NCBI RefSeq assembly: GCF_021729035.1
Contig: NZ_JAJSAP010000002.1
Span: forward strand, 372,001-436,000
Source of the DNA: Microbulbifer sediminum
GTDB taxonomy: Bacteria; Pseudomonadota; Gammaproteobacteria; Pseudomonadales; Cellvibrionaceae
Direction: 5' to 3'
Length of the DNA: 64,000 nucleotides
Shown here: one piece after another, positions 1-64,000 of the stretch
How positions within the stretch are numbered: position 1 is the first letter of the stretch
Layout of the letters: each line of letters begins with the position of its first letter
Program-made: the position numbers and the translations under genes
The notes under the pieces: generated by a model
Databases searched by the model: none
Told to the model about the DNA's origin: nothing
Seen by the model: the letters and a program-made list of their open reading frames with translations, nothing else

Positions 1-1
1 G

Positions 2-946
2 GCCATCGACGAAGCCGAGGGTGAGGCCAAGAAATCTGCCGACAAGCAACAGCAGGCCCCTGTAGAGGCTGCTGCCGGCCAGAAGCCGGAGGCCGCTACA
101 GAAGGCAAGCGTGAGCCGAAGGCAGAGCGCCAGCCCCGCAAGCCGAAGGAAGCCAAGGCGGAAGAGACCACCAAGCCCGTGAGCGACAAGGGCAAAGGTA
201 AAGCCGAGGGCGAGGGCGAGGCCGCGGACGAAAAGGCTAAGCGGAAACCCCGTCGCCAGCGGGAAGCACGCAAGGATTCCGGCGAGGAGGCGGAGCGCTC
301 CGCGAAAGCCGCTGAGCGCAGTGGCGACCGGGACCAGCAGCGCCCGGAGGAGGCCCCGGCGCCGAGCCCGGCAGCACCGGAGCCGGAAACTGCAGGTGCA
401 CCCGGCAAGGCTCCGGACGCCGAGAGCCAGGTCACCACTGCCGCTGTCTCTACTGATGAGGAAGCCGGCGAAGCGCCACGTACCGATACTGTGAAAGCCG
501 AAGCGCCTGAAGCAGTCGCAACGGCACCTGCGCAGCCCGAGCCTGAGGAAGCTGCCGAATCGGCGGCAGAAGCCCAGCAACCGGAACCGGAAGCAGTAGC
601 TGAAGCTGCTGAAGCACCGGCACCCGCAGCTGCAGAGCAGCCAGAGGAGCCGGCTGCTGAAGCACCCGCGGCAGCCCCGGTTGCAGCTGAGCCGAAGCAG
701 GCAGCCCCGACCGGTGCTACGCCCGCTCGAGCCAGCAACGATCCGCGAGTGAACCCGAAACCGCTGGGTGCACTGGCGATCGTCACCGAGCAGCGCGATA
801 TGGGACTCAACCAGCCGCTGGACACGTCCACCCCGGCTGCGATTGAGCATAAGCCCCGCGCCATCACGCGTCCGGCCAACGATCCACGCGTCGCGCGTGA
901 GGCGAACCAGGCCAACGACGAGGACGGCTCCGCCCAGGCGAGCTGA
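2..946 (+). CDS. rne: Ribonuclease E, C-terminal scaffold (5' end outside window)
   Basis: The reading frame is open from base 2, so this is the 3' part of a longer gene; the catalytic N-terminal half lies off the left edge. The visible ~314 residues are low-complexity Ala/Glu/Pro/Lys sequence with basic patches (KRKPRRQREARK near residue 80 of the visible part), as expected of the disordered RNase E tail that scaffolds the RNA degradosome at the inner membrane. Two NDPR motifs occur at bases 737-748 and 878-889. From memory, NDPR short linear motifs occur in pseudomonad RNase E tails and mediate partner binding. The GTG at 179 is an internal codon, not a start. Because no catalytic domain is visible, a translation factor with a similar Ala/Pro-rich tail cannot be fully excluded, but the NDPR pair argues for rne. 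Confidence 0.8.
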   Translation, partial: AIDEAEGEAKKSADKQQQAPVEAAAGQKPEAATEGKREPKAERQPRKPKEAKAEETTKPVSDKGKGKAEGEGEAADEKAKRKPRRQREARKDSGEEAERSAKAAERSGDRDQQRPEEAPAPSPAAPEPETAGAPGKAPDAESQVTTAAVSTDEEAGEAPRTDTVKAEAPEAVATAPAQPEPEEAAESAAEAQQPEPEAVAEAAEAPAPAAAEQPEEPAAEAPAAAPVAAEPKQAAPTGATPARASNDPRVNPKPLGALAIVTEQRDMGLNQPLDTSTPAAIEHKPRAITRPANDPRVAREANQANDEDGSAQAS

Positions 947-953
947 CCAGACA

Positions 954-980
954 GGAGGCCCGTGCCCGCCACGGGCCTCC
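954..980 (+). terminator. Hairpin terminator after rne
   Basis: A perfect 11-bp stem (954-964 with 970-980) closes a 5-base loop, 8 bases after the rne stop codon. There is no T-run after it, so termination might need Rho, or the hairpin may instead protect the rne mRNA 3' end. Confidence 0.6.
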
Positions 981-1059
981 CACGTCACTCGCACAGGCAC
1001 CGAAATTGTTTAAAAATACAGCTAACCTATTGAACTGCCTAAAAAAATTATCCACGCCC

Positions 1060-1087
1060 TTGTACCCGACAACCACGTCGGTATAAT
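1060..1087 (+). promoter_or_regulatory. Sigma70 promoter of tRNA-Ser
   Basis: TTGTAC at 1060-1065 and a consensus TATAAT at 1082-1087 are separated by 16 bases. The G+C-rich discriminator that follows (1088-1094) is typical of stable-RNA promoters under stringent control. The expected start site lies about 8 bases before the tRNA. Confidence 0.75.
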
Positions 1088-1101
1088 GCGCCGGACAATC
1101 T

Positions 1102-1189
1102 GGTGGGGTGGCTGAGTGGTCGAAAGCGGCGGTCTTGAAAACCGTTGACTGTAACAGGTCCCAGGGTTCGAATCCCTGCCCCACCGCCA
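1102..1189 (+). tRNA. tRNA-Ser (anticodon TGA)
   Basis: The acceptor stem pairs 1102-1108 with 1179-1185, the discriminator is G1186, and CCA is encoded at 1187-1189. The T-arm is CAGGG-TTCGAAT-CCCTG (1162-1178). The anticodon TGA is at 1136-1138, and there is the long variable arm expected of a class II serine tRNA. It reads UCN serine codons. It has its own promoter and is followed directly by a strong terminator whose outer stem includes the CCA end. Confidence 0.97.
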
Positions 1190-1229
1190 TACAATACAGC
1201 CCGGCTTTATGCCGGGCTTTTTTGTATGG
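1187..1229 (+). terminator. Intrinsic terminator of tRNA-Ser, outer stem overlapping CCA
   Basis: The core stem AGCCCGGC (1198-1205) pairs with GCCGGGCT (1211-1218) and is followed by a run of six T. An outer stem pairs CCATACAA (1187-1194) with TTGTATGG (1222-1229), so the tRNA 3' CCA takes part in the terminator fold. A second, diverged copy of the structure lies at 1318-1360. Confidence 0.85.
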
Positions 1230-1239
1230 TGCTACGGTG

Positions 1240-1492
1240 GATTTGGATAAGAACCCCGTTCGACCCGGAGGGCGACGCCCGGAGAGCCGCGAGCATAGCG
1301 AAGCGCATCCCCCACCGCCATATAAGGAAACCCGGCTCCACGCCGGCTTTTTTTATATGGGGTTGGGACAGATTTGGATAAGAACCCCGTTCGAGCCGGA
1401 GCTGGCACAGCCAGCGGAGACCAGCGAGCGCAGCGGAGCTACCCGGAGGGCGTCAGCCCGGAGAGCCGCGAGCGCAGCGAAGCGCATCCCTG
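1240..1492 (+). repeat. Degenerate tandem repeat derived from tRNA-Ser 3' end and terminator
   Basis: Segment A occurs at 1240-1270 and 1371-1401 with one mismatch and carries a GTTCGA, like a T-loop. Segment B occurs at 1263-1311 and 1441-1490 with a few differences. Copy 1 ends in CCCCCACCGCCA (1309-1320), nearly the tRNA acceptor 3' strand plus CCA, followed by a second terminator-like hairpin. Copy 2 carries a 39-base insertion (1402-1440) with a GCTGGC/GCCAGC hairpin and ends in a decayed CCCC-CAC tail near 1495-1505. No gene is credible across it. Confidence 0.75.
1318..1360 (+). terminator. Second copy of the CCA-anchored terminator hairpin
   Basis: The inner stem CCGGC (1332-1336) pairs with GCCGG (1342-1346), followed by a run of seven T. 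The outer stem CCATATAA (1318-1325) pairs with TTATATGG (1353-1360). Compared with the first copy, one base pair of the outer stem has changed on both sides, which preserves pairing. Confidence 0.65.
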
Positions 1493-1721
1493 CCCCTTGC
1501 CCCACTATCCGACGATCTGGAAATGAGGTCGGTGTGCCTAAAGGCTTCCCCGGGACCCCATCCCTGTCCAGTGTGGGCGTAAATAAATCCTGCGACGTTC
1601 TTTGCCTTGTATCAGGCTGCCCTGGCCGAGGACCGGCACGAAGGGCAATTCCCTCCACTACACTAGGCCTCAAGCCGGGATTAGCCGCCGACACCGAAAA
1701 AGTGCCCAGGGAGCGCCTTTA

Positions 1722-2357
1722 ATGAGCACCAAACCTTATATTCGCCTCGAGAAAGACAACGCCGCGGTACTATTGGTCGACCACCAGACCGGTCTGTGCT
1801 CATTGGTCCGGGATATAGAACCTGACAAGTTCAAGAATAATGTCCTGGCGCTGACAGACCTCGCCAAGTACTTCCAGCTGCCCACTATCCTCACCACCAG
1901 CTTTGAAGACGGGCCCAATGGCCCCCTGATGCCTGAAATCAAAGACAGCTTTCCCGATGCCCCCTATATTGCCCGGCCAGGGCAGATCAATGCCTGGGAC
2001 AATGAGGACTTCGTGAAGGCAGTAAAGGCCTCCGGGCGCAAACAGTTGATTATTGCCGGCATTGTCACCGAGGTATGTGTAGCATTTCCCGCCCTGGCCG
2101 CCATCGAAGAAGGTTTCGAGGTCTTTGTAGTCACTGACGCTTCAGGTACTTTCGACCCATTTACCCGACATTCTGCCTGGGGCCGAATGGCCGCAGCCGG
2201 GGCGCAGCTGATGACCTGGTTTGGCGTGGCCTGCGAACTGCACCGGGACTGGCGGAACGATGTTGAGGGACTGGCCAGGTTACTTGCCGACCACATCCCC
2301 GACTACGCCAACCTGATCAGTAGCCACGATTCAGCGAGCAGTAACCCGAGCCCCTGA
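1722..2357 (+). CDS. Isochorismatase-family cysteine hydrolase (YcaC-like)
   Basis: A 211-aa protein of the cysteine hydrolase/isochorismatase superfamily, which hydrolyses amides or enol ethers in the cytosol. The catalytic Asp is D20 in LLVDHQTG and the nucleophile is C119 in GIVTEVCVAFPALAA. The segment after it (EEGFEVFVVTDASGTF) is characteristic of the YcaC-like branch. The ATG at 1722 is preferred because CAGGGAG lies just upstream; the frame continues further 5' but only through the tRNA-tail repeat. It is a single gene on the plus strand, upstream of the choline genes and separated from them by 187 bases, so cotranscription is uncertain. The substrate cannot be deduced. Confidence 0.88.
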   Translation: MSTKPYIRLEKDNAAVLLVDHQTGLCSLVRDIEPDKFKNNVLALTDLAKYFQLPTILTTSFEDGPNGPLMPEIKDSFPDAPYIARPGQINAWDNEDFVKAVKASGRKQLIIAGIVTEVCVAFPALAAIEEGFEVFVVTDASGTFDPFTRHSAWGRMAAAGAQLMTWFGVACELHRDWRNDVEGLARLLADHIPDYANLISSHDSASSNPSP

Positions 2358-2544
2358 TGTCCGATCATCCCTGGGTTAACGCAGAACTCCACAATCTCGC
2401 GCCATCAAGCTATCGCCGGCGTTGATGGTGCCCATTTACTACAACTATCCCGAAGCAGGGTCTATACAGTAAGAATCCCCATGTCCCGCCTGCGCGCGGA
2501 CATGGTCTATCCTCATGTCACTGAAAAAACGGTGAGTGACGCAT

Positions 2545-4611
2545 ATGCACGATCCAAAATCCTCTGAAGCCTCCTCAAAGGCGACGCCTGAAGAAGCAAA
2601 GATCAAATGGCTGGTGTTTCTCAGTTCGGTTATTGGGATCTTCCTGTTCTCCCTCTGGGCGATGATTTTCACCGAACAGGCCAGCAGCGTAATTTTTGGC
2701 GTGCTCGCGTGGATATCCGGCAGTTTCGGTTGGTTTTACTTCCTGGCGGTTGTCGCCTACCTGATTTTTGTCATTTTCATCGCAGCATCCAAGTATGGCG
2801 ACGTGAAGCTGGGGCCGGATCATGCTGAACCTGAGTTCAATGTGATCACCTGGGCCGCAATGCTGTTCGCGGCAGGCATCGGTATCGACCTTATCTTCTA
2901 TTGCATCGTCGAGCCTATAACGCAGTTCATGACACCACCAGTGGGTGAAGGTGGCACGGAAGAGGCGGCCCGCAACGCCATGGCCATCACCTTCCTGCAC
3001 TGGGGCCTCTCTGGCTGGGGGGTATACACGCTGGTAGGAATGTCACTGGCGTTTTTCAGCTATCGCCATGGCCTGCCCCTGACAATCCGCTCCTCGCTCT
3101 ACCCTCTGTTTGGTAAACGCATCTACGGCCCCATCGGCCATGCCGTGGATATCGCCGCAGTACTCGGTACCGTCTTCGGTGTCGCCACCAGCCTCGGCAT
3201 CGGCATCATCCAGCTGAATTTTGGCCTCAAGTATATGTTCGGGGTCCCGGAAGGCACCTTGACCCAGTCCGCCCTGGCCATCCTGATTGTGATCTTTGCG
3301 GCAATTTCGGCAGCGACAGGGGTCGAGAGAGGGATTCGCAGACTTTCTGAATTCAATATGCTGCTGGCGATCATACTGATGTTGTTCGTACTGATCAGCG
3401 GCCAGACCCGCTTCCTGCTGGATGCCTTTGTCACCAATATGGGCGACTATATCCAGAACTTTATCGGGTTTTCATTCAATACCTTTGCCTTCGACCCGCC
3501 CCAGGACTGGCTCAATGCCTGGACCATATTCTTCTGGGCCTGGTGGATCGCCTGGGGTCCGTTCGTAGGCCTCTTCCTGGCGCGGATATCCCGGGGGCGC
3601 ACAATCCGTTCTTTCGTCGCCGGCACCCTGATCCTGCCCTTCCTGTTTATGGCCGCATGGATGTCCATCATGGGTAACTCGGCCATCGACCTGGTGCTTG
3701 AAGGCGCGACTGAGTTTGGCAACAGAGCCATTGAGAAACCGGGTTCGGCTATTTACCTGTTCCTCGAGCAGATGCCCTGGACCGTGGTAAGTACGATCGC
3801 GGTCACGATTCTCTCGATTGTCTTCTTTGTAACTTCCGGTGACTCCGGATCACTGGTGCTGTCAAACCTGACCACCCGCCTCACCGACCCCAATCACGAC
3901 GCACCGCCCTGGATGCGAATCCTCTGGGCTGGAATCATTGGTATTGTCACCGTGGCACTACTGATGACCGGCGGCCTCTCGGCCCTGCAGAGTGCCGTCG
4001 TCATCATGGGCCTGCCATTCGCGTTCGTCCTCATCATGATGATGATGGGGCTCACCAAGGCCTTACGCCTGGAAGGGATGAAGACCGCAAGTATGCAGGA
4101 CACCCTATCCGCCCAGCTGTCGGGTCGGACGGTATCCAGGGAGGGACATGCAAACTGGGCACAGCGACTGACAAGGGCCATCAGTTTCCCGACCCTGAAA
4201 CAGGTGGAGCAGTTTATTGAAAAGACGGCAAAGCCGGCTTTTGAAGCGGTCAAGGAGGAGCTTGAAGAACAGGGTCACCCCGTGCGCATTTCTAGTGACA
4301 CTGGCGAGAATCTCCACCTGTCGCTCGACGTAGGGCTCGGCGAGGAGCTGGACTACACCTATCAGCTGTGGCCACGGCAGTGTTCCATGCCGGCATTTAC
4401 CATGCGTGCCGAAAAGCCCCGCTCCAGCTATTACCGGCTTGAACCACACTTGCGTGAGGGCGGACTCACCTATGATTTGATGGGTTATACAAAGGAACAG
4501 CTGATCGGTGATATCGTCGACCACTTTGAGGTCCACATGCAGTACCTGCACATGAAGCGGGAAATGGCAAACCGTACACCCGGTGAAGGCGACGAGCCGG
4601 GTCCGGCATAA
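2545..4611 (+). CDS. betT: BCCT-family choline/betaine transporter with C-terminal regulatory tail
   Basis: A 688-aa inner-membrane sodium- or proton-coupled carrier of the betaine/choline/carnitine family. About 12 hydrophobic segments cover residues 20-510, including the family signature WTIFFWAWWIAWGPFVGLF (around residue 325), followed by a ~170-residue cytosolic C-terminal domain. That length matches BetT rather than the shorter BetP/OpuD forms; such tails are known to sense osmotic stress. GGTGAG at 2531-2536 sits 8 bases before the ATG at 2545, better placed than for the GTG at 2536. The choline dehydrogenase gene follows after 15 bases, so import and oxidation of choline are probably cotranscribed. 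Choline specificity is inferred from that context. Confidence 0.88.
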   Translation: MHDPKSSEASSKATPEEAKIKWLVFLSSVIGIFLFSLWAMIFTEQASSVIFGVLAWISGSFGWFYFLAVVAYLIFVIFIAASKYGDVKLGPDHAEPEFNVITWAAMLFAAGIGIDLIFYCIVEPITQFMTPPVGEGGTEEAARNAMAITFLHWGLSGWGVYTLVGMSLAFFSYRHGLPLTIRSSLYPLFGKRIYGPIGHAVDIAAVLGTVFGVATSLGIGIIQLNFGLKYMFGVPEGTLTQSALAILIVIFAAISAATGVERGIRRLSEFNMLLAIILMLFVLISGQTRFLLDAFVTNMGDYIQNFIGFSFNTFAFDPPQDWLNAWTIFFWAWWIAWGPFVGLFLARISRGRTIRSFVAGTLILPFLFMAAWMSIMGNSAIDLVLEGATEFGNRAIEKPGSAIYLFLEQMPWTVVSTIAVTILSIVFFVTSGDSGSLVLSNLTTRLTDPNHDAPPWMRILWAGIIGIVTVALLMTGGLSALQSAVVIMGLPFAFVLIMMMMGLTKALRLEGMKTASMQDTLSAQLSGRTVSREGHANWAQRLTRAISFPTLKQVEQFIEKTAKPAFEAVKEELEEQGHPVRISSDTGENLHLSLDVGLGEELDYTYQLWPRQCSMPAFTMRAEKPRSSYYRLEPHLREGGLTYDLMGYTKEQLIGDIVDHFEVHMQYLHMKREMANRTPGEGDEPGPA

Positions 4612-4626
4612 GGGGGAGTGGAATCG

Positions 4627-6327
4627 ATGGCAGACCAATCGTTTGACCAGACAGTTGACTACATCGTAGTCGGGGCCGGCTCTGCCGGGGCAGTGGTTGC
4701 CAGCCGGCTGAGTGAGGACAGCACGACCACTGTGTTGCTGCTGGAGTACGGAGGGAAGGACAATTCCATTTTCATCCGGATGCCGTCTGCCTTTTCGATC
4801 CCACTCAACATGCCCAAGTTTGACTGGGAGTTCTATACCGAGCCGGAACCGGGCCTGCACGGTCGCCGTATTCACCAGGCCCGGGGCAAGGTGATCGGGG
4901 GTTCCTCCTCCATCAACGGTATGGCCTTCGTGCGTGGCTGCAAGGGTGATTATGACGAGTGGGTGGAAAGCGGGGCTGAGGGATGGGGATATGCCGACGT
5001 ACTGCCCTACTTCCGGCGCTCCGAGCACTGTGTTTATGGCGCCGATGAATACCGCGGAGACAAGGGGCCAATTACCGCCTGCAACGGCAACAATATGAAA
5101 AACCCGCTGTATCGCGCGTTCATAGAAGCGGGCAAGCAGGCGGGATACGGGTACACAGAGGACTACAACGGCTACCGGCAGGAAGGTTTCGGCCGCATGG
5201 ACATGAGTGTACGCGATGGCGTGCGCTGCTCCACAGCCCTGGCCTACCTCAAGCCGTCCCTGACCCGGGACAACCTTGAGCTCAAAATGCATGCCCTCAC
5301 CACCCGGGTAATCATGGAGGGTAAGAAGGCCGTCGGGGTCGAGTATGAACAGGGCGGCAAGACCTTCCGGGCGCGCGCCAATCGGGAGGTCATACTTTCA
5401 GCCAGTACATTCAACTCTCCCAAGCTATTGATGCTCTCCGGCATCGGTCCGGCGGATCACCTCAAGGAGCACGGTATCGAAGTGGTACATGACCTCCCCG
5501 GGGTAGGACAGAACCTGCATGACCACCTTGAGGTCTGGGTACAGCAGGAGTGCAAACAGAAGATTACCCTGAACGGTTCCCTGGGCCCGCTATCGAAAGC
5601 CTGGATAGGCATCAACTGGCTGCTGTTCAAGCGTGGGCTTGGCACATCCAACCATTTCGAATCCAACGGCTACATACGAAGTCGCGCCGGCCTCCAGTAC
5701 CCGGATATCCAGTACCACTTCCTCGCCGGAGCCATCGCCTACGATGGTTCCAGCGCAGTCGAAGGGCACGGCTTCCAGGTACACCTGGGATGCAACAAAC
5801 CCCTGAGCCGCGGCTGGGTAAAGCTGAAGTCAGCGGATCCACGCCAGGCACCGGAAATGGTGTTCAACTATTTCGCACGCGAAGAGGACAAGCAGGCATT
5901 TCGCGCTGGCCTCCACTTTACCCGCGAAATATTCGCACAGGCGGCCATGGATCCCTACCGGGGTCGGGAAATCTCTCCCGGCCCGGATGTGCAGAATGAT
6001 GACGAAATCGACAACTGGCTGGCAGAGACCGCGGAGACAGCCTACCACCCGGCAGGCAGTTGCCGGATGGGTACGGATGAAATGGCGGTGGTTGATCCCG
6101 AGTGCCGGGTCAGGGGCATCGAGAACCTGAGGGTCGTGGATTCCTCGATTATGCCCACCGTGACCAATGGCAACCTGAACGCACCCACCATCATGATTGG
6201 TGAAAAGGGGGCGGACCATATCCGGGGCAAGGGCATGCTGGAACCCTCAACGGCTGATAGCTTCTTTGCGCCAAACTGGGAAGAAGCCCAGAGGGAAGGT
6301 ACCGCCGAGCGGCCTGTGGAGGACTGA
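4627..6327 (+). CDS. betA: Choline dehydrogenase (GMC oxidoreductase)
   Basis: A 566-aa FAD enzyme oxidising choline to betaine aldehyde at the membrane. The N-terminal FAD-binding glycine motif is GAGSAG (residues 16-21); the second GMC signature is in ARGKVIGGSSSINGMAF (around residue 90). The catalytic His is H474 in HPAGSCRMG, with NGNLNAPTIMIGEKGAD near the end. AGGGGGA directly before 4618 fits the ATG at 4627. It lies 15 bases downstream of the transporter gene. betB, the next pathway enzyme, is encoded convergently immediately downstream, and no betI regulator is visible. Confidence 0.93.
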   Translation: MADQSFDQTVDYIVVGAGSAGAVVASRLSEDSTTTVLLLEYGGKDNSIFIRMPSAFSIPLNMPKFDWEFYTEPEPGLHGRRIHQARGKVIGGSSSINGMAFVRGCKGDYDEWVESGAEGWGYADVLPYFRRSEHCVYGADEYRGDKGPITACNGNNMKNPLYRAFIEAGKQAGYGYTEDYNGYRQEGFGRMDMSVRDGVRCSTALAYLKPSLTRDNLELKMHALTTRVIMEGKKAVGVEYEQGGKTFRARANREVILSASTFNSPKLLMLSGIGPADHLKEHGIEVVHDLPGVGQNLHDHLEVWVQQECKQKITLNGSLGPLSKAWIGINWLLFKRGLGTSNHFESNGYIRSRAGLQYPDIQYHFLAGAIAYDGSSAVEGHGFQVHLGCNKPLSRGWVKLKSADPRQAPEMVFNYFAREEDKQAFRAGLHFTREIFAQAAMDPYRGREISPGPDVQNDDEIDNWLAETAETAYHPAGSCRMGTDEMAVVDPECRVRGIENLRVVDSSIMPTVTNGNLNAPTIMIGEKGADHIRGKGMLEPSTADSFFAPNWEEAQREGTAERPVED

Positions 6328-6363
6328 GTCTCCCGCGCCTTTCGCAACCCGGCATTTGAGCTG

Positions 6364-6390
6364 GCAGCCCTGGGAGACCCCCGGGGCTGC
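6364..6390. terminator. Possible bidirectional hairpin between betA and betB
   Basis: GCAGCCC (6364-6370) pairs with GGGCTGC (6384-6390) in the 69-base convergent gap. A small inner GGG/CCC pair adds stability. There is no T-run on either side. Confidence 0.35.
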
Positions 6391-6396
6391 TGTCGA

Positions 6397-7860
6397 TTAG
6401 TAAGGAGCGTCGACATCGCCCTCGGCGACATATACGGTCTTCAGCCGGGTGTAATGCTCGAATGCGCGGCGGCTGTTTTCCTTACCGATCCCCGACTGCT
6501 TGAAGCCGCCAAAAGGCATCTCTATCGGCGTCAAATTGTAGTGGTTGATCCAGACGATACCCGAGTCGAGGCCATCTGCAACACGGTGCGCCCGCTGGAT
6601 GTCCCGGGTAAACAAGCCCCCGGCAAGGCCAAAGTGGGTTTTGTTCGCCCTTTCCAGCACCTCATCCTCAGTGGAAAAGCCCAGTAGCGACAAAACGGGC
6701 CCAAAGATTTCCTCCTTCACGATCGTCATGTCATCGGTGAGTCCGTCGAAGATCGTGGGCTCCACGAAATTACCATTCTCCAAGCCTTCCACCCGGGCTC
6801 GCCCTCCCCCGATCAGGAGCTTGCCACCCTCCTCCTTGCCTTTCTCCATGTAGGCCAGGACCCCTTGCATGTGATCGGCACTGATCATCGGGCCTACATC
6901 GGTATCGGGATCCAGGGGGTCACCTACCTTGAGCTTGCGGGTGCGCGCCAATAATTTCTCGACAAATGACTCCTTGATCGATTCATGTACAAATACCCGG
7001 GTGCTGTTGGTGCAGATCTGTCCCTGGGTGTAGAAGTTGCCCAGCATCGCCGCACCCACGGCATTATCCAGGTCTGCGTCCTCGAAAATGATCAGTGGTG
7101 ACTTGCCACCGAGCTCCAGGGTGACCGCCTTGAGCGTATCAGCGGCGGCGCGCATGACTGCCTTCCCGGTCCCCACTTCACCGGTCAGGGAAATCTTGGC
7201 AATATCGGGATGTGCGGTCAGGGCCTGTCCGGTTTCCGCAAAGCCCTGCACCACATTGAACACACCGTCGGGGAGGCCCGCATCGCGAAACAGCTCGGCA
7301 AGACGCAAGGCCGATAATGGCGTGAGTTCGGCCGGCTTGAAGATCATCGCGTTGCCGGCCGCCAGTGCCGGGGCCGATTTCCACGCGGCAATCTGCAGTG
7401 GGTAATTCCAGGCACCGATGCCGGCACAGATACCCAGGGGTTCCGGGCGGGTGTAGAAGAAGCCCCCGGGCACAGCCTGGTACTCACCGTGCAATGAGGC
7501 GGCCTGCCCACCGAAGAACTCCAGGCAATCCGCTGCAGAGCCCACATCCGCCTCGGGGGTTTCTGCAATCGGCTTGCCGCCATCGAGGGATTCGAGGCGG
7601 GCCAGTTCATCACAGTGCTCCCGCAACAGGTTAGCCGCCTTGACCAGCACACGTCCCCGCTCGGCTCCGCTCATTGCGGCCCATTGCGCCTGTCCCTCAC
7701 GCGATGACTCCACCGCCCGCTCCACATCTGCCTTTCCGGCCTGCGCGACCCTGCAGATCACCTCACCGGTGGCAGGGTTATGGGTGTCAAAGTATTTACC
7801 ATCGGCAGGAGTGACATACTCCCCATGTATCCAGAGGAGTCGGTCATTGGAATCCGGCAT
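6397..7860 (-). CDS. betB: Betaine-aldehyde dehydrogenase
   Basis: A 487-aa NAD(P)-dependent aldehyde dehydrogenase converting betaine aldehyde to the osmoprotectant glycine betaine in the cytosol. The general base is E249 in VTLELGGKSP and the nucleophile is C283 in GQICTNSTRVF; length and spacing are those of the family. The start at 7860 is supported by GGGAG 7 bases upstream on the minus strand, which beats an ATG-less extension by five codons. It is oriented opposite to betT-betA, so this genome has a split bet arrangement rather than a betIBA operon. Assignment to betaine aldehyde rests largely on the neighbouring betA. Confidence 0.92.
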   Translation of the reverse strand: MPDSNDRLLWIHGEYVTPADGKYFDTHNPATGEVICRVAQAGKADVERAVESSREGQAQWAAMSGAERGRVLVKAANLLREHCDELARLESLDGGKPIAETPEADVGSAADCLEFFGGQAASLHGEYQAVPGGFFYTRPEPLGICAGIGAWNYPLQIAAWKSAPALAAGNAMIFKPAELTPLSALRLAELFRDAGLPDGVFNVVQGFAETGQALTAHPDIAKISLTGEVGTGKAVMRAAADTLKAVTLELGGKSPLIIFEDADLDNAVGAAMLGNFYTQGQICTNSTRVFVHESIKESFVEKLLARTRKLKVGDPLDPDTDVGPMISADHMQGVLAYMEKGKEEGGKLLIGGGRARVEGLENGNFVEPTIFDGLTDDMTIVKEEIFGPVLSLLGFSTEDEVLERANKTHFGLAGGLFTRDIQRAHRVADGLDSGIVWINHYNLTPIEMPFGGFKQSGIGKENSRRAFEHYTRLKTVYVAEGDVDAPY

Positions 7861-8003
7861 TGTGATCTCCCACAAGGTAAAAGGGTTTCATGTGATGAGT
7901 CCAGGCGAGCCAGGCAGCACTGGTGGCACTGACTGCATCGGGGACTTCAGGCGATCAGCGGGGACGGGCAGTCAAAGGAAAATCGCAAGGACTGCCCTGC
8001 GAG

Positions 8004-8765
8004 CTAGAAACTCCGGGTAATACTGAATACCGCCTCGCCATCTGTCAGTTTAGGCCTGGCCAGGAAGGGGTCAACGCCATCAGTATCATACCAGCGAAGG
8101 TCGAGGGTCCAGTCCTCAATGGAGTAATCCATCCCGATGTCGTAGTAAACATAGTTGAGATTGTCAAAGGCAGACTCGAATCTCTGTTCACCAACACGTG
8201 CGGATATGGAGAAGTTGTCGGGCAGCTGATAGGCCAGGGTCACTTCATAAGCCAGGGCCGAGACCTCGTCCAGGAAGTCCTCACCGAAATAGTTATCTGC
8301 ATACCAGACACTGGGAGTAATGGAGAAATCATCCAATGTCCAGGTGACGTAAACGTATACCTCACCATAATTCAGGTCGAACGGGGAACCGGGATAGTTG
8401 TATGACCAGTAGCCGATATCGTAACTGAAATTGCTTTCACCAAAGTTGCCGGCCATCCCCACATATGGATCCAGCTCCATGCTGTTTCCGGTGCCACCGA
8501 AGTCGGTGTTGGAGGCCCAGACCCCCAGGTAGAAGCCCGCATCGTGGCTCCAGTTCATGTCCGCCTGGACCTGTGGCCGCAGGTTGGAGTTCGAAATGCT
8601 CCGGAACATATAGTCACTGGCGATCATGGCGCTGCCGCCAAAAGTACCGAAAGAGGGTTCTTCGCTCTCCTCCTCTTCCGGTTCCTGCGCGGAAGCGGTT
8701 ACCGGCACCAGCGCCGAAATCAGTAAACCGGTAATGAATAAGTTACGGCCAGTTAACAGATGCAT
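8004..8765 (-). CDS. TorF-family putative outer-membrane porin
   Basis: A 253-aa secreted protein: a signal peptide (residues 1-27, ending VTASAQ), an acidic linker (EPEEEESEEP), then alternating amphipathic strands ending in Phe (ITRSF), the C-terminal signature of outer-membrane beta-barrels. Phrases such as GGSAMIASDYMFRSISNS, DPYVGMAGNF and LDLRWYDTDG fit the TIGR02001/TorF group of small barrels of unknown substrate. AAGGAAG lies 6 bases before the ATG at 8765; upstream ATGs lack a ribosome site and would destroy the signal peptide. It lies behind betB on the same strand with a 143-base gap, so it may serve osmolyte entry, but that is only suggested by position. Confidence 0.8.
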   Translation of the reverse strand: MHLLTGRNLFITGLLISALVPVTASAQEPEEEESEEPSFGTFGGSAMIASDYMFRSISNSNLRPQVQADMNWSHDAGFYLGVWASNTDFGGTGNSMELDPYVGMAGNFGESNFSYDIGYWSYNYPGSPFDLNYGEVYVYVTWTLDDFSITPSVWYADNYFGEDFLDEVSALAYEVTLAYQLPDNFSISARVGEQRFESAFDNLNYVYYDIGMDYSIEDWTLDLRWYDTDGVDPFLARPKLTDGEAVFSITRSF

Positions 8766-8986
8766 GTGGATCTTCCTTGATGAGTCCGCCGTCATGCGGG
8801 AACGCCTTTCTCTGGTGGTTAGGCTACATATAGGCAAAATGCGCAACTTTTCAAGAAACTGGCGACGCTCTCCTCTTTTTATATCTCCAGGCGGGACATT
8901 ACCGCCAACAAAGCAGCCGTCACTTGGCTAGGCTTATGTGGGAGAGCGCGTAAGCCGATCTTCTGCAATCCTTGTTGGACGAACCT

Positions 8987-9697
8987 ATGGCAGTCAAGTA
9001 CGCACCCGTCTGGATCATCGTGCTGTGCATCATTGGGGTGGGGGTTGGCCTTGGCCTGCTTTTCTATTTCGACCTGGATGACCGCCTGATTGAGCTTTTG
9101 CAGTGGATGGAGAGTCGCGGCTGGCAGACGAGCCTGCTGTTTATCCTGGTCATTGCGCTGGCCATTGTGGTGCTCGCCCCTGGCGTGATTTTCACCATGG
9201 GGGCGGGCTTCGTGTTCGGTGTAGTCAAGGGAACATTGCTGGTGGTGGCAGGCACCGTCCTCGGTGCTACCATCGCCTTCCTGGCTGCCCGCTACCTTTT
9301 CGGCCCCCGGCCCTCCAGGTGGTTGATGTCACATGTACGGCCACCCCACCTGGGCGAAGTGATCAAGGATGAGGGCTGGCGCCTGGTCATGCTCACAAGG
9401 CTGGTGCCGCTGTTTCCCTTCAAGCTGTCAAACTATTTTTTTGGGCTGACACCGGTTCGCTTGCGGGACTTTGTCATCGGCAATGCCATCGGGATCATAC
9501 CGATCACCATACACAATGTGTACGTGGGATCGATCGCTTCAGACCTGGCAACGCTTGGCAGCAGGGAATCGGAGCGCACACCGGTGGAATGGACCCTGTA
9601 TGCACTCGGGTTCGTGCTGGCGGTGACTGCATTGATCGGCATTACCCGTATCGCACGGCGCGCGCTGGCACAGAAAATTGAACGGGAGGATATCTAA
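8987..9697 (+). CDS. TVP38/TMEM64 (VTT-domain, DedA superfamily) membrane protein
   Basis: A 236-aa integral membrane protein with a VTT domain. The glycine-rich segment GFVFGVVKGTLLVVAGTVLG (around residues 73-92) and the later RLVPLFPFKLSNYFFGLT (around residues 138-155) are the two family signatures; the second includes the conserved Arg and Pro. DedA/VTT proteins are linked to lipid scrambling, including undecaprenyl phosphate flipping. GGAC is placed 6 bases before the ATG at 8987; the TTG at 8972 has no ribosome site. Its TAA overlaps the next ATG by one base, so it opens the four-gene cluster that ends at 15690 and probably supplies the membrane-lipid function of that locus. Confidence 0.85.
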   Translation: MAVKYAPVWIIVLCIIGVGVGLGLLFYFDLDDRLIELLQWMESRGWQTSLLFILVIALAIVVLAPGVIFTMGAGFVFGVVKGTLLVVAGTVLGATIAFLAARYLFGPRPSRWLMSHVRPPHLGEVIKDEGWRLVMLTRLVPLFPFKLSNYFFGLTPVRLRDFVIGNAIGIIPITIHNVYVGSIASDLATLGSRESERTPVEWTLYALGFVLAVTALIGITRIARRALAQKIEREDI

Positions 9698-11958
9698 TGC
9701 CCTGGATGAAATGGCTGCCCTGGCGTTTCTTCGTCCGCAAGTTTGCCACCTCCCATGGCTTTGTCGATCCGCTCTCGGTCATGGCGCATATGCAGCGGTT
9801 CGCACAACCGTCCGAAGTCGCCGAGCCGATCGAGCTTCTGCGAGCCGGTGTCATCTTTCATGCCCGCGCACTGATCAACAGCAAGGTGATCCAGCACAAC
9901 CTCGACTGGGTATGGCCCTACTGGGTTGAACGGCAGTTTGATCCTCTGGACAAGTCCTTTATTCCCCGCGCATTTTCAATTACGCACTGCAACCTCAGTC
10001 ACCGAAACTGGACCGCGGTGGGTCTCCCCGACTGTGAGGAAATGCCACTGGTGGATCCGCGCGGCCTGCTGACCCCGCATTACGACGGCTGGTCAATCGA
10101 CACCTGGATTATCAGCGACAGCGGTGAGCAACTGGTTCCATCAAGACTGGAGCAATGTCGCCAGGAGTTCCTGCTGGGCGACAATATCAGTGTGCTGACC
10201 GAGTCCAGCCACGCCGGAATGCTCCTTCGTAATCGCGCTGTGGTGGAACGTGAAAACGGCCGCAATCAATGCCTGCTGCAACTCCAGGCTGAGAGTGGCA
10301 CCGGTGGGTGGTTGGTCGTAGCACTGCGTCCCTACAATCCTGAAGGGGTCAGTTTTGTGCACAGGGTACGGCTGGATAATAGCCGCAGGAAGTGGCTCAT
10401 CGAGAAGAAGTTTGCGGTCGAGTTCGATCGGCCACTCGAGCGTCACCTCGCTTCCGATTACCGTCATGGCGATATCTACCTGCACCTGCACGACGAGGGC
10501 GGTCGTACCCACGGTGAGTGTGAGGTGGGTATGGCAACTGCCGCGGCCATGTTCAGGATCGAACCGGGAAAGCCGCTGGATGTCCAGGTGAAAGTTCCGC
10601 TTGCGCCGGACCAACCCGGCGACCCGGATCGCCAGTCGCCCGCCACGCCGGGGAACTGGGATGAAACCCTGGCCAACCACTGTGCGATGGCCGTCCCCGA
10701 CCAGAAAATGCAATTTCTCTACGATGCCGCCATCCGCACCCTGATCCTGCACTCGCCGAAGGATGTCTATCCAGGCCCCTATACCTACAAGCGCTTCTGG
10801 TTCCGTGACGCGGCGTTTATGATCCAGTCGCTGTTGTACGCTGGCCTGTTGGACCGCGCCGAACGGGCCCTCGACCAGTTTCCCCACCGCCAGAAGCGCG
10901 ATGGTTTTTTTCATTCCCAGGATGGCGAATGGGATTCGAACGGCGAGGCCCTGTGGATCTTTGACCTGTACTGCCAGCTTACAAACCGGCCCCTCAAACC
11001 CCGCTGGCGCCAGGCGGTATTGCGCGGGGCCAGCTGGATCGACGACAAGCGGCTGCCCAGGGACGGCAGCCGCTGTGGCGGCCTGCTGCCGGCGGGCTTC
11101 AGTGCCGAGCATCTGGGACCAAACGATTGCTACTACTGGGATGATTTCTGGGGTGTGGGAGGCCTGCAGGCTGCCGCCGCCATGTGCGCGCGGGAAGGGC
11201 TGGAAAACGACAGTACCCGCTTCTCGCACCAGGCGACGGATTTCCAGCAAACCATCGATGCCAGCCTCGCCGCAGCCGCTGAGCGCCTGGGCCGCCCGGC
11301 GATGCCGGCCTCGCCGAACCGGCGCCTGGATCCCGGTGCCATCGGTTCCATTGTGGCCGGCTATCCGTTGAGCCTTTACCCACCGGATGATCCGCGACTG
11401 CTTGACCTGGCAGAATTCCTGATGGAGAAATGCTTTGTCGCCGGCGGCTTCTTCCAGGACATGATCCATTCAGGTATCAATGCCTATCTGACCCTGCACA
11501 TCGCACAGGTGCTCCTGCGCGCGGGGAATGCCCGGTGCGTGGAGCTGATGCGTAACGTTGCGCAGCTGGCGTCGCCCACCGGGCAATGGCCCGAGGCCAT
11601 CCATCCGCACTCACTGGGCGGTTGCATGGGTGATGGCCAGCACGCCTGGGCCGCCGCCGAATGGGTGGCGATGCAGCGCAACTGCTTCGTGCGCGAGGAA
11701 GGCGGCACGCTGGTCCTTGTATCCGGCCTGCCCCCGGAATGGCTTAGCGACCAAACCGCCACCGCTTCACTGCATTTCGGGCCGGCGCCAACCCGCTTCG
11801 GCCGTATCACTGTGGAGGTGGCCCCGGGGGCTACCCCAAGGGTGAGCTGGATGGCCGAATGGCATGGGGAGGAACCCCCGATCGAGGTCCGTGCGCTGGG
11901 CTTTACCGCCATCCGGGCCGCTCCAGGGGCCCAGGAAGTGGAGCTCGCGCCGCAGTGA
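9697..11958 (+). CDS. Six-hairpin glycosidase-like protein (glycogen-debranching/GH15-like fold)
   Basis: A 753-aa cytosolic protein without signal peptide. Residues ~1-330 look like beta-rich accessory sequence. Residues ~340-690 resemble an (alpha/alpha)6 barrel as in amylo-alpha-1,6-glucosidases, with aromatic and acidic clusters KRFWFRDAAF (D371), DGEWDSNGEALW (D409, E411, D413, E417) and DCYYWDDFWGVGG. The late HPHSLGGCMGDGQHAWAAAEW repeats the helix-plus-acid pattern. Catalytic acid and base cannot be assigned by eye. It is translationally coupled to the VTT gene (TAATG) and overlaps the glycosyltransferase by four bases. No glycogen genes are near, so a role in turnover of the product of the adjacent glycosyltransferase is more likely than glycogen metabolism. 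Confidence 0.6.
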   Translation: MPWMKWLPWRFFVRKFATSHGFVDPLSVMAHMQRFAQPSEVAEPIELLRAGVIFHARALINSKVIQHNLDWVWPYWVERQFDPLDKSFIPRAFSITHCNLSHRNWTAVGLPDCEEMPLVDPRGLLTPHYDGWSIDTWIISDSGEQLVPSRLEQCRQEFLLGDNISVLTESSHAGMLLRNRAVVERENGRNQCLLQLQAESGTGGWLVVALRPYNPEGVSFVHRVRLDNSRRKWLIEKKFAVEFDRPLERHLASDYRHGDIYLHLHDEGGRTHGECEVGMATAAAMFRIEPGKPLDVQVKVPLAPDQPGDPDRQSPATPGNWDETLANHCAMAVPDQKMQFLYDAAIRTLILHSPKDVYPGPYTYKRFWFRDAAFMIQSLLYAGLLDRAERALDQFPHRQKRDGFFHSQDGEWDSNGEALWIFDLYCQLTNRPLKPRWRQAVLRGASWIDDKRLPRDGSRCGGLLPAGFSAEHLGPNDCYYWDDFWGVGGLQAAAAMCAREGLENDSTRFSHQATDFQQTIDASLAAAAERLGRPAMPASPNRRLDPGAIGSIVAGYPLSLYPPDDPRLLDLAEFLMEKCFVAGGFFQDMIHSGINAYLTLHIAQVLLRAGNARCVELMRNVAQLASPTGQWPEAIHPHSLGGCMGDGQHAWAAAEWVAMQRNCFVREEGGTLVLVSGLPPEWLSDQTATASLHFGPAPTRFGRITVEVAPGATPRVSWMAEWHGEEPPIEVRALGFTAIRAAPGAQEVELAPQ

Positions 11959-13229
11959 ACATTGTGATGCTCACTAATACCTATCTCCCCCATGTGGGTG
12001 GTGTGGCACGCTCGGTGGCAGCCTTTGCGGCAGAATACCGCGCCCGCGGACACCGGGTTCTCATCGTGGCACCGGAGTTCTCCCAGTACGTCAAGGGAGA
12101 AGAGGACGTGGTTCGCATCCATGCCATCCAGAACTTTAATGGCAGCGATTTTTCCGTGGCCCTGCCCTTCTCCGGACACCTCAGCGATCGACTCGATGAA
12201 TTCCAGCCCGACATTGTGCACTCGCACCACCCTTTCCTGCTCGGCATGACCGCAGTGCGCATTGCCCGCTCCCGCGGGCTGCCCCTGGTTTTCACCCATC
12301 ACACTCTCTACGAGCGCTATACCCACTATGTCCCCGCAGACTCCCAGGCCCTGAAACGCTTTGTGATCGAGCTGGCTACGCGGTATGCCAACCTTGCGAG
12401 CCTGGTGTTTGCGCCCAGCGAGAGTATTGCGCGCATCCTGCGCGAACGCGGTGTCACCACTCCGATCGAGGAGATGCCCACGGGGCTACAGGAGGAGCAG
12501 TATTTGCCCGGCGATGGCGCGCGCATGCGAGCGGAGCTCGGCATCCCCGCGGACGCCTATCTCCTGGGTCACCTGGGTCGGCTGGCTCCGGAAAAAAACC
12601 TCGAATTTACCGCGCTGGCAGTGGCGGATTTTATGCAGGAACACACTGACACACACTTCCTGCTGGTTGGCAGTGGCCCCAGCTCCGGCATGATCGAGAA
12701 TATTTTTAATGCCAGGGGGATGGCTGGCAGGCTGCATGTGCCCGGCACGCTCCAGGGCTCCCGCCAGCGCGACGCCTATGCTGCAATGGACACCTTCGTA
12801 TTCGCCTCAACCAGCGAAACCCAGGGCATGGTGCTGACTGAAGCCATGGCCGCATCGGTACCGGTGGTTGCCCTTGATGCCAATGGCAGCAGGGAAGTAG
12901 TGCGCGACAAAATCAATGGCCGCCTCGTGACAGCGGCTAACCGCCAGGACTTCAGTGATGCCATCGCATGGATTTACCGCCGCTCAGCCGACGATCGCCG
13001 GCTACTGCACACCGCTGCCCTGGAGACTGCCCGTGATTTCTCCATGGAGCGCTGCGCCACCAGGGCCCTGGATCTCTATCGGCCGCTACTGAAAAAAAGC
13101 TGGGCCCTCGATGATTCGGTCTACGACCAGTGGATGCGGCTGCGCAACCTGATCGCCGCCCAGTGGGACATCCTGGAGGGCGTGACCAGTGCCGCCGGTG
13201 CGGCCTTTGGCCAGCCGCCACGCCGCTAG
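11955..13229 (+). CDS. GT4-family glycosyltransferase, diglucosyl-diacylglycerol synthase-like
   Basis: A 424-aa GT-B retaining glycosyltransferase. The N-terminus NIVMLTNTYLPHVGGVARSV is the GT4 glycine loop; DIVHSHHPFLLG and FTHHTLYERYTHY follow. The nucleotide-sugar half has GHLGRLAPEKNLEF (around residue 205), then FVFASTSETQGMVLTEAMA with the EX7E motif, and DANGSREVV. This pattern is shared with bacterial glucosyl-diacylglycerol synthases and mannosyltransferases, so a lipid acceptor is plausible. The GTG start at 11955 overlaps the previous TGA by four bases; a longer reading would overlap the upstream gene by ~100 bases. Gene order suggests it makes a glycolipid handled by the neighbouring membrane protein and hydrolases. 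Confidence 0.85.
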   Translation: MNIVMLTNTYLPHVGGVARSVAAFAAEYRARGHRVLIVAPEFSQYVKGEEDVVRIHAIQNFNGSDFSVALPFSGHLSDRLDEFQPDIVHSHHPFLLGMTAVRIARSRGLPLVFTHHTLYERYTHYVPADSQALKRFVIELATRYANLASLVFAPSESIARILRERGVTTPIEEMPTGLQEEQYLPGDGARMRAELGIPADAYLLGHLGRLAPEKNLEFTALAVADFMQEHTDTHFLLVGSGPSSGMIENIFNARGMAGRLHVPGTLQGSRQRDAYAAMDTFVFASTSETQGMVLTEAMAASVPVVALDANGSREVVRDKINGRLVTAANRQDFSDAIAWIYRRSADDRRLLHTAALETARDFSMERCATRALDLYRPLLKKSWALDDSVYDQWMRLRNLIAAQWDILEGVTSAAGAAFGQPPRR

Positions 13230-13248
13230 CAGCAGGTTTGCACATCCT

Positions 13249-15690
13249 ATGATGAGTCGTATTGAGACAGCCCTGCGCCGACTGCGCCGCCGCTTCAGCC
13301 GCAGCGCGTGGATGGCTCACCTACTCAAGTTGCCCACCAGTGACAGCCATCCCAGTGATCACGGCCTTATCCTGATCCAGGTGGACGGGCTCGCCTATCC
13401 CCAGCTGCAGAAAGCCCTCGCGAAAAAAAGAATGCCCTTCCTGCAGAAACTGATCCGTAAGGAACACTACCAACTCGACCATCTTTTTTCCGGGGTTCCA
13501 TCGACAACCCCCGCCGTCCAGGCCGAATTGTTCTACGGTGTTCGCGCAATCGTGCCCGCTTTCGGGTTCATGATGCGTGACACCCAGCAACTGGTGCGTA
13601 TGTACGATCCGGAGGCCGCCTGTGCCGTTGAGGAAAAACTCGAGGCGCGCGTAGACGATCCACTGCTCAAGGACGGCAGCTGCTACCTGAGCCTGTTCCG
13701 TGCCGGCACCGCCGATGGCGAGGCACATTTCTGTCCCGCTTCCCGCGGCTGGGGGCCGGCGATGCGCGAGGCCACCCCACTCACCGTGATACTCGTGATC
13801 CTCAGCAACCTGTGGGGACTGATCCGTACCGGGGCCCTGCTACTTGTCGAACTGGTGCTGGCGGTGATCGACTCGATCCGGGGGGTCTTCTCGGGGGAAA
13901 ACTTCTGGCGTGAGCTGATGTTCATTCCCACACGCGTCGCTGTCACCATCCTGATGCGCGAGCTGTGCACCTTCGGGGTCAAGATCGACATAGCCCGCGG
14001 CCTCCCGGTGATCTACGTCAACCTGCTGGGATACGACGAGCAGTCACACCGGCGCGGCCCTAACTCGGCATTTGCCCACTGGGTGCTCAAGGGCATCGAT
14101 GATGCCATCGGGCGCATCTGGCGGGCTGCACACCGGTCAGAAAAGCGACAGTACGATGTCTGGATCTTCTCCGACCACGGCCAGGAGCAGGCCGAACCCT
14201 ACGAGGTGCGCCACGGTCGCAGCCTGGGGGAAGCCCTTTCCGAGGCTCTGCGCGACCTGCCCGGTGATACAAGCAGCTATCGCAGTACCGGCCGTCGCGG
14301 GGTACAGTTGGAGCGGGCACGCATGTTCGGCAGTGAGTGGATCGAAAAAATGATCCCGGAGGATGGCAATGGCACGGGGTCAGAGCCGCCACTGGCGCTC
14401 GCCGCCCTGGGTCCGGTTGCCATGCTGTACAACCTGCGGACAAATGGCACACCACGGGCCGAGGTAGCCCGCTTGATCGTCGAGCGCGCCGCGGTGCCAC
14501 TGGTCCTTTACCGGGCCTCAGACGATGACAACGCTCCGGTGCACGGCTGGTGGCGTGATGGTGCCGTGGAATTGCCCCGGGATGGCCAGCTCCTGATGGG
14601 CGACGAGCACCCCTTCGCAGAGCAGACCGCTATCGATCTCGCGCGCCTGTGCCATCATCCCGATGCCGGTGATTTCATCATGTGTGGCTGGTGCGTGGGG
14701 GAGGAGCCGATGACCTTCGCCGTTGAAAACGGCAGCCATGGCGGGCCCGGCCCGACCGAAACCAATGCCTTCGCCCTGCTGCCCAAAGACATCCGGCGCC
14801 CGTCACAGGGGTACTGGCGCGCCGGGGACCTGCGGCGCGCGGCACAGCAGTTCCTGCATCACTACTATCCCCTGGTTCCGGTTCACCGGCCAACGGCCGT
14901 CAGGACCCTGCGGGTAATGACCTACAACGTACACAGTTGCCAGGGCGTCGACGGCAAGTACTCGGCGCGGCGTATCGCCCGCGTGATTGCCCGTTACCAG
15001 CCCGATGTGGTGGCACTACAGGAGCTCGACGTCAGCCGTCCGCGCAGCGGCGGGGAGGACCAGGCGGAACGGATCGCCCGCTATCTACAGATGGATTTCC
15101 AGTTCCACCCCGCCATCCACATGGAGGAGGAACGCTATGGCGATGCCATCCTGTCGCGACTGCCAATGCGGGTAATCAAGAAGGAGATCCTGCCGGGCCC
15201 ACCGGAAGCCGCCTCCATGTCACTGCTACCCACCGTGGATGAGCCCCGCGGCGCGGTCTGGGTAGAGATCGATCACAACGGTGAGAAGGTGCAGATCGTG
15301 AATACCCACCTGGGACTCAGCAAGGCGGAACGCCTGCGCCAGGTGGACGCGCTGGTAGGACCGGAGTGGCTGGGACACCCGGAGTGCAATGGGCACAAGG
15401 TATTACTGGGAGACTTCAATACGCTGCCCAATTCCGCCGAACACAAGCGCCTGTGCGAGCACCTACACGACGCCCAGGTCCATCTCGCCAACCACCGTCC
15501 CCGGGGAACCTTTCCCAGTCGGCTGTCCCGGGCCCGGATCGACTATATATTCATCGGCCGGCGCCTGAAGGTGTCAAAAGTACTGGTGCCGCGCACAGAG
15601 CTGACCCAGGTGGCATCGGATCACCTGCCACTGGTGGCGGACCTGGAGTTACCGGCCGCCAGGGGTGAACGGGACGCCAACGGCCAGTGA
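13249..15690 (+). CDS. Fusion of alkaline-phosphatase-superfamily and endonuclease/exonuclease/phosphatase (EEP) domains
   Basis: An 813-aa two-enzyme fusion. Domain 1 (about 38-540) has the metal-ligand pattern of phosphodiesterase/nucleotide pyrophosphatases: D46 (QVDGLAYP), nucleophile Thr 86/87 (PSTTPAVQ), D263 and H267 (GYDEQSHRRGP), D309 and H310 (FSDHGQEQ), H497 (NGSHGGPG). It is interrupted by a hydrophobic stretch at 178-212 that could form one or two membrane segments. Domain 2 (about 554-805) is a complete EEP fold: MTYNVHS (N560), VALQELD, VNTHLG, LLGDFNTLP, IDYIFIG and SDHLPL. EEP members cleave phosphodiesters in DNA, inositol lipids or sphingomyelin. The ATG at 13249 follows the GT4 stop by 19 bases. 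With both active sites intact and lipid-type neighbours, a phospholipid or glycolipid head-group hydrolase is my inference. Confidence 0.82.
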   Translation: MMSRIETALRRLRRRFSRSAWMAHLLKLPTSDSHPSDHGLILIQVDGLAYPQLQKALAKKRMPFLQKLIRKEHYQLDHLFSGVPSTTPAVQAELFYGVRAIVPAFGFMMRDTQQLVRMYDPEAACAVEEKLEARVDDPLLKDGSCYLSLFRAGTADGEAHFCPASRGWGPAMREATPLTVILVILSNLWGLIRTGALLLVELVLAVIDSIRGVFSGENFWRELMFIPTRVAVTILMRELCTFGVKIDIARGLPVIYVNLLGYDEQSHRRGPNSAFAHWVLKGIDDAIGRIWRAAHRSEKRQYDVWIFSDHGQEQAEPYEVRHGRSLGEALSEALRDLPGDTSSYRSTGRRGVQLERARMFGSEWIEKMIPEDGNGTGSEPPLALAALGPVAMLYNLRTNGTPRAEVARLIVERAAVPLVLYRASDDDNAPVHGWWRDGAVELPRDGQLLMGDEHPFAEQTAIDLARLCHHPDAGDFIMCGWCVGEEPMTFAVENGSHGGPGPTETNAFALLPKDIRRPSQGYWRAGDLRRAAQQFLHHYYPLVPVHRPTAVRTLRVMTYNVHSCQGVDGKYSARRIARVIARYQPDVVALQELDVSRPRSGGEDQAERIARYLQMDFQFHPAIHMEEERYGDAILSRLPMRVIKKEILPGPPEAASMSLLPTVDEPRGAVWVEIDHNGEKVQIVNTHLGLSKAERLRQVDALVGPEWLGHPECNGHKVLLGDFNTLPNSAEHKRLCEHLHDAQVHLANHRPRGTFPSRLSRARIDYIFIGRRLKVSKVLVPRTELTQVASDHLPLVADLELPAARGERDANGQ

Positions 15691-15710
15691 CTAAAGAACC
15701 GTAACTTGAC

Positions 15711-15739
15711 TTGATGGTCCAATCCAGCAGCTATATGAT
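15711..15739 (+). promoter_or_regulatory. Sigma70-like promoter upstream of yccA
   Basis: TTGATG (15711-15716) and TATGAT (15734-15739) are separated by 17 bases, about 30 bases before the yccA ATG. A second TTGACT begins at 15706 but is spaced 22 bases from the -10. Confidence 0.5.
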
Positions 15740-15770
15740 TTGCCCAATCGTTCAATAGCAGGAGAAGCTA

Positions 15771-16448
15771 ATGCAACCCCAAGTCTACTCATCCTCTGGC
15801 GCCCTGGACCGCGCTGAATCGGCCAAGGTGCTGCGTAACACTTACGCTCTGCTCGCCATGACCGTGCTGTTCAGTGCGTTTACCGCGGGTGTCGCCATGG
15901 CCCTGGGCATGGGGCGTGGCATGGGGCTGATTTGCTCCATTGCCGCCATCGTGCTGGTCTGGTTTGTCCTGCCGCGCACCGCCAATTCCGGCGCCGGCGT
16001 CGGCGTGGTGTTTGCATTCACCGGACTGCTGGGCGCATCCCTGGCACCACTGCTGAACTACTACGTGGCCGCCGGCATGGCCCAGGTGATTACCCAGGCG
16101 CTGGGTACCACTGCGCTGATCTTCTTTGCCCTGTCCGCCTACGTGCTGACTACCCGCAAGGATTTCAGCTTTATGGGCGGGTTCCTGTTCGTGGGCCTGA
16201 TCGCCGTACTGGTCTGCGCCCTGGGCATGATGATCGCCGGCTTCTTCGGCGTGCACATGCCGCTGGCCAGCGTAGTCCTGAGCGGCGTTATCGCCCTGCT
16301 GTTCTCCGGCTTTATCCTGTATGACACCAGTGCCATCATCAACGGCGGTGAGACCAACTACCTGATGGCCACCACGCGTCTGTACCTGGATATCCTGAAC
16401 CTGTTCACCGCCCTGCTGCACATTATCGGGTTCGCTTCCGACGACTGA
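15771..16448 (+). CDS. yccA: Bax inhibitor-1/YccA-family inner-membrane protein
   Basis: A 225-aa protein with seven hydrophobic segments and the UPF0005/BI-1 ending: SGFILYDTSAIINGG followed by YLMATTRLYLDILNLFTALLHIIGFASDD. E. coli YccA is a substrate and modulator of the FtsH protease; the family also includes calcium-leak channels. AGGAG lies about 6 bases before the ATG. The gene has its own promoter and a strong terminator, so it is transcribed separately from the downstream tus genes, although the neighbourhood of yccA and tus genes is common in gammaproteobacteria. Confidence 0.92.
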   Translation: MQPQVYSSSGALDRAESAKVLRNTYALLAMTVLFSAFTAGVAMALGMGRGMGLICSIAAIVLVWFVLPRTANSGAGVGVVFAFTGLLGASLAPLLNYYVAAGMAQVITQALGTTALIFFALSAYVLTTRKDFSFMGGFLFVGLIAVLVCALGMMIAGFFGVHMPLASVVLSGVIALLFSGFILYDTSAIINGGETNYLMATTRLYLDILNLFTALLHIIGFASDD

Positions 16449-16478
16449 TGCCGCCAGCTGATTGAACAGTCTCACCGG

Positions 16479-16503
16479 GGCCCCGCTTTGAGCGGGGCCT
16501 TTT
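16479..16503 (+). terminator. Intrinsic terminator of yccA
   Basis: GGCCCCGCT (16479-16487) pairs with AGCGGGGCC (16491-16499) around a 3-base loop, followed by four T. Confidence 0.85.
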
Positions 16504-16540
16504 GTATCCGGCCACTTCTGACACCCGCAACCAAGCCGCC

Positions 16541-16933
16541 ATGAACTTTACCCTCGCCGTCTACGCCGCTCCCCATGCCAGCCAGTCTGCCGCGACCGCC
16601 CTGCGCTTTGCGCAGGCATTGCTGCGGCAGGGCCATCAACTGTACCGGGTCTTCTTCTACTGCGATGGTGTCCACAATGGCAGTAGCCTGGCCACGCCGC
16701 CCCAGGATGAAACTGACCTGCTGCCGGCCTGGCAGTCGCTACAGGCCGAGCATGGGCTGGACCTAGTGGTCTGTATCGCCGCGGCGCAAAGGCGCGGCGT
16801 GCTGAGTGAAGCCGAAGCGAAACGGCTGGAGCGGCCCGCTGCCAACCTTGCCCCGGGCTTCGAGCTGGCCGGGCTTGGCCAGCTGGCCGACGCCGTCGCC
16901 CATTCCGACCGCCTGGTGACGTTTGGAAGCTGA
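16541..16933 (+). CDS. tusD: Sulfurtransferase complex subunit TusD
   Basis: A 130-aa DsrE-like protein of the TusBCD heterohexamer, which relays persulfide sulfur from TusA to TusE for 2-thiouridine synthesis at tRNA position 34. The active cysteine is C78 in LVVCIAAAQRRGV, the same number as the catalytic Cys78 of E. coli TusD. The start MNFTLAVYA matches the family N-terminus; upstream codons overlap the yccA terminator. It heads the tusDCBE operon. Confidence 0.95.
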   Translation: MNFTLAVYAAPHASQSAATALRFAQALLRQGHQLYRVFFYCDGVHNGSSLATPPQDETDLLPAWQSLQAEHGLDLVVCIAAAQRRGVLSEAEAKRLERPAANLAPGFELAGLGQLADAVAHSDRLVTFGS

Positions 16934-16944
16934 GGAGCATAGTC

Positions 16945-17307
16945 ATGGGAAAGAGATCGCTCGCGCTGTGCCGGCAGGCACCTTACGGCAATGCCCTGGC
17001 CCGTGAGGGGCTGGAGGCCGTCCTGGCCGCTTCAGCACTGGAACAGGCCCCCGACCTGCTCTTCAGCGGGGACGGGGTTTTCCAGCTGCTGCCCGGGCAG
17101 GAACCTGACGGCATTGGCCAGAAGAACCTGCAGCGCAACCTGCAGGCGCTCCCGATATTCGACATCGAGCGGGCTTACGTCTGCGAGCATAGCCTCTCAC
17201 AGCGCGGCCTCAGCCTGGACGACCTGGCCACAGGCGGCCCCGCGTTGCACCCGGTGTCCGACATCGGCAAACTGATCTCCAGCTACGATACCGTGTTGAG
17301 TTTTTGA
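16945..17307 (+). CDS. tusC: Sulfurtransferase complex subunit TusC
   Basis: A 120-aa DsrF-like subunit of the TusBCD complex. The N-terminal strand-helix with PYGNALAREGLEAVLAASAL and the core ALEQAPDLLFSGDGVFQLLPGQEP are typical, as is the C-terminus SYDTVLSF. GAGGAG at 16932-16937 fits the ATG at 16945. It lies 11 bases after tusD and 3 bases before tusB. Confidence 0.93.
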   Translation: MGKRSLALCRQAPYGNALAREGLEAVLAASALEQAPDLLFSGDGVFQLLPGQEPDGIGQKNLQRNLQALPIFDIERAYVCEHSLSQRGLSLDDLATGGPALHPVSDIGKLISSYDTVLSF

Positions 17308-17310
17308 GCC

Positions 17311-17592
17311 ATGAGCCTGCATATTGTCAGTAAATCGCCCTTCTCCAGCACCGCACTCGCGGATTGCCTTACATCTTTTATCGAGGGTGACGCACTGGTG
17401 CTGATCGAGGACGGGGTCTATGCGCTCAGTGGCGCCCTGAAGAGCCAGCCTGTCGTCGGGCCGGTATACTGCCTGGCGGCCGACGCACAGGCCCGGGGCC
17501 TCACCATCCCGGCTGCCGTGGAGGCGATCGACGACGACCGCTGGGCATCGCTGTGCACGGAACACAATCCTATCGTCAGCTGGTTCAGGTGA
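17311..17592 (+). CDS. tusB: Sulfurtransferase complex subunit TusB
   Basis: A 93-aa DsrH-like subunit. It begins MSLHIVSKSPFSS and has the family pattern GDALVLIEDGVYAL, with YCLAADAQARGL in the middle and a C-terminal IVSWFR. It lies 3 bases after tusC; its stop touches the possible ATG at 17592 of tusE, so translation is probably coupled. Confidence 0.93.
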   Translation: MSLHIVSKSPFSSTALADCLTSFIEGDALVLIEDGVYALSGALKSQPVVGPVYCLAADAQARGLTIPAAVEAIDDDRWASLCTEHNPIVSWFR

Positions 17593-17597
17593 TGGGC

Positions 17598-17927
17598 ATG
17601 ATAACTATCGAAGGGCGGGATATACCGCTGGACAAGGAAGGCTTCCTGCGCAACCTGGACGACTGGAGCCCGGAGGTGGCGGAGGCACTTGCCCGGGCAG
17701 AGGGTATCGAACTCACCGAAGCCCACTGGGAGATTATCCACCTGCTACAGGACTTCTACCGCGAGTTCGAGTTGTCGCCGGCCATGCGCCCCCTGGTGAA
17801 GTACGTGGCACAGCACCTGGGTGCCGAGAAAGGTCGCAGTATTTACCTCATGCGCCTGTTCCCCGACAGCCCGGCCAAGCTGGGCAGCAAGATCGCCGGC
17901 CTGCCCAAACCCACAAACTGCCTCTGA
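17598..17927 (+). CDS. tusE: Sulfur relay protein TusE (DsrC-like)
   Basis: A 109-aa DsrC-family protein that accepts persulfide from TusBCD and passes it to MnmA for wobble-uridine thiolation. The penultimate C108 (KPTNCL) is the sulfur carrier; length and C-terminus match E. coli TusE. HWEIIHLLQDFYREFELSPAMRPLVK and GAEKGRSIYLMRLFPDSPAK are family blocks. The ATG at 17598 is chosen because MITIEGRDI aligns with the usual N-terminus and AGGTGA is 6 bases upstream; an ATG at 17592 overlapping the tusB stop is the alternative. Confidence 0.95.
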   Translation: MITIEGRDIPLDKEGFLRNLDDWSPEVAEALARAEGIELTEAHWEIIHLLQDFYREFELSPAMRPLVKYVAQHLGAEKGRSIYLMRLFPDSPAKLGSKIAGLPKPTNCL

Positions 17928-17954
17928 TCAACCCGACCGGCCGGTGACCGCCAT

Positions 17955-18359
17955 TCAGACGTGCAGGATCACCCGGCGCCGGCCGTGATGGTGCCGGTGC
18001 TCCCACAGGAAGATGCCCTGCCAGGTCCCCAGCAGCAAACGGCCATCCCGCACCGGAATGGACAGGCTGGTCGCGGTCAGCGATGCCTTGATATGGGCCG
18101 GCATGTCATCGGGCCCCTCAAGCGTGTGGGTATAGAGCGGGTCATTTTCCGGCACCAGCCTGTTCAGCCACTGCTCCAGGTCATGGCGGGCCGAGGGGTC
18201 GGCATTTTCCTGGATTAGCAGGCTGGCCGAGGTGTGCTGGATAAACAGCGTGCATAGCCCCTCTCTGACTTCCTGGCGGGCCAGCCACCGGCCCACTTCC
18301 GCGGTGAACTCATGCAGGCCCTGCCCGTCAACTGCGATCTCTATTTCACCCACAGGCAT
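17955..18359 (-). CDS. yjbQ: YjbQ/UPF0047 family protein
   Basis: A 134-aa small enzyme-like protein. The family motif FIQHTSASLLIQENADPS (around residues 39-56) and the C-terminal GRLLLGTWQGIFLWEHRHH with clustered His are intact. The E. coli member has been reported to have weak thiamine-phosphate synthase activity; the true role is unsettled. A strong ribosome site, GGAGG, sits about 6 bases before the start at 18359. It is convergent with tusE and divergent from trmA. Confidence 0.93.
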   Translation of the reverse strand: MPVGEIEIAVDGQGLHEFTAEVGRWLARQEVREGLCTLFIQHTSASLLIQENADPSARHDLEQWLNRLVPENDPLYTHTLEGPDDMPAHIKASLTATSLSIPVRDGRLLLGTWQGIFLWEHRHHHGRRRVILHV

Positions 18360-18446
18360 AGGCCACCTCCTCTCTGTCCTGTCCTGGCGACCGGCAACAC
18401 TGGCTTGTTGCCGCGCCCTGTTCGCGACTTTACTTTAACTACCGGG

Positions 18447-18477
18447 ATTATACGGCGCGACCACGGATCGTTATAAT
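18447..18477. promoter_or_regulatory. Divergent -10 elements between yjbQ and trmA
   Basis: TATAAT is present on the plus strand at 18472-18477 (57 bases before trmA) and on the minus strand at 18452-18447 (88 bases before yjbQ). The -35 regions are weak (TTATAC at 18448-18453 for trmA with an 18-base spacer), so the two promoters overlap and may interfere. Confidence 0.45.
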
Positions 18478-18533
18478 CCGCGGCCCCAGATCCCGGCCAC
18501 AACAACTGGCCCTTTTTTGAGACTGTAACCGGC

Positions 18534-19622
18534 ATGGCCCTGCACCGAGTAAATACCGACGACTATCCCGCCCAGCTGCACGAGAAAGCCGAACGGCTCC
18601 GCGAGCGCTACAGCGCCTATACCGACCTGGCCCCAGAGGTGTTCCCCTCCCCGCCCAGTCACTACCGGCTGCGGGCCGAGTTCAAGGTATGGCAGGAGGA
18701 CGGCAAGGCGCATTACGCCATGTACCGCCAGGGTGAATACAAGCAGCCATTTATCATCGAAGAGTTCACCGTCGGCTCGGAATTGATGAATCGCCTGATG
18801 CCGCAGGTGCTGGAAGCGGTCAATGCCAGTGAGGTGCTGCGCAAGCGCCTGTTCTCGGCAGAGTTCCTCACCACCCTGAGCGGCGACGCGCTGGTGACCC
18901 TGATTTACCACAAGAAGCTCGACCAGGAATGGGAGCAGGAAGCCCGGGGCCTGCAGGAACAACTCGGTTTCCCGATCCTGGGCCGCTCGCGCAAGCAGAA
19001 GCTGGTGCTGGAACGGGATTACGTCATCGAGAAGTTGCAGATCGGGAACAGGACCTACCAGTACAAGCAGGTGGAGGGCAGCTTCACCCAGCCCAACGGG
19101 GAAATCTGCCGGGCCATGATCGGTTGGGCCAGGGATGCCTGCCGGGACAGCGAAGGTGACCTGCTGGAACTCTACTGTGGTAATGGCAACCTGACCATTC
19201 CCCTGTGCGAAAACTTTGACAAGGTACTGGCAACGGAAATCTCCAAAGTCTCGGTCGCTTCCGCACAGGAAAACATTCGCACGAACGGCATCACCAACCT
19301 GGATATCGTGCGCCTGTCCAGTGAGGAGTTCACCCAGGCGATTGACAAGGTGCGACCGTTCCGCCGCCTGCGGGATATCGACCTCGACAGCTATGACTTT
19401 TCCACGGTACTGGTGGACCCGCCGCGGGCGGGACTGGACGCGGACACCTGCGCCATGGTGGCGCGCTTCCCGCGTATTCTCTACATCTCCTGCAATCCCG
19501 ATACCCAGCTGGAAAATTTAGCGACGCTGAGCAAAACCCACCGCATCGAGCGTTTCGCGCTGTTCGACCAGTTTCCCTACACCGACCATACCGAGACCGG
19601 TCTGCTGCTGGTACGGCGTTAG
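18534..19622 (+). CDS. trmA: tRNA (uracil(54)-C5)-methyltransferase
   Basis: A 362-aa SAM-dependent enzyme forming ribothymidine at tRNA position 54. The SAM-binding motif is LLELYCGNGNLTIPL, the DPPRAGLD motif follows, and the nucleophile is C320 in YISCNPDT with the base E354 in HTETG; these match C324 and E358 of E. coli TrmA with a small offset. The N-terminal RLRAEFKVW block is also typical. It lacks the Fe-S cysteines of RlmD, which excludes that relative. The adjacent tus genes also serve tRNA modification. Confidence 0.95.
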   Translation: MALHRVNTDDYPAQLHEKAERLRERYSAYTDLAPEVFPSPPSHYRLRAEFKVWQEDGKAHYAMYRQGEYKQPFIIEEFTVGSELMNRLMPQVLEAVNASEVLRKRLFSAEFLTTLSGDALVTLIYHKKLDQEWEQEARGLQEQLGFPILGRSRKQKLVLERDYVIEKLQIGNRTYQYKQVEGSFTQPNGEICRAMIGWARDACRDSEGDLLELYCGNGNLTIPLCENFDKVLATEISKVSVASAQENIRTNGITNLDIVRLSSEEFTQAIDKVRPFRRLRDIDLDSYDFSTVLVDPPRAGLDADTCAMVARFPRILYISCNPDTQLENLATLSKTHRIERFALFDQFPYTDHTETGLLLVRR

Positions 19623-20498
19623 TCAGCGGCCGTCCTGTGCCTGCGATTCCCGTTGCAGGCGTTTTTCCAGGCGCTGCCGGGCAGCCGTAGCGTATTCCTC
19701 ACAGGCAGACTGGCTAACCAGCGGCTCGGGGGCGCCGGGACCCAGCCGCTGCCACAGGCGGCTGGCGGAGGGATGCGTCGTCACCAGGATATCGCAGTCC
19801 AGCTCCCCTACCCGCTCCAGGGTCTCCCGGAGCGCCGGCAACAGATCGGAATCCGTGTAGCGGAATACATCGTCCGAAATCGCCGTAAGGCTGTCGGCAT
19901 AGACCATCGACCGGCAGTTGCCTCTGCCATCGCAGCTTTGCCAGGTCCAGCTGGTGCCGCCCGGCGTATGCCCCGGGGTCGCAACTGCCTCCAGCTCCAG
20001 CACTCCCAGCCGCAGGTGCTCCCCGTCCACGATGCGGCGTACGGAGGAAACCGGGGCGAACTCTTGCAGGCTCAGTAACTGCGGGTCACTGCGATCGCTG
20101 GCACCCCGCTCGAGCACCGCTGCCGCGGGCGCCCGCGCCACCACGGTGGCACCCGTGCGCCGCTGCAGCTGTGCGATCCCGCCGGCGTGATCGAAATGTT
20201 CGTGGGAGTTCAGAATAAAGCGGACATCCCCGGGACGGAATCCCAGCGCGCGGATATTGTCCTCAACCAGTGGCGCGGCGCCGGCGGTGCCACCATCCAG
20301 CAAGATATGACCATCCGCCGAGGTGACCAGCACCGCACTCAGCCCACAGGTCCCCACATACCAGGTATTGGCAAAGATCCTTGTTGCCGGTGCCGGGGAC
20401 TCCCAGCCATCATCATTCCGGCACTTTTCACTGGCCGCCTGCGCAGTGCCGGCCAGGCAGAAAGTCACACAGATCGAAACCAGTATTTTCGGCAACAT
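19623..20498 (-). CDS. Subclass B3 metallo-beta-lactamase
   Basis: A 291-aa periplasmic zinc hydrolase. Residues 1-22 are a signal peptide (ending TAQAAS). The zinc ligands are complete: H99, H101, D103 and H104 in [12 protein letters not shown]177 in GHTPGG and H242 in TTHPSAS, matching the B3 pattern HxHxDH...H...H. C235 and C266 may form the disulfide typical of this subclass. The start at 20498 is chosen because it gives the signal peptide and has AAGGG upstream. It stands alone, with no mobile element or LysR regulator next to it, so it is likely an intrinsic environmental enzyme. Beta-lactam hydrolysis is predicted from conserved ligands, but related folds (lactonases) exist. Confidence 0.85.
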
Positions 20499-20541
20499 AG
20501 GATTTCCCTTTTTCTTATTTATTTCGGGCCAGTGGCAATTG

Positions 20542-21006
20542 TCAGAACTGCCTGCCCAGGATCCGCCTGGCCGCGTCCAGGGCAAAATCCCGGTATTCGG
20601 ATTCCAGCGCCGCCATTTCTATCTCGAACTTGAACCGTTCCTTTGGCGAGAGCTTCTTCCACTCCTGCAGGATAGGGATATGCTGGGTTTTATCGGCGAT
20701 GGTGTAGAACGCCACAAACTCCTCTTTCACCCCCTGCTCCACCTGTAGTGCATCGAGCAACACACGAATGCGGATCGCAGCCTCGGTCATGCCGACCCCC
20801 TCGTCCAGCAATGTCCGGGCAATAATCTGGATGCTGTCGTTGACACGCTGGCGCTGCTCCTCAGCCGCCTGCTCCAGTTCGGCCAGCTGTTGTTTCTGCT
20901 TCCGGGTCGCTACCTGCAGCCGGCGCAGGTAATAGCCCGCTATCGCGGCGAGCGCAAAAATAACCAGCGCTGCCAGCACCAGCAGCCAGGTGGGAAACTC
21001 GGTCAT
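20542..21006 (-). CDS. DUF2489-like membrane-anchored protein
   Basis: A 154-aa protein with one N-terminal transmembrane helix (residues ~7-27, [20 protein letters not shown]), a basic and coiled-coil stretch ([17 protein letters not shown]), and a helical cytosolic domain ([36 protein letters not shown]). The pattern fits the DUF2489 family of uncharacterised gammaproteobacterial proteins. AAGGGG lies before the ATG at 21006. It follows the AEC carrier gene by 11 bases on the same strand. Confidence 0.75.
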
Positions 21007-21017
21007 GACAACCCCTT

Positions 21018-21950
21018 CTACGACAGGATGGATTCCAGCACTGCCAGCCCCAGGCTGGCAGTAACGATAGACAACAGCGTGCTGAGCGCGACGATATTCG
21101 CAGCCAGCTGGCTGTTGCCGCCCAGTGCGCGCGCCATGATAAACGAAACCGTCGCCGTGGGCGCGGCCGCCATCAGGAACAGCACGCCGAGGGACTGTGA
21201 CGGCAGTCCCAGCAGCCAACCGCAAGCCAGCAACACCAGCGGCACCACTAACAGCTTGAAAGCCGATGCCCCGACGGCACCGGCGGAACTCTGGCGCAAC
21301 CGGCTCAGGTCCAGGCTGGCGCCGATACACAGCAGTGCCAGCGGCAGGGTAATGGAAGCCAGGTAATCCCCGGTCTGCAGCAAAATATCCGGCAGTTGCA
21401 GGCCCAGCTCGCGGAAGACCAGGGCCAGGACAATGGCAATGATCAGAGGGTTCTGCGCAATATCCCGCAGCAGTCGCGCCCAGCTGAAACGGGCCCGCTG
21501 GCTGTAAACGGCGAACAGCGACACCGCAGCGAGGTTATAGAGGATGGTGACCACCGCCATCAACAGTGCCGCCTGTGCGAGGCCGCTGTTACCGTAGGCA
21601 TTCAGAGCCCAGGCCAGGCCGATAATCCCCAGGTTGCCGCGGAAGGCGCCCTGGATAAACGCGCTGCGGTCACCGCGTGCCAGCGGCCGCGCTGCCAGCC
21701 ACGCCAGCGGCATGGTCAGCAGAGTGCCGACTGCCCCGGCAAGCAGCAACGGCCACTGCTCGGACAGCTCGGCACCAGCCGTAAAGATATTGATAAACAG
21801 CAGCACCGGCAGGGTGATCAGGTAAACCAGCCGCGACGCATCGTCGACAAACGATTCGCTCAGCAATCCCACCTGTGCCAGGCAGTAGCCAATCAACAGG
21901 GTCAGGAAAATCGGGGCGGTAACCGAAAGCGCAAACGCGAATGTCTCCAT
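21018..21950 (-). CDS. AEC-family (auxin efflux carrier-like) transporter
   Basis: A 310-aa inner-membrane protein with about 10 hydrophobic segments in two five-helix halves. The family features are a conserved Asn-Pro (DIAQNPLIIAIVLALVF), ITLPLALLCIGASLDLS, and FLMAAAPTATVSFIMARALGG in the second half. Bacterial members export or import small carboxylates, but the substrate is unknown here. The ATG at 21950 lies 6 bases after the rmuC stop; a TTG two codons earlier is also possible. It sits between rmuC and the DUF2489 gene in a minus-strand run. Confidence 0.85.
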   Translation of the reverse strand: METFAFALSVTAPIFLTLLIGYCLAQVGLLSESFVDDASRLVYLITLPVLLFINIFTAGAELSEQWPLLLAGAVGTLLTMPLAWLAARPLARGDRSAFIQGAFRGNLGIIGLAWALNAYGNSGLAQAALLMAVVTILYNLAAVSLFAVYSQRARFSWARLLRDIAQNPLIIAIVLALVFRELGLQLPDILLQTGDYLASITLPLALLCIGASLDLSRLRQSSAGAVGASAFKLLVVPLVLLACGWLLGLPSQSLGVLFLMAAAPTATVSFIMARALGGNSQLAANIVALSTLLSIVTASLGLAVLESILS

Positions 21951-21956
21951 TGGCAA

Positions 21957-23399
21957 TCAGGTTTCCCCGGTCTCGACCTCGGGGGACTCCTCCCCCTCAG
22001 CCTCCGGTTCCGGCAGAGCGGCACGATGGGCGTCCTCGGCCTTTTCCCGCAATGCGGGGTCGATCTGCTTGCGGGTCTTGGCACCCAGCTTTCGCAGACT
22101 GTCGATACGCTTCACCGCATTGCCACGACCACTGGCGAGCCGCTTGTAGGTCTGCTGGTAGGCATCCTCGGTCTGGCGGATACGGTTGCCCAGCTCGTCC
22201 AGGGCAGCCAGGACCATGGAAAACTGGTCGTGCAGCTTGCCGGCCTCGTCGGCGATCTTCTCCGCATTCTTGTTCTGCTTCTCGTAACGCCAGATATTCT
22301 CCACTGTGCGCAGTGTGGCCATCAGGCTGGTGGGGCTCACCAGCACAATGTGGCGATCATAGGCATAGCGGAAGAGGCCCGGATCCGCCTGCATCGCGAG
22401 CATATAAGCCGCTTCGATGGGTACGAAGATGAAGACAAAATCCAGCGAGCGTACCCCCTCGAGTTGCTCGTAGGCTTTCTTGTTCAAACCGGCAATATGG
22501 GCCCGCAACGAGTTGACATGTTGCTTCAGTGCCTGCGCCCGCTGCTCATCGGTCTCAGCGGAGGCATAGCGCTCGTAATCGGTCAGCGAGACCTTGGCAT
22601 CGATAATCAGGTCCTTGTTTTCCGGCAGGCGCACGATCACATCCGGCTGGCGACGCTTGCCGTCGCTGGTAATGGTCACCTGGGTCTCGTATTCGCGCCC
22701 CTTCTGCAGGCCCGACTCCTCCAGCAGCCGCTCCAGCACCACCTCGCCCCAGTTGCCCTGCACCTTGCTGTCGCCCTTGAGTGCCGAAGTCAGGTTGAGG
22801 GCCTCGTCACTGATACGCTGGGTCTGCTCACGCAGGGCCTTAATCTGGCCCAGCAAGGAATTGCGCTCGGCATTCTCGCGATCATAGACATGCTCCACCC
22901 GCTTGCGGAAGTCCCCCAACTGGCGCTCCAGGGGATCCAGGCTCTTGCGCAGGCTGTCCTCGCTACGACGCACGAACGCCTGCTGCTTTTCCTCGAAGAT
23001 ACGGTTGGCCAGGTTCTCGAACTGCTCTGCCATGGACTTGCGGGTCTGCTCCAGTAGCTGGCGCTGTTCCGCCAGGGCGGCCTCGCTCTTTTCCACCAGC
23101 ACCTGGCTACGGGTCAAACGCTGGGCCTTATCCGCCAGTTCCGCGCGCAGCTTTTCCTGCTCGGCCAGCAGCTGGGACTCCCGTTCGCGGGAGCCCTCCA
23201 GGCGCGCCCGGGCCACGCCCAGTTCATTGCGGCACGCCTCCAGTTCCTCCCGCTGGGCGTCGCTGTCGTTGCGTGTCCGCTCTAGGGCCCGGAGCGGACC
23301 GCGCCGGGCCAGGGCGGACATCGCAATGATCGCAACCACCGCCACCATAACTGCAGCCAGGGCCTGCTCCGCACTTAACTGGAGGGGAAATACTTCCAT
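21957..23399 (-). CDS. rmuC: DNA recombination protein RmuC
   Basis: A 480-aa membrane-anchored protein: one N-terminal helix (~10-30), a long coiled coil (~40-200), then the RmuC nuclease-like core with GNWGEVVLERLLEESGL, RRQPDVIVRLPENKDLIIDAKVS (PD-(D/E)XK-like D...DAK), FVFIFVPIEAAY and LMATLRTVENIWRYEKQNKNA. RmuC limits inversions and rearrangements at short repeats. The start at 23399 is used because earlier codons run through murI on the opposite strand. It is divergent from murI across about 90 bases. Confidence 0.93.
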   Translation of the reverse strand: MEVFPLQLSAEQALAAVMVAVVAIIAMSALARRGPLRALERTRNDSDAQREELEACRNELGVARARLEGSRERESQLLAEQEKLRAELADKAQRLTRSQVLVEKSEAALAEQRQLLEQTRKSMAEQFENLANRIFEEKQQAFVRRSEDSLRKSLDPLERQLGDFRKRVEHVYDRENAERNSLLGQIKALREQTQRISDEALNLTSALKGDSKVQGNWGEVVLERLLEESGLQKGREYETQVTITSDGKRRQPDVIVRLPENKDLIIDAKVSLTDYERYASAETDEQRAQALKQHVNSLRAHIAGLNKKAYEQLEGVRSLDFVFIFVPIEAAYMLAMQADPGLFRYAYDRHIVLVSPTSLMATLRTVENIWRYEKQNKNAEKIADEAGKLHDQFSMVLAALDELGNRIRQTEDAYQQTYKRLASGRGNAVKRIDSLRKLGAKTRKQIDPALREKAEDAHRAALPEPEAEGEESPEVETGET

Positions 23400-23486
23400 A
23401 GGGGACTCTGTTTCTCTGGTTATTGAACCGGATCGGGCGAACGCATTCAGCGGGTCGCAGCCACCTAGACCGGCCGGGATTTTGGT

Positions 23487-24407
23487 ATGCTTTCGGCCAA
23501 GCGGACCCGAGTGATGAAACTGGATGCCATTCCATTGACCGACACGCATTCTAACAAGGGCGGTTATCGCCCCCCAAGTGCCCTGATTTTTGATTCCGGC
23601 GTGGGTGCCATCAGCATCGCCCGGGAAATTCGCGCCCTGCTGCCGGGCCTGACCCTGCATTTCGGGGTGGATAACGGCTTCTTTCCTTACGGGGACAAAA
23701 GCGAGGAGCAGCTGCGGCCCCGCATCGTGGCGACAGCCACCACCATGATGCAGCATTGCGGGGCCGACATCCTGGTTGTGGGCTGCAATACCGCCAGCAC
23801 CCTGGCACTGCCGGAGTTGCGGGCCGCCCTGCGCACCCCGGTGGTCGGCGTGGTGCCGGCGGTCAAGCCGGCCGCCCGTGCGAGCCGCTCCGGCACTATC
23901 GCCCTGGTGGCGACCGAGGGCACCGTCAACCGGGAATACACCCGCGGCCTGATCCGGGACTTCGCTGACGGGGCGAAGGTGATCAACGTGCCGGCGCCGG
24001 AACTGGTGCGACTGGCAGAAGCCAAATTGCGTGGGGAGCAGCTCACCCACAACCAGCTCGCACCAGTGCTGGCCCGGATCTTCGACGTGCCGGGCGGTGA
24101 ACAGGTCGATACGGTCGTGCTGGCCTGCACCCATTTTCCGCTGCTGCGCGCAGAACTGGATCGTTATGCCCCGCGAACGGTAGAGTGGCTGGATTCCGGC
24201 GCTGCCATCGCCCGCCGGGTACACTGGTGGCTGGGCGAGATGGGGCTCACGCTGCCCCAGGCCCCCGGCGACGGCAGGTTGCTGATGACGGCCGCCGACC
24301 CACGGGGCGACATTGCCGCTGCCTTCAGCGAGTTCCCGCTGCAGAGCGAGATCATCGGCCCCGGAGCCGTTACTCCGCCCCGGGGACCGGAACAGAACCA
24401 CCAATAA
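23487..24407 (+). CDS. murI: Glutamate racemase
   Basis: A 306-aa cofactor-independent racemase supplying D-glutamate for peptidoglycan. The catalytic pair is a Cys in VVGCNTAST and a Cys in VLACTHFPLL, and the N-terminal Asp is in IFDSGVGAIS. PYGDKSEEQL is another family block. It starts ~30 residues before the usual FDSGVG position; the ATG at 23514 is an equally acceptable start (297 aa). It lies 22 bases before the nuclease gene. Confidence 0.9.
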   Translation: MLSAKRTRVMKLDAIPLTDTHSNKGGYRPPSALIFDSGVGAISIAREIRALLPGLTLHFGVDNGFFPYGDKSEEQLRPRIVATATTMMQHCGADILVVGCNTASTLALPELRAALRTPVVGVVPAVKPAARASRSGTIALVATEGTVNREYTRGLIRDFADGAKVINVPAPELVRLAEAKLRGEQLTHNQLAPVLARIFDVPGGEQVDTVVLACTHFPLLRAELDRYAPRTVEWLDSGAAIARRVHWWLGEMGLTLPQAPGDGRLLMTAADPRGDIAAAFSEFPLQSEIIGPGAVTPPRGPEQNHQ

Positions 24408-24429
24408 CCCACCGGTCGGGGACTATCCC

Positions 24430-27198
24430 ATGCTGCAACTGGCGTTTCCAGCCTTGGACATCCTCTCCCAGCTGCCCGAAGGCGGGCTGCTGCTGACGCC
24501 CAATAACCGCCTGCGCAACCGCTGCCAGCAGGTGTACGCCAACAGTCGCGGCGAACAGCGCAACTGGTCACCGCCCGCAGTGGAATCCCTGCAGGGCTGG
24601 TTGGATACCACCTGGGCCCGCTTGCAACAACAGGGCTGGCAACCGTCATGGAAACCGGTCCTGACCCCTGAACAACGCCAGCTGTTGTGGCAACGGGCCC
24701 TGGACCAGACCCTGGATCGACAGTTGCTGAACAGCCAGCAGTTGTGCCGTGATGCCGACGCCGCCCTGTCACAACTGATCCAGTGGCGCATCCTGGATTT
24801 GGCGCATCTACACGGAGAGGCTCTGGGCGCGGCCATCGCACCGCACCTGGAGCAGTTCGCCCTGGCACGGGATGCCTTCCCGTTCTTCGATCTGCTCGAG
24901 GCGTTTGTGGCAGAACTGCACCGGCAGGATGCCGTCACACCGGATATGCGGGACCTCGTGCTGGCCCGCGCCTTCACTGAAGGGGTGTTGCCCACCCTGC
25001 CCTGTATCGCCATGGCTGGTTTCGCACAGGTATCGCCCCTGGCCGACTATTTGATCCGGTCGGCCGCCAGCAAGGTTGAGCAGCACCCTGTCACCCGGCA
25101 GCCGAGCCGGGTGACCGTCGCGCCCTGCAGCGATCTGGAGGAGGAGCTGTACAGCGCTGCGCGCTGGGCCGCCGGGCATCTTGAGCGGGATCCTCACGCA
25201 ACCCTGGGCATCGTGGTAAACAACCTGGGGCAGTGTCGTGCGCAGGTGGAGACCATCTTCGCCCGGGTGCTGGAGCCCCAGGCGCTCGATCCGACACAGC
25301 CGCGCTACACCCTGCCGTTCAACTTTTCCGCCGGCACGCCACTGGCACAGACGCCCATTGGCGCCGGTGCGCTGCAGCTCCTCGAAATCCTGCAGGACCA
25401 GTGGGATTACTCGCAGCTGCGCAATCTACTGTTCAGCCCTTTCTGGGGCGCCGCTACAGGCGACGGGGCAGCCGCAGCCTCGCCCCGGCATGAAGAAGCG
25501 GAAGCGACCCTGCGCAGCGCCCTGTTCCGCCAGCTGCAGAAACGCGAGCTGTGGCAGGTGCGCGGCGACACCTTGCGCTACTGCGCCGAACAGCTGGCAG
25601 AGCGGCTGGCCCTGCCACAGCCGGTGCTGCCCCGCCAGCTGGAGACCGTGGGGGACTGGGCGCGTCGCTGGCAGAAGGCGCCCGCAGAGACCTGGGCAGA
25701 GCGATTCTCACGCTTACTCGAGGCACTGGGCTGGCCCGGGCCGCGCAATCCGGACAGCCAGGAGTACCAACAGCTGAACCAGTGGGAACGGGTGCTGGAA
25801 GAATTCGCCGCATTATCCCCCTTTACCGGCATCCTGACCCTCAACCAGGCCCTCCAGCACCTGCGCCGGATTGCCAGCCGCACGCCTTTCCAGGCCGAGA
25901 CCCGGGACGGGCCCGTGCAAATTCTGGGCGTGCTGGAGGCCGGCGCCCTGTCCTTCGATCAACTGCGCCTGGTCGGGTTTGGCCAGCAGCAATGGCCACC
26001 CGCGCCGGCCCCAAACCCGCTGTTGCCGGTGCAGTGGCAGAAGCACTGGCAGATGCCCCGGGCCAGCGCTGAGCGGGAACTGGAGCTGGCCGGGGAACTC
26101 ACCTCCGACCTGCTGGGTGCCAGCAGCAACGTGGTTATCAGCTACGCCCGCGAAGCCGATGGCGTCGAACAGGGACTGAGCGCCCTGTTCCCCGTGACAT
26201 CGATGGAAACCGCTGGCGAGCCCGGAAATACGCTGGCGAAGACATCCTACCCGCTTGCAGACCACTATCAGCTACTGGCGCAATCGCCCTCCCTGGAGGC
26301 AATCGCCGACCCGGCCTTCCCAGCCCTCAGCCCTCCTGAGTGCAGGCCAGTGCGCGGTGGCTCCGGAGTCCTCAAGGCCCAGGCATTGTGCCCGCTTAAC
26401 GCCCAGCTCCACTACCGGCTGGGTGCGCTCGTGTACAACGCGCCAACCCTGGGCCTGAACCCGGCCGAGCGCGGCAAACTGATGCACGAGGCGCTGGCCG
26501 GGTTCTGGCAACGCTGCGGCGACTCGGCGAGCCTCCAGCAGTGCAGCGATGACGAACTCGATGACGCCATTCGCGGCGCCGTCACCGAGGCAATCCGGCA
26601 GCTGCGCCGCCACCAGGCACATCTGCCCGAGGGATTCTGGCGCCTGGAGCAAGAGCGGCTCGAGCGCCTGCTGGCAGAGTGGCTCAAACTGGAAATGACC
26701 CGCCCCGGCTTCCGGGTGGAGGCGACGGAATTCCAGCAGACGATGGAAATCGGCGGCCTGAGCTTCGAGCTGCGCCTGGACCGACTGGATCGGCTCCCCG
26801 ACGGCACTGCGATGGTGATCGACTACAAAAGCCGCCAGCCCTCGGTGAGGGACTGGCAGCAGGAGCGCCTGCGGGAACCCCAGCTGCCCATGTATGCCCT
26901 GTCGCGACCGGACGCCCGCGCCATCGCCTTCGGGCAGGTGCGATTCGGCGAATGCACCTGGAGCGGCACGGGCGAACTGGCACAGCCAGTGCCAGGGATC
27001 AAGGCGGTCGGCGACCTTGAAAAGGACGGCCCGTTCGGTACCTGGGCACAACTGGCCGAGCACTGGGAGCAGAGCCTGGCGATGCTTGCCACCGAGTACC
27101 GGAGCGGGCATGCCGCACTGCGCTTTGACCGAATCAAGAATGACAACAACGAGAACCTCTGGCCGCTCAATCGCTGGCCCGAACGGGAGCAGGCCTGA
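24430..27198 (+). CDS. PD-(D/E)XK nuclease-superfamily DNA repair protein (AddB-like partner)
   Basis: A 922-aa protein. The N-terminal part (LLLTPNNRLRNRCQQVYA) resembles the inactivated helicase half of AddB-type proteins and has no Walker A. The C-terminal ~250 residues hold a RecB-like nuclease: GKLMHEALAGFW, then RLDRLDRLPDGTAMVIDYKSRQ, whose acid and DYK lysine are the catalytic signature. This organisation matches the family annotated as probable DNA repair protein (TIGR03623), which pairs with a UvrD-type helicase, as here 3 bases downstream. The pair is likely a dual helicase-nuclease for double-strand break end resection. It is not RecBCD: no RecC-type gene is present in the window. 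Confidence 0.85.
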   Translation: MLQLAFPALDILSQLPEGGLLLTPNNRLRNRCQQVYANSRGEQRNWSPPAVESLQGWLDTTWARLQQQGWQPSWKPVLTPEQRQLLWQRALDQTLDRQLLNSQQLCRDADAALSQLIQWRILDLAHLHGEALGAAIAPHLEQFALARDAFPFFDLLEAFVAELHRQDAVTPDMRDLVLARAFTEGVLPTLPCIAMAGFAQVSPLADYLIRSAASKVEQHPVTRQPSRVTVAPCSDLEEELYSAARWAAGHLERDPHATLGIVVNNLGQCRAQVETIFARVLEPQALDPTQPRYTLPFNFSAGTPLAQTPIGAGALQLLEILQDQWDYSQLRNLLFSPFWGAATGDGAAAASPRHEEAEATLRSALFRQLQKRELWQVRGDTLRYCAEQLAERLALPQPVLPRQLETVGDWARRWQKAPAETWAERFSRLLEALGWPGPRNPDSQEYQQLNQWERVLEEFAALSPFTGILTLNQALQHLRRIASRTPFQAETRDGPVQILGVLEAGALSFDQLRLVGFGQQQWPPAPAPNPLLPVQWQKHWQMPRASAERELELAGELTSDLLGASSNVVISYAREADGVEQGLSALFPVTSMETAGEPGNTLAKTSYPLADHYQLLAQSPSLEAIADPAFPALSPPECRPVRGGSGVLKAQALCPLNAQLHYRLGALVYNAPTLGLNPAERGKLMHEALAGFWQRCGDSASLQQCSDDELDDAIRGAVTEAIRQLRRHQAHLPEGFWRLEQERLERLLAEWLKLEMTRPGFRVEATEFQQTMEIGGLSFELRLDRLDRLPDGTAMVIDYKSRQPSVRDWQQERLREPQLPMYALSRPDARAIAFGQVRFGECTWSGTGELAQPVPGIKAVGDLEKDGPFGTWAQLAEHWEQSLAMLATEYRSGHAALRFDRIKNDNNENLWPLNRWPEREQA

Positions 27199-27201
27199 CC
27201 C

Positions 27202-30200
27202 ATGAACGAACTCGACCTGCCGCAAAACGAGCGCGACACCGTGGAGCCCGAATCAAACCATTCCCGCCGGCCTGCCGATGCGGACGCGCGCGCCGCCGCC
27301 CTGGACATCAGCCGAAGCTTTGCCGTGTCGGCACCGGCTGGCTCCGGCAAGACGGGGCTGCTCACCCAACGGGTACTGAAGCTACTGGCACACAGCCGCC
27401 AGCCCGAGGATGTACTCGCCATCACCTTTACCCGCAAGGCTGCCGGCGAGATGCGCGAGCGCCTGGTTAAAGCCTTGCTCCAGGCCCGCGACGAACCGCG
27501 CCCGGACAATCCACACGAGGCAGTGACCTGGGACCTGGCGCGGCTCCTGCTGGAACAGGACCAGCGTCACAACTGGCAGCTGCTGAAGGCACCACAGCGA
27601 CTGAGGTTCCAGACCATCGACGGCCTGTGTCGCAGCCTCGCCAGCCAACTGCCCCTCGACAGTGGCCTGGGCGCCCCGGGCGAACCTCTGGAGCAGCCAT
27701 CAATCGCCTACCAGATGGCAGTCTCCAAACTGCTGGAGGGCCTGGCCAGCGAGACACCGGACCCGTCGTTGCAGAGACTCCTCCTGCACCTGGACAACGA
27801 CCTGGGCCAGCTCGACAAACTGTTGCAGATGCTGCTCGAAAAACGCGAGCAGTGGCTCGGCCAGCTGGTGGACATCGGCACCGGGGACAGTGCCGATGCG
27901 CGCGAATACTTCCACCGTGTGGTGGATGAAATGACCACCGAAAACCTGCAGCAGTTGCGCGACGCCCTGGGCAGTGCCACCGGCGAATTACTACAGCTGG
28001 CGGACTATGCCGGCAGCAACCTGCAGAGAGAAAACCCCGCCCATCCCCTGGCGCGCTGTGCCGGAATCAGCACACCGCCGCCAACAGACCACAGCGGCCT
28101 GGCCTCCTGGTCCGCGTTGACAGAATTACTGGTGACAGCCAAGGGGGAGTGGCGCAAGGCCGGCGGCCTGAACAAGAAACTGGGCTTTATCTCCCCGGCC
28201 AAGACCGATCCGGAATATGACCGCGCGCAGGAAAACAAGGCGCGCATGAAAGCGTTGCTGGGCGAGCTGGCGGAAAACGACCCCCTCCTGGCGGCCATCA
28301 ACGAAGTGCGCCGGCTGCCGTCGGCGCTGCCACAGGACCAGTGGGACCTGCTGGAAGCGATGGCGGAAGTACTGCCCCGGTTGGTGGCACAGCTAAAACT
28401 CGTGTTCCAGCAGCTTGGCGCGACCGACTACACCGAAGTGGCACAGGCGGCACTGGTGGCCCTGGGGGACAGCGATGCGCCCACGGACCTGGCGCTCAAG
28501 CTGGACCTGCAAGTGCAGCACATCCTCGTCGACGAGTTCCAGGACACGTCCCAGATGCAGTTGCAGTTGCTGGAGAAGCTCACCGCCGGCTGGCAACCGG
28601 ATGATGGCCGCACCCTGTTTATCGTCGGGGACGGCATGCAATCCTGTTACGGCTTCCGCAACGCCAACGTGGGTATTTTCCTCGAGGCACGGGCACACGG
28701 TATTGGCGAGGTGGCCCTCGAGCCGCTCGACCTGCGGGTGAATTTCCGCTCTGACAGCGCCGTGGTGGATTGGGTCAATGAGGTATTCCGGCAAGCTTTT
28801 CCCGCCCGGGACAACATCAGCCGGGGTGCCGTGCGCTACCTGGATTCCATTGCCTTTCGCGGCAACGGCTGGCCCGGCCCTGCCGTACAGTTTTACGGGT
28901 GTATCGATGATCCATACCGGACAGCAGAGGCGGCCCAGGTAACCGGGCTGGTCCGGCAACTGCAACAGCAGGACCCCGGTGGACGCATCGCCATCCTGGT
29001 ACGGAAAAAGCGACACCTGGACCAGGTGCTACCGGCCCTGGCTGCGGCGGGCATCCCCTATCAGGCCCCGGAACTGGCACCGCTGGCCAGCAAGATGGTG
29101 ATCCTGGACCTCCTCAGCCTGACCCGTGCGCTCCTCGATCCCAGCGACCGCCTCAGCTGGCTCGCCGTCCTGCGCGCGCCCTGGTGCGGCCTGAGCTGGG
29201 CAGACCTTCATACCCTGGCCAACTGGGGCAATGGCGAGCTCGCGGCCACAGACGCCGCGGCGCGCCCCCTGCTCCAGGCTGTTGCCAACGCGGCCGGGAT
29301 TGATGGCCTGAGCGAAGCCGGCCGTCAACAACTGCAGGCCATCGGCCCGATACTGCTCGGCGCCTGGCAACAACGTGGGCGCAAACCCCTGCGCCTGTGG
29401 ATCGAGGGGCTGTGGCTGGCCCTTGGCGGCCCCGCCTGTGTTGCCAGGAACGGCGAGATCGGCAATGTAGAAGACTATTTCCGGCTACTGGAGCGTCACG
29501 ACCGTGGCGGTGGCATCGGCGACTGGCAGCAGTTCCAGCTGGCGCTGGAGAAGCTCTTCGCCCGTCCGGGTGAGGACGCTGCCGTGCAGGTCATGACAAT
29601 CCATAAATCCAAGGGACTGGAGTTCGAGCATGTGCTGATTCCCGGCCTCGACCAGGGCGGCAAGCCCGGTGGCGACCAGCTGTTACGCTGGGCCGAATGG
29701 CTCAACAGTGGCGGCGACAGCCGCTTCCTGCTGGCACCGAAGAGTGCGCGGGGACAAAAGGACCCCCTGTTCGACTACCTCAAGTACGACAACAACGAAC
29801 GCGAGCGCCTCGAGGGCACCCGGCTGCTGTACGTGGGCTGCACCCGCGCCATCCGCTCCCTGCACCTGCTCGCCTCATTGCAACCGGAGGACAAAAAACC
29901 GGGACTCAAGCCGCCCGGCAGCGCCTCCCTGCTGGCCGGGATCTGGCCGTCATTGTCGGACTGCAGCGATTGGTGTCACTGGCTGGAACCCGATGCAGAG
30001 GCAGTCCCCCCGAATGGGGGGGACGATAACCGTGAAGAAATTACCGGGCGCAATGATCACTTCCTGCGCCTGCCCCAGGGCTGGCGCCCACCCGCCATCC
30101 CCGAAACCGGGTGGCTTGCCCCCTACCGCATGGATGACTACCGCCCGCGGGAAAGTGAGGAGCCCAATATCCCCGAGCTCGGCCAGGTGACACAGCGCTG

Positions 30201-30714
30201 GCTGCGCCATGCCGGTACAGTGGCACATGAAACACTGGCCACCATCGCCGGCACCGGTCCCGGCCAGTGGGATGACAGCCGCATCGCAGCACAGCGCCCG
30301 CTATGGGAGCTGCGCCTGCGCCAGCTGGGCCTGCATGGGAGCAATCTCACAGCGGCACGGGACAAGGTGGAACTCGCCATCCGCAGTACCCTGGAATGCG
30401 ACCATGGACGCTGGTTGCTCGACCACCGCCACCGGGAGGCCGCCTGTGAACTGGAGATTCACAGTGGCGGGCGCCAGTTGCGGCGCCATATTGTGGACCG
30501 CACCTTTATCGACGCCGACGGCATTCGCTGGATTGTCGATTACAAGACCGCGGAACCGCACGATGGCCAGGAGGAAGAGGCATTTATAACCATGCAGGCA
30601 GAGCACTACCGCGCGCAGCTGGAGGGATACCGCCGGCTCTTCTTCGATCGCGGTGAGCGTGACATCCGCTGTGCCCTGTACTTCCCACTGCTGCGCCGGC
30701 TCGAGCTAATCTGA
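27202..30714 (+). CDS. UvrD/Rep-family helicase-nuclease (AddA-like)
   Basis: A 1170-aa SF1A helicase with a C-terminal nuclease. Walker A is APAGSGKT (residues 44-51), motif Ia is ITFTRKAAGEM, Walker B is ILVDEFQDTSQMQ, motif III is FIVGDGMQSCYGFRNA, motif V is VMTIHKSKGLEFEHVLIPGL, and motif VI is RLLYVGCTRAIRSLHLL. The last ~130 residues carry HRHREAACELEIH and IVDRTFIDADGIRWIVDYKTAE, a RecB-type nuclease motif. It starts 3 bases after the preceding nuclease gene, so both proteins should form one complex with two nuclease centres, as in AddAB. Confidence 0.9.
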   Translation: MNELDLPQNERDTVEPESNHSRRPADADARAAALDISRSFAVSAPAGSGKTGLLTQRVLKLLAHSRQPEDVLAITFTRKAAGEMRERLVKALLQARDEPRPDNPHEAVTWDLARLLLEQDQRHNWQLLKAPQRLRFQTIDGLCRSLASQLPLDSGLGAPGEPLEQPSIAYQMAVSKLLEGLASETPDPSLQRLLLHLDNDLGQLDKLLQMLLEKREQWLGQLVDIGTGDSADAREYFHRVVDEMTTENLQQLRDALGSATGELLQLADYAGSNLQRENPAHPLARCAGISTPPPTDHSGLASWSALTELLVTAKGEWRKAGGLNKKLGFISPAKTDPEYDRAQENKARMKALLGELAENDPLLAAINEVRRLPSALPQDQWDLLEAMAEVLPRLVAQLKLVFQQLGATDYTEVAQAALVALGDSDAPTDLALKLDLQVQHILVDEFQDTSQMQLQLLEKLTAGWQPDDGRTLFIVGDGMQSCYGFRNANVGIFLEARAHGIGEVALEPLDLRVNFRSDSAVVDWVNEVFRQAFPARDNISRGAVRYLDSIAFRGNGWPGPAVQFYGCIDDPYRTAEAAQVTGLVRQLQQQDPGGRIAILVRKKRHLDQVLPALAAAGIPYQAPELAPLASKMVILDLLSLTRALLDPSDRLSWLAVLRAPWCGLSWADLHTLANWGNGELAATDAAARPLLQAVANAAGIDGLSEAGRQQLQAIGPILLGAWQQRGRKPLRLWIEGLWLALGGPACVARNGEIGNVEDYFRLLERHDRGGGIGDWQQFQLALEKLFARPGEDAAVQVMTIHKSKGLEFEHVLIPGLDQGGKPGGDQLLRWAEWLNSGGDSRFLLAPKSARGQKDPLFDYLKYDNNERERLEGTRLLYVGCTRAIRSLHLLASLQPEDKKPGLKPPGSASLLAGIWPSLSDCSDWCHWLEPDAEAVPPNGGDDNREEITGRNDHFLRLPQGWRPPAIPETGWLAPYRMDDYRPRESEEPNIPELGQVTQRWLRHAGTVAHETLATIAGTGPGQWDDSRIAAQRPLWELRLRQLGLHGSNLTAARDKVELAIRSTLECDHGRWLLDHRHREAACELEIHSGGRQLRRHIVDRTFIDADGIRWIVDYKTAEPHDGQEEEAFITMQAEHYRAQLEGYRRLFFDRGERDIRCALYFPLLRRLELI

Positions 30715-30781
30715 TAGCCAGGGGCGACCGATGCCACCGACTGGCAGGTAAATACCCGTCCTAACCAAGGGCGCCAAACTG

Positions 30782-30795
30782 GTTTCAATTGAAAC
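30782..30795. promoter_or_regulatory. 14-bp perfect palindrome upstream of DAHP synthase
   Basis: GTTTCAATTGAAAC is self-complementary and lies 95 bases before the DAHP synthase ATG in a 176-base intergenic region. It does not match a TyrR box. It could be an operator for an unidentified repressor. Confidence 0.35.
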
Positions 30796-30890
30796 ACTCG
30801 CCCTTGTCGCCAGCTGTGAGTAGGATATGCCTTCCCCAAAGGCTGCACCGCGGCCCGATTTGCCAGAGAGTAACAGCGACAGTAAGCACA

Positions 30891-31964
30891 ATGACCACAC
30901 AGCAGTTCGACGACCTGAATGTCGTCTCCCAGGAAATCCTGATCAGCCCCGAACAGCTCAAGGCCGAGCTGCCGGTGTCCGCGGCCGCCGAGGCCACCGT
31001 GGCAGCCGGTCGCGCCGCCGTACGCGATATCCTCGACCGCGAGGACCATCGCCTGATGGTGGTGATCGGCCCGTGCTCGGTGCACGACGTCGACGCCGCC
31101 ATCGACTATGCGCAGCGCCTGAAAAAAGTGGCCGACCAGGTCTCCGATACCCTGCTGATTGTCATGCGTGTCTACTTTGAAAAACCGCGTACCACGGTGG
31201 GCTGGAAGGGACTGATCAACGACCCCTTCCTGAACGATTCCTTCAAGATCCAGGACGGACTGCATATCGGTCGCAAGCTGTTGCTGGATATCGCCGAGCT
31301 GGGCCTGCCTACCGCCACCGAGGCGCTGGACCCGATTTCCCCGCAGTACCTGCAGGACCTGATTTCCTGGTCTGCCATTGGCGCACGCACCACCGAATCC
31401 CAGACCCACCGGGAAATGGCCAGTGGCCTGTCTTCCGCCGTGGGCTTCAAGAATGGAACCGACGGCAGCCTGGATGTGGCCATCAATGCGCTGCAGTCCA
31501 CCGCCAACCCGCACCGCTTCCTGGGTATCAGCAAGGACGGCCAGGTCTCCATCATCCACACCGCCGGCAACCGTTACGGCCATGTGGTGCTTCGGGGTGG
31601 CAATGACAAGCCCAATTACGATTCCGTCAGCGTCGCCATGTGCGAGCAGGAACTGGAGAAGGCCGGGCTGGTCCCCAACATTATGGTTGACTGCAGCCAT
31701 GCCAACTCCAACAAGAACCATGAGCTGCAGCCCCTGGTAGTGGAGAATGTCGCGCACCAGATCATCGACGGCAACAAGTCCATCATCGGTATCATGGTGG
31801 AGAGCAACCTGAAAGCGGGTAACCAGAAGATCCTGGAGGACCACAGCCAGATGGAATACGGCGTTTCGGTCACCGACAAGTGCATCGACTGGGAAACAAC
31901 AGAGGCCCTGCTGCTCAAGATGGCGGAGCAGCTGCGCGGCCCCCTGAAGTCACGCAAAGGCTAA
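30891..31964 (+). CDS. 3-deoxy-7-phosphoheptulonate (DAHP) synthase, class I
   Basis: A 357-aa enzyme condensing phosphoenolpyruvate and erythrose 4-phosphate in the first step of aromatic amino-acid synthesis. It shows LMVVIGPCSVHDVDAA, MRVYFEKPRTTVGWKGLINDP, GARTTESQTHREMASGLS, GFKNGTDGS, HVVLRGG and IMVDCSHANSNK, all active-site blocks of the AroF/AroG/AroH type. The feedback amino acid (Phe, Tyr or Trp) cannot be read reliably, so no symbol is given. The ATG at 30891 gives the standard N-terminus; the upstream ribosome site is weak. A 14-bp palindrome precedes it. Confidence 0.93.
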   Translation: MTTQQFDDLNVVSQEILISPEQLKAELPVSAAAEATVAAGRAAVRDILDREDHRLMVVIGPCSVHDVDAAIDYAQRLKKVADQVSDTLLIVMRVYFEKPRTTVGWKGLINDPFLNDSFKIQDGLHIGRKLLLDIAELGLPTATEALDPISPQYLQDLISWSAIGARTTESQTHREMASGLSSAVGFKNGTDGSLDVAINALQSTANPHRFLGISKDGQVSIIHTAGNRYGHVVLRGGNDKPNYDSVSVAMCEQELEKAGLVPNIMVDCSHANSNKNHELQPLVVENVAHQIIDGNKSIIGIMVESNLKAGNQKILEDHSQMEYGVSVTDKCIDWETTEALLLKMAEQLRGPLKSRKG

Positions 31965-31978
31965 CCCCAGGCTTTTCA

Positions 31979-32002
31979 TGCGGGCTCGGAGACGGGCCCG
32001 CA
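31979..32002 (+). terminator. Hairpin after DAHP synthase
   Basis: TGCGGGC (31979-31985) pairs with GCCCGCA (31996-32002), 15 bases after the stop codon. There is no T-run. Confidence 0.4.
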
Positions 32003-32129
32003 ACTGCTCCGCTACCCTGTCTATTCCCCCGGGTCCCCCCTTGTCTCGCATTGTGCCGGTTACCGTGAAAGGCGTAAGCGGATGTTGCCACGCTACTTGA
32101 ACCGCTGCGGCGGGGAATCGAGAACGAGA

Positions 32130-32585
32130 ATGACACACAGCCCACCACTGCAACTGCCCTGTCCAGAATGCGGCGCGATCAACAGGATTCCCCCGCAAAG
32201 GCTTAACGACCGCCCGTTGTGTGGCAAATGTCGCGCCAGGCTTCTGCCCGGCAAGCCCGTGACTGCGAAGGACAGGGATTTCGGCCGGCTGGTGCAGAAT
32301 ACCGACCTGCCGCTGTTAGTGGATTTCTGGGCCCCCTGGTGCGGCCCATGCCAGCAGTTTGCGCCAGTTTTCAGCGCGGTCGCCACACAAATGGCGACCC
32401 GCGTAATATTCGCCAGGGTCGATACCCAGGCCAATCCCCAGACTGCCGCAACCCACCAGATCCGCTCCATTCCCACGCTGGTGCTGTTCCATGGCGGAAA
32501 GGAGTTCACGCGACTTTCCGGGGCCCTGCCCCGGGCACAGTTCCAGCAGTGGCTGGAACAGCAACTGGCCGCACTCGGCTGCTAG
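32130..32585 (+). CDS. trxC: Thioredoxin 2 (zinc-binding TrxC type)
   Basis: A 151-aa cytosolic disulfide reductase. The N-terminal zinc site has two CxxC pairs (CPECG and CGKCR, residues 11-34) and the thioredoxin domain has WCGPC within LLVDFWAPWCGPCQQFAPV; IRSIPTLVLFHGG holds the conserved cis-Pro. The N-terminal zinc domain separates it from thioredoxin 1. The ATG at 32130 starts exactly at the usual position. TrxC is often oxidative-stress induced; no OxyR site was recognised upstream. Confidence 0.94.
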   Translation: MTHSPPLQLPCPECGAINRIPPQRLNDRPLCGKCRARLLPGKPVTAKDRDFGRLVQNTDLPLLVDFWAPWCGPCQQFAPVFSAVATQMATRVIFARVDTQANPQTAATHQIRSIPTLVLFHGGKEFTRLSGALPRAQFQQWLEQQLAALGC

Positions 32586-32738
32586 CAGGATACGGGCAAC
32601 TGCCACGCCCCGCCTGTGACCTGGCTGCTCCCGTGCGGGATTCCGGGACCACGACACGGTTCCTTGCTTCGGCCACGAATCACCGTTTACTCTCTTCCGA
32701 CGTATAAATCACCATAAAAACGCAGAAGGTTATCTGGT

Positions 32739-32876
32739 ATGACGTTACACCTAGAACTTGCCCCCATTCTCGCACTGTTGGCCGGCGTGGGTATCCTGAT
32801 CAAGCCCAAGCTGCTCAACTACATCGTGGCGGGCTACCTGATTGCTGTCGGCCTGATCCAGATCCTTAACATCTAG
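32739..32876 (+). CDS. DUF3096-type small membrane protein (45 aa)
   Basis: A 45-residue protein with two short hydrophobic segments: MTLHLELAPILALLAGVGIL, then IKPKLLNYIVAGYLIAVGLI and QILNI. The pattern Leu-Ala-Pro-Ile-Leu-Ala-Leu, then Pro-Lys-Leu-Leu-Asn-Tyr-Ile-Val-Ala-Xaa-Tyr-Leu, is that of the DUF3096 family. AGAAGG lies 9 bases before the ATG. It is a free-standing gene between trxC and the lipoprotein gene; its function is unknown. Confidence 0.8.
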   Translation: MTLHLELAPILALLAGVGILIKPKLLNYIVAGYLIAVGLIQILNI

Positions 32877-33269
32877 GTCCGAGCCCTCGGCGCCCCGCCC
32901 GCGTTTGTGAGGTCCGCGGAGCCGGGGTCAGCTATCCGGGAAGGTCCCGGTCCACAGCAGCGGTAACAGAGCCGACATCCATCGCTGCCTTCACGCCGGA
33001 TAATTGGCGTCTTCCCCTCCCCCGCTTCTCGCCCGCCCTGCGCTACGTTGCCGCTGCCCCACAACACTCGAACCAGGCACCAGCGCCCGGCCTGTTCAGC
33101 CAGCACTGCTGTGAGTGATGCAGGCAGCTATGATATCGAAACCGGCAGGCCGGCCCTGGCGTAACCTGGGACGGGTTATGAATACTGCCAGTAACCCTTG
33201 TGAGCGCCTGAAAACGGCTGTGTGAGGGATGACACGGGTCCGCCGGACCTGACAGGGAGGGAAAGAAAA
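32877..33269. other. 393-base gap without a recognised gene
   Basis: I see no credible coding region, RNA gene or strong terminator. A short inverted repeat GGGTTA/TAACCC at 33173-33197 is the only symmetrical element found, and it is weak. Confidence 0.5.
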
Positions 33270-34262
33270 TTGAGGAAATGGCTAGTACTGTTGCTGGTGC
33301 CACTGCTACTGATCGCCTGTGATTTCGACGACCTGCCGGCATTCAGCTTCCAGACCGAAAACCGCAATTACCGCATCGACATGCGCAACCTGGTGCGGGA
33401 CATCAGCGCCTATGCCCGGGATATCGAGGAAGAGTTTATTATTGTCCCACAGGGCGGCACCGAACTGATAACCAGTGACGGGCGGAGCACCGGGACCATC
33501 CAGGGAGGCTACCTGGATGCAGTGAATGGCCTCGGGGTACAGGGGCTGTTTTTCGGTGGCAGAACCGTCGATCAGCCAACCCCCGTCATCGAGACGGAGC
33601 GGCTACGCACCCTGCTCGACCTGGCCGTCGCCAGTGGCAGCATCCCGATCCTGGTTACCGACTTCGCCACCAGCCAGCGCAATATCGACGAGGCGTACCG
33701 ACTCACAGAGGATGCTGGTTACACTGGTTTTGTCGCGCCCAGTAGGCAGCTGGATACCATTCCGGACTATCCCACCGTGATCCCCGGCTTCAACCGCCGC
33801 GATATTGACACACTGGCACAGGCCCGCAACTTCCTGCACCTGACCAGCCCGCGCCTCTATTCAACACGCCAGGAATTCATCGATGCGCTCGCCGCAACGG
33901 GCTACGACCTGCTGATCCTGGATTTCTTTTTCAACGGCCAGCCGTTTACCACCGCCCAGTTGCAACAACTGCAACTGAAGCCCGATGGCGGCCGGCGTAT
34001 CCTGCTCGCCTACCTCAGCATCGGCCAGGCCGAGAGCGACCGCTTTTACTGGCAGAACAGCTGGCCCACCAACCCGCCGAGCTGGCTGGGCGAGCAAGTC
34101 ACCGGGATCCCGGGAAATTACCAGGTGCGCTACTGGGAGGAAGGCTGGCGAGACATTCTGTTCGGCTCGGCCGACAACTATCTCGACCAGATACTGGATT
34201 CCGCGTTCGATGGGATCTATCTGGACCACGTCGACGAGTTTAAATATTTCGAGGAACGCTGA
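33270..34262 (+). CDS. Predicted lipoprotein, GH114/TM1410-type glycoside hydrolase
   Basis: A 330-aa protein. Starting at TTG 33270 gives a clean lipoprotein signal MRKWLVLLLVPLLLIAC with the lipidated Cys at 17, and AGGGAGG lies 9 bases upstream; the GTG at 33222 would bury the signal behind 16 residues. The body has the TIM-barrel pattern of the endo-alpha-1,4-polygalactosaminidase family: YDLLILDFFF, RILLAYLSIGQAESDRFYW, and the end FDGIYLDHVDEFKYFEE with paired acids. Such enzymes may cleave galactosaminogalactan-type polymers; activity here is inferred from fold only. It is probably anchored in the outer membrane. Confidence 0.78.
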   Translation: MRKWLVLLLVPLLLIACDFDDLPAFSFQTENRNYRIDMRNLVRDISAYARDIEEEFIIVPQGGTELITSDGRSTGTIQGGYLDAVNGLGVQGLFFGGRTVDQPTPVIETERLRTLLDLAVASGSIPILVTDFATSQRNIDEAYRLTEDAGYTGFVAPSRQLDTIPDYPTVIPGFNRRDIDTLAQARNFLHLTSPRLYSTRQEFIDALAATGYDLLILDFFFNGQPFTTAQLQQLQLKPDGGRRILLAYLSIGQAESDRFYWQNSWPTNPPSWLGEQVTGIPGNYQVRYWEEGWRDILFGSADNYLDQILDSAFDGIYLDHVDEFKYFEER

Positions 34263-34343
34263 AGAGTTTACTGGGGCGCATGTTCACGCTTGCTCCCCGG
34301 TATTGATGGGCGCATCCCAGGGTCGAGGAAAGGTATAGCCCCT

Positions 34344-35090
34344 ATGGCTGGTTACATTTCATTCAGCGCGGTATTGATACTGTGCCTGATTTGCTGGACG
34401 CTTCCCAGATGGCAGTTCTTGCAGGGCAGTAATCATCCGCCAATCCTGAGTGTTTCAGCAGGCGTGGGTATCTCCTATGTATTTCTGGCATTACTACCCA
34501 AGCTTGCCGAAATACAGACATCCATCTTTGTAAAGGGCGACGATAGTGCACTCTTGCCCGTCGGACTACACGCTTATCTCGCCGCCCTGGTGGGATTTGT
34601 CATCTTTCTTTTACTCGTAAGAAAAGACCTCGCCGAAGATGAGGACACCAAGGGCAGACGACCATCCAGCACAGTGATTTTAGTGACGAGTATCTTTGCC
34701 CTCTATAATGCGCAGATCGGCTTCCTTCTCGGCGCATGGCCGATCCCCTACTGGCTCAGCTATCTTGGACTGACATTTGCTTTCGGAATGCATTTTATTG
34801 GCATCAATTACCATCTGTGGAGGCACTACCCCAATCGGTACACTCGCTACTTTCGGGTTGTGTTCTCCTTGAGCATGCTTGCGGGCTGGCTTGGGTCGCT
34901 GTTGGCAGAGCAGCTAAACCCGGCTTTCAAGTTTTCCACAATGTTTGTCGCCGGGGGAATAATTATCACCGCGATACGAGAAGAGATCCCACCAAGGGAA
35001 GAAGCCAATATCCCATACTTCCTGGTCGCCGTGATTGCGGCCAGCCTGTTCATCATTTTCACCAAGATACTTCTGGCCCGTGGGCAGTAG
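34344..35090 (+). CDS. Multipass membrane protein of unknown function
   Basis: A 248-aa protein with about 7-8 hydrophobic segments (for example ISFSAVLILCLICWTL, SVSAGVGISYVFLALLP, LAALVGFVIFLLLV, TVILVTSIFALYNAQIGFLLG, STMFVAGGIIITA, FLVAVIAASLFIIF). SAGVGISYVFLALLPKLAE loosely recalls ZIP metal transporters, but the His-rich metal site is not evident. GAGGAAAGG lies about 11 bases before the ATG at 34344. The base composition is visibly more A+T-rich than its neighbours, suggesting recent acquisition. I do not recognise the family. Confidence 0.7.
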   Translation: MAGYISFSAVLILCLICWTLPRWQFLQGSNHPPILSVSAGVGISYVFLALLPKLAEIQTSIFVKGDDSALLPVGLHAYLAALVGFVIFLLLVRKDLAEDEDTKGRRPSSTVILVTSIFALYNAQIGFLLGAWPIPYWLSYLGLTFAFGMHFIGINYHLWRHYPNRYTRYFRVVFSLSMLAGWLGSLLAEQLNPAFKFSTMFVAGGIIITAIREEIPPREEANIPYFLVAVIAASLFIIFTKILLARGQ

Positions 35091-35235
35091 TTCAACAGGC
35101 TGAACCCACTTCACACTTTTCACCCCAATTCACACAGCGGCCTAGTTACTTTCTCGAGGAGCAGCACTGACTGTTCACATCAGGCAGGAAGCCTTTACCG
35201 GTCATGCGGACGGCACAAGCACAATTTTTTTGCAT

Positions 35236-35265
35236 AAAAAAAGCGAGCCAGGCGGCTCGCTTTTT
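35236..35265. terminator. Bidirectional intrinsic terminator
   Basis: GCGAGCC (35243-35249) pairs with GGCTCGC (35254-35260) around AGGC, flanked by seven A on the left and five T on the right. It can stop both the plus-strand membrane-protein transcript and minus-strand nfuA. Confidence 0.88.
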
Positions 35266-35284
35266 CGGTTTCGATCTTCAGCGA

Positions 35285-35887
35285 TCAATAGTACGCCTGC
35301 GACTTATCCGTGTGGTCGGTGATGTCCTTCACCCCGGCCACTTCCGGAATCTTCTCTTTCAGGGTCTTCTCGACGCCCTCTTTCAGGGTCATGTCCACCA
35401 TACCGCAACCCTGGCAGCCGCCGCCGAATTGCAATACGGCATAGTTGTCTTCGGTGAATTCCACCAGACTTACCTGACCACCGTGGGCTGCGAGCCCCGG
35501 GTTGATATCGTTGTAAAGGACGTAATTGATACGATCCTCGATCGGACTGTCATCGGTGATCTTGGGCATCCGCGAGTTCGGCGCCCGGATGGTCAACTGG
35601 CCGCCCATCTTGTCCGAGGAGTAGTCCACCTTCGCCTCGTCCAGGTAGGGCACAGAACGGCCCTCAAAGTAGGCCTTCAGGCCATCCAGCTCCATCATTA
35701 CATCGTCTTCCTGCTCCTCGCCGGGACGGCAGTAGGCGATACAGGTTTCCGCTGTCGGGGTGCCCGGGTTGGACACGAACATGCGGATGGCGATGCCCTC
35801 GCAATCCTGCTTCTCCAGCAGCTCGCGCAGGTACTCCTGGGCAGACTCTGTGATGGTGACATTCAGCGCTGCAGGTTCTTGTGACAT
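35285..35887 (-). CDS. nfuA: Fe-S biogenesis protein NfuA
   Basis: A 200-aa iron-sulfur carrier: a degenerate A-type N-terminal domain (residues 1-95) fused to an Nfu domain with the cluster-binding CxxC in [15 protein letters not shown] (C158 and C161). NfuA delivers [4Fe-4S] clusters to enzymes such as aconitase and lipoyl synthase, especially under stress. The start at 35887 fits [17 protein letters not shown]; the longer frame lacks a ribosome site. It is divergent from metH and ends at a bidirectional terminator. Confidence 0.95.
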
Positions 35888-36138
35888 ATACCTTCTCAAA
35901 TAACCGAGTTTCCTTGTCGGGTATTTTACTCTCACTTGCGCCCGAGTTAAACCAACGGGATGCACACGCAAGACAACAGGGATCAAATAACCGCTAACTT
36001 CCCTTTAAGATCAACTGGTTATAACGGATTCATGCGCCCATTACACAGCGCAGGTGGCGCCGGGCATGTTAATATGGGCGCCCTGAAATGACTCACCGAC
36101 CACAACCATTCAGCGACAGCCAACCGAAGGAATCGCCA

Positions 36139-39100
36139 ATGTCCCAGCAGTCCCGCAGTGAACGCCTCAACCAGCTCCAGTCAGCGCTCGCCGAGCGCAT
36201 CGTTATCCTGGACGGTGGCATGGGCACCATGATTCAGCGGGAGAAACTGCAGGAGGAGGACTTCCGCAGTGCGCGGTTTGCGACCCACCAGGGCGATCTC
36301 AAGGGCAACAACGACCTGCTGAGCATCACGCGGCCGGACCTGATCGAGCAGCTGCACCGCGACTACCTGGCCGCCGGCGCGGACATCATCGAGACCAACA
36401 CCTTCAACTCGACCCGCCTGTCCCAGGCCGACTACAGCCTGGAGGCGCTGGTCCCCGAGCTGAACCGGGCCGCCGCAGAGCTGGCCCGGCGCGTGGCGGA
36501 TGAAGTGGCGACACCGGACAAGCCACGCTGGGTGGCGGGCGTGCTGGGCCCGACTTCCCGCACCGCCAGCATTTCCCCGGACGTGAATGACCCGGGGGCG
36601 CGCAACGTAACCTTCGACGAACTGGTTGATAACTACCGTGAGGCCGGGCGCGCGCTGATCGAGGGTGGCAGCGACCTGGTCCTGATCGAAACCATCTTTG
36701 ACACCCTGAACGCCAAGGCAGCCATCTACGCCCTGCACGACCTGTTCGATGAACTGGGTTATGCCCTGCCGATCATGATCTCCGGCACCATTACCGACGC
36801 CTCTGGCCGTACCCTTTCCGGACAGACTACCGAAGCGTTCTACAACTCCATCGCCCACGCCCGCCCGCTGAGTGTCGGCCTGAACTGCGCCCTGGGCGCC
36901 ACCGAACTGCGGCCCTATGTAGAGGCGCTGTCCGCCGTCTGCTCTGGGCACGTATCGGCCCACCCCAACGCCGGCCTGCCCAACGAGTTCGGCGAATACG
37001 ACGAGACACCGGAAGAGACCGCGGCCATCGTCGCGGAATTCGCCCGCAGCGGCTTTATCAACATACTCGGCGGCTGCTGCGGGACGACTCCCGAGCATAT
37101 TGCCGCCATTGCCACAGCAGTCGCCGACATCCCGCCCCGCAGGTTGCCGGAAATCAAACCGGCACTGCGACTGTCGGGCCTGGAGCCCTTCACCGCAGAC
37201 GAGCACTCCCTGTTCGTCAACGTGGGGGAACGCTGTAACGTGACCGGTTCGGCGCGCTTCAAGCGCCTGGTCCTGGAGGATGACTACGACACCGCTCTGG
37301 AGGTGGCCGCCCAGCAGGTCGAGGACGGAGCCCAGGTCATCGATGTCAACATGGACGAGGCGATGCTGGATTCGGTCGCCGCCATGCGCCGCTTCCTCAA
37401 CCTGGCCGCCACCGAGCCGGAAATCGCCAAAGTGCCGTTTATGGTGGACTCCTCCAAGTGGGAGGTAATCGAGGCCGGGCTGCAGTGCATCCAGGGCAAG
37501 CCGATCGTCAACTCCATCAGCCTGAAGGAAGGCGAGGTGGACTTCGTCGAGAAGGCCCGGCTGTGCCTGCGCTATGGTGCCGCCGTCGTGGTCATGGCCT
37601 TTGACGAGAAGGGCCAGGCCGATACCTTCGAGCGCAAGCGGGAGATCTGCGAGCGCAGCTACCGCATCCTGGTGGACCGGGTCGGCTTCAATCCCTCAGA
37701 CATCATCTTCGACCCGAACATCTTCGCTGTCGCCACCGGCATCGACGAGCACAACAACTACGCGGTGGACTTTATTGAAGCCACCCGCTGGCTACGCCAG
37801 AACCTGCCGGGTGCCCAGGTAAGCGGCGGGGTCTCGAACGTGTCGTTCTCATTCCGCGGCAACAATCCGGTACGGGAGGCGATCCACTCGGTTTTCCTGT
37901 ACCACGCCATTAAGGCCGGCCTCAACATGGGTATCGTCAACGCTGGCCAGCTGGCGGTCTATGACGACCTGCCGGAAGAGCTGCGCGAGCACGTAGAGGA
38001 CGTGATCCTCAACAAGCGCCTGGACGGCACCGAGCGGTTGCTGGAAATTGCGGACAAATACCGCGGCGACGGCACTGGCCAGGCGCGCAAGGAAGACCTG
38101 GGCTGGCGCGAATGGCCAGTGAACAAGCGCCTGGAGCACGCACTGGTCAAGGGCATCACCAGCTTTATCGAGGAAGATACCGAGCTCGCCCGCGAAGCCG
38201 CAGCGCGCCCTCTGGAAGTGATTGAAGGGCCATTGATGGACGGCATGAATGTGGTCGGCGACCTGTTCGGGGAAGGCAAGATGTTCCTGCCCCAGGTAGT
38301 GAAATCGGCCCGAGTCATGAAACAGGCTGTGGCCTACCTGCAGCCCTATATCGAGGCGGAAAAAACTGCAGACAGCAAACCCAATGGCCGCATCCTGATG
38401 GCCACGGTCAAGGGTGATGTGCACGATATCGGCAAAAATATCGTCGGCGTGGTACTGGCCTGCAACAACTTTGAAGTAATCGACCTGGGCGTTATGGTGC
38501 CGGCAGAGACTATTCTGCAGACCGCCCGGGAAAAGCAGTGTGACATTATCGGCCTGTCCGGCCTGATCACCCCGTCCCTGGACGAGATGGTACATGTAGC
38601 AGCAGAAATGGAGCGCCTGGGCTTTGATATCCCGCTGCTGATTGGCGGGGCCACCACATCCAAGGCGCACACTGCCGTCAAGATCGAACCGGAGTTCCGT
38701 CGCAACCAGGTGGTTTACGTCCCCGATGCCTCGCGCGCTGTCGGCGTTGCCAGTAACCTGCTCTCTGACCAGCACCGCCCCGGGTACGTGGCGGGCGTGC
38801 GCGAGGAGTATGAGAAAGTCCGCCATCGCACGGCCAACCGCAAGCGCAACGACAAGCGCCTGACGTACGAGGAGGCCCTGGCGGCGGCACCACAATTTAA
38901 CTGGCAGGAATACACCCCGGCGGCGCCCAATAAGCCAGGCGTGACCGTGCTCGAGGATATCCCCCTGGAGACCCTGGTCGACACCATCGACTGGACGCCC
39001 TTTTTCATCTCCTGGGACCTGGCCGGTAAATACCCGGCCATCCTCAACGACGAAGTCGTGGGTGAGGCCGCTACAGACCTGTATAAAAACGCCCGCCTGA

Positions 39101-39834
39101 TGCTACAGCAGATCATCGACAAGAAGCTGCTGCGGGCCCGTGCAGTGATCGGCCTGTGGCCTGCCAATAGTGACGGCGATGATGTGGTCGTTTACAGTGA
39201 TGATTCCCGTACAACGGAACTGGCGCGCCTGCACCACATGCGCCAGCAGGTACAGAAGCGTGGCGGCGACGGGCTCTGCCGGTCCCTCGCGGATTTCGTC
39301 GCGCCAGTAGGATCCGGGGTAGCCGACTATGTCGGCGGGTTCGCGGTGACCGCCGGTATCGGTGCCGATGAACTGGCAGCTGAATATGAGGCCGCCCACG
39401 ATGACTACAACTCGATCATGGTGAAGGCGCTGGCAGACCGGCTGGCGGAGGCCCTCGCCGAACACCTGCACCGGCAGGTCCGCACGGATTACTGGGGATA
39501 CGCCCCGGACGAGGCACTGACCAACGAGGAGCTGATCCGCGAGGCATACTCCGGCATCCGCCCTGCCCCGGGCTATCCGGCATGTCCGGACCATACCGAA
39601 AAGGCAACGCTTTTCCGGCTGCTGGGCGCGGAGGAAAATGCCGGTATCAGCCTGACCTCTCACTACGCCATGATGCCGGCGGCCTCTGTCAGCGGCTGGT
39701 ACTTCGCGCACCCGGAAGCCAGGTATTTCAACGTGGGTAAAATCGGTCGCGACCAGCTGGCAAGCCTGGCCGAGCGGAAAGGCACGGCCGAACAGGAGCT
39801 GGAGCGCTGGCTGCGCCCCAACCTCGAGGACTAG
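36139..39834 (+). CDS. metH: Cobalamin-dependent methionine synthase
   Basis: A 1231-aa four-module enzyme methylating homocysteine with methyl-tetrahydrofolate. The zinc cysteines are C250 (GLNCALGA) and C313/C314 (GGCCGTT); the pterin domain shows [16 protein letters not shown] and [12 protein letters not shown]. The cobalamin ligand is H762 in [11 protein letters not shown], and the C-terminal AdoMet activation domain ends with [15 protein letters not shown] and [26 protein letters not shown]. Numbering is within 3 residues of E. coli MetH. GAAGGAA precedes the ATG at 36139. No cobalamin riboswitch is visible in the 251-base leader. DUF2970 follows after 14 bases. Confidence 0.97.
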
Positions 39835-39848
39835 CGGGAAGAACCCCA

Positions 39849-40106
39849 ATGCCTAGAAAACCCGAAGATACACAACAGACGGGCCACACCGCACAGGACG
39901 ACATGCGCGGGAACTCCCCTTCCTTCGGCCAGGTCGTGCTCAGCACGCTGGCCGCAGCCATCGGCGTACAGAGCAGCAAGAACCGCGAGCGCGATTTTAG
40001 CAGCGGGAATATCAAGGCCTATATTGCCGCCGGCATCATCTTCACCGCGCTCTTTGTATCGGCCCTGGTGCTGATTGTGAAACTGGTGCTGGGGAATATG
40101 GGCTGA
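39849..40106 (+). CDS. DUF2970 small membrane protein
   Basis: An 85-aa protein: a polar N-terminus, a middle block FGQVVLSTLAAAIGVQSSKNRERDF, and one C-terminal transmembrane helix (AYIAAGIIFTALFVSALVLIVKLVL). This is the pattern of DUF2970, small proteins of unknown function. The stretch around residues 27-50 is amphipathic and may lie on the membrane. It starts 14 bases after the metH stop and is probably cotranscribed with it. Confidence 0.85.
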   Translation: MPRKPEDTQQTGHTAQDDMRGNSPSFGQVVLSTLAAAIGVQSSKNRERDFSSGNIKAYIAAGIIFTALFVSALVLIVKLVLGNMG

Positions 40107-40218
40107 AGGCCAATGCGGGACGACGCTACAACCGGGCCAGGCAGAGAAGCCGGGGAAGGGTGACAGGACCAGCTCGCCCGGTACACAACCACCCGGGCGG
40201 CCGGAGGGGGCTGGGGAG

Positions 40219-40335
40219 TTACTGCGATGCCACCCAGTACACACAGGTCACAACAAAAATTGCAACCAGCGCCACGGCGGCAATGGCGTCTACTGCATTA
40301 TCGCTATCATTAGATACAACTACTTCTTTACTCAT
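40219..40335 (-). CDS. Predicted 38-aa single-pass membrane peptide
   Basis: A short frame on the minus strand encodes MSKEVVVSNDSDNAVDAIAA, then VALVAIFVVTCVYWVASQ: an acidic N-terminus followed by one hydrophobic helix and a short tail. GCGGAG is 7 bases before the ATG, a good ribosome site. It is divergent from cysI and convergent with DUF2970, and its expression would share the A+T-rich region 40336-40619. I do not recognise the family. Single-helix peptides of this size are often regulators or accessory subunits of membrane complexes. Confidence 0.6.
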   Translation of the reverse strand: MSKEVVVSNDSDNAVDAIAAVALVAIFVVTCVYWVASQ

Positions 40336-40479
40336 CGGAATACTCCGCTTACGCATTATTCTTATACAGGTAGCTGTTGCCGTTTTGAACGGTCAACCAA
40401 GTAGAGCAAATACCCACAGGCAGCGCAAGCGGGTGACGCACAGTGCCAGTTGTACAGGCTCCGGAGACCATTCCTCATA

Positions 40480-40547
40480 TAACTATTAGTTACTGATATA
40501 GCAAAAAATATTGTTATTTTTTGCATAAGAGCGCTGGTATGTTATGC
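40480..40547. promoter_or_regulatory. A+T-rich control region with inverted repeats upstream of cysI
   Basis: Three symmetrical elements lie in 68 bases: TAACT-ATT-AGTTA (40480-40492), a perfect 10-bp inverted repeat GCAAAAAATA/TATTTTTTGC with a TTGT spacer (40501-40524), and GCATAA/TTATGC (40523-40528 and 40542-40547). The composition is far more A+T-rich than the rest of the window. They lie 73-140 bases before the cysI start and upstream of the minus-strand 38-aa gene. Confidence 0.5.
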
Positions 40548-40619
40548 GCCATCGGAGAATCCGCGGAGCTTTTGGCCCGCCTCCGGCTTGCGCAAAAAAG
40601 GCAATGGAATCAAGCTGTT

Positions 40620-42281
40620 ATGTATCGATATGACGACCGGGACCGCACCATCATCGGTGAACGCGTGGCGCAGTTCCGCAGCCAGACCGAACGTTACCTG
40701 GCTGGCGACCTGAGCGAGGAGCAGTTCCTGCCACTGCGCCTGCAGAATGGCCTCTACATCCAGCGCCTGGCACCCATGCTGCGCATCGCAGTCCCCTACG
40801 GCCTGCTGAACAGCGAGCAACTGCGCCGCCTGGCCCGGATCAGCCGCGACTACGACAAGGGCTATGCCCACTTCACCACGCGACAGAACCTGCAGTTCAA
40901 CTGGCCCCGCCTGGAGGATGTGCCGGATATCCTGGCCGAGCTGGCGGAAGTGGAAATGCACGCTGTGCAGACCAGCGGCAACTGTATCCGCAATACCACC
41001 TCGGACCCCTATGCCGGTGTTGCCCGCGACGAGATCGCCGATCCGCGCCCCTATTGCGAGCTGATCCGCCAGTGGTCCACCTTCCATCCGGAATTCGCCT
41101 TCCTGCCACGTAAATTCAAGATTGCCGTCAACGGTGCCGAGGCAGATCGTGCGGCAATCCGGGTCCACGACATCGGTGTGCAGCTTGTGGAGCGGGACGG
41201 CGAGATCGGTTTCCAGGTCTATGTGGGGGGCGGCCAGGGACGCACCCCTGTGATCGCCGAGAAGATCCGTGAATTCCTCCCCGAGGAAGACCTGCTTTCC
41301 TATCTCGAGGCCATTGTCCGCGTCTACAACCAGCTGGGTCGGCGTGACAACAAATACAAGGCCCGCATCAAGATCCTGGTCAAGGCGCTGGGGCCGGAGG
41401 AGTTCGGCCGCCGTGTGGAACGCGAGTGGGAGCAGATCCGGGGCGGTGCCGACCGCTTGACGCCCGAGGCCCTGCAGTGGGCCAGGTCATTTTTCGACGC
41501 TCCCGACTACGCGGACCTCGACGGCGCTGCTGCTGACTCCGCGCTGCAGTCACAGGCGGAGGGCGACAAAGCCTTTGCCCGCTGGCTGGAGCGCAACACC
41601 TTCCCGCACAGGGTGCCAGGCTATCGAGCCGTGCGCCTGTCCACCAAGCCCACCGGCGTCCCCCCGGGCGACGTCACCGATACCCAACTGGAGGCCATCG
41701 CCGACCTGGCCGACCGGTTCAGCTTTGGTGAGGCCCGGGTTACCCATGACCAGAATGTCGTCCTCGCGGACGTACGCGAGGACGAACTCCTAGAGCTTTG
41801 GCAGGCCGCACGCAAGCAGGGCTTTGCCACACCCAATATTGGCACCCTGACGGATATGATCTGCTGTCCGGGCGGCGACTTCTGTTCACTGGCCAACGCC
41901 AAGTCAATCCCGGTGGCAGAGGCAATCCAGCGTCGCTTCGACGACATGGACTACCTCTACGACCTGGGCGACCTGAACCTGAATATTTCCGGCTGCATGA
42001 ATGCCTGCGGCCACCACCACGTGGGCCATATCGGGATCCTGGGGGTGGACAAGAAAGGCGAGGAGTTCTACCAGGTGCAGCTCGGGGGCAGTTCCTCGGA
42101 AAACGCCAGCCTCGGCAAGGTACTGGGGCCCAGCTTCTCCCGCGCCGAGGTACCAGGGGTGATCGGCATTATCCTGGATACCTACGTGGAGCAGCGTCGT
42201 CCGGACGAGCTGTTCCTTGACACTTACCAGCGCATCGGCCTGCAGCCCTTCAAGGAGAGAGTCTATGCCAAAGCCAGCTAA
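40620..42281 (+). CDS. cysI: Sulfite reductase hemoprotein (nitrite/sulfite reductase family)
   Basis: A 553-aa assimilatory reductase with siroheme and [4Fe-4S]. The N-terminal ferredoxin-like half has HFTTRQNLQFNW and TSGNCIRNTTSDPYAGV; the cluster cysteines are in CCPGGDFCSLANAKS and CMNACGHHHVGHIG near the C-terminus. The pattern and the DUF934 partner match the pseudomonad CysI rather than the E. coli CysJI flavoprotein system. The ATG at 40620 starts at MYRYDDRDRTIIGERV, the usual N-terminus; the earlier in-frame ATGs have no ribosome site and overlap the A+T-rich control region. It overlaps the next gene by 17 bases. Confidence 0.9.
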   Translation: MYRYDDRDRTIIGERVAQFRSQTERYLAGDLSEEQFLPLRLQNGLYIQRLAPMLRIAVPYGLLNSEQLRRLARISRDYDKGYAHFTTRQNLQFNWPRLEDVPDILAELAEVEMHAVQTSGNCIRNTTSDPYAGVARDEIADPRPYCELIRQWSTFHPEFAFLPRKFKIAVNGAEADRAAIRVHDIGVQLVERDGEIGFQVYVGGGQGRTPVIAEKIREFLPEEDLLSYLEAIVRVYNQLGRRDNKYKARIKILVKALGPEEFGRRVEREWEQIRGGADRLTPEALQWARSFFDAPDYADLDGAAADSALQSQAEGDKAFARWLERNTFPHRVPGYRAVRLSTKPTGVPPGDVTDTQLEAIADLADRFSFGEARVTHDQNVVLADVREDELLELWQAARKQGFATPNIGTLTDMICCPGGDFCSLANAKSIPVAEAIQRRFDDMDYLYDLGDLNLNISGCMNACGHHHVGHIGILGVDKKGEEFYQVQLGGSSSENASLGKVLGPSFSRAEVPGVIGIILDTYVEQRRPDELFLDTYQRIGLQPFKERVYAKAS

Positions 42282-42822
42282 AACCGGCCCCCAACCACAA
42301 AACCCGGCCCAGTTGATCCGGGATGGACGGGTTGTGCGCAACGAGTGGCGACTGCTGCCGGCCGATGATGAAAACGCGGCAATCACCGCCGAAGCCCTGG
42401 CACCGGGCAAGGTGATACTGCCCCTCCCTGTCTGGCGAAGACTTCGGGAAGACCTGGCCGAGCGCGGCGATGAGATCGGGGTATGGCTTGACAGCGACGA
42501 GACCGCCGACCAGCTGGGCGACGACGCCGGTCAGTTGCCCCTGGTGGCCGTGCACTTCCCGGCCTTTGCCGATGGCCGCGGCTTTACCACCGGCAGGTTG
42601 CTGCGTGAGCGCTATGGTTATACGGGCGAGTTACGTGCCGTGGGCGGCTTTATCCGCGACCAGCTGACCTACCTGCGCCGCTGCGGCTTCGACGCCTTTG
42701 CCTACGAGGGCGAGGAGGACCCGGCAGCCCTCCTTTCGTCCCTGCGGGACTTCAGTGACAGCTACCAGGCTGCCGTAGACGAATCGCAGCCCATATTCCG
42801 TCGACGCGCGCTCGGCGGCTGA
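42265..42822 (+). CDS. DUF934 protein, sulfite-reductase-associated
   Basis: A 185-aa protein. DUF934 members occur next to cysI in pseudomonads and related bacteria and are annotated as oxidoreductases without proven chemistry. Conserved blocks here are LPLPVWRRLREDL, VAVHFPAFADGRGFTTGRLLRERYGY, GELRAVGGFIRDQLTYLRRCGFDAFA, and an acidic C-terminus. The ATG at 42265 lies inside the last codons of cysI, so translation is coupled. No cofactor motif is visible; a regulator or accessory factor of sulfite reduction is possible. Confidence 0.87.
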   Translation: MPKPAKTGPQPQNPAQLIRDGRVVRNEWRLLPADDENAAITAEALAPGKVILPLPVWRRLREDLAERGDEIGVWLDSDETADQLGDDAGQLPLVAVHFPAFADGRGFTTGRLLRERYGYTGELRAVGGFIRDQLTYLRRCGFDAFAYEGEEDPAALLSSLRDFSDSYQAAVDESQPIFRRRALGG

Positions 42823-43061
42823 CCCGTTCCTGCCGGTAACCGCACCCGCGGATACCGGCACTCCCCCGGATCGGGATCGCAACCAGCGACCGCCCGGCCC
42901 TGAACGCCACTGCCCACCCCGTAGCCGCCGCACTATCGCCCCAAGCTCCCTGGGACTGGATTTCCACCCGGCAACAGTCCAATATGCCCGCCGTAACAGG
43001 TCTACGCGGACTGCCCAAAAACTGGGCACCCCGCGAGTCAATAGAGAACCGAGCGAGAACA

Positions 43062-44462
43062 ATGCAAGTCGAGTCTGTAGATACTCTTTTGAAATCCAGC
43101 GGTCGCGAGGGCGAGCAGGCCCGTATCCAGGGCTGGATTCGCACCCGTCGCGATTCCAAGGCCGGGCTGTCTTTCCTGGCTGTCCACGATGGCAGCTGCT
43201 TTGACCCTCTGCAGGTAGTGGTGGAGTCCAGCCTCAGCAACTACCAGTCCGAGGTGCTGCGCCTGACCACCGGTTGCGCTGTCGATATCGTTGGCACCAT
43301 CAAGCCGTCCGAGGGCAAAGGTCAGGCCATCGAGCTGCTGGCCAGCGAAGTCCACGTGGTCGGTTGGGTCGAGGACCCGGATACCTACCCGATGTCTCCC
43401 AAGCGCCACACCATGGAGCACCTGCGGGAACACGCTCACCTGCGCCCACGCACCAATGTTGGTGGCGCCGTGGCCCGGGTCCGCAACTGCATTGCGCAGG
43501 CAATCCATCGCTTCTTCCACGAACAGGGTTTCAACTGGGTCCACACGCCGATCATCACCGCGTCCGACTGTGAGGGTGCCGGCGAGCTGTTCCGGGTCAG
43601 CACCCTGGACCTGGAAAACCTGCCCCGGACCGACAAGGGCCAGGTGGATTTCCACGAGGATTTCTTCGGCGAGGAGACCTTCCTCACCGTATCCGGGCAG
43701 CTCAATGTGGAGAGTTACTGCCTGGCCCTGTCCAAGGTATATACCTTCGGCCCCACCTTCCGGGCCGAAAACTCCCATACCACCCGCCATCTGGCGGAGT
43801 TCTGGATGGTGGAGCCCGAGATCGCGTTTGCCGAGCTGGCAGATATTGCGGCGCTGTCGGAGCAGATGCTCAAGTATGTCTTCAAGGCGGTCCTGGAAGA
43901 GCGCGCTGACGATATGGCCTTCTTTGCCCAGCGCATCGACAAGGAGGCCATCAGCCGCCTGGAGAACATCATCGAGAATGACTTCGCGCGCATCAATTAC
44001 TCCGAGGCAATCGACATCCTGGAGAACTGCAAGGAGAAGTTCGAGTTCCCGGTATCCTGGGGCATCGACCTGGCTTCCGAACACGAGCGCTACCTGGCCG
44101 AGAAGCACTTCAAGAAGCCGGTGGTGGTAATGAACTACCCGAAGGATATCAAAGCCTTCTACATGCGCATGAACGACGACGGCAACACTGTTGCCGCAAT
44201 GGACGTCCTCGCCCCGGGCATAGGCGAGATCATCGGCGGCTCACAGCGTGAGGAACGCCTGGACAAGCTGGACGCGCGCATGGATGAGATGGAGATTCCC
44301 AAGGAGCACCTGGACTGGTACCGGGACCTGCGCCGCTATGGCACTGTACCCCATGCCGGCTTCGGTCTCGGCTTTGACCGCATCGTGTCCTACGTCACCG
44401 GTATGGGCAATATCCGCGACGTTATCCCCTTCCCACGCACACCGCGTAACGCCGCATTCTGA
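43062..44462 (+). CDS. asnS: Asparaginyl-tRNA synthetase
   Basis: A 466-aa class IIb aminoacyl-tRNA synthetase, the same length as E. coli AsnS. It has an OB-fold anticodon domain (residues 15-110, [14 protein letters not shown]), class II motif 2 [25 protein letters not shown] and motif 3 [25 protein letters not shown] gives the start at 43062. It is a monocistronic gene ended by a strong terminator. Confidence 0.96.
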
Positions 44463-44494
44463 CCGCAGGCGTCCGCTTTCAATGGCGTGCATGA

Positions 44495-44524
44495 AAGCCC
44501 CGGCCAGGTGTCCGGGGCTTTTTT
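44495..44524 (+). terminator. Intrinsic terminator of asnS
   Basis: AAGCCCCGG (44495-44503) pairs with CCGGGGCTT (44512-44520), followed by four more T. A short A-run on the left may let it work for the minus-strand gene as well. Confidence 0.88.
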
Positions 44525-44564
44525 CGTTTTGCCGGGAGCGGCGGCCGCCAGCCCGCTGCGGAAA

Positions 44565-45245
44565 TCAGGGGCCGTCACCACACTGGGCGAAAGCACGGTA
44601 CGCCTGCGCCTTCCGTACGTACCGGCGGCTGCCCCGGCACTCCAACGGCGCAGATGCGTTTCCCTCCGGCCGTAACCAGAGCTTGTCACCATCGAACAGC
44701 AGGGAAATCGATGCCCCCCTGTAACCCCTGACGGGCGAGCCCCCATTGCCGACCATAAATACATTCTCCCCGCGAAATGTAGCGCTCAGTGAAGGAAGGC
44801 TGGTGTCATAAAAGCGCAGTGTCAGGACTTCACGTCCGCAGCGATATCGCGCCTCCCTCTCCAGTCCGGCCATTGCCAGCTCCACCTGCAACTCGGCGAT
44901 ACGGCGACGGTAATGCCGCACGGCACAGTCACGTGGATTACCCGCCCGCCAGCAGTTATTACGTGACTCGAGCCAATCCCGCTGGGAAGCCTGCAAGCGC
45001 TTGCGCGCCACCTCACCGACTTCCCGCAGCCGGGCCGCCCCTCGCACGATTTCCCCCAGCATGTGGTCCAGTCCGCTGAGCTCGGAGTCCTGGCAGACAA
45101 GATTCTCTATAGCCAGACCTGACAGTTCATCGCAGCTGACCCGCCCTGTCGCACCGGCAGCACCCGTCGAAATGGCCACCAGCAACAAAATCAAGGGGGC
45201 CCCCAGCAGGGATATCACCCTGCGCCGGGCAAGCAAGACAGCCAT
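44565..45245 (-). CDS. Periplasmic LprI-like plus MliC-like protein (putative lysozyme inhibitor)
   Basis: A 226-aa secreted protein. Residues 1-32 are a signal peptide. Residues ~37-118 follow the DUF1311/LprI pattern (CDELSGLAIENLVCQDSELSGLDHML... RDWLESRNNCW... CAVRHYRRRI) with paired cysteines. Residues ~135-220 look like the MliC/PliC beta-barrel of C-type lysozyme inhibitors (YRCGREVLTLRFYD, GGSPVRGYRGASISLLFDGDKLWLR), again with cysteines. GGTGAGAAG lies before the start at 45245. The two-domain arrangement suggests protection of the cell wall against foreign lysozymes. The canonical MliC Ser-Gly-Xaa-Xaa-Tyr loop is only partly recognisable, so inhibition is not certain. Confidence 0.72.
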   Translation of the reverse strand: MAVLLARRRVISLLGAPLILLLVAISTGAAGATGRVSCDELSGLAIENLVCQDSELSGLDHMLGEIVRGAARLREVGEVARKRLQASQRDWLESRNNCWRAGNPRDCAVRHYRRRIAELQVELAMAGLEREARYRCGREVLTLRFYDTSLPSLSATFRGENVFMVGNGGSPVRGYRGASISLLFDGDKLWLRPEGNASAPLECRGSRRYVRKAQAYRAFAQCGDGP

Positions 45246-45466
45246 TACTTCTCACCGTCGTGAAATTCACCTTGTTTCAATCTAGCACTGGCGCAGGAAT
45301 CTTTCCTGCAAACCAGGCGACTGTCGGGGGAAAACCGGGGTGGGAAAGCGCCCCGCCGACATCGCGCGGCCGACTCACCCCTGAGGCAAACCGGGCAGTT
45401 TTGAGCTGCTATGCTGGAAAAAGCAATGCTTTCTGATGTTTAAAAACCTGCCAATGGGGAGCAAGA

Positions 45467-46786
45467 ATGGCCAGGCAGTTCTTTGTTTTCGGGCTCGCCC
45501 CACTGCACCGCGAGTACCTGAATGCAGTGAGGGGTGCAGAGCAGTTCCAGTGGCACGAACTTTTTACCGATGACGAAATTGTCTGGTTTCCCGAACGCCC
45601 AATGGCAGATCTCCTCGATGACGCCGAGCGGAAGGTACGGCGCTACAACGGTCAACTTGCCGGCATCATCAATCACTGGGACTTTCCCTCCAGCACCCTG
45701 CACCCCATCATTTGCCAGCAGCACGGCCTGCGCTCAGCCACCCTGCCAGCGGTGATGAAATGCGAGCACAAGTACTGGAGCCGACTGGAACAACGCGCTG
45801 CCCTCCCCGGCTGGGTTCCCGAATTCTGCCCGGTGGACCCATTTGCAAAGGATCCTCTCCAGCAACTCCAGTTCGGCTTTCCTTTCTGGCTCAAGCCAAT
45901 AGTGGGCCACTCTTCCCAGCTGGGCTTCCGGGTTGATGATGAGGCGGGCTTTCGCCGCGCCATAGAGATAATCCGCGGCGAAATCCGGCAACTGGGGGAG
46001 CTGCTCAATTACGCCCTGGCCAGGGTCGGGATCCCGCCTGAAGTGGGGCCAGTGGACGGCAACTGGTGCCTCGCGGAAAAGCTTCTCAGCGGCAAGCAAT
46101 GCGGTATCGAGGGCACAATGATCAACGGCTGCTACAGGGTGCACGGCATCGTTGATACGGTGAAAGACAGCCGCAACCAGAGTTTCACCCGCTACGAATA
46201 TCCGTCCGCGTGGCCGGACTATGCCCAGGAAAAAATCTGTGCGGCTGGCGAACGGCTGCTGCGTCAGATTGGCTTCGACAATTCGGCTTTCGGTATCGAG
46301 TTTTTCTGGGAACCGGCCACTGATACCTTCCGGGTACTGGAGATCAATACCCGTATATCCCAGTCCCATAGCGACCAGTTCGTCAAGGTGCACGGCGTCT
46401 CCAATCATGAGGCCGCCCTGGATGTCGCGCTCGATCGGACCACCGATTTTTCTGACCTGCAGGGCCCCTTCAAGTGTGCCGCCAAGTTCATGCTGCGGCG
46501 CTACGCCGACACACTGGTCACCCGCGTCCCCACCGAACCCGAACTCCGGGCGCTCGAGGCATCCATCCCGGGCTGCCGGATCCACCTGGTCGTCGATGAA
46601 GGCCAGCAACTCAGCGACCTGGCAAGCCAGGACAGCTACAGTTATGAAGTGGCAGATATCTGCCTGGGAGCCCAGGAGCAGGAAGAATTACTGGAAACCT
46701 ACCGCAACCTGGCCGGGCAGCTGAAGTTCGAGTTTGCCGATGGCCGAGGCTTCGAACCTTTCCAGTTCGAGAGCGTTCGCTACTGA
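45467..46786 (+). CDS. ATP-grasp domain protein of unknown substrate
   Basis: A 439-aa protein with an ATP-grasp fold (about residues 95-335). The nucleotide-binding block FPFWLKPIVGHSSQLGFRV and the metal-binding block RVLEINTRISQSHSDQF (E292 and N294) are clear. The N-terminal part is an unusual pre-ATP-grasp domain (WFPERPMADLLDDAERKVRRY; INHWDFPSSTL). ATP-grasp enzymes ligate a carboxylate to an amine, thiol or imine through an acyl phosphate. GGGGAG lies before the ATG. It is followed after 39 bases by a CocE-type hydrolase gene, and the pair suggests a pathway that both makes and breaks an amide or ester bond. Confidence 0.82.
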   Translation: MARQFFVFGLAPLHREYLNAVRGAEQFQWHELFTDDEIVWFPERPMADLLDDAERKVRRYNGQLAGIINHWDFPSSTLHPIICQQHGLRSATLPAVMKCEHKYWSRLEQRAALPGWVPEFCPVDPFAKDPLQQLQFGFPFWLKPIVGHSSQLGFRVDDEAGFRRAIEIIRGEIRQLGELLNYALARVGIPPEVGPVDGNWCLAEKLLSGKQCGIEGTMINGCYRVHGIVDTVKDSRNQSFTRYEYPSAWPDYAQEKICAAGERLLRQIGFDNSAFGIEFFWEPATDTFRVLEINTRISQSHSDQFVKVHGVSNHEAALDVALDRTTDFSDLQGPFKCAAKFMLRRYADTLVTRVPTEPELRALEASIPGCRIHLVVDEGQQLSDLASQDSYSYEVADICLGAQEQEELLETYRNLAGQLKFEFADGRGFEPFQFESVRY

Positions 46787-46825
46787 ACACGCCCAACACA
46801 CCTATCCCTCGCCACTGGAGTTCCG

Positions 46826-48850
46826 ATGCGGGTAGTAACAGATTTCCCGTGCAAGATTACCGCAATCGAACATGTCGAGATTCCGCTGGCGGATGGTGGC
46901 TGGCTGGCAGCGCGTATCTGGATGCCGGAAGATGCGCCGCAACATCCGGTCCCGGCAATCCTGGAATATATTCCCTACCGCAAGCGCGACAAGACCCGCC
47001 TGCGGGACTCCGTCATGCACCCCTATTTCGCCGGCCACGGTTACGCCTGCGTGCGCGTGGACCTGCGTGGCAGCGGCGAGTCGAGCGGGGTAATGACGGA
47101 CCAGTACCGCGAGCAGGAGTTGAGTGATGCGGTGGAGGCGATCGAGTGGATAGCCCGACAGTCCTGGTGCGATGGCAGCGTCGGTATGCAGGGCATTTCC
47201 TGGGGAGGCTTTAACGCCCTGCAGGTGGCGGCACGCCAGCCCCGCGCCCTGAAGGCCATCGTGTCCTGCTGCTCTACCGACGACCTCTATATCGACAACA
47301 TGCATTACATGGGCGGCTGCCTGCTTACTGACAATCTGTCGGAGGCCACCACCATGTTTTCCATCAACACCTGCCCGCCCGATCCCGCACTGGTCGGCGA
47401 CAAGTGGCGGGACATGTGGCTGGAGCGGCTGCGAGGCAGCGGCCTGTGGCTGGACATCTGGCTGCGCCACCAGCACCGGGACGGCTACTGGGAACACGGT
47501 TCCGTCAGTGAGAACTACGAAGCCATCCGTTGCCCCACCATGCTGGTGGGAGGCTGGGCCGACGGCTACACCAACGCCATTTTCCGGCTGCTGCAGCACC
47601 TGGAGGTTCCCCGCCTGGCCCTGATTGGCCCCTGGGGACACAAATACCCCCACCAGGGGATTCCGGGCCCCGCCATCAATTTCCTGGGCGAGGCACTGCG
47701 CTGGTGGGACCAGTGGCTCAAGGGCAAGGACACGGGTATCACCGGGGAACCGACCCTGCGGGCGTGGATGCAGGACAGCGTGCCGCCGACCACCTACTAC
47801 TGGCAACGTCCCGGGCGCTGGGTGGGCGAGGACAGCTGGCCATCGGCGAATATTATCGAGCGGGTCTACGAGCTCTCTGCCTACCGGATCCTGTTTGGCA
47901 ATGAACCGCCCTGTGTTATGGAGAATGTTCTACGGGTACAGTCCCCCCTGAGCGTGGGCCTGTTTGCGGGCAAGTGGTGCTCTTACACCGCCGCTCCTGA
48001 CCTGCCCCACGACCAGCGCCAGGAAGACGGCGGCGCACTGGTGTTCCAGAGCGCCCCGCTGCAGGACGACCTGGAAATCCTCGGGGCACCACGCATGGAA
48101 ATTGAGCTGAGCTCTTCACAGCCCATCGCCATGGTTGCCGTGCGCCTTTCCGATGTATCACCCGACGGTGCCGCCACCCGTGTGACCTATGGCCTCTTCA
48201 ACCTGACCCATCGCCACGGCCATGACAAGCCTGAAGAGCTGGTCCCCGGCCTCAAGTACCGGGTGCAGGTGCATATGAACCATGTTGCCCAGGTGTTTCC
48301 ACGGGGACACCGGCTGCGCGTGAGTGTCTCAACTTCGTACTGGGCCCTGGCCTGGCCACCACCCAAACCGACGCGCCTGGATATCTATTGTTCCACCAGC
48401 AACCTGGTACTGCCATTGCGCAAGCCCCGGGCGGAGGATGACCGGATCCGGTTTGAACCCGGCGAGGGTGCGGAACCGGTAAAAATCGAGTACCTGGAAT
48501 CGCCACACCACAACTGGCTGGTACACCAGGACCTGGCCGAAGACATTTCCACCCTGGAGGTGATCAAGGACGACGGGCTAATCCGTATCGACGAAATTGA
48601 CCTGGAATACGCCAGTCGCACCTGGAACTGGTACACGTTCCAGGATAACGACTTCAATTCCCTGAAGGGCGAGACACGTACCGAGCGCACCTTTGCCCGC
48701 GATGACTGGTTTGTGCGCACCACTACCCGCACCATACTGACCGCGGACGCCGATTTTTTCTATATTCACGCCCAGCTCGATGCCTGGGAAGGCGACGACA
48801 GGGTATTCGCGGAGAACTGGCAGAGGAAAATTCCGCGGGATTTTCTCTGA
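46826..48850 (+). CDS. CocE/NonD-family serine hydrolase (X-Pro dipeptidyl-peptidase S15-like)
   Basis: A 674-aa hydrolase without signal peptide. The alpha/beta-hydrolase part has the nucleophile elbow GISWGGFNAL (S125), VRVDLRGSGESSG, the acid in VGGWADGYTN and the base in GPWGHKYPHQG. The C-terminal beta-jelly-roll (about 340-560) shows LKYRVQVHMNHVAQVFPRGHRLRVSVS, the X-Pro peptidase C-terminal domain. Relatives cleave cocaine esters, X-Pro peptides or acylated amino acids. GGAG is 6 bases before the ATG at 46826. It is cotranscribed with the ATP-grasp gene and followed by an acetyltransferase-like gene. Confidence 0.9.
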   Translation: MRVVTDFPCKITAIEHVEIPLADGGWLAARIWMPEDAPQHPVPAILEYIPYRKRDKTRLRDSVMHPYFAGHGYACVRVDLRGSGESSGVMTDQYREQELSDAVEAIEWIARQSWCDGSVGMQGISWGGFNALQVAARQPRALKAIVSCCSTDDLYIDNMHYMGGCLLTDNLSEATTMFSINTCPPDPALVGDKWRDMWLERLRGSGLWLDIWLRHQHRDGYWEHGSVSENYEAIRCPTMLVGGWADGYTNAIFRLLQHLEVPRLALIGPWGHKYPHQGIPGPAINFLGEALRWWDQWLKGKDTGITGEPTLRAWMQDSVPPTTYYWQRPGRWVGEDSWPSANIIERVYELSAYRILFGNEPPCVMENVLRVQSPLSVGLFAGKWCSYTAAPDLPHDQRQEDGGALVFQSAPLQDDLEILGAPRMEIELSSSQPIAMVAVRLSDVSPDGAATRVTYGLFNLTHRHGHDKPEELVPGLKYRVQVHMNHVAQVFPRGHRLRVSVSTSYWALAWPPPKPTRLDIYCSTSNLVLPLRKPRAEDDRIRFEPGEGAEPVKIEYLESPHHNWLVHQDLAEDISTLEVIKDDGLIRIDEIDLEYASRTWNWYTFQDNDFNSLKGETRTERTFARDDWFVRTTTRTILTADADFFYIHAQLDAWEGDDRVFAENWQRKIPRDFL

Positions 48851-48969
48851 TTCTGGCCAGGACATTCATCCGCTTTACCTTTTCCGGGTCCGCCCAGCAG
48901 TGGTATGTTAAGCGGCCGACAGAGCGCACCAGGCGATCGGCGAACAAGGACAGGGATGGAGCAGCACGG

Positions 48970-49524
48970 ATGGCCCAGGAGATTTCCGCAACAGAGCCCG
49001 ATTGGACGCGCGAACGCCCCAGGAGATTCTGGGACCCATCGCGCAAACTGTTGAAAAGCATTCGCGACTACCAGCACACCGACGATGGCCCGCTGGCCGG
49101 TATCCGCCGGCGGCTGGCGGTTGTGCGGCACCGCTTCTGGAGCATCGTATCCGGGGCGGATATCCCTCTCAATTGCCGCATCGGCGGAGGGCTCCAGATG
49201 CCCCACCCAAACGGCATTGTCATTCATCCCGAAGCCGAGGTGGGAGTAAACTGCCTGCTGCTGCAACAGGTTACCCTGGTCAGCGGGGTCACCCTGGGGG
49301 GCAACGTGGATATCGGTGCGGGGGCGAAGATTATCCGGCCAGTGGCAGTTGGCGCCCATGCACGTATCGGGGCCAACGCGGTGGTACTGGCGGATATACC
49401 CGCAGGCACGGTGGCCGTCGGCATCCCCGCGCAGGTAATCGGGCAGGAGGCGCAGACCGGCCTCGCCGATACCCACGCCCGGGCCGGGACTGGACCGAGC
49501 AGGACAACGGCGCTGACGGAGTAA
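48970..49524 (+). CDS. Serine O-acetyltransferase-like hexapeptide-repeat protein
   Basis: A 184-aa left-handed beta-helix acyltransferase: hexapeptide turns run from NCRIGGGLQMPHPNGIVIHPEAEVG through AHARIGANAVVLADIPAGTVAVGIPAQVIG. PHPNGIVIHPEAEVG and QQVTLVSG resemble the serine acetyltransferase active site, but the long N-terminal helical domain of CysE is reduced to ~55 residues. The ATG at 48970 follows GGAG. Its place after the ATP-grasp and CocE genes suggests an acyl-donor step in that pathway rather than general cysteine synthesis. Confidence 0.78.
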   Translation: MAQEISATEPDWTRERPRRFWDPSRKLLKSIRDYQHTDDGPLAGIRRRLAVVRHRFWSIVSGADIPLNCRIGGGLQMPHPNGIVIHPEAEVGVNCLLLQQVTLVSGVTLGGNVDIGAGAKIIRPVAVGAHARIGANAVVLADIPAGTVAVGIPAQVIGQEAQTGLADTHARAGTGPSRTTALTE

Positions 49525-49536
49525 GCACCCCCGGAG

Positions 49537-49574
49537 CCGTGATGGCCGGGCCAGGGAGGGCCCCGCCATCACGG
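49537..49574. terminator. Hairpin between convergent genes
   Basis: CCGTGATGGC (49537-49546) pairs perfectly with GCCATCACGG (49565-49574), with further GGCC/GGCC pairing in the loop. It lies between the acetyltransferase-like gene and the CoA-transferase stop at 49576. There is no T-run on either side. Confidence 0.6.
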
Positions 49575-49575
49575 T

Positions 49576-50799
49576 TCAGATAATCCCCTCCTTCCGCAGG
49601 GCTTCAACCTCACCGGAATCCTTCCCCAGCATCTCCCGCAGGACCTCCTCCGTGTGCTCGCCCAATACTGGCGGTGCCTGGTCGTATTCCAGCGGTGAAG
49701 CGGAGAAAACCACCGGGTTGCGCACCGTGCGCACGGTGCCGGCGGTGGGGTGCTCCTGTTCCACTACCATGCCCCGCGCCCGGACCTGGGGATCGCTGAA
49801 TACCTGCTGCAGGTTGTTAATGGGACCGCAGGGTACGTGGGCCTCACTGAGTTTCTCCAGCCACCAGCCGGAATCCCGCTCCCGGGTCGCCTGCTCGATC
49901 ATGGGAACCAGCTGTTCCCGCGCCATCACCCTGGCGGCATTGGTGGCGTAGGCGGGCTGTTCCGCGAGATCACCCAGCCCGGCGATTTGGCAGAAGCGCT
50001 TGAACTGGTCGTCATTACCCACAGCCAGCATGAAATAGCCATCCCGGGATGGCACAGCCTGGTAGGGAACGATGTTGGGATGCGCGGTGCCCTGGCGCTC
50101 CGGGCTGCGACCGGAAGTGAGGAAATTCTGGGCCTGGTTGGCCAGCCAGGCCACCTGGGTATCCAGCAGGGCCAGGTCGATATACTGGCCCTCCCCTGTC
50201 TGCTGCCGGTGAATCACTGCCGCGAGGACAGCCGAAACGGCATACATTCCGGTCATCAGGTCGGCTACCGCCACACCCACTTTCTGCGGACCGGCGCCGG
50301 GCTGCCCCTCCGGCACACCGGTCAGGCTCATGAGGCCGCCCATGCCCTGGATCATGGCGTCGTAACCCGCACGGTTGGCATAGGGGCCAGTCTGGCCGAA
50401 ACCGGTAATCGAGCAGTAGATGATGCCGGGATTGATCTCGCGAATGGCGGCGTAATCCAGTCCGTATTTTTCCAGTCCACCGACCTTGTAGTTTTCCAGC
50501 AGGATATCGCAGCATGCTGCGAGATCGCGGACAATCTGCTGGCCCTCCTTGCTGGTGATATCCACTGTCAGTGATTTCTTACCGCGGTTCGCACTGAGGT
50601 AGTAGGCCGCCTCACTGGTATCGGCCCCCTGGCCGTCTTTCAGGTAGGGCGGGCCCCAGTGCCGCGTGTCATCGCCCCGCCCCGGGCGCTCGACCTTGAT
50701 TACTTCAGCGCCGAAATCGGCAAACACCTGCCCCGCCCATGGGCCAGCGAGAATCCGGCTCAGGTCGAGAACCTTGAGATGGGAAAGCGGTCCCGGCAT
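49576..50799 (-). CDS. CaiB/BaiF family CoA-transferase
   Basis: A 407-aa class III CoA-transferase. It shows VLDLSRILAGPWAGQVFADFGAEVIKVERPGRGDDTR at the N-terminus, KKSLTVDITSKEG, NRAGYDAMIQGMGGLMSLTG, and the catalytic Asp in VAVADLMTGMYAV. The enzyme moves CoA between carboxylic acids; candidates include succinate or dicarboxylate pairs, but substrates cannot be read. The start at 50799 is at the standard MPGPLSHLKVLDLSR. No acyl-CoA dehydrogenase is adjacent, so the pathway is unknown. Confidence 0.92.
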   Translation of the reverse strand: MPGPLSHLKVLDLSRILAGPWAGQVFADFGAEVIKVERPGRGDDTRHWGPPYLKDGQGADTSEAAYYLSANRGKKSLTVDITSKEGQQIVRDLAACCDILLENYKVGGLEKYGLDYAAIREINPGIIYCSITGFGQTGPYANRAGYDAMIQGMGGLMSLTGVPEGQPGAGPQKVGVAVADLMTGMYAVSAVLAAVIHRQQTGEGQYIDLALLDTQVAWLANQAQNFLTSGRSPERQGTAHPNIVPYQAVPSRDGYFMLAVGNDDQFKRFCQIAGLGDLAEQPAYATNAARVMAREQLVPMIEQATRERDSGWWLEKLSEAHVPCGPINNLQQVFSDPQVRARGMVVEQEHPTAGTVRTVRNPVVFSASPLEYDQAPPVLGEHTEEVLREMLGKDSGEVEALRKEGII

Positions 50800-50980
50800 A
50801 ACTACTCTACTCCTTATTCTTTAGCCCGCGGCCAATCGACAAGACGACACACGACAGGCAGTCTGCAATCCGGGACGCAGACTACCAGATTCTCTGCCGG
50901 CCTGTTGCGGGAGCTGTTTACAGCGGGCTCAGGGCAGGTCCCGGCCCCATAACGGACGCCCCCTGGGCACCCGCGCTCAC

Positions 50981-51009
50981 TTGGACCACCGCCTGAAGCG
51001 GCGTACACT
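50981..51009 (+). promoter_or_regulatory. Sigma70-like promoter upstream of the DUF962 gene
   Basis: TTGGAC (50981-50986) and TACACT (51004-51009) are separated by exactly 17 bases, 44 bases before the ATG at 51053. Confidence 0.5.
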
Positions 51010-51052
51010 GGCTCGCGTATCGGACTGCATAACAAAAAACCGGAGACCGGTA

Positions 51053-51421
51053 ATGACAACAGAACCCCAGCAAACCGAGCCTGCCCCGCGTGACGGAGAA
51101 CAACCGCAATCGCAACCCCAAGAGGAATTCGGGTCTTTTGCCGACTTCTACCCCTTTTACCTGAATGAGCACGCCAACCTCACCTGCCGGCGCCTGCACT
51201 TTGTCGGCACGCTGCTGGTAATCGCCCTGCTGCTCACCACCGCCTTTACCGGCAACCTGCTGTGGTTGCTGGCAGTACCGGTGGCCGGGTATGGCTTTGC
51301 CTGGGCCGGACATTTCTTCTTCGAGCACAATCGCCCCGCAACCTTCAAACACCCGCTCTACAGCCTGCTGGGGGATTTCGTGATGTTCCGGGATATGCTG
51401 CTGGGACGGATCGAGCGCTGA
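51053..51421 (+). CDS. Mpo1-like (DUF962) membrane protein
   Basis: A 122-aa protein with a disordered Gln/Pro-rich N-terminus and two hydrophobic segments (LHFVGTLLVIALLLTTAF; LLWLLAVPVAGYGFAWAGHF). The family residues FYLNEHANLTCRRLHFVGT and GHFFFEHNRPATFKHPLYSLLGDFVMF are complete. The yeast relative Mpo1 is an Fe-dependent dioxygenase of 2-hydroxy fatty acids; the conserved His residues here (in NEH, RLH, GHFFFEH, KHP) could bind iron. GGAG lies 8 bases before the ATG at 51053. It is a single gene convergent with the tyrR-like gene. Confidence 0.88.
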   Translation: MTTEPQQTEPAPRDGEQPQSQPQEEFGSFADFYPFYLNEHANLTCRRLHFVGTLLVIALLLTTAFTGNLLWLLAVPVAGYGFAWAGHFFFEHNRPATFKHPLYSLLGDFVMFRDMLLGRIER

Positions 51422-51470
51422 GTGCCTAGTATATTTACGTGCATTGTTGCAACGGGCGCAAACCAGGCAT

Positions 51471-52907
51471 TTACCGGGCCAGGCCATGCCGGCGTAACTT
51501 GTTCGCCACCGCGGTGTGGGAGATTCCCAGCCGCCGGGCCATCTCCCGGGTCGAAAGGCGCTGTTGTACCAGTGCCTGCAACATGCCCCGCTCCACTTTA
51601 TCCATCGCCTCCCGGTAATTGAGCCCCCGGGCCCAGTCCAGGGGCAGGCCATCATTGTGCGGCGCCAGTTCCGGAAGATCGTCGACGGTAACCAATGTTT
51701 CCCCACGGGCTCGACTGCGCCGGGCAGCTACGGCGAGAAAGTCCAGCAGCCCGGCAAAGTTTCGAGGCCAGTCGTGCGCATGCAGCCGCTCCAGCGCACC
51801 AGCCGAGAGAGAGAGCTGCACCTGGTCGTCGCCGGACTTCGGCCTCCCCACTTCCCACAAAATCGCCGTGGCAAAGCGATCCATCGCAGGCCGCATACTG
51901 CGCAAAGGCGGTAATTCAAGCACTAAACTGGAAAAAAACTGTGCCAGGCCCGGCTGCAACAGCTCCGGCTGGCGACAGGTGGCAACCGGGCGGACGCTGC
52001 GCGGCAATTCCCGCAGGTGGCGCAGCAGTGATAGCTGTGCAGCGGCCGGCAACTTCTCCGGTTCATCCAGGATCAGGGTACCCGCGCCGGGCCAGTCCCG
52101 GGGCATCAGGCCCACCACCGCGGCGGAGGATGCGTCCAGGCGCAAACACTCCCCCCGGGAAGCGACCGGCGACAGGTAGTGCGCGGCCCCGGCAAAGGTG
52201 CTTTTGCCACTGCCCTCTTCACCGGTGATCAGCAGCGGCGACACCAGGCCGGCCATTTGCTGGAGGTCCAGGCACACCCGCCGACGCAGGTCAAAATCCC
52301 ACAAAGCGACCGGGGGCGGGAGCCGCGACAGTACTGCGGTATCTGCGTCCGCCTGCAGTGTCAACACTGCCCCGGCCAGAGACTCAACCTCGTTACTATC
52401 CGCCAGCGCGATGGGCACCCACTCCAGCCTGAAGCTGCTTCCGCGCACGGTAACCGGCACTCCGTAGCGCGGCACGGCGAAATCCCGCAGCAGTTCTGCA
52501 ACCTGCAGCAGAGGCAGGAAACGCTGCAACTGCATGCCGGGCACCCGGTCCACACCCACGCCAAAGGCTCGCGCGGCCGCCAGGTTAGCGGCCACGATCC
52601 GCCCCTCCCTGTCCACCGAGAGCACCGGCTCAGAGACGTGGCGCAGGAGCGTATCCAGCTCGAAGTGGCGGCGTTCGGAGGGAATCAGGGATATACGGCG
52701 CACCCGCTTCAGGCCGGGCACCTGCAGCAGGGATTTCTCGATCGCATTGAACTGGGTGTTGAGCATTCCCGGCGCAGACAGGTAAACCTTGTCCCCGCTG
52801 TCACCACCCAGCTCTCCAGATGCCACATTTACCCGGTAATCGGCAAATATAGCCGTTATTTCATGCAATATGCCGACACGATTGTCACAAGTTATCTCTA
52901 CGCGCAT
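51471..52907 (-). CDS. TyrR/PhhR-type regulator (ACT-PAS-AAA-HTH)
   Basis: A 478-aa transcription factor. It has an ACT domain (1-75, MRVEITCDNRVGILHEITAIF), a PAS domain (80-190, LDTLLRHVSEPVLSVDREGRIVAANLAA), an AAA-type domain (205-410) with Walker A GEEGSGKS (229-236), and a C-terminal HTH (LSTREMARRLGISHTAVANKLRRHG). The GAFTGA loop needed to contact sigma54 is absent, so it should act on sigma70 promoters like TyrR. Divergent phhA and a perfect TyrR box in between make phenylalanine/tyrosine catabolism the likely regulon. The start is at 52907 with AGG upstream. Confidence 0.9.
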   Translation of the reverse strand: MRVEITCDNRVGILHEITAIFADYRVNVASGELGGDSGDKVYLSAPGMLNTQFNAIEKSLLQVPGLKRVRRISLIPSERRHFELDTLLRHVSEPVLSVDREGRIVAANLAAARAFGVGVDRVPGMQLQRFLPLLQVAELLRDFAVPRYGVPVTVRGSSFRLEWVPIALADSNEVESLAGAVLTLQADADTAVLSRLPPPVALWDFDLRRRVCLDLQQMAGLVSPLLITGEEGSGKSTFAGAAHYLSPVASRGECLRLDASSAAVVGLMPRDWPGAGTLILDEPEKLPAAAQLSLLRHLRELPRSVRPVATCRQPELLQPGLAQFFSSLVLELPPLRSMRPAMDRFATAILWEVGRPKSGDDQVQLSLSAGALERLHAHDWPRNFAGLLDFLAVAARRSRARGETLVTVDDLPELAPHNDGLPLDWARGLNYREAMDKVERGMLQALVQQRLSTREMARRLGISHTAVANKLRRHGLAR

Positions 52908-52914
52908 AGAAACC

Positions 52915-52932
52915 TGTAAAGATTAGTTTACA
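52915..52932. promoter_or_regulatory. Perfect TyrR/PhhR box
   Basis: TGTAAA (52915-52920), a 6-base spacer GATTAG, then TTTACA (52927-52932) exactly match the TyrR consensus TGTAAA-N6-TTTACA. The box begins 7 bases upstream of the regulator start codon and 169 bases before phhA, in the only divergent gap. It probably mediates autorepression and control of phhA. Confidence 0.85.
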
Positions 52933-53100
52933 AAAATCTTAGCGCCAGCACACTGCGGTATGCAAGTGTGGGGGCCGCAGCCTGCCACTCCCACCTCACT
53001 CTGGCTAAAAATGTGGGGGTGATAAAAACAATGAGTTAGCGCACCTGCGCCACTTGGGTCCACAGGGCCAGTGGCCATGACGCGCCGGGAGAACAGAGCC

Positions 53101-53919
53101 ATGAAGCAGAAAGATTCCCAAGCCAGCGGCAAGAAACCGAGCAAGTATATCGCCCGGGAGCCGGACGCCCAGGGCTATATCCACTACACCGATGTGGAGC
53201 ACGAGACCTGGCAGCGCCTGATCGAGCGGCAGCTGAAAATGGTTCCGGGACGCGCCTGCGACGAGTACCTGCGCGGGCTCGAGTTGCTGGACCTGCCCCG
53301 CGACCGCATCCCGCAGCTGGAGGAAATCAGCAGCGTCCTGAGGCGCGAGACCGGCTGGGAAGTGGCCCGCGTGCCGGCCCTGATCGGCTTCGAGACCTTT
53401 TTCGGGCTGCTGGCAGACCGGAAGTTCCCGGTCGCCACGTTTATTCGGACCCCGGAAGAGTTCGACTACCTGCAGGAGCCGGATATCTTCCATGAAATCT
53501 TCGGTCACTGCGCCATGCTGACCAACCCGGCTTTTGCCAACTTCACCCAGAAGTATGGCCAGCTGGGCCTTGCCGCCTCCCCCAAGGAACGTGCCTACCT
53601 CGCCCGCCTCTACTGGTTCACGGTGGAATTCGGGCTGCTGCAGACCAGCGATGGCCTGCGGATCTATGGCGGCGGCATCCTGTCATCGCCCAAGGAGACC
53701 CTGTACGCCCTCGGCGACGAGCCGGACCGGTATGATTTCGATGTGCTCGACGCACTGCGGACGCCCTACCGTATCGACATCGTGCAGCCCATTTACTACG
53801 TGCTGAACGACCTTCAGCAACTGCAGGAGCTGACCGAGATCGACCTGATGAGCCATGTTCGCGAGGCGATCGACCGGGGGCTGTTCGAGCCGCGATTCCC
53901 GCCGAAGAACGCCGCCTGA
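53101..53919 (+). CDS. phhA: Phenylalanine-4-hydroxylase
   Basis: A 272-aa tetrahydropterin-dependent monooxygenase making tyrosine from phenylalanine. The non-heme iron ligands are H131 and H136 (DIFHEIFGHCAML) and E176 (YWFTVEFGLL); VPALIGFETFFGLLADRKFPVATFIRTPEEFDYLQEPD precedes them. GGGAG is 9 bases before the ATG at 53101. The pterin carbinolamine dehydratase gene phhB, often next in pseudomonads, is not in the window. Expression is probably controlled through the TyrR box upstream. Confidence 0.95.
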   Translation: MKQKDSQASGKKPSKYIAREPDAQGYIHYTDVEHETWQRLIERQLKMVPGRACDEYLRGLELLDLPRDRIPQLEEISSVLRRETGWEVARVPALIGFETFFGLLADRKFPVATFIRTPEEFDYLQEPDIFHEIFGHCAMLTNPAFANFTQKYGQLGLAASPKERAYLARLYWFTVEFGLLQTSDGLRIYGGGILSSPKETLYALGDEPDRYDFDVLDALRTPYRIDIVQPIYYVLNDLQQLQELTEIDLMSHVREAIDRGLFEPRFPPKNAA

Positions 53920-54210
53920 GCCAGACGCGCGCTGCAGTCCCCCCTGTGGCGCGCGCAACACTACCCCCATCTACTCACCGACAGTTCCCCAGCACTTCCC
54001 CCATCCGCTCCCCCGCAAGAGAAATCCGGGCTACCGACTCGGCTGACGGGAGATTAACGTTACCGGTGTGAGTGCAGAGGTTGGCCAACGATTCCCGAGG
54101 TCGGATCCCCGCACCACATACAAATTAGCCGGGGTATTTTGTTGCCACTGATGGCCCCAATGCATGATTCAGGGATACAGACCCCGCGTTATAGGGAGCT
54201 TTGTAGAACA

Positions 54211-54681
54211 ATGTCCTCACTTGACGCGATCGACAGACAACTTCTTGCTATCCTGCAATCAGATGTTAGCCTTTCCATCGAAGAGCTGGCCGAGCGTGTG
54301 GGGCTGACCAAGACCCCTTGCTGGCGGCGGATTCAGAAACTGGAGAAGAGCGGCATCATCCGTCGCAAGGTGGCCCTGCTGAACGCGGAGGTCCTGGGGC
54401 TACCGGTGTCGGTGTTTGCCCAGGTTAAAACCGACCAGCACACCGCCGAATGGGCCGAATCGTTTGCCGCGCTGGTGGGAAAGCTACCGGAGGTGGTTGA
54501 CTGCTACCGGATGGCCGGCGAGTACGATTACCTGCTGCGAATCGTGGTCGGTGATATCGCCGCCTATGACCGTTTCTACAAGGAACTGATCCGCCAGGTG
54601 GGCATCAGCGATATCGTCTCCAACTTTGCCATGGAGCAGATCAAGAGCACCACCGAACTGCCCATCCCCCCCGGAGACTGA
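54211..54681 (+). CDS. Lrp/AsnC-family transcriptional regulator
   Basis: A 156-aa regulator: an N-terminal HTH (SSLDAIDRQLLAILQSDVSLSIEELAERVGLTKTPCWRRIQKLEKSGIIRRKVALL) and a C-terminal RAM ligand-binding domain (VVDCYRMAGEYDYLLRIVVGDIAAYDRF). CWRRIQKLEK is the typical recognition helix end. The ATG at 54211 gives the standard N-terminus; AGGGAG is 13 bases upstream, a little far. It lies 123 bases before the class V aminotransferase gene on the same strand, a common arrangement for an amino-acid-sensing regulator and its target. Confidence 0.92.
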   Translation: MSSLDAIDRQLLAILQSDVSLSIEELAERVGLTKTPCWRRIQKLEKSGIIRRKVALLNAEVLGLPVSVFAQVKTDQHTAEWAESFAALVGKLPEVVDCYRMAGEYDYLLRIVVGDIAAYDRFYKELIRQVGISDIVSNFAMEQIKSTTELPIPPGD

Positions 54682-54731
54682 CACCGGCCGCTCGAGTACC
54701 GCACCCGATAATTTTAAAAACAATGGACGGC

Positions 54732-54773
54732 GGGCCACCCGTTACCCCACAGGGCAAGTGGGGTCACCGGGCC
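54732..54773 (+). other. Leader hairpin before the class V PLP enzyme gene
   Basis: ACCCCAC (54744-54750) pairs with GTGGGGT (54758-54764), and CCCG (54738-54741) with CGGG (54768-54771), giving a long interrupted stem. It ends ~30 bases before the ATG. It may be the end of the lrp transcript or a regulatory leader; there is no T-run. Confidence 0.4.
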
Positions 54774-54804
54774 TGCAACCCGACCCGTCTTGGCAGTAGA
54801 GATA

Positions 54805-56436
54805 ATGATGAAAGACCATGCCACCCTTCTCGAGCGCATCCGCACCAGCGTCATCGGCGAGCGCCTGCCGCTTGCCACCCCATTTGGCACACGCCCGCTG
54901 ATCTACGCCGACTACACGGCTTCCGGACGTGGCCTGACATTTATCGAGGATCTCATTCGTAACCAGGTACTGCCCTGGTATGCCAACACCCATACCGAGA
55001 CTTCGGCCACCGGCCGGCAGACCACCGCTTTCAGGGAACAGGCACGCGCTGCAGTGCGGCGCTCGGTGAATGCCGGCGAGGAACACGCGGTAATTTTCTG
55101 CGGAGCAGGAGCCACTGCTGCCGTCAACCGGCTGGTGGATAGCCTGGGCCTGCGAGCCAGCCAATACCAGCGTTTTGGCGCCACTTCGGCGGAGATCCCC
55201 TCCGCCCGGCGCCCGGTAGTTTTTATCGGTCCCTACGAGCACCATTCCAACGACCTGCCCTGGCGCGAATCGGTGGCCGAGGTCGTAACGATTCCCCAGG
55301 GAGCCAATGGCAGCGTCGACCTGGAGGCCCTGGACCAGGCGTTACTGGAACATGCGGACCGGCCACTGCGCATCGGCAGCTTTTCCGCTGCCTCCAACGT
55401 CACCGGTATCCGCACCGATGTCGAGGCAGTGACCGCATTACTGCACCGCCATGGCGCCCTGTCATTCTGGGACTACGCGGCCGCCGGGCCCTATGTGGAA
55501 ATCGATATGCAGGGGGATGGTGACAGTACCTGCAAGGACGCCCTGTTCCTCTCGCCCCACAAGTTTGTGGGCGGTCCCGGCACGCCGGGGGTACTGGTGG
55601 TGCGTAAGTCACTGCTGCCCGCCGAACGGCCGGCGGTCCCCGGGGGAGGCACCGTGTCCTGGGTCGGCCCCGAAAGCCATACCTACCTGCCTGCCGGCGA
55701 GCGCCGGGAGGAGGCCGGCACCCCCGCAATCGTCGAATCCGTGCGGGCAGGTATGGTCTTCGCCCTGAAAGACCGGGTCGGTGCCGCAGAGATCGAGGCG
55801 AGGGAGACACAGTGGCTGGATCGCGCCTTTGCACGCTGGGGCAGCAACCCGAATATCGAGATTCTGGGCGGTACCGGGGCTCCCCGTGTCAGCATCGTCT
55901 CCATGCATATTCTCCGGGACGGCAAGCCCCTCCACCACGGGTTTGTGGTGGCCCTGCTGAATGACCTGTTCGGCATCCAGGTCCGCGGTGGCTGTTCCTG
56001 CGCGGGCCCGTATGGCCACCAGCTGCTGCACCTGACCCCCGAGCAGAGTGCCGCCCTGGAAGAGCTGGTGAGCGAGGGGGAAAGTATCCTCAAACCGGGC
56101 TGGGTGCGCCTGAACTTCAATTATTTCCTCGACGAGGAGACCGCCGACTACCTTATTGAGGCAATTGAAATTGTTGCGGCGGATGGTCACCGGCTGCTGC
56201 CCTATTACCAGTACGACGCGGCCAGCGGCGTCTGGCGCTACCAGGGTGAGCCGGCCGAGGCGCCCCTGCAGCTGGATATCGACAGTGCGGCCCCCGATGC
56301 GCCGGCACCGGTCACCGCCGAACTGGCGGGATTCCTGCAAGAGGCGAAAGAGGTACTGCGGGCCCCACAGGGGCAAATCTGCGCGCAACCGATCCTGTCG
56401 GAACGCGCCGAGGGCCTGCGCTGGTTCAACCTCTGA
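54805..56436 (+). CDS. Aminotransferase class V-fold PLP enzyme (cysteine-desulfurase-like)
   Basis: A 543-aa fold-type I PLP enzyme. The PLP lysine is in FLSPHKFVGGPGTPGVL; substrate and phosphate blocks are TETSATGRQTTAFREQAR, VIFCGAGATAAVNRL and GPYEHHSNDLPWRES. The Cys-rich loop RGGCSCAGPYGHQLL resembles the active-site cysteine of SufS-type desulfurases, but the protein is ~130 residues longer than SufS, with an extra acidic C-terminal tail. Related proteins are annotated only as PLP-dependent aminotransferases. ATGs at 54805 and 54808 are both possible. The upstream Lrp-family gene suggests amino-acid control. Confidence 0.85.
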   Translation: MMKDHATLLERIRTSVIGERLPLATPFGTRPLIYADYTASGRGLTFIEDLIRNQVLPWYANTHTETSATGRQTTAFREQARAAVRRSVNAGEEHAVIFCGAGATAAVNRLVDSLGLRASQYQRFGATSAEIPSARRPVVFIGPYEHHSNDLPWRESVAEVVTIPQGANGSVDLEALDQALLEHADRPLRIGSFSAASNVTGIRTDVEAVTALLHRHGALSFWDYAAAGPYVEIDMQGDGDSTCKDALFLSPHKFVGGPGTPGVLVVRKSLLPAERPAVPGGGTVSWVGPESHTYLPAGERREEAGTPAIVESVRAGMVFALKDRVGAAEIEARETQWLDRAFARWGSNPNIEILGGTGAPRVSIVSMHILRDGKPLHHGFVVALLNDLFGIQVRGGCSCAGPYGHQLLHLTPEQSAALEELVSEGESILKPGWVRLNFNYFLDEETADYLIEAIEIVAADGHRLLPYYQYDAASGVWRYQGEPAEAPLQLDIDSAAPDAPAPVTAELAGFLQEAKEVLRAPQGQICAQPILSERAEGLRWFNL

Positions 56437-56542
56437 ACGGCCGCCCGGGAGGCTAACAACCCGGTGGTTCCCGCTGCACCGGCATCCGTGGATAATGTCC
56501 GGGGGACAGGCCCCGGACGGGACAGCGACACAAGGAGCGACA

Positions 56543-57712
56543 GTGGCGGAAACCTCCCTCTTCCAGTCTTTTTTTCTGATATTCAGCGGCGCCGCGCTGA
56601 TTGCCACCCTGGCACTCTACGGGCGCCAGCCATTGCTGGTTGCCTATATTGCGCTGGGCGTACTGCTGGGTCCCTCAGGTGTCGGCGTCGTGAGCAATGT
56701 TCAATTGCTGGCCGATATGTCCACCATCGGCATTATCTTCCTGCTATTCCTGCTGGGACTGGATATGCAGCCCCGGGCACTGGTGTCGGTCATGCGCAAG
56801 GCCACGTTCGTGGGCCTGATCAGCTGCGCCCTGTTTCTGGGAATGGGCTTCGCCATCGGCCAGCTGTTCGGGTTTACCAGGGTCGAATCCTGGGTGATCG
56901 GCATGGCGATGATGTTCTCCAGCACCATCATCGGTATCAAGTTGCTGCCCACCACAGTGCTGCATCACAAGCACCTGGGCGAAATCATGGTGGGGCTGCT
57001 GCTGTTCCAGGATTTTGTGGCCATCGCCTGCCTGATGATCCTGTTGAGCGGCAGCACCGGTGAGGTGGATATCGCGCGCCTGGGCCTGTCCTTCGCCGCC
57101 CTGCCCCTGCTGGTGGTCGCTGCCTGGGCAGTAGTGAAATATGTGCTGCTACCCCTGCTGACCCGCTTCGATCGCTTCCATGAATATGTATTCCTGATTG
57201 CGTTGGGCTGGTGTATGGGGATGGCGGAAATGGCTGAAGTTGCGGGTCTCTCACGGGAAATCGGCGCCTTTATTGCCGGAATTACCCTGGCGACCAGTCC
57301 CATTTCGCAGTACATCGCCCTGAGCCTGAAACCCCTGCGGGATTTCTTCCTGATCCTGTTTTTCTTCAGCCTTGGGGCACAGTTCAATCTCGCCATGGTG
57401 CCCGAGATCGCCCTTCCCGCACTGGTGACAGCTGCAGCGGTACTGGCAGTGAAACCGGTGGTGTTCCGCTACCTGCTGGGCAACCAGAGTGAGCAGAACG
57501 TGTTGTCCTGGGATGTGGGTTTCCGGTTGGGGCAGATCAGTGAGTTTTCGTTGCTGATTGCGTTCCTGGCGGTGGGGCAACAGTTGATCGGCAGTGCCGC
57601 CTCGCACCTGATCCAGGCCACCGCCATCATTACCTTCCTGGTATCGTCCTACATCGTGGTGATGAACTTTCCCAACCCGATTGCCATCAAGGACCACCTG
57701 CGCCGGGACTGA
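56543..57712 (+). CDS. Kef-type cation:proton antiporter (CPA2), without RCK domain
   Basis: A 389-aa protein with about 12 hydrophobic segments and the CPA2 features YIALGVLLGPSGVGVVSN, IIFLLFLLGLDMQPRALV, SSTIIGIKLLPTTVLHHKHLGEIMVGLLLFQDFVAIACL (the conserved QD pair), and IGAFIAGITLATSPISQYI. It lacks the C-terminal TrkA-N/RCK domain of KefB and KefC, so it is a short, unregulated-looking form exchanging Na+ or K+ for H+. The GTG at 56543 has AAGGAG 5 bases upstream, better than an ATG at 56495. It is convergent with the RND operon. Confidence 0.85.
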   Translation: MAETSLFQSFFLIFSGAALIATLALYGRQPLLVAYIALGVLLGPSGVGVVSNVQLLADMSTIGIIFLLFLLGLDMQPRALVSVMRKATFVGLISCALFLGMGFAIGQLFGFTRVESWVIGMAMMFSSTIIGIKLLPTTVLHHKHLGEIMVGLLLFQDFVAIACLMILLSGSTGEVDIARLGLSFAALPLLVVAAWAVVKYVLLPLLTRFDRFHEYVFLIALGWCMGMAEMAEVAGLSREIGAFIAGITLATSPISQYIALSLKPLRDFFLILFFFSLGAQFNLAMVPEIALPALVTAAAVLAVKPVVFRYLLGNQSEQNVLSWDVGFRLGQISEFSLLIAFLAVGQQLIGSAASHLIQATAIITFLVSSYIVVMNFPNPIAIKDHLRRD

Positions 57713-57745
57713 CGGGGTACAGTGCGCCCGGAGAATGCCGGCCCG

Positions 57746-60700
57746 CTACTCCCGGGACACCCTGGCACGGGAACGCCGCCCATTGCACAGCAGGCCGAAC
57801 AGCGACGGGATATCCCGCGCAAACATCAGGTAAAGGCAGGGCACCAGCAAGAGCGAGATGGTGGTGGCGGCAAGAATGCCGTAGCCCAGGGAAATCGCCA
57901 TGGGAATCATAAAACGCGCCTGCACCGAGGTTTCAAAAATCATCGGCATCAGGCCGCAGAAGGTGGTTACCGTAGTGAGGATAATTGGCCTGAAGCGCCG
58001 CGCCGCCGCCCGCTTGATCGCCTCGGTGACATCCTCGCCCTGCTCACGCAGGCGATTACCGTACTCGATCATCACCAGGGTGTCGTTGATCACCACCCCC
58101 GCAAGCGCCACCATCCCCAGCATGCTCACCATACTGAGCCCGTAGCCCATCACCAGGTGCCCCAGCACAGCGCCGATTACGCCAAACGGGATCGCCACCA
58201 TCACCGTCAGTGGCTGAATGTAACTCTTCAGCGGGATCGCCAGCAACAGGTAGAGCGCCGCCATGGTGAGGGAAAAAGTCAGGCCCAGGGACGAGAGCCC
58301 CTCCCGCTCCTCAGCCTGGCGCCCCTCATAGGAAATCCCCAGGCCGGCGTATTCGGCCCGCAATTGCGGTACCAGGGAGGCATTCAGCTCGTTGATTACC
58401 AGGGCCGCCTGGTCGGCGGGCTCCACATTAGCGGTCACGGTCATCACCCTGCGGCCCTCACGGCGATTGATGCCCGCATAGGCGCGGCCCTTATCGACCG
58501 CCACCAGGTCCGGCAGCGGCAACCACAGGCTGTCACCCGCCCGGATCATGATACTGGAAACGTCTTCCAGCGTGCCGCGCTGCCCCTCCGGCAGTCGCAC
58601 CATTACCTTGACCTGATCCCGGCCGCGCTGCTGGCGTATTGCCTCAGCGCCGTAAATCGAGGCGCGCAACTGCCGGCCTATCTCCTCCGCGGTGAGCCCC
58701 AGGCTTTTCGCCGTGTCTGTCAGGGTAAGGTCCAGTTGCTGCTTGCCGAGGGAAATGCCCGGATCAATGTCACTGACGCTCGGGAAGTCCTCCAGCGCGG
58801 ACGCCAGCCGCAGGGCAACCTCCTCGAGGGTGCGGGTATCCGTATGGCGCAGCTCGACTGTCAATGCCGGACCGGAACCGGGCCCCCCGCGGTCCGCGGC
58901 AAATCGCGAGCTCAGTGCCCCGGCCACCGGCCCAACTGCACGCCGCCACTTGCGCACGAACTCACCGGTGGTAAACGGACGCTGGTCGGCGGGGACGAAA
59001 TACACGTCCACTTGCACGTCACTTCCCTGGATCAGGCCACGCATGCCCAGGAAAACATCCTCCCGTCCCACCTCATCCAGTACGCGGTTGGCGGCATCAA
59101 TGATCTGGGTGCGGGCGAGCTCGAGTTGCTGCTCCGCCGTGCCCGCGGGAAAAGTGATCTGCACCCGTCCGGAGTCCCTCTCAACCCGCGGCATCAAGGT
59201 AAAGCCCATGCGTCCACTGGCCGCATAGCCGGCCACGATCACCAATGTTGCCAGCGCCACCGCGATGGTCGTGTACCGATGGCGGATACACAGGTCCAGG
59301 AACGGCCTGAAGCGCCGCTCGACAAACCGGTCAAGGCTGCGGGCGATCATTTTCTGGCGCGCGGCGAAGCGGCGCGCGCGGTCGCTGCGATAACCGCGCC
59401 GTGAATAGGCCAGGTGCGACGGCAGGATAAACAGGGCTTCCACCCAGGAAATAACGAACACCGAGCCCACGACCAGGGGGATGATCCCGAAGATCTTGCC
59501 CATAAACCCCGGCAGGTGCATCAGGGGGATAAAGGCGACAATATTAGTGAGAATGGCGAATGTCAGCGGGATGGCCACCTGGCGCGCGCCGGCGATGGCC
59601 GCTTCCAGGTTACTGTAACCAAGCCTTCGCCACTCATGGATGTTCTCGCCCGCAATGATCGCATCATCCACGACAATGCCCAGCGCGATGATGAACGCGA
59701 ACATGCTGACCATATTGATGGAAATATCCATCGCCGGCAGAAACAGCAACGCACCGAGGAAGCTGGTGGGAATACCGAGGGTGACCCAGAAGGCCAGCCG
59801 CAATTCCAGGAAGGCTCCCAGCACCAGGAACACCAGCAGCAGGCCGATAAAACCGTTCTTCATCAGTAGCGACAATCGTTCGCGGAATATCTGCGAATCG
59901 TCATCGCGCACGCTGATGGCTACCCCCTCCGGCAATGTGCCGCGCACCCGGGCCAGAACCTCGTGGGTTGCCTCGCTGACGCTCATGGGAGTCTGGGCGC
60001 CGACCCGGAACACATCGATACCCATCGCCGGCTCGCCGTTGAAGGTCATGTTGCGAGGCTCATCAACCAGTGCGTCCCGTACGGTGGCGATATCCTTGAG
60101 CCGGACGGTTCCGCCGCCAGCGCCCTGCACCACCACTATTTCACCAAACTCCCGCGCCCAGTCCCGGCGCTCGGTGACACGCACCAGGACCTCACCGGCC
60201 TCGGTCTTCACCCCTCCTGCGGGCACGTCGACCGCCGCATCGCGCACCAGGGCCGCCACTGCCGGCAATGACAGGCCGTAACGGCGCAGGTCCTCGCGCC
60301 GGACTTCCACCGCCACCTCAAAGTCCCGCACGCCATAGGTTTCCAGCATGGTGATGCCCGGGTGACCCTCCAGCTCCTCGTAAACCTGCATGGTGATGGC
60401 ACGCAGGGAGCGCACGTCGATATTGCCGTGTACCACCAGGTCCAGCACATCCCGCTGACGATCCGCCAGGCTTACCCGGGGCCGCTCTATATCACCGGGA
60501 AATGTGGTGACACGATCTATCGCCTGCTGGATATCCTGGTAGACCTTGCTGCCATCCGCATCCTCGTCGAGCTCGAGCGTGAGCGAGGCGCTGCCTTCAT
60601 TGGCGCTGCCGCGCATTTCCCGTATTCCCGCGATGCCCTGGACCGCCTGTTCGGCTGCCACCAGTACCCCGCGCTCAACCTCTTCGGGGCTGGCGCCGGG

Positions 60701-60907
60701 ATAGGATATCTGCACCGTCACGATATCCAGGCTGAAATCCGGGAAGACCTCTTTTTTCACGATCATCGAAAACGCCAGCCCACCAATGATCAGTACCAGC
60801 ATCAGCAGGTTGGCAGTGACGTGATTGTGCGCCATCCACGCGATGGCCCCGCCACGGGTATTTACCACTGGGCGGCGCGTACTGTTTTCTGTTGCCGGCT
60901 CACTCAC
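57746..60907 (-). CDS. RND efflux transporter permease subunit
   Basis: A 1053-aa inner-membrane proton antiporter of the AcrB/HAE superfamily: 12 transmembrane segments and two large periplasmic loops. The TM4 acid pair is present (IIALGIVVDDAIIAGENIHEWRR). In TM10, where AcrB has its relay lysine, the sequence is ALAGVVINDTLVMIEYGNRLRE, with Asn instead of Lys. The GTG at 60907 overlaps the adaptor stop (GTGA), giving translational coupling and the right N-terminus (NTRGGAIAWMAHNHVTANLLM). It is the third gene of an OMF-MFP-RND operon; substrates are unknown. Confidence 0.92.
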   Translation of the reverse strand: MSEPATENSTRRPVVNTRGGAIAWMAHNHVTANLLMLVLIIGGLAFSMIVKKEVFPDFSLDIVTVQISYPGASPEEVERGVLVAAEQAVQGIAGIREMRGSANEGSASLTLELDEDADGSKVYQDIQQAIDRVTTFPGDIERPRVSLADRQRDVLDLVVHGNIDVRSLRAITMQVYEELEGHPGITMLETYGVRDFEVAVEVRREDLRRYGLSLPAVAALVRDAAVDVPAGGVKTEAGEVLVRVTERRDWAREFGEIVVVQGAGGGTVRLKDIATVRDALVDEPRNMTFNGEPAMGIDVFRVGAQTPMSVSEATHEVLARVRGTLPEGVAISVRDDDSQIFRERLSLLMKNGFIGLLLVFLVLGAFLELRLAFWVTLGIPTSFLGALLFLPAMDISINMVSMFAFIIALGIVVDDAIIAGENIHEWRRLGYSNLEAAIAGARQVAIPLTFAILTNIVAFIPLMHLPGFMGKIFGIIPLVVGSVFVISWVEALFILPSHLAYSRRGYRSDRARRFAARQKMIARSLDRFVERRFRPFLDLCIRHRYTTIAVALATLVIVAGYAASGRMGFTLMPRVERDSGRVQITFPAGTAEQQLELARTQIIDAANRVLDEVGREDVFLGMRGLIQGSDVQVDVYFVPADQRPFTTGEFVRKWRRAVGPVAGALSSRFAADRGGPGSGPALTVELRHTDTRTLEEVALRLASALEDFPSVSDIDPGISLGKQQLDLTLTDTAKSLGLTAEEIGRQLRASIYGAEAIRQQRGRDQVKVMVRLPEGQRGTLEDVSSIMIRAGDSLWLPLPDLVAVDKGRAYAGINRREGRRVMTVTANVEPADQAALVINELNASLVPQLRAEYAGLGISYEGRQAEEREGLSSLGLTFSLTMAALYLLLAIPLKSYIQPLTVMVAIPFGVIGAVLGHLVMGYGLSMVSMLGMVALAGVVINDTLVMIEYGNRLREQGEDVTEAIKRAAARRFRPIILTTVTTFCGLMPMIFETSVQARFMIPMAISLGYGILAATTISLLLVPCLYLMFARDIPSLFGLLCNGRRSRARVSRE

Positions 60908-62192
60908 CCGCGCACGCCCCACCCCTGACCGGCCCGGCGGGAGCCACGCCCCGCCCCTCCCGGCGACCACTCCTGCCACTTGCTTCCGAACGAGCGCCAT
61001 TGCCATTGATTAAACCGGGGTCCGCTGGCCCGTCGCCCTGCCGCCCGCTGGCACCCGACGGCTTCACCCTGACTTTCATACCGTCAGTCACGGTGTTGAG
61101 GCGCGTGGTCACCAATGCCTCTCCGCCTCCCAACCCCGCATCCAGCACTGCGAAATTACCGCTCAGGTAGGCCACCTCGACCGGCTGGATGCGGATCCTG
61201 CCCTCTTCCACCACCCATACGGTGTCGCCATCCTGTACCGCGGCAATGGGGACCCGTACCCTCTCCCGGGAGGCCGGGCTGACAACACGCACCCGCGCCA
61301 GGTCATTCAGCAACAACTGCGGTTCACCGGGATTCTCGATCGACAGGGGATCCTGCACTTCCACCAGTATCCGGGCCAGGCGGCCCTGCTCTTCCAACAC
61401 CGGGATCAGTCGCACAAATCGACCCTCACGAAAGTAATTTGCCGGCCACTGACTACCCTGTACCCGCACGTCCACGCCCTCGCTGCGCAGTCGTGTCAGT
61501 TGGCTGGCCGGGACCTCAACCTCGATGTGGAACCGGTCGGCGCCGGCCAACTCATAAAGGACGGTACCCGGCGCCACCCGGTCCCCAACGTCCACCGAGC
61601 GACGCACCAGCAGGGCATTAAACGGAGCACGAATCTCGGTCAGGCGCAGGTCTCGCTCCGCCAGCCGCAGCTGGGCCTCGGCGGCATCGACCCGCGCCCG
61701 GGCCGCTGCTAGCTGCGGTTCCCGCAGCACCAGCGCCCGGTCCGCCTCCGGCAGGGAGCTTCCCAGCAACTCATACTCTTCCCGTGCAACCTGGCGCTGC
61801 CCCTGTTCCTGCTGTAACTCCGCGCGCCGCTCCGCCAGGGTGCTGCGGGCCGTTTGTAACGCCAGCTGGTATGGCTCGGTTTCGATGCGGGCAAGCAACT
61901 GGTTTCCCTCCAGGGTTGAGCCCTGGCCCAGATCATAGTCGAGCCAGTCGATCCGCCCTTCCACCTGAGGCTGTAACTCCACCATTTCCCGGGCCTGCAC
62001 CCGGCCCAGCGCCTCTACGGTAACCGGGAAGCGCGCACGCTCCGCCACAGCCACATCCACCGTGGGCGCCGGCGACGCGACGGCCCCGCGGCTCATGGTG
62101 GGCTTTTCCCGCAGGAACCAGCTGGAGACCAGCACTGCGCCGACCAGCAGCCCCACGGGCAATGCAAAATTCCAGTTGAGGCTCTTCGCCAT
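60900..62192 (-). CDS. RND efflux periplasmic adaptor (membrane fusion protein)
   Basis: A 430-aa adaptor linking permease and outer-membrane channel. One N-terminal membrane segment (WNFALPVGLLVGAVLVSSWFL), then half-lipoyl motifs (VEALGRVQAREMVELQPQVEGRI, DLRLTEIRAPFNALLVRRSVDVGDRVAPGTVLYEL) flank a coiled coil at ~105-170, followed by a beta-barrel. The Gly/Arg-rich C-terminal tail from ~385 is unusually long and disordered. Its start ATG overlaps the outer-membrane gene stop by one base, and its stop overlaps the permease GTG. Confidence 0.92.
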   Translation of the reverse strand: MAKSLNWNFALPVGLLVGAVLVSSWFLREKPTMSRGAVASPAPTVDVAVAERARFPVTVEALGRVQAREMVELQPQVEGRIDWLDYDLGQGSTLEGNQLLARIETEPYQLALQTARSTLAERRAELQQEQGQRQVAREEYELLGSSLPEADRALVLREPQLAAARARVDAAEAQLRLAERDLRLTEIRAPFNALLVRRSVDVGDRVAPGTVLYELAGADRFHIEVEVPASQLTRLRSEGVDVRVQGSQWPANYFREGRFVRLIPVLEEQGRLARILVEVQDPLSIENPGEPQLLLNDLARVRVVSPASRERVRVPIAAVQDGDTVWVVEEGRIRIQPVEVAYLSGNFAVLDAGLGGGEALVTTRLNTVTDGMKVRVKPSGASGRQGDGPADPGLINGNGARSEASGRSGRREGRGVAPAGPVRGGACAGE

Positions 62193-63625
62193 CAGGGTTC
62201 CCCCTCCCGGTACAACTCCAGCTCCACCGGCCGTGCCTGGGGCAGGTCCTCGCCGGGTATACCGCCGGAAAGTGCCCGGTACAGCGTTACCCGGTTCTCA
62301 ATCAGTTCGCGTCGTGCGGTAAGCAGTTGCCGCGCCAGGCCCTGTTGGTCATTGGTGGCGGCCAGCACATTGAGAAAATCCACCGTCCCGCGGCTGTAGG
62401 CCCGCCGCTGCCGCTCGACGATCAGGTCCGACAACGCCGCCCGCTCCCGCAGGTGTTCCAGCCGCACGCGTACGGCCTGCTCCTGCACCAGCGCCTGCTC
62501 CACCTCCGCCAGGGCGTCGAGCACGGCGGAACGATAGAGGGACCAGCGCTCCTGCTCCACGGCCTCCTGCCGCTGCTGCTCAGAGGACAGCTGGCCGCCG
62601 TCGAATATCACGCCCTCTGCCGCAGCCGTCAGCGTCAGCAACCAGTCCCTGGCGATATCACTGATAGAAGGCCCGCCACCACTATAGATCGCCGCAAGGC
62701 TGATCACCGGCAGCCGCTCGGCCCAGGCCTGCTCCACCAGGTAGTGCCCCTGCAGGAGATTGCGCTGGGCCTGCTGCACGTCGGGCCGGCGCAATAACAG
62801 GCGCGCGGGCACTCCGGTATCCGGCAGCGCCGGCAATGCTGGCAGTCCGGCTGCAGGCTGGATCATTGCTTCGAGTTCCCCGGAGTTCACCCCGAGCAGC
62901 GTCGCCAACTGGACTTTCAATGCCACGATATTGAACTTCGCGGTATCGAATTCCTGCCGGGACTGCTCCACCAGCTGTCGTTGCTGCAACACGTCTGCCG
63001 CGGCACTGATACCCCCACCAAAGCGGAGTTCCAGCACACGCAGGGTTTTGCGGTTAGTGTCCAGCTGCTGGGCCAGCAGGTCCCGCTGGCCCCACTGCTC
63101 ACGCAGTTGCAGCCAGGTTGCGGCCACCTCGGATGCCAGGCTGAGGGCGGCCGCCTGCAGGCTATCCTCCTGCGCCAGCCGCGCCGCCTCGGCCGCGAGC
63201 GCTCCCCCGCGGACCCTGCCCCACAGGTCTATTTCATAGCTGGCAGCCAGGCGGCCACTCCAGCTGCCGCCCTCGTTCTCACCACCGGAAAAATCGAAGT
63301 CGCCGCGGTCGGAGCGCCGCTGCTCGGTGTGGTCCAGGTTCCCGGTCAAGCGTGGCCAGAAACCGGACCGCGCGCCGCGGGCCACCGCTCCGGCCTGCTC
63401 CAGCCGCCACAGCGCCGCGCGCAGGTCCGGGCTATCGCTGAATGCGCGGGTGACCAGTAGGTCCATCTGCGGGTCCTGGAAGTTTCGCCACCAGCGCAAC
63501 CCCGGGTCCGCCTCGCCCGAGAGGGAAAAAGCGTCCGGTAGCCCCAGCGTCGCCTGCGGCAGTGGCCGGGCGGCACAGGCAGTCAACAGCGGCAGTATCA
63601 GTACCAGTGTTCGCAAAACAGACAA
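62192..63625 (-). CDS. NodT-type outer-membrane efflux lipoprotein (TolC family)
   Basis: A 477-aa outer-membrane channel subunit. Starting at TTG 63625 gives a lipoprotein signal MSVLRTLVLILPLLTAC with the lipidated Cys at 17, and GGAAG lies ~8 bases upstream; a longer frame has no signal at its start. Two OEP repeats follow, with WWRNFQDPQMDLLVTRAFSDSPDLRAALWRLEQA, SYEIDLWGRVRGG and VSLAAIYSGGG-type strands, and VEQALVQEQ helices. It is the first gene of the operon. Confidence 0.9.
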   Translation of the reverse strand: MSVLRTLVLILPLLTACAARPLPQATLGLPDAFSLSGEADPGLRWWRNFQDPQMDLLVTRAFSDSPDLRAALWRLEQAGAVARGARSGFWPRLTGNLDHTEQRRSDRGDFDFSGGENEGGSWSGRLAASYEIDLWGRVRGGALAAEAARLAQEDSLQAAALSLASEVAATWLQLREQWGQRDLLAQQLDTNRKTLRVLELRFGGGISAAADVLQQRQLVEQSRQEFDTAKFNIVALKVQLATLLGVNSGELEAMIQPAAGLPALPALPDTGVPARLLLRRPDVQQAQRNLLQGHYLVEQAWAERLPVISLAAIYSGGGPSISDIARDWLLTLTAAAEGVIFDGGQLSSEQQRQEAVEQERWSLYRSAVLDALAEVEQALVQEQAVRVRLEHLRERAALSDLIVERQRRAYSRGTVDFLNVLAATNDQQGLARQLLTARRELIENRVTLYRALSGGIPGEDLPQARPVELELYREGEP

Positions 63626-63953
63626 AAAATGGCTTCCAAGTGTGCTATCTGGCTGAAAGTTGAAAAATTGTTGCGCAAATAATCGGCGAGCCCCGTGCCA
63701 GAAGAAGCGTATTTGCGCTTGTTTACGCTTGCAGGGTGACTCCAGCCCTTTTCTGGCACTCCGGGGAGTGCCCTGCGCGCAGGACTCCGGTATCATGGCA
63801 CCCACCTGGAAAGTGATCACAAATTCCAGCGGAGATGGCCCCGGCCGGAAAGCACCCGACCGTGGCAATTATGGTGCAACTGATTACCATGCAAGCAGCA
63901 ATGCCCGGGCCAGGCCCGGAAGCAAACGACAGTGAAGGTAAACGAGACGAATA
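63626..63953. other. Divergent intergenic region, 328 bases
   Basis: It separates the efflux operon from the gene starting at 63954 and must hold both promoters. I see no convincing RNA gene or terminator. TTGCGCAA at 63671-63678 is the only short palindrome noted. Confidence 0.4.
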
Positions 63954-64000
63954 ATGAGCAAACAGCAACCACTCGCCCACTGGGACGATATCCTGCTCCT
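63954..64000 (+). CDS. Start of an unidentified gene, cut by the window edge
   Basis: An ATG at 63954 opens a frame MSKQQPLAHWDDILL that runs to the right edge. Only 15 residues are visible, too few to assign a family. GGTAAACGAG upstream is a weak ribosome site. It is divergent from the efflux operon. Confidence 0.6.
   Translation, partial: MSKQQPLAHWDDILL

What the first reader, a model, noticed from the sequence alone, without database searches (positions are those of the whole stretch)
8987..15690. Four-gene VTT / six-hairpin hydrolase / GT4 / phosphatase-EEP cluster
Genes overlap by 1 and 4 bases and the last gap is 19 bases, so this is one transcription and translation unit. The parts (possible lipid scramblase, diglucosyl-diacylglycerol-synthase-like transferase, glycosidase-like enzyme, double phosphodiesterase) together would suit removal of phosphorylated head groups and their replacement or turnover by sugars. 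I know of no described pathway with this set. A role in phosphate-sparing lipid remodelling is inference; no Pho box was recognised upstream.
Basis: partly seen in the sequence, partly recalled or inferred. Interest (0 to 1): 0.75.

Follow-up and report, generated by a model that had tools for sequence, protein, structure and literature searches.

The report
Probable glycolipid-cycle gene cluster in Microbulbifer
Four overlapping genes, kept side by side in the Microbulbifer genomes examined and found again in distant bacteria, look like an undescribed membrane machine that strips a phosphate group from a lipid, adds sugar and takes sugar off again, but nobody has tested what it does.

Summary
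In detail: four genes at window 8987-15690, overlaps of 1 and 4 bases, a 19-base gap. All 37 genomes of the genus in one search have the 753-aa protein, and 26 of 26 Microbulbifer loci keep the order VTT, 753-aa protein, GT4, AP-EEP. All or part of the set recurs in other gammaproteobacteria and in Nitrospinota- and Fibrobacterota-type genomes. The 753-aa protein matches no Pfam or NCBIfam family; its model resembles GH15-type glucosidases. The last protein joins an autotaxin/NPP-like domain to an EEP domain. Of 45 other glucosidase-bearing genomes tested, 30 have an AP homologue somewhere. A paralogous set (glucosidase plus a longer GT4) lies beside PstS/PhoU-type genes in 5 of 9 loci and OlsB-like genes in 3. 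A glycolipid-making and -recycling role is the best-supported reading. Phosphate control of the Microbulbifer copy is not supported: no Pho box, no phosphate genes near 21 orthologous and 26 Microbulbifer loci. Glycogen/trehalose-type neighbours in 5 of those 21 support a rival alpha-glucan role. No activity has been shown.

The parts
8924..8935 (+). Conserved upstream element TTGGCTAGGCTT (consensus about TTGRCTAGKCTW), about 60 bases before the VTT start; role unknown
   Evidence: Recognisable, with variants, in the aligned upstream regions of 24 Microbulbifer sequences (window plus 23 of 26 loci); pattern TTGNCTAGNCTW found twice in the own genome, the other match inside a reading frame
8987..9697 (+). 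VTT-domain membrane protein, 236 aa; possible lipid translocase (inference)
   Evidence: PF09335 87.5 bits against cut-off 33.9; four hydrophobic segments
9697..11958 (+). 753-aa GH15-like glucosidase of an unnamed family; N-terminal extension of about 100 residues starting MPWMKWLPWR; candidate catalytic acid E471 and base E633, WxRD at 368-371
11955..13229 (+). GT4 glycosyltransferase, 424 aa; candidate glucolipid synthase (inference)
   Evidence: PF13439/PF00534; best NCBIfam models alpha-monoglucosyl-DAG synthase (129.7 bits, cut-off 400) and N-acetylglucosaminyl-PG synthase (119.3, cut-off 480); EX7E at 288-296
13249..15690 (+). 813-aa double phosphodiesterase-type protein: NPP/AP-superfamily half (about residues 16-542) with hydrophobic segments at 174-192 and 196-214, then EEP half (about 550-803)

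Best explanation
The cluster encodes an inner-membrane glycolipid cycle. The AP-EEP protein, on the cytoplasmic face, removes a phosphate-bearing head group from a glycerolipid (two phosphodiesterase/phosphatase steps, leaving diacylglycerol or a like acceptor). The GT4 enzyme adds an alpha-linked sugar, most likely glucose. The GH15-like enzyme, held to the membrane by its conserved N-terminal helices, removes that alpha-glucose again so that the lipid can be recycled or trimmed. The VTT protein moves the lipid across the bilayer. Shown here: gene linkage, co-occurrence, predicted folds, conserved candidate catalytic residues. Inferred: lipid substrate, sugar identity, order of steps, topology, VTT transport. 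It works like PlcP-Agt lipid remodelling but with unrelated phosphodiesterases and an added glucosidase; phosphate control of this copy is not supported.
For: One translation unit, same order in 26 of 26 Microbulbifer loci. Glucosidase and GT4 orthologue co-occur: of 61 genomes of the family 7 have both, 1 only the glucosidase, 1 only GT4, 52 neither; identity matrices correlate at r=0.91 over 23 loci. AP homologues are in 30 of 45 other glucosidase-bearing genomes tested: 7 of 11 and 23 of 34, including 18 of 20 Fibrobacterota-type genomes. In 3 of those 20 where the glucosidase stands alone, GT4 and AP-EEP are adjacent elsewhere. For the window's GT4 the two best NCBIfam models are glucolipid-type synthases. 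The AP half is autotaxin-like, and sphingomyelinases are among the EEP matches. The GH15-like fold with invariant E471/E633 and WxRD fits an alpha-glucosidase, and a retaining GT4 would make that bond (family knowledge). The paralogous set lies beside PstS/PhoU-type genes in 5 of 9 loci and OlsB-like genes in 3, with a PlsC-type acyltransferase and an AP-superfamily gene in L129. Six Microbulbifer strains in one table all list glycolipids (PMC9637087, passages).
Against: No substrate, lipid or mutant data. The GT4 is far below every curated cut-off, and non-lipid models (MshA, BshA, TuaC) also match all 16 members scanned. The EEP half also matches nucleases and sugar phosphatases, so its substrate is open. 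In 5 of 21 orthologous loci the neighbours are glycogen/trehalose-type genes, and none of the 21 has phosphate genes. No VTT match (E 1e-10) in the 10 orthologous Fibrobacterota-type loci tabulated. VTT plus glucosidase without GT4 or AP-EEP occurs in 8 loci; these 8 genomes have no AP homologue and only a 32-35% identical GT4. AP is also not found in 7 further genomes (G457 = Hahella sp. HN01, G459, G491, G572, G582, G723, G998). No broad control for AP in genomes without the glucosidase was run. Lipid chemotaxonomy is not clean: 4 of 9 columns of a PMC11426391 table list GL, and its text says the sister genus lacks glycolipids although the column with that strain's G+C content lists GL.
Confidence: 0.45

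Rival explanations
1. Alpha-glucan or osmolyte metabolism: GT4 makes a short alpha-glucan or alpha-glucoside from ADP- or UDP-glucose, the GH15-like enzyme trims it, and the phosphodiesterase frees phosphate from a phospho-sugar or nucleotide sugar; membrane attachment is incidental.
For: Glycogen/trehalose-type genes are neighbours in 5 of 21 orthologous loci tested (L056, L119, L124, L127, L142), in L142 on both sides of the cluster: glucokinase-like and GlgA, then GlgB and GlgC. The GH15 fold is that of glucoamylases. Of 16 GT4 members, 9 match one glycogen synthase model and 3 another, more weakly.
Against: No such neighbour in 26 of 26 Microbulbifer loci. The AP half resembles autotaxin and has two hydrophobic segments; the VTT partner is a membrane protein; the paralogous set sits with PstS/PhoU-type and lipid genes. 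The neighbour scan used query proteins taken from the loci themselves, so it was not blind.
Confidence: 0.22
2. A polyprenyl-phosphate system: VTT recycles undecaprenyl phosphate, GT4 loads a sugar on a carrier, AP-EEP hydrolyses the carrier phosphate or a pyrophosphate, and the glucosidase edits the product, for a surface glycan.
For: VTT/DedA-type proteins are linked to undecaprenyl-phosphate transport (recalled); a GH beside a GT is usual in glycan loci (recalled); PF09335 confirmed.
Against: None of the four genes is a polymerase, exporter or initiating transferase by domain. No VTT match in the 10 orthologous Fibrobacterota-type loci tabulated. The two best NCBIfam models for the window's GT4 are glycerolipid ones.
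Confidence: 0.18
3. The genes are linked only by descent in Microbulbifer and have no common function.
For: Within the genus the downstream Bax1-I-type gene is also kept in 26 of 26 loci, so synteny there is weak evidence.
Against: Recurrence in other flanks and phyla, with re-ordered parts (L125, L126, L134) and with GT4-AP-EEP pairs apart from the glucosidase.
Confidence: 0.05

Closest known systems
PlcP-Agt phosphorus-stress lipid remodelling
   Same: A phosphodiesterase gene coupled to a GT4 glycosyltransferase; would replace phospholipid head groups by sugars (PMC4796936, PMC8231724, PMC8528852: passages).
   Different: Phosphodiesterase is NPP/AP plus EEP, not PlcP; an extra GH15-like glucosidase and a VTT protein; no Pho box found; GT4 only distantly matched to curated lipid GT4 models.
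GH15 glucoamylase, glucodextranase and relatives
   Same: Beta-sandwich plus six-hairpin barrel; 516 and 517 residues aligned at 3.2 and 3.1 A to 1lf6 and 1ug9; WxRD and two candidate catalytic glutamates invariant.
   Different: 14% identity to both; no family model matched; conserved N-terminal extension; no hydrophobic segment found; encoded with GT4 and phosphodiesterase.
alpha-Monoglucosyl-diacylglycerol synthase (NF049988) and N-acetylglucosaminyl-phosphatidylglycerol synthase (NF053787)
   Same: Best two NCBIfam models for the window's GT4, over nearly its whole catalytic length.
   Different: 129.7 and 119.3 bits against cut-offs 400 and 480.
NPP family (autotaxin) and EEP family (PGAP2IP C-terminal domain, sphingomyelinases)
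   Same: Fold and likely metal-ligand residues of each half.
   Different: The two halves are fused, with internal hydrophobic segments; no Pfam or NCBIfam family covers the whole protein.

Membership tests
GH15 (clan GH-L glucosidases) | Super-beta-sandwich plus (alpha/alpha)6 barrel | tested here: met
GH15 (clan GH-L glucosidases) | Two catalytic glutamates at acid and base positions, WxRD glucose-binding motif | tested here: inconclusive
   E471, E633, W368, R370, D371 invariant in 45 of 45; equivalence to the GH15 residues is inferred from order along the chain and recalled positions, not superposed
GH15 (clan GH-L glucosidases) | Match to a family sequence model | tested here: not met
   No Pfam match up to E 5; PDB profile match to 1lf6 only E 0.012
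PlcP-Agt lipid remodelling | PlcP-type metallophosphoesterase beside the GT | tested here: not met
   The operon's phosphodiesterase matches PF01663, PF03372 and PF23226 only
PlcP-Agt lipid remodelling | Pho box upstream | tested here: not met
   Best match per sequence 8-10 of 14 consensus positions over 24 Microbulbifer sequences, 9 for the window; no shuffle control was run
PlcP-Agt lipid remodelling | GT4 using DAG and UDP-sugar | not testable with these tools
   Only distant model matches
alpha-monoglucosyl-DAG synthase NF049988 | Curated cut-off of 400 bits | tested here: not met
   129.7 bits
VTT domain (PF09335) | Curated cut-off | tested here: met
   87.5 against 33.9 bits
VTT domain (PF09335) | Lipid scramblase or translocase activity | not testable with these tools
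   Family knowledge only
AP superfamily, NPP type | Fold and metal ligands | tested here: met
EEP family | Fold and catalytic motifs | tested here: met

The most novel reading that the evidence does not exclude
A glycolipid cycle not described before: a GT4 and a membrane-held GH15-like glucosidase that make and unmake a glucolipid, coupled to a phosphoesterase that has been exchanged in evolution (AP-EEP or AP alone here; a PHP-like domain fused to GT4 in the paralogous set beside PstS/PhoU genes; a degenerate metallophosphoesterase-like domain fused to GT4 with an LPG_synthase_TM protein in other Pseudomonadales). It would give Fibrobacterota-, Nitrospinota- and Microbulbifer-type bacteria a reversible, in some lineages phosphate-linked, way to swap phospholipid for sugar lipid.
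Probability: 0.3. Interest if true: 0.8.

Novelty: new variant of a known kind. Interest (0 to 1): 0.6.

Why it matters
If true, bacterial sugar lipids would be shown to be taken apart as well as made, by a dedicated enzyme encoded with the maker. It would add a phosphodiesterase type (NPP-EEP) to lipid remodelling beyond PlcP, and give an unnamed glucosidase family and its partners, found in at least three phyla, a shared and testable function. It also gives a handle on the unnamed glycolipids reported in Microbulbifer strain descriptions.

Tried and rejected
Pho-box control in Microbulbifer: 300 bases upstream in 24 sequences scanned, nothing convincing, no shuffle control. A shared regulon through the upstream element: only two exact matches in the genome, the operon's own and one inside a reading frame. 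PHP and metallophosphoesterase identity of the N-terminal halves of the longer GT4 proteins: suggested by motifs seen by eye, but no meaningful Pfam match up to E 5 and no PDB profile match up to E 1; the second seems to lack most expected metal ligands (by eye), so I call it degenerate and do not rest the case on it. Distant homologues in L091-L093 (23-25% identity, with F5/8-type-C domains) are not counted as orthologues. Glycolipid phenotype against gene presence in the sister genus: dropped, because PMC11426391's text and table disagree and no genome handle could be tied to that strain. Literature: searches (terms on Microbulbifer polar lipids, PlcP and lipid remodelling, glycolipid hydrolase, VTT/DedA with glycosyltransferase and phosphodiesterase, amylo-alpha-1 6-glucosidase, ornithine lipid and phosphate starvation) listed no paper whose title or abstract start describes this gene set; the library holds open-licence papers only, one search showed 15 of 360 and one search showed 10 of 23. 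The plain Foldseek search never ran; VIA-align rows were used.

Rows dropped before counts: one search examined 45 of the loci then held (5 Microbulbifer, 6 paralogous, 1 without the glucosidase, 33 orthologous). Three of the 33 are contigs of 6.1 kb or less (L054, L055, L057) and L135 is 6.7 kb, so absences there mean little. Microbulbifer was reduced to one locus (L031) for the correlations. The neighbour scan left out L146-L154, and its queries came from loci of the same set. Of the 35 genomes, G698 has no glucosidase and is left out of the 34; of the 14, G359, G432 and G447 have only distant homologues and are left out of the 11.
Full report
Observation. Domain scans give a VTT domain, a GT4 transferase and a Phosphodiest + Exo_endo_phos protein; the 753-aa protein matches nothing in Pfam, NCBIfam or, as a single sequence, the PDB. 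Upstream on the other strand are a TorF-type porin and an aldehyde dehydrogenase that I call betB-like by eye; downstream on the same strand is a Bax1-I-type protein.

Where it occurs. The window lies in contig C8 of a 3.85 Mb genome; a same-genus genome has a contig of exactly the length of the Microbulbifer sp. YPW16 chromosome and the same match position, hence the genus. All 36 same-genus companions have the 753-aa protein, against 0 of 21 other genomes of the order in that draw. A scan of named genomes returned 34 loci; 26 are Microbulbifer, and in all 26 the order VTT, 753-aa protein, GT4, AP-EEP is kept. Wider draws with a profile: 9 of 398 genomes of the phylum (5 near full length), 23 of 390 of the order, 8 of 61 of the family, 6 of 77 in the phylum of a Nitrospinaceae record, and 25 of 120 in the phylum of a Chitinispirillaceae record, 3 of these with the paralogue only (I call this phylum Fibrobacterota-type, a recalled placement). 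Outside Microbulbifer it is thus scattered in Pseudomonadota and fairly common in one other phylum.

What travels with what. In 33 non-Microbulbifer loci with an orthologue of at least 44% identity GT4 is in the locus in 22, VTT in 19, AP in 11, EEP in 10. All parts are in 7 (L053, L056, L090, L134, L140, L142, L146; in L142 AP and EEP lie in separate frames). Eleven of the 33 have no GT4 in the fetched stretch. For three of these (G615, G621, G591, Fibrobacterota-type) a GT4 of 52-53% identity is elsewhere in the genome, directly beside AP-EEP. For the other eight, with VTT plus glucosidase, the best GT4 in the genome is only 32-35% identical and is part of a fusion protein. In the 61 family genomes glucosidase and GT4 orthologue are both present in 7, glucosidase only in 1 (G670), GT4 only in 1 (G698), neither in 52; Fisher p = 1.4e-7, not corrected for relatedness, and 4 of the 7 are one genus. 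Identity matrices correlate (glucosidase-GT4 r=0.91 over 23 loci; VTT-glucosidase 0.88 over 20; glucosidase-AP 0.82 over 12), though shared descent alone raises such values.

AP-EEP genome-wide. Of 45 other genomes with a glucosidase orthologue tested for AP-EEP, 30 have an AP homologue: 7 of 11 and 23 of 34. Among 20 Fibrobacterota-type genomes 18 have it, 10 with a match over both halves and 8 with the AP half only; in G624 and G632 it lies just upstream of the glucosidase on the same contig. It was not found in the 8 VTT-plus-glucosidase genomes, nor in G457 (Hahella sp. HN01; a weak EEP only), G459, G491, G572, G582, G723 and G998, some of which are metagenome assemblies. No broad control in genomes without the glucosidase was run. 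The firmest tie is thus glucosidase with GT4; AP joins in two thirds of the tested genomes.

Neighbours that point to function. Around 21 orthologous loci tested, alpha-glucan genes occur in 5: GlgC in L056; glucokinase-like (below cut-off), GlgA, GlgB and GlgC around the cluster in L142; GlgX in L119; TreS in L124; GlgE-type and a cut-off TreS in L127. None of these 21, and none of 26 Microbulbifer loci, has a PstS, PhoU, PhoA or OlsB match. By contrast a paralogous set in Fibrobacterota-type genomes (glucosidase at 31-35% identity) has PstS and/or PhoU matches in 5 of 9 loci (L128, L129, L130, L133, L156), a Pfam-confirmed alkaline phosphatase in L133, OlsB-like acyltransferase genes in 3 (L128-L130), and in L129 also a PlsC-type acyltransferase and an AP-superfamily phosphodiesterase. 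L155 and L157, without these genes, are contigs of 12 and 8 kb; L131 and L132 lack them too. L128, L129, L130 and L156 are close relatives (PhoU 88-90% identical to that of L128), so these are about two independent lineages. The GT4 beside the paralogue is 883-939 aa in the four compared; its extra N-terminal half shows PHP-like motifs by eye, unconfirmed by Pfam or PDB profiles.

A related fusion. In other Pseudomonadales a GT4 is fused behind a domain that looks like a degenerate metallophosphoesterase, next to an LPG_synthase_TM protein in the one locus scanned (L141) and, by eye, in L145. The domain is present in 28 of 390 order genomes. Taking as the same draw (same size, shared handles), 12 of 13 glucosidase-bearing genomes outside Microbulbifer have it against 16 of 367 without the glucosidase (Fisher p = 2.4e-14; not corrected for relatedness, 8 of the 12 are one genus). 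This hints that the glucosidase needs some GT4 of this kind in the same cell; the Microbulbifer genomes have their own GT4 and lack the fusion (10 of 10).

Interpretation. A retaining GT4 makes alpha-glycosides and GH15-type enzymes cut alpha-glucosides (family knowledge), so maker and breaker fit. The phosphodiesterase partner, the VTT protein, the lean of the GT4 matches and the lipid/phosphate setting of the paralogous set favour a lipid acceptor; the glycogen neighbours favour an alpha-glucan or at least a tie to glucose storage. I put the lipid cycle at 0.45 and the alpha-glucan reading at 0.22. Phosphate-sparing control of the Microbulbifer copy is not supported by its promoter or neighbours. 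Six Microbulbifer strains in one table all list glycolipids and a phosphatidyl glycolipid (PMC9637087, passages); a second paper lists GL in 4 of 9 columns that I could not assign, and is inconsistent on the sister genus (PMC11426391, passages).

Known systems. The nearest by working principle is PlcP-Agt (PMC4796936, PMC8231724, PMC8528852; passages). The cluster is not a member: no PlcP-type enzyme in it, no Pho box, and a glucosidase that the passages on PlcP-Agt do not mention. I therefore rate it a new variant of a known kind, with an unnamed glucosidase family at its centre.

Noticed in passing
8924-8935: An element near TTGRCTAGKCTW is recognisable upstream of this operon in 24 Microbulbifer sequences; it could be a promoter or regulator site of unknown type.
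   Followed up: partly
L128 9075-14328, L129, L130, L133, L156: Paralogous glucosidase plus a GT4 with a PHP-like N-terminal half beside PstS/PhoU-type, alkaline phosphatase or OlsB-like genes: a candidate phosphate-linked lipid island in Fibrobacterota-type genomes.
   Followed up: partly
L141 6107-9405, L145 9199-12554: GT4 fused behind a degenerate metallophosphoesterase-like domain with a hydrophobic N-terminus, next to an LPG_synthase_TM protein (Pfam in L141, by eye in L145); the domain is in 28 of 390 order genomes.
   Followed up: partly
L098 8071-10295: A stand-alone EEP protein, 47% identical to the EEP half, lies end to end with a PLD-family gene, another hint of a phospholipid role for this EEP branch.
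   Followed up: no
L061 4738-5065 and G012:C1:682854: Short matches resembling the VTT end and glucosidase start, with a stop inside in G012, about 4 kb upstream of the intact cluster in one Microbulbifer.
   Followed up: no
L060 7471-8998: Two VTT genes in tandem in Microbulbifer elongatus SaN0-4.
   Followed up: no
L088, L089, L154: In three related Pseudomonadales loci VTT plus glucosidase lie beside genes that look like transketolase, gap, pgk and (in two) fba (by eye).
   Followed up: no
L158 5301-9184, L160 5849-9533: GT4-AP-EEP pairs lie next to a protein that looks like a small mechanosensitive channel (by eye).
   Followed up: no
PMC11426391: The text says glycolipids were not detected in Biformimicrobium NKW57, while the table column with that strain's G+C content (58.8%) lists GL.
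   Followed up: no
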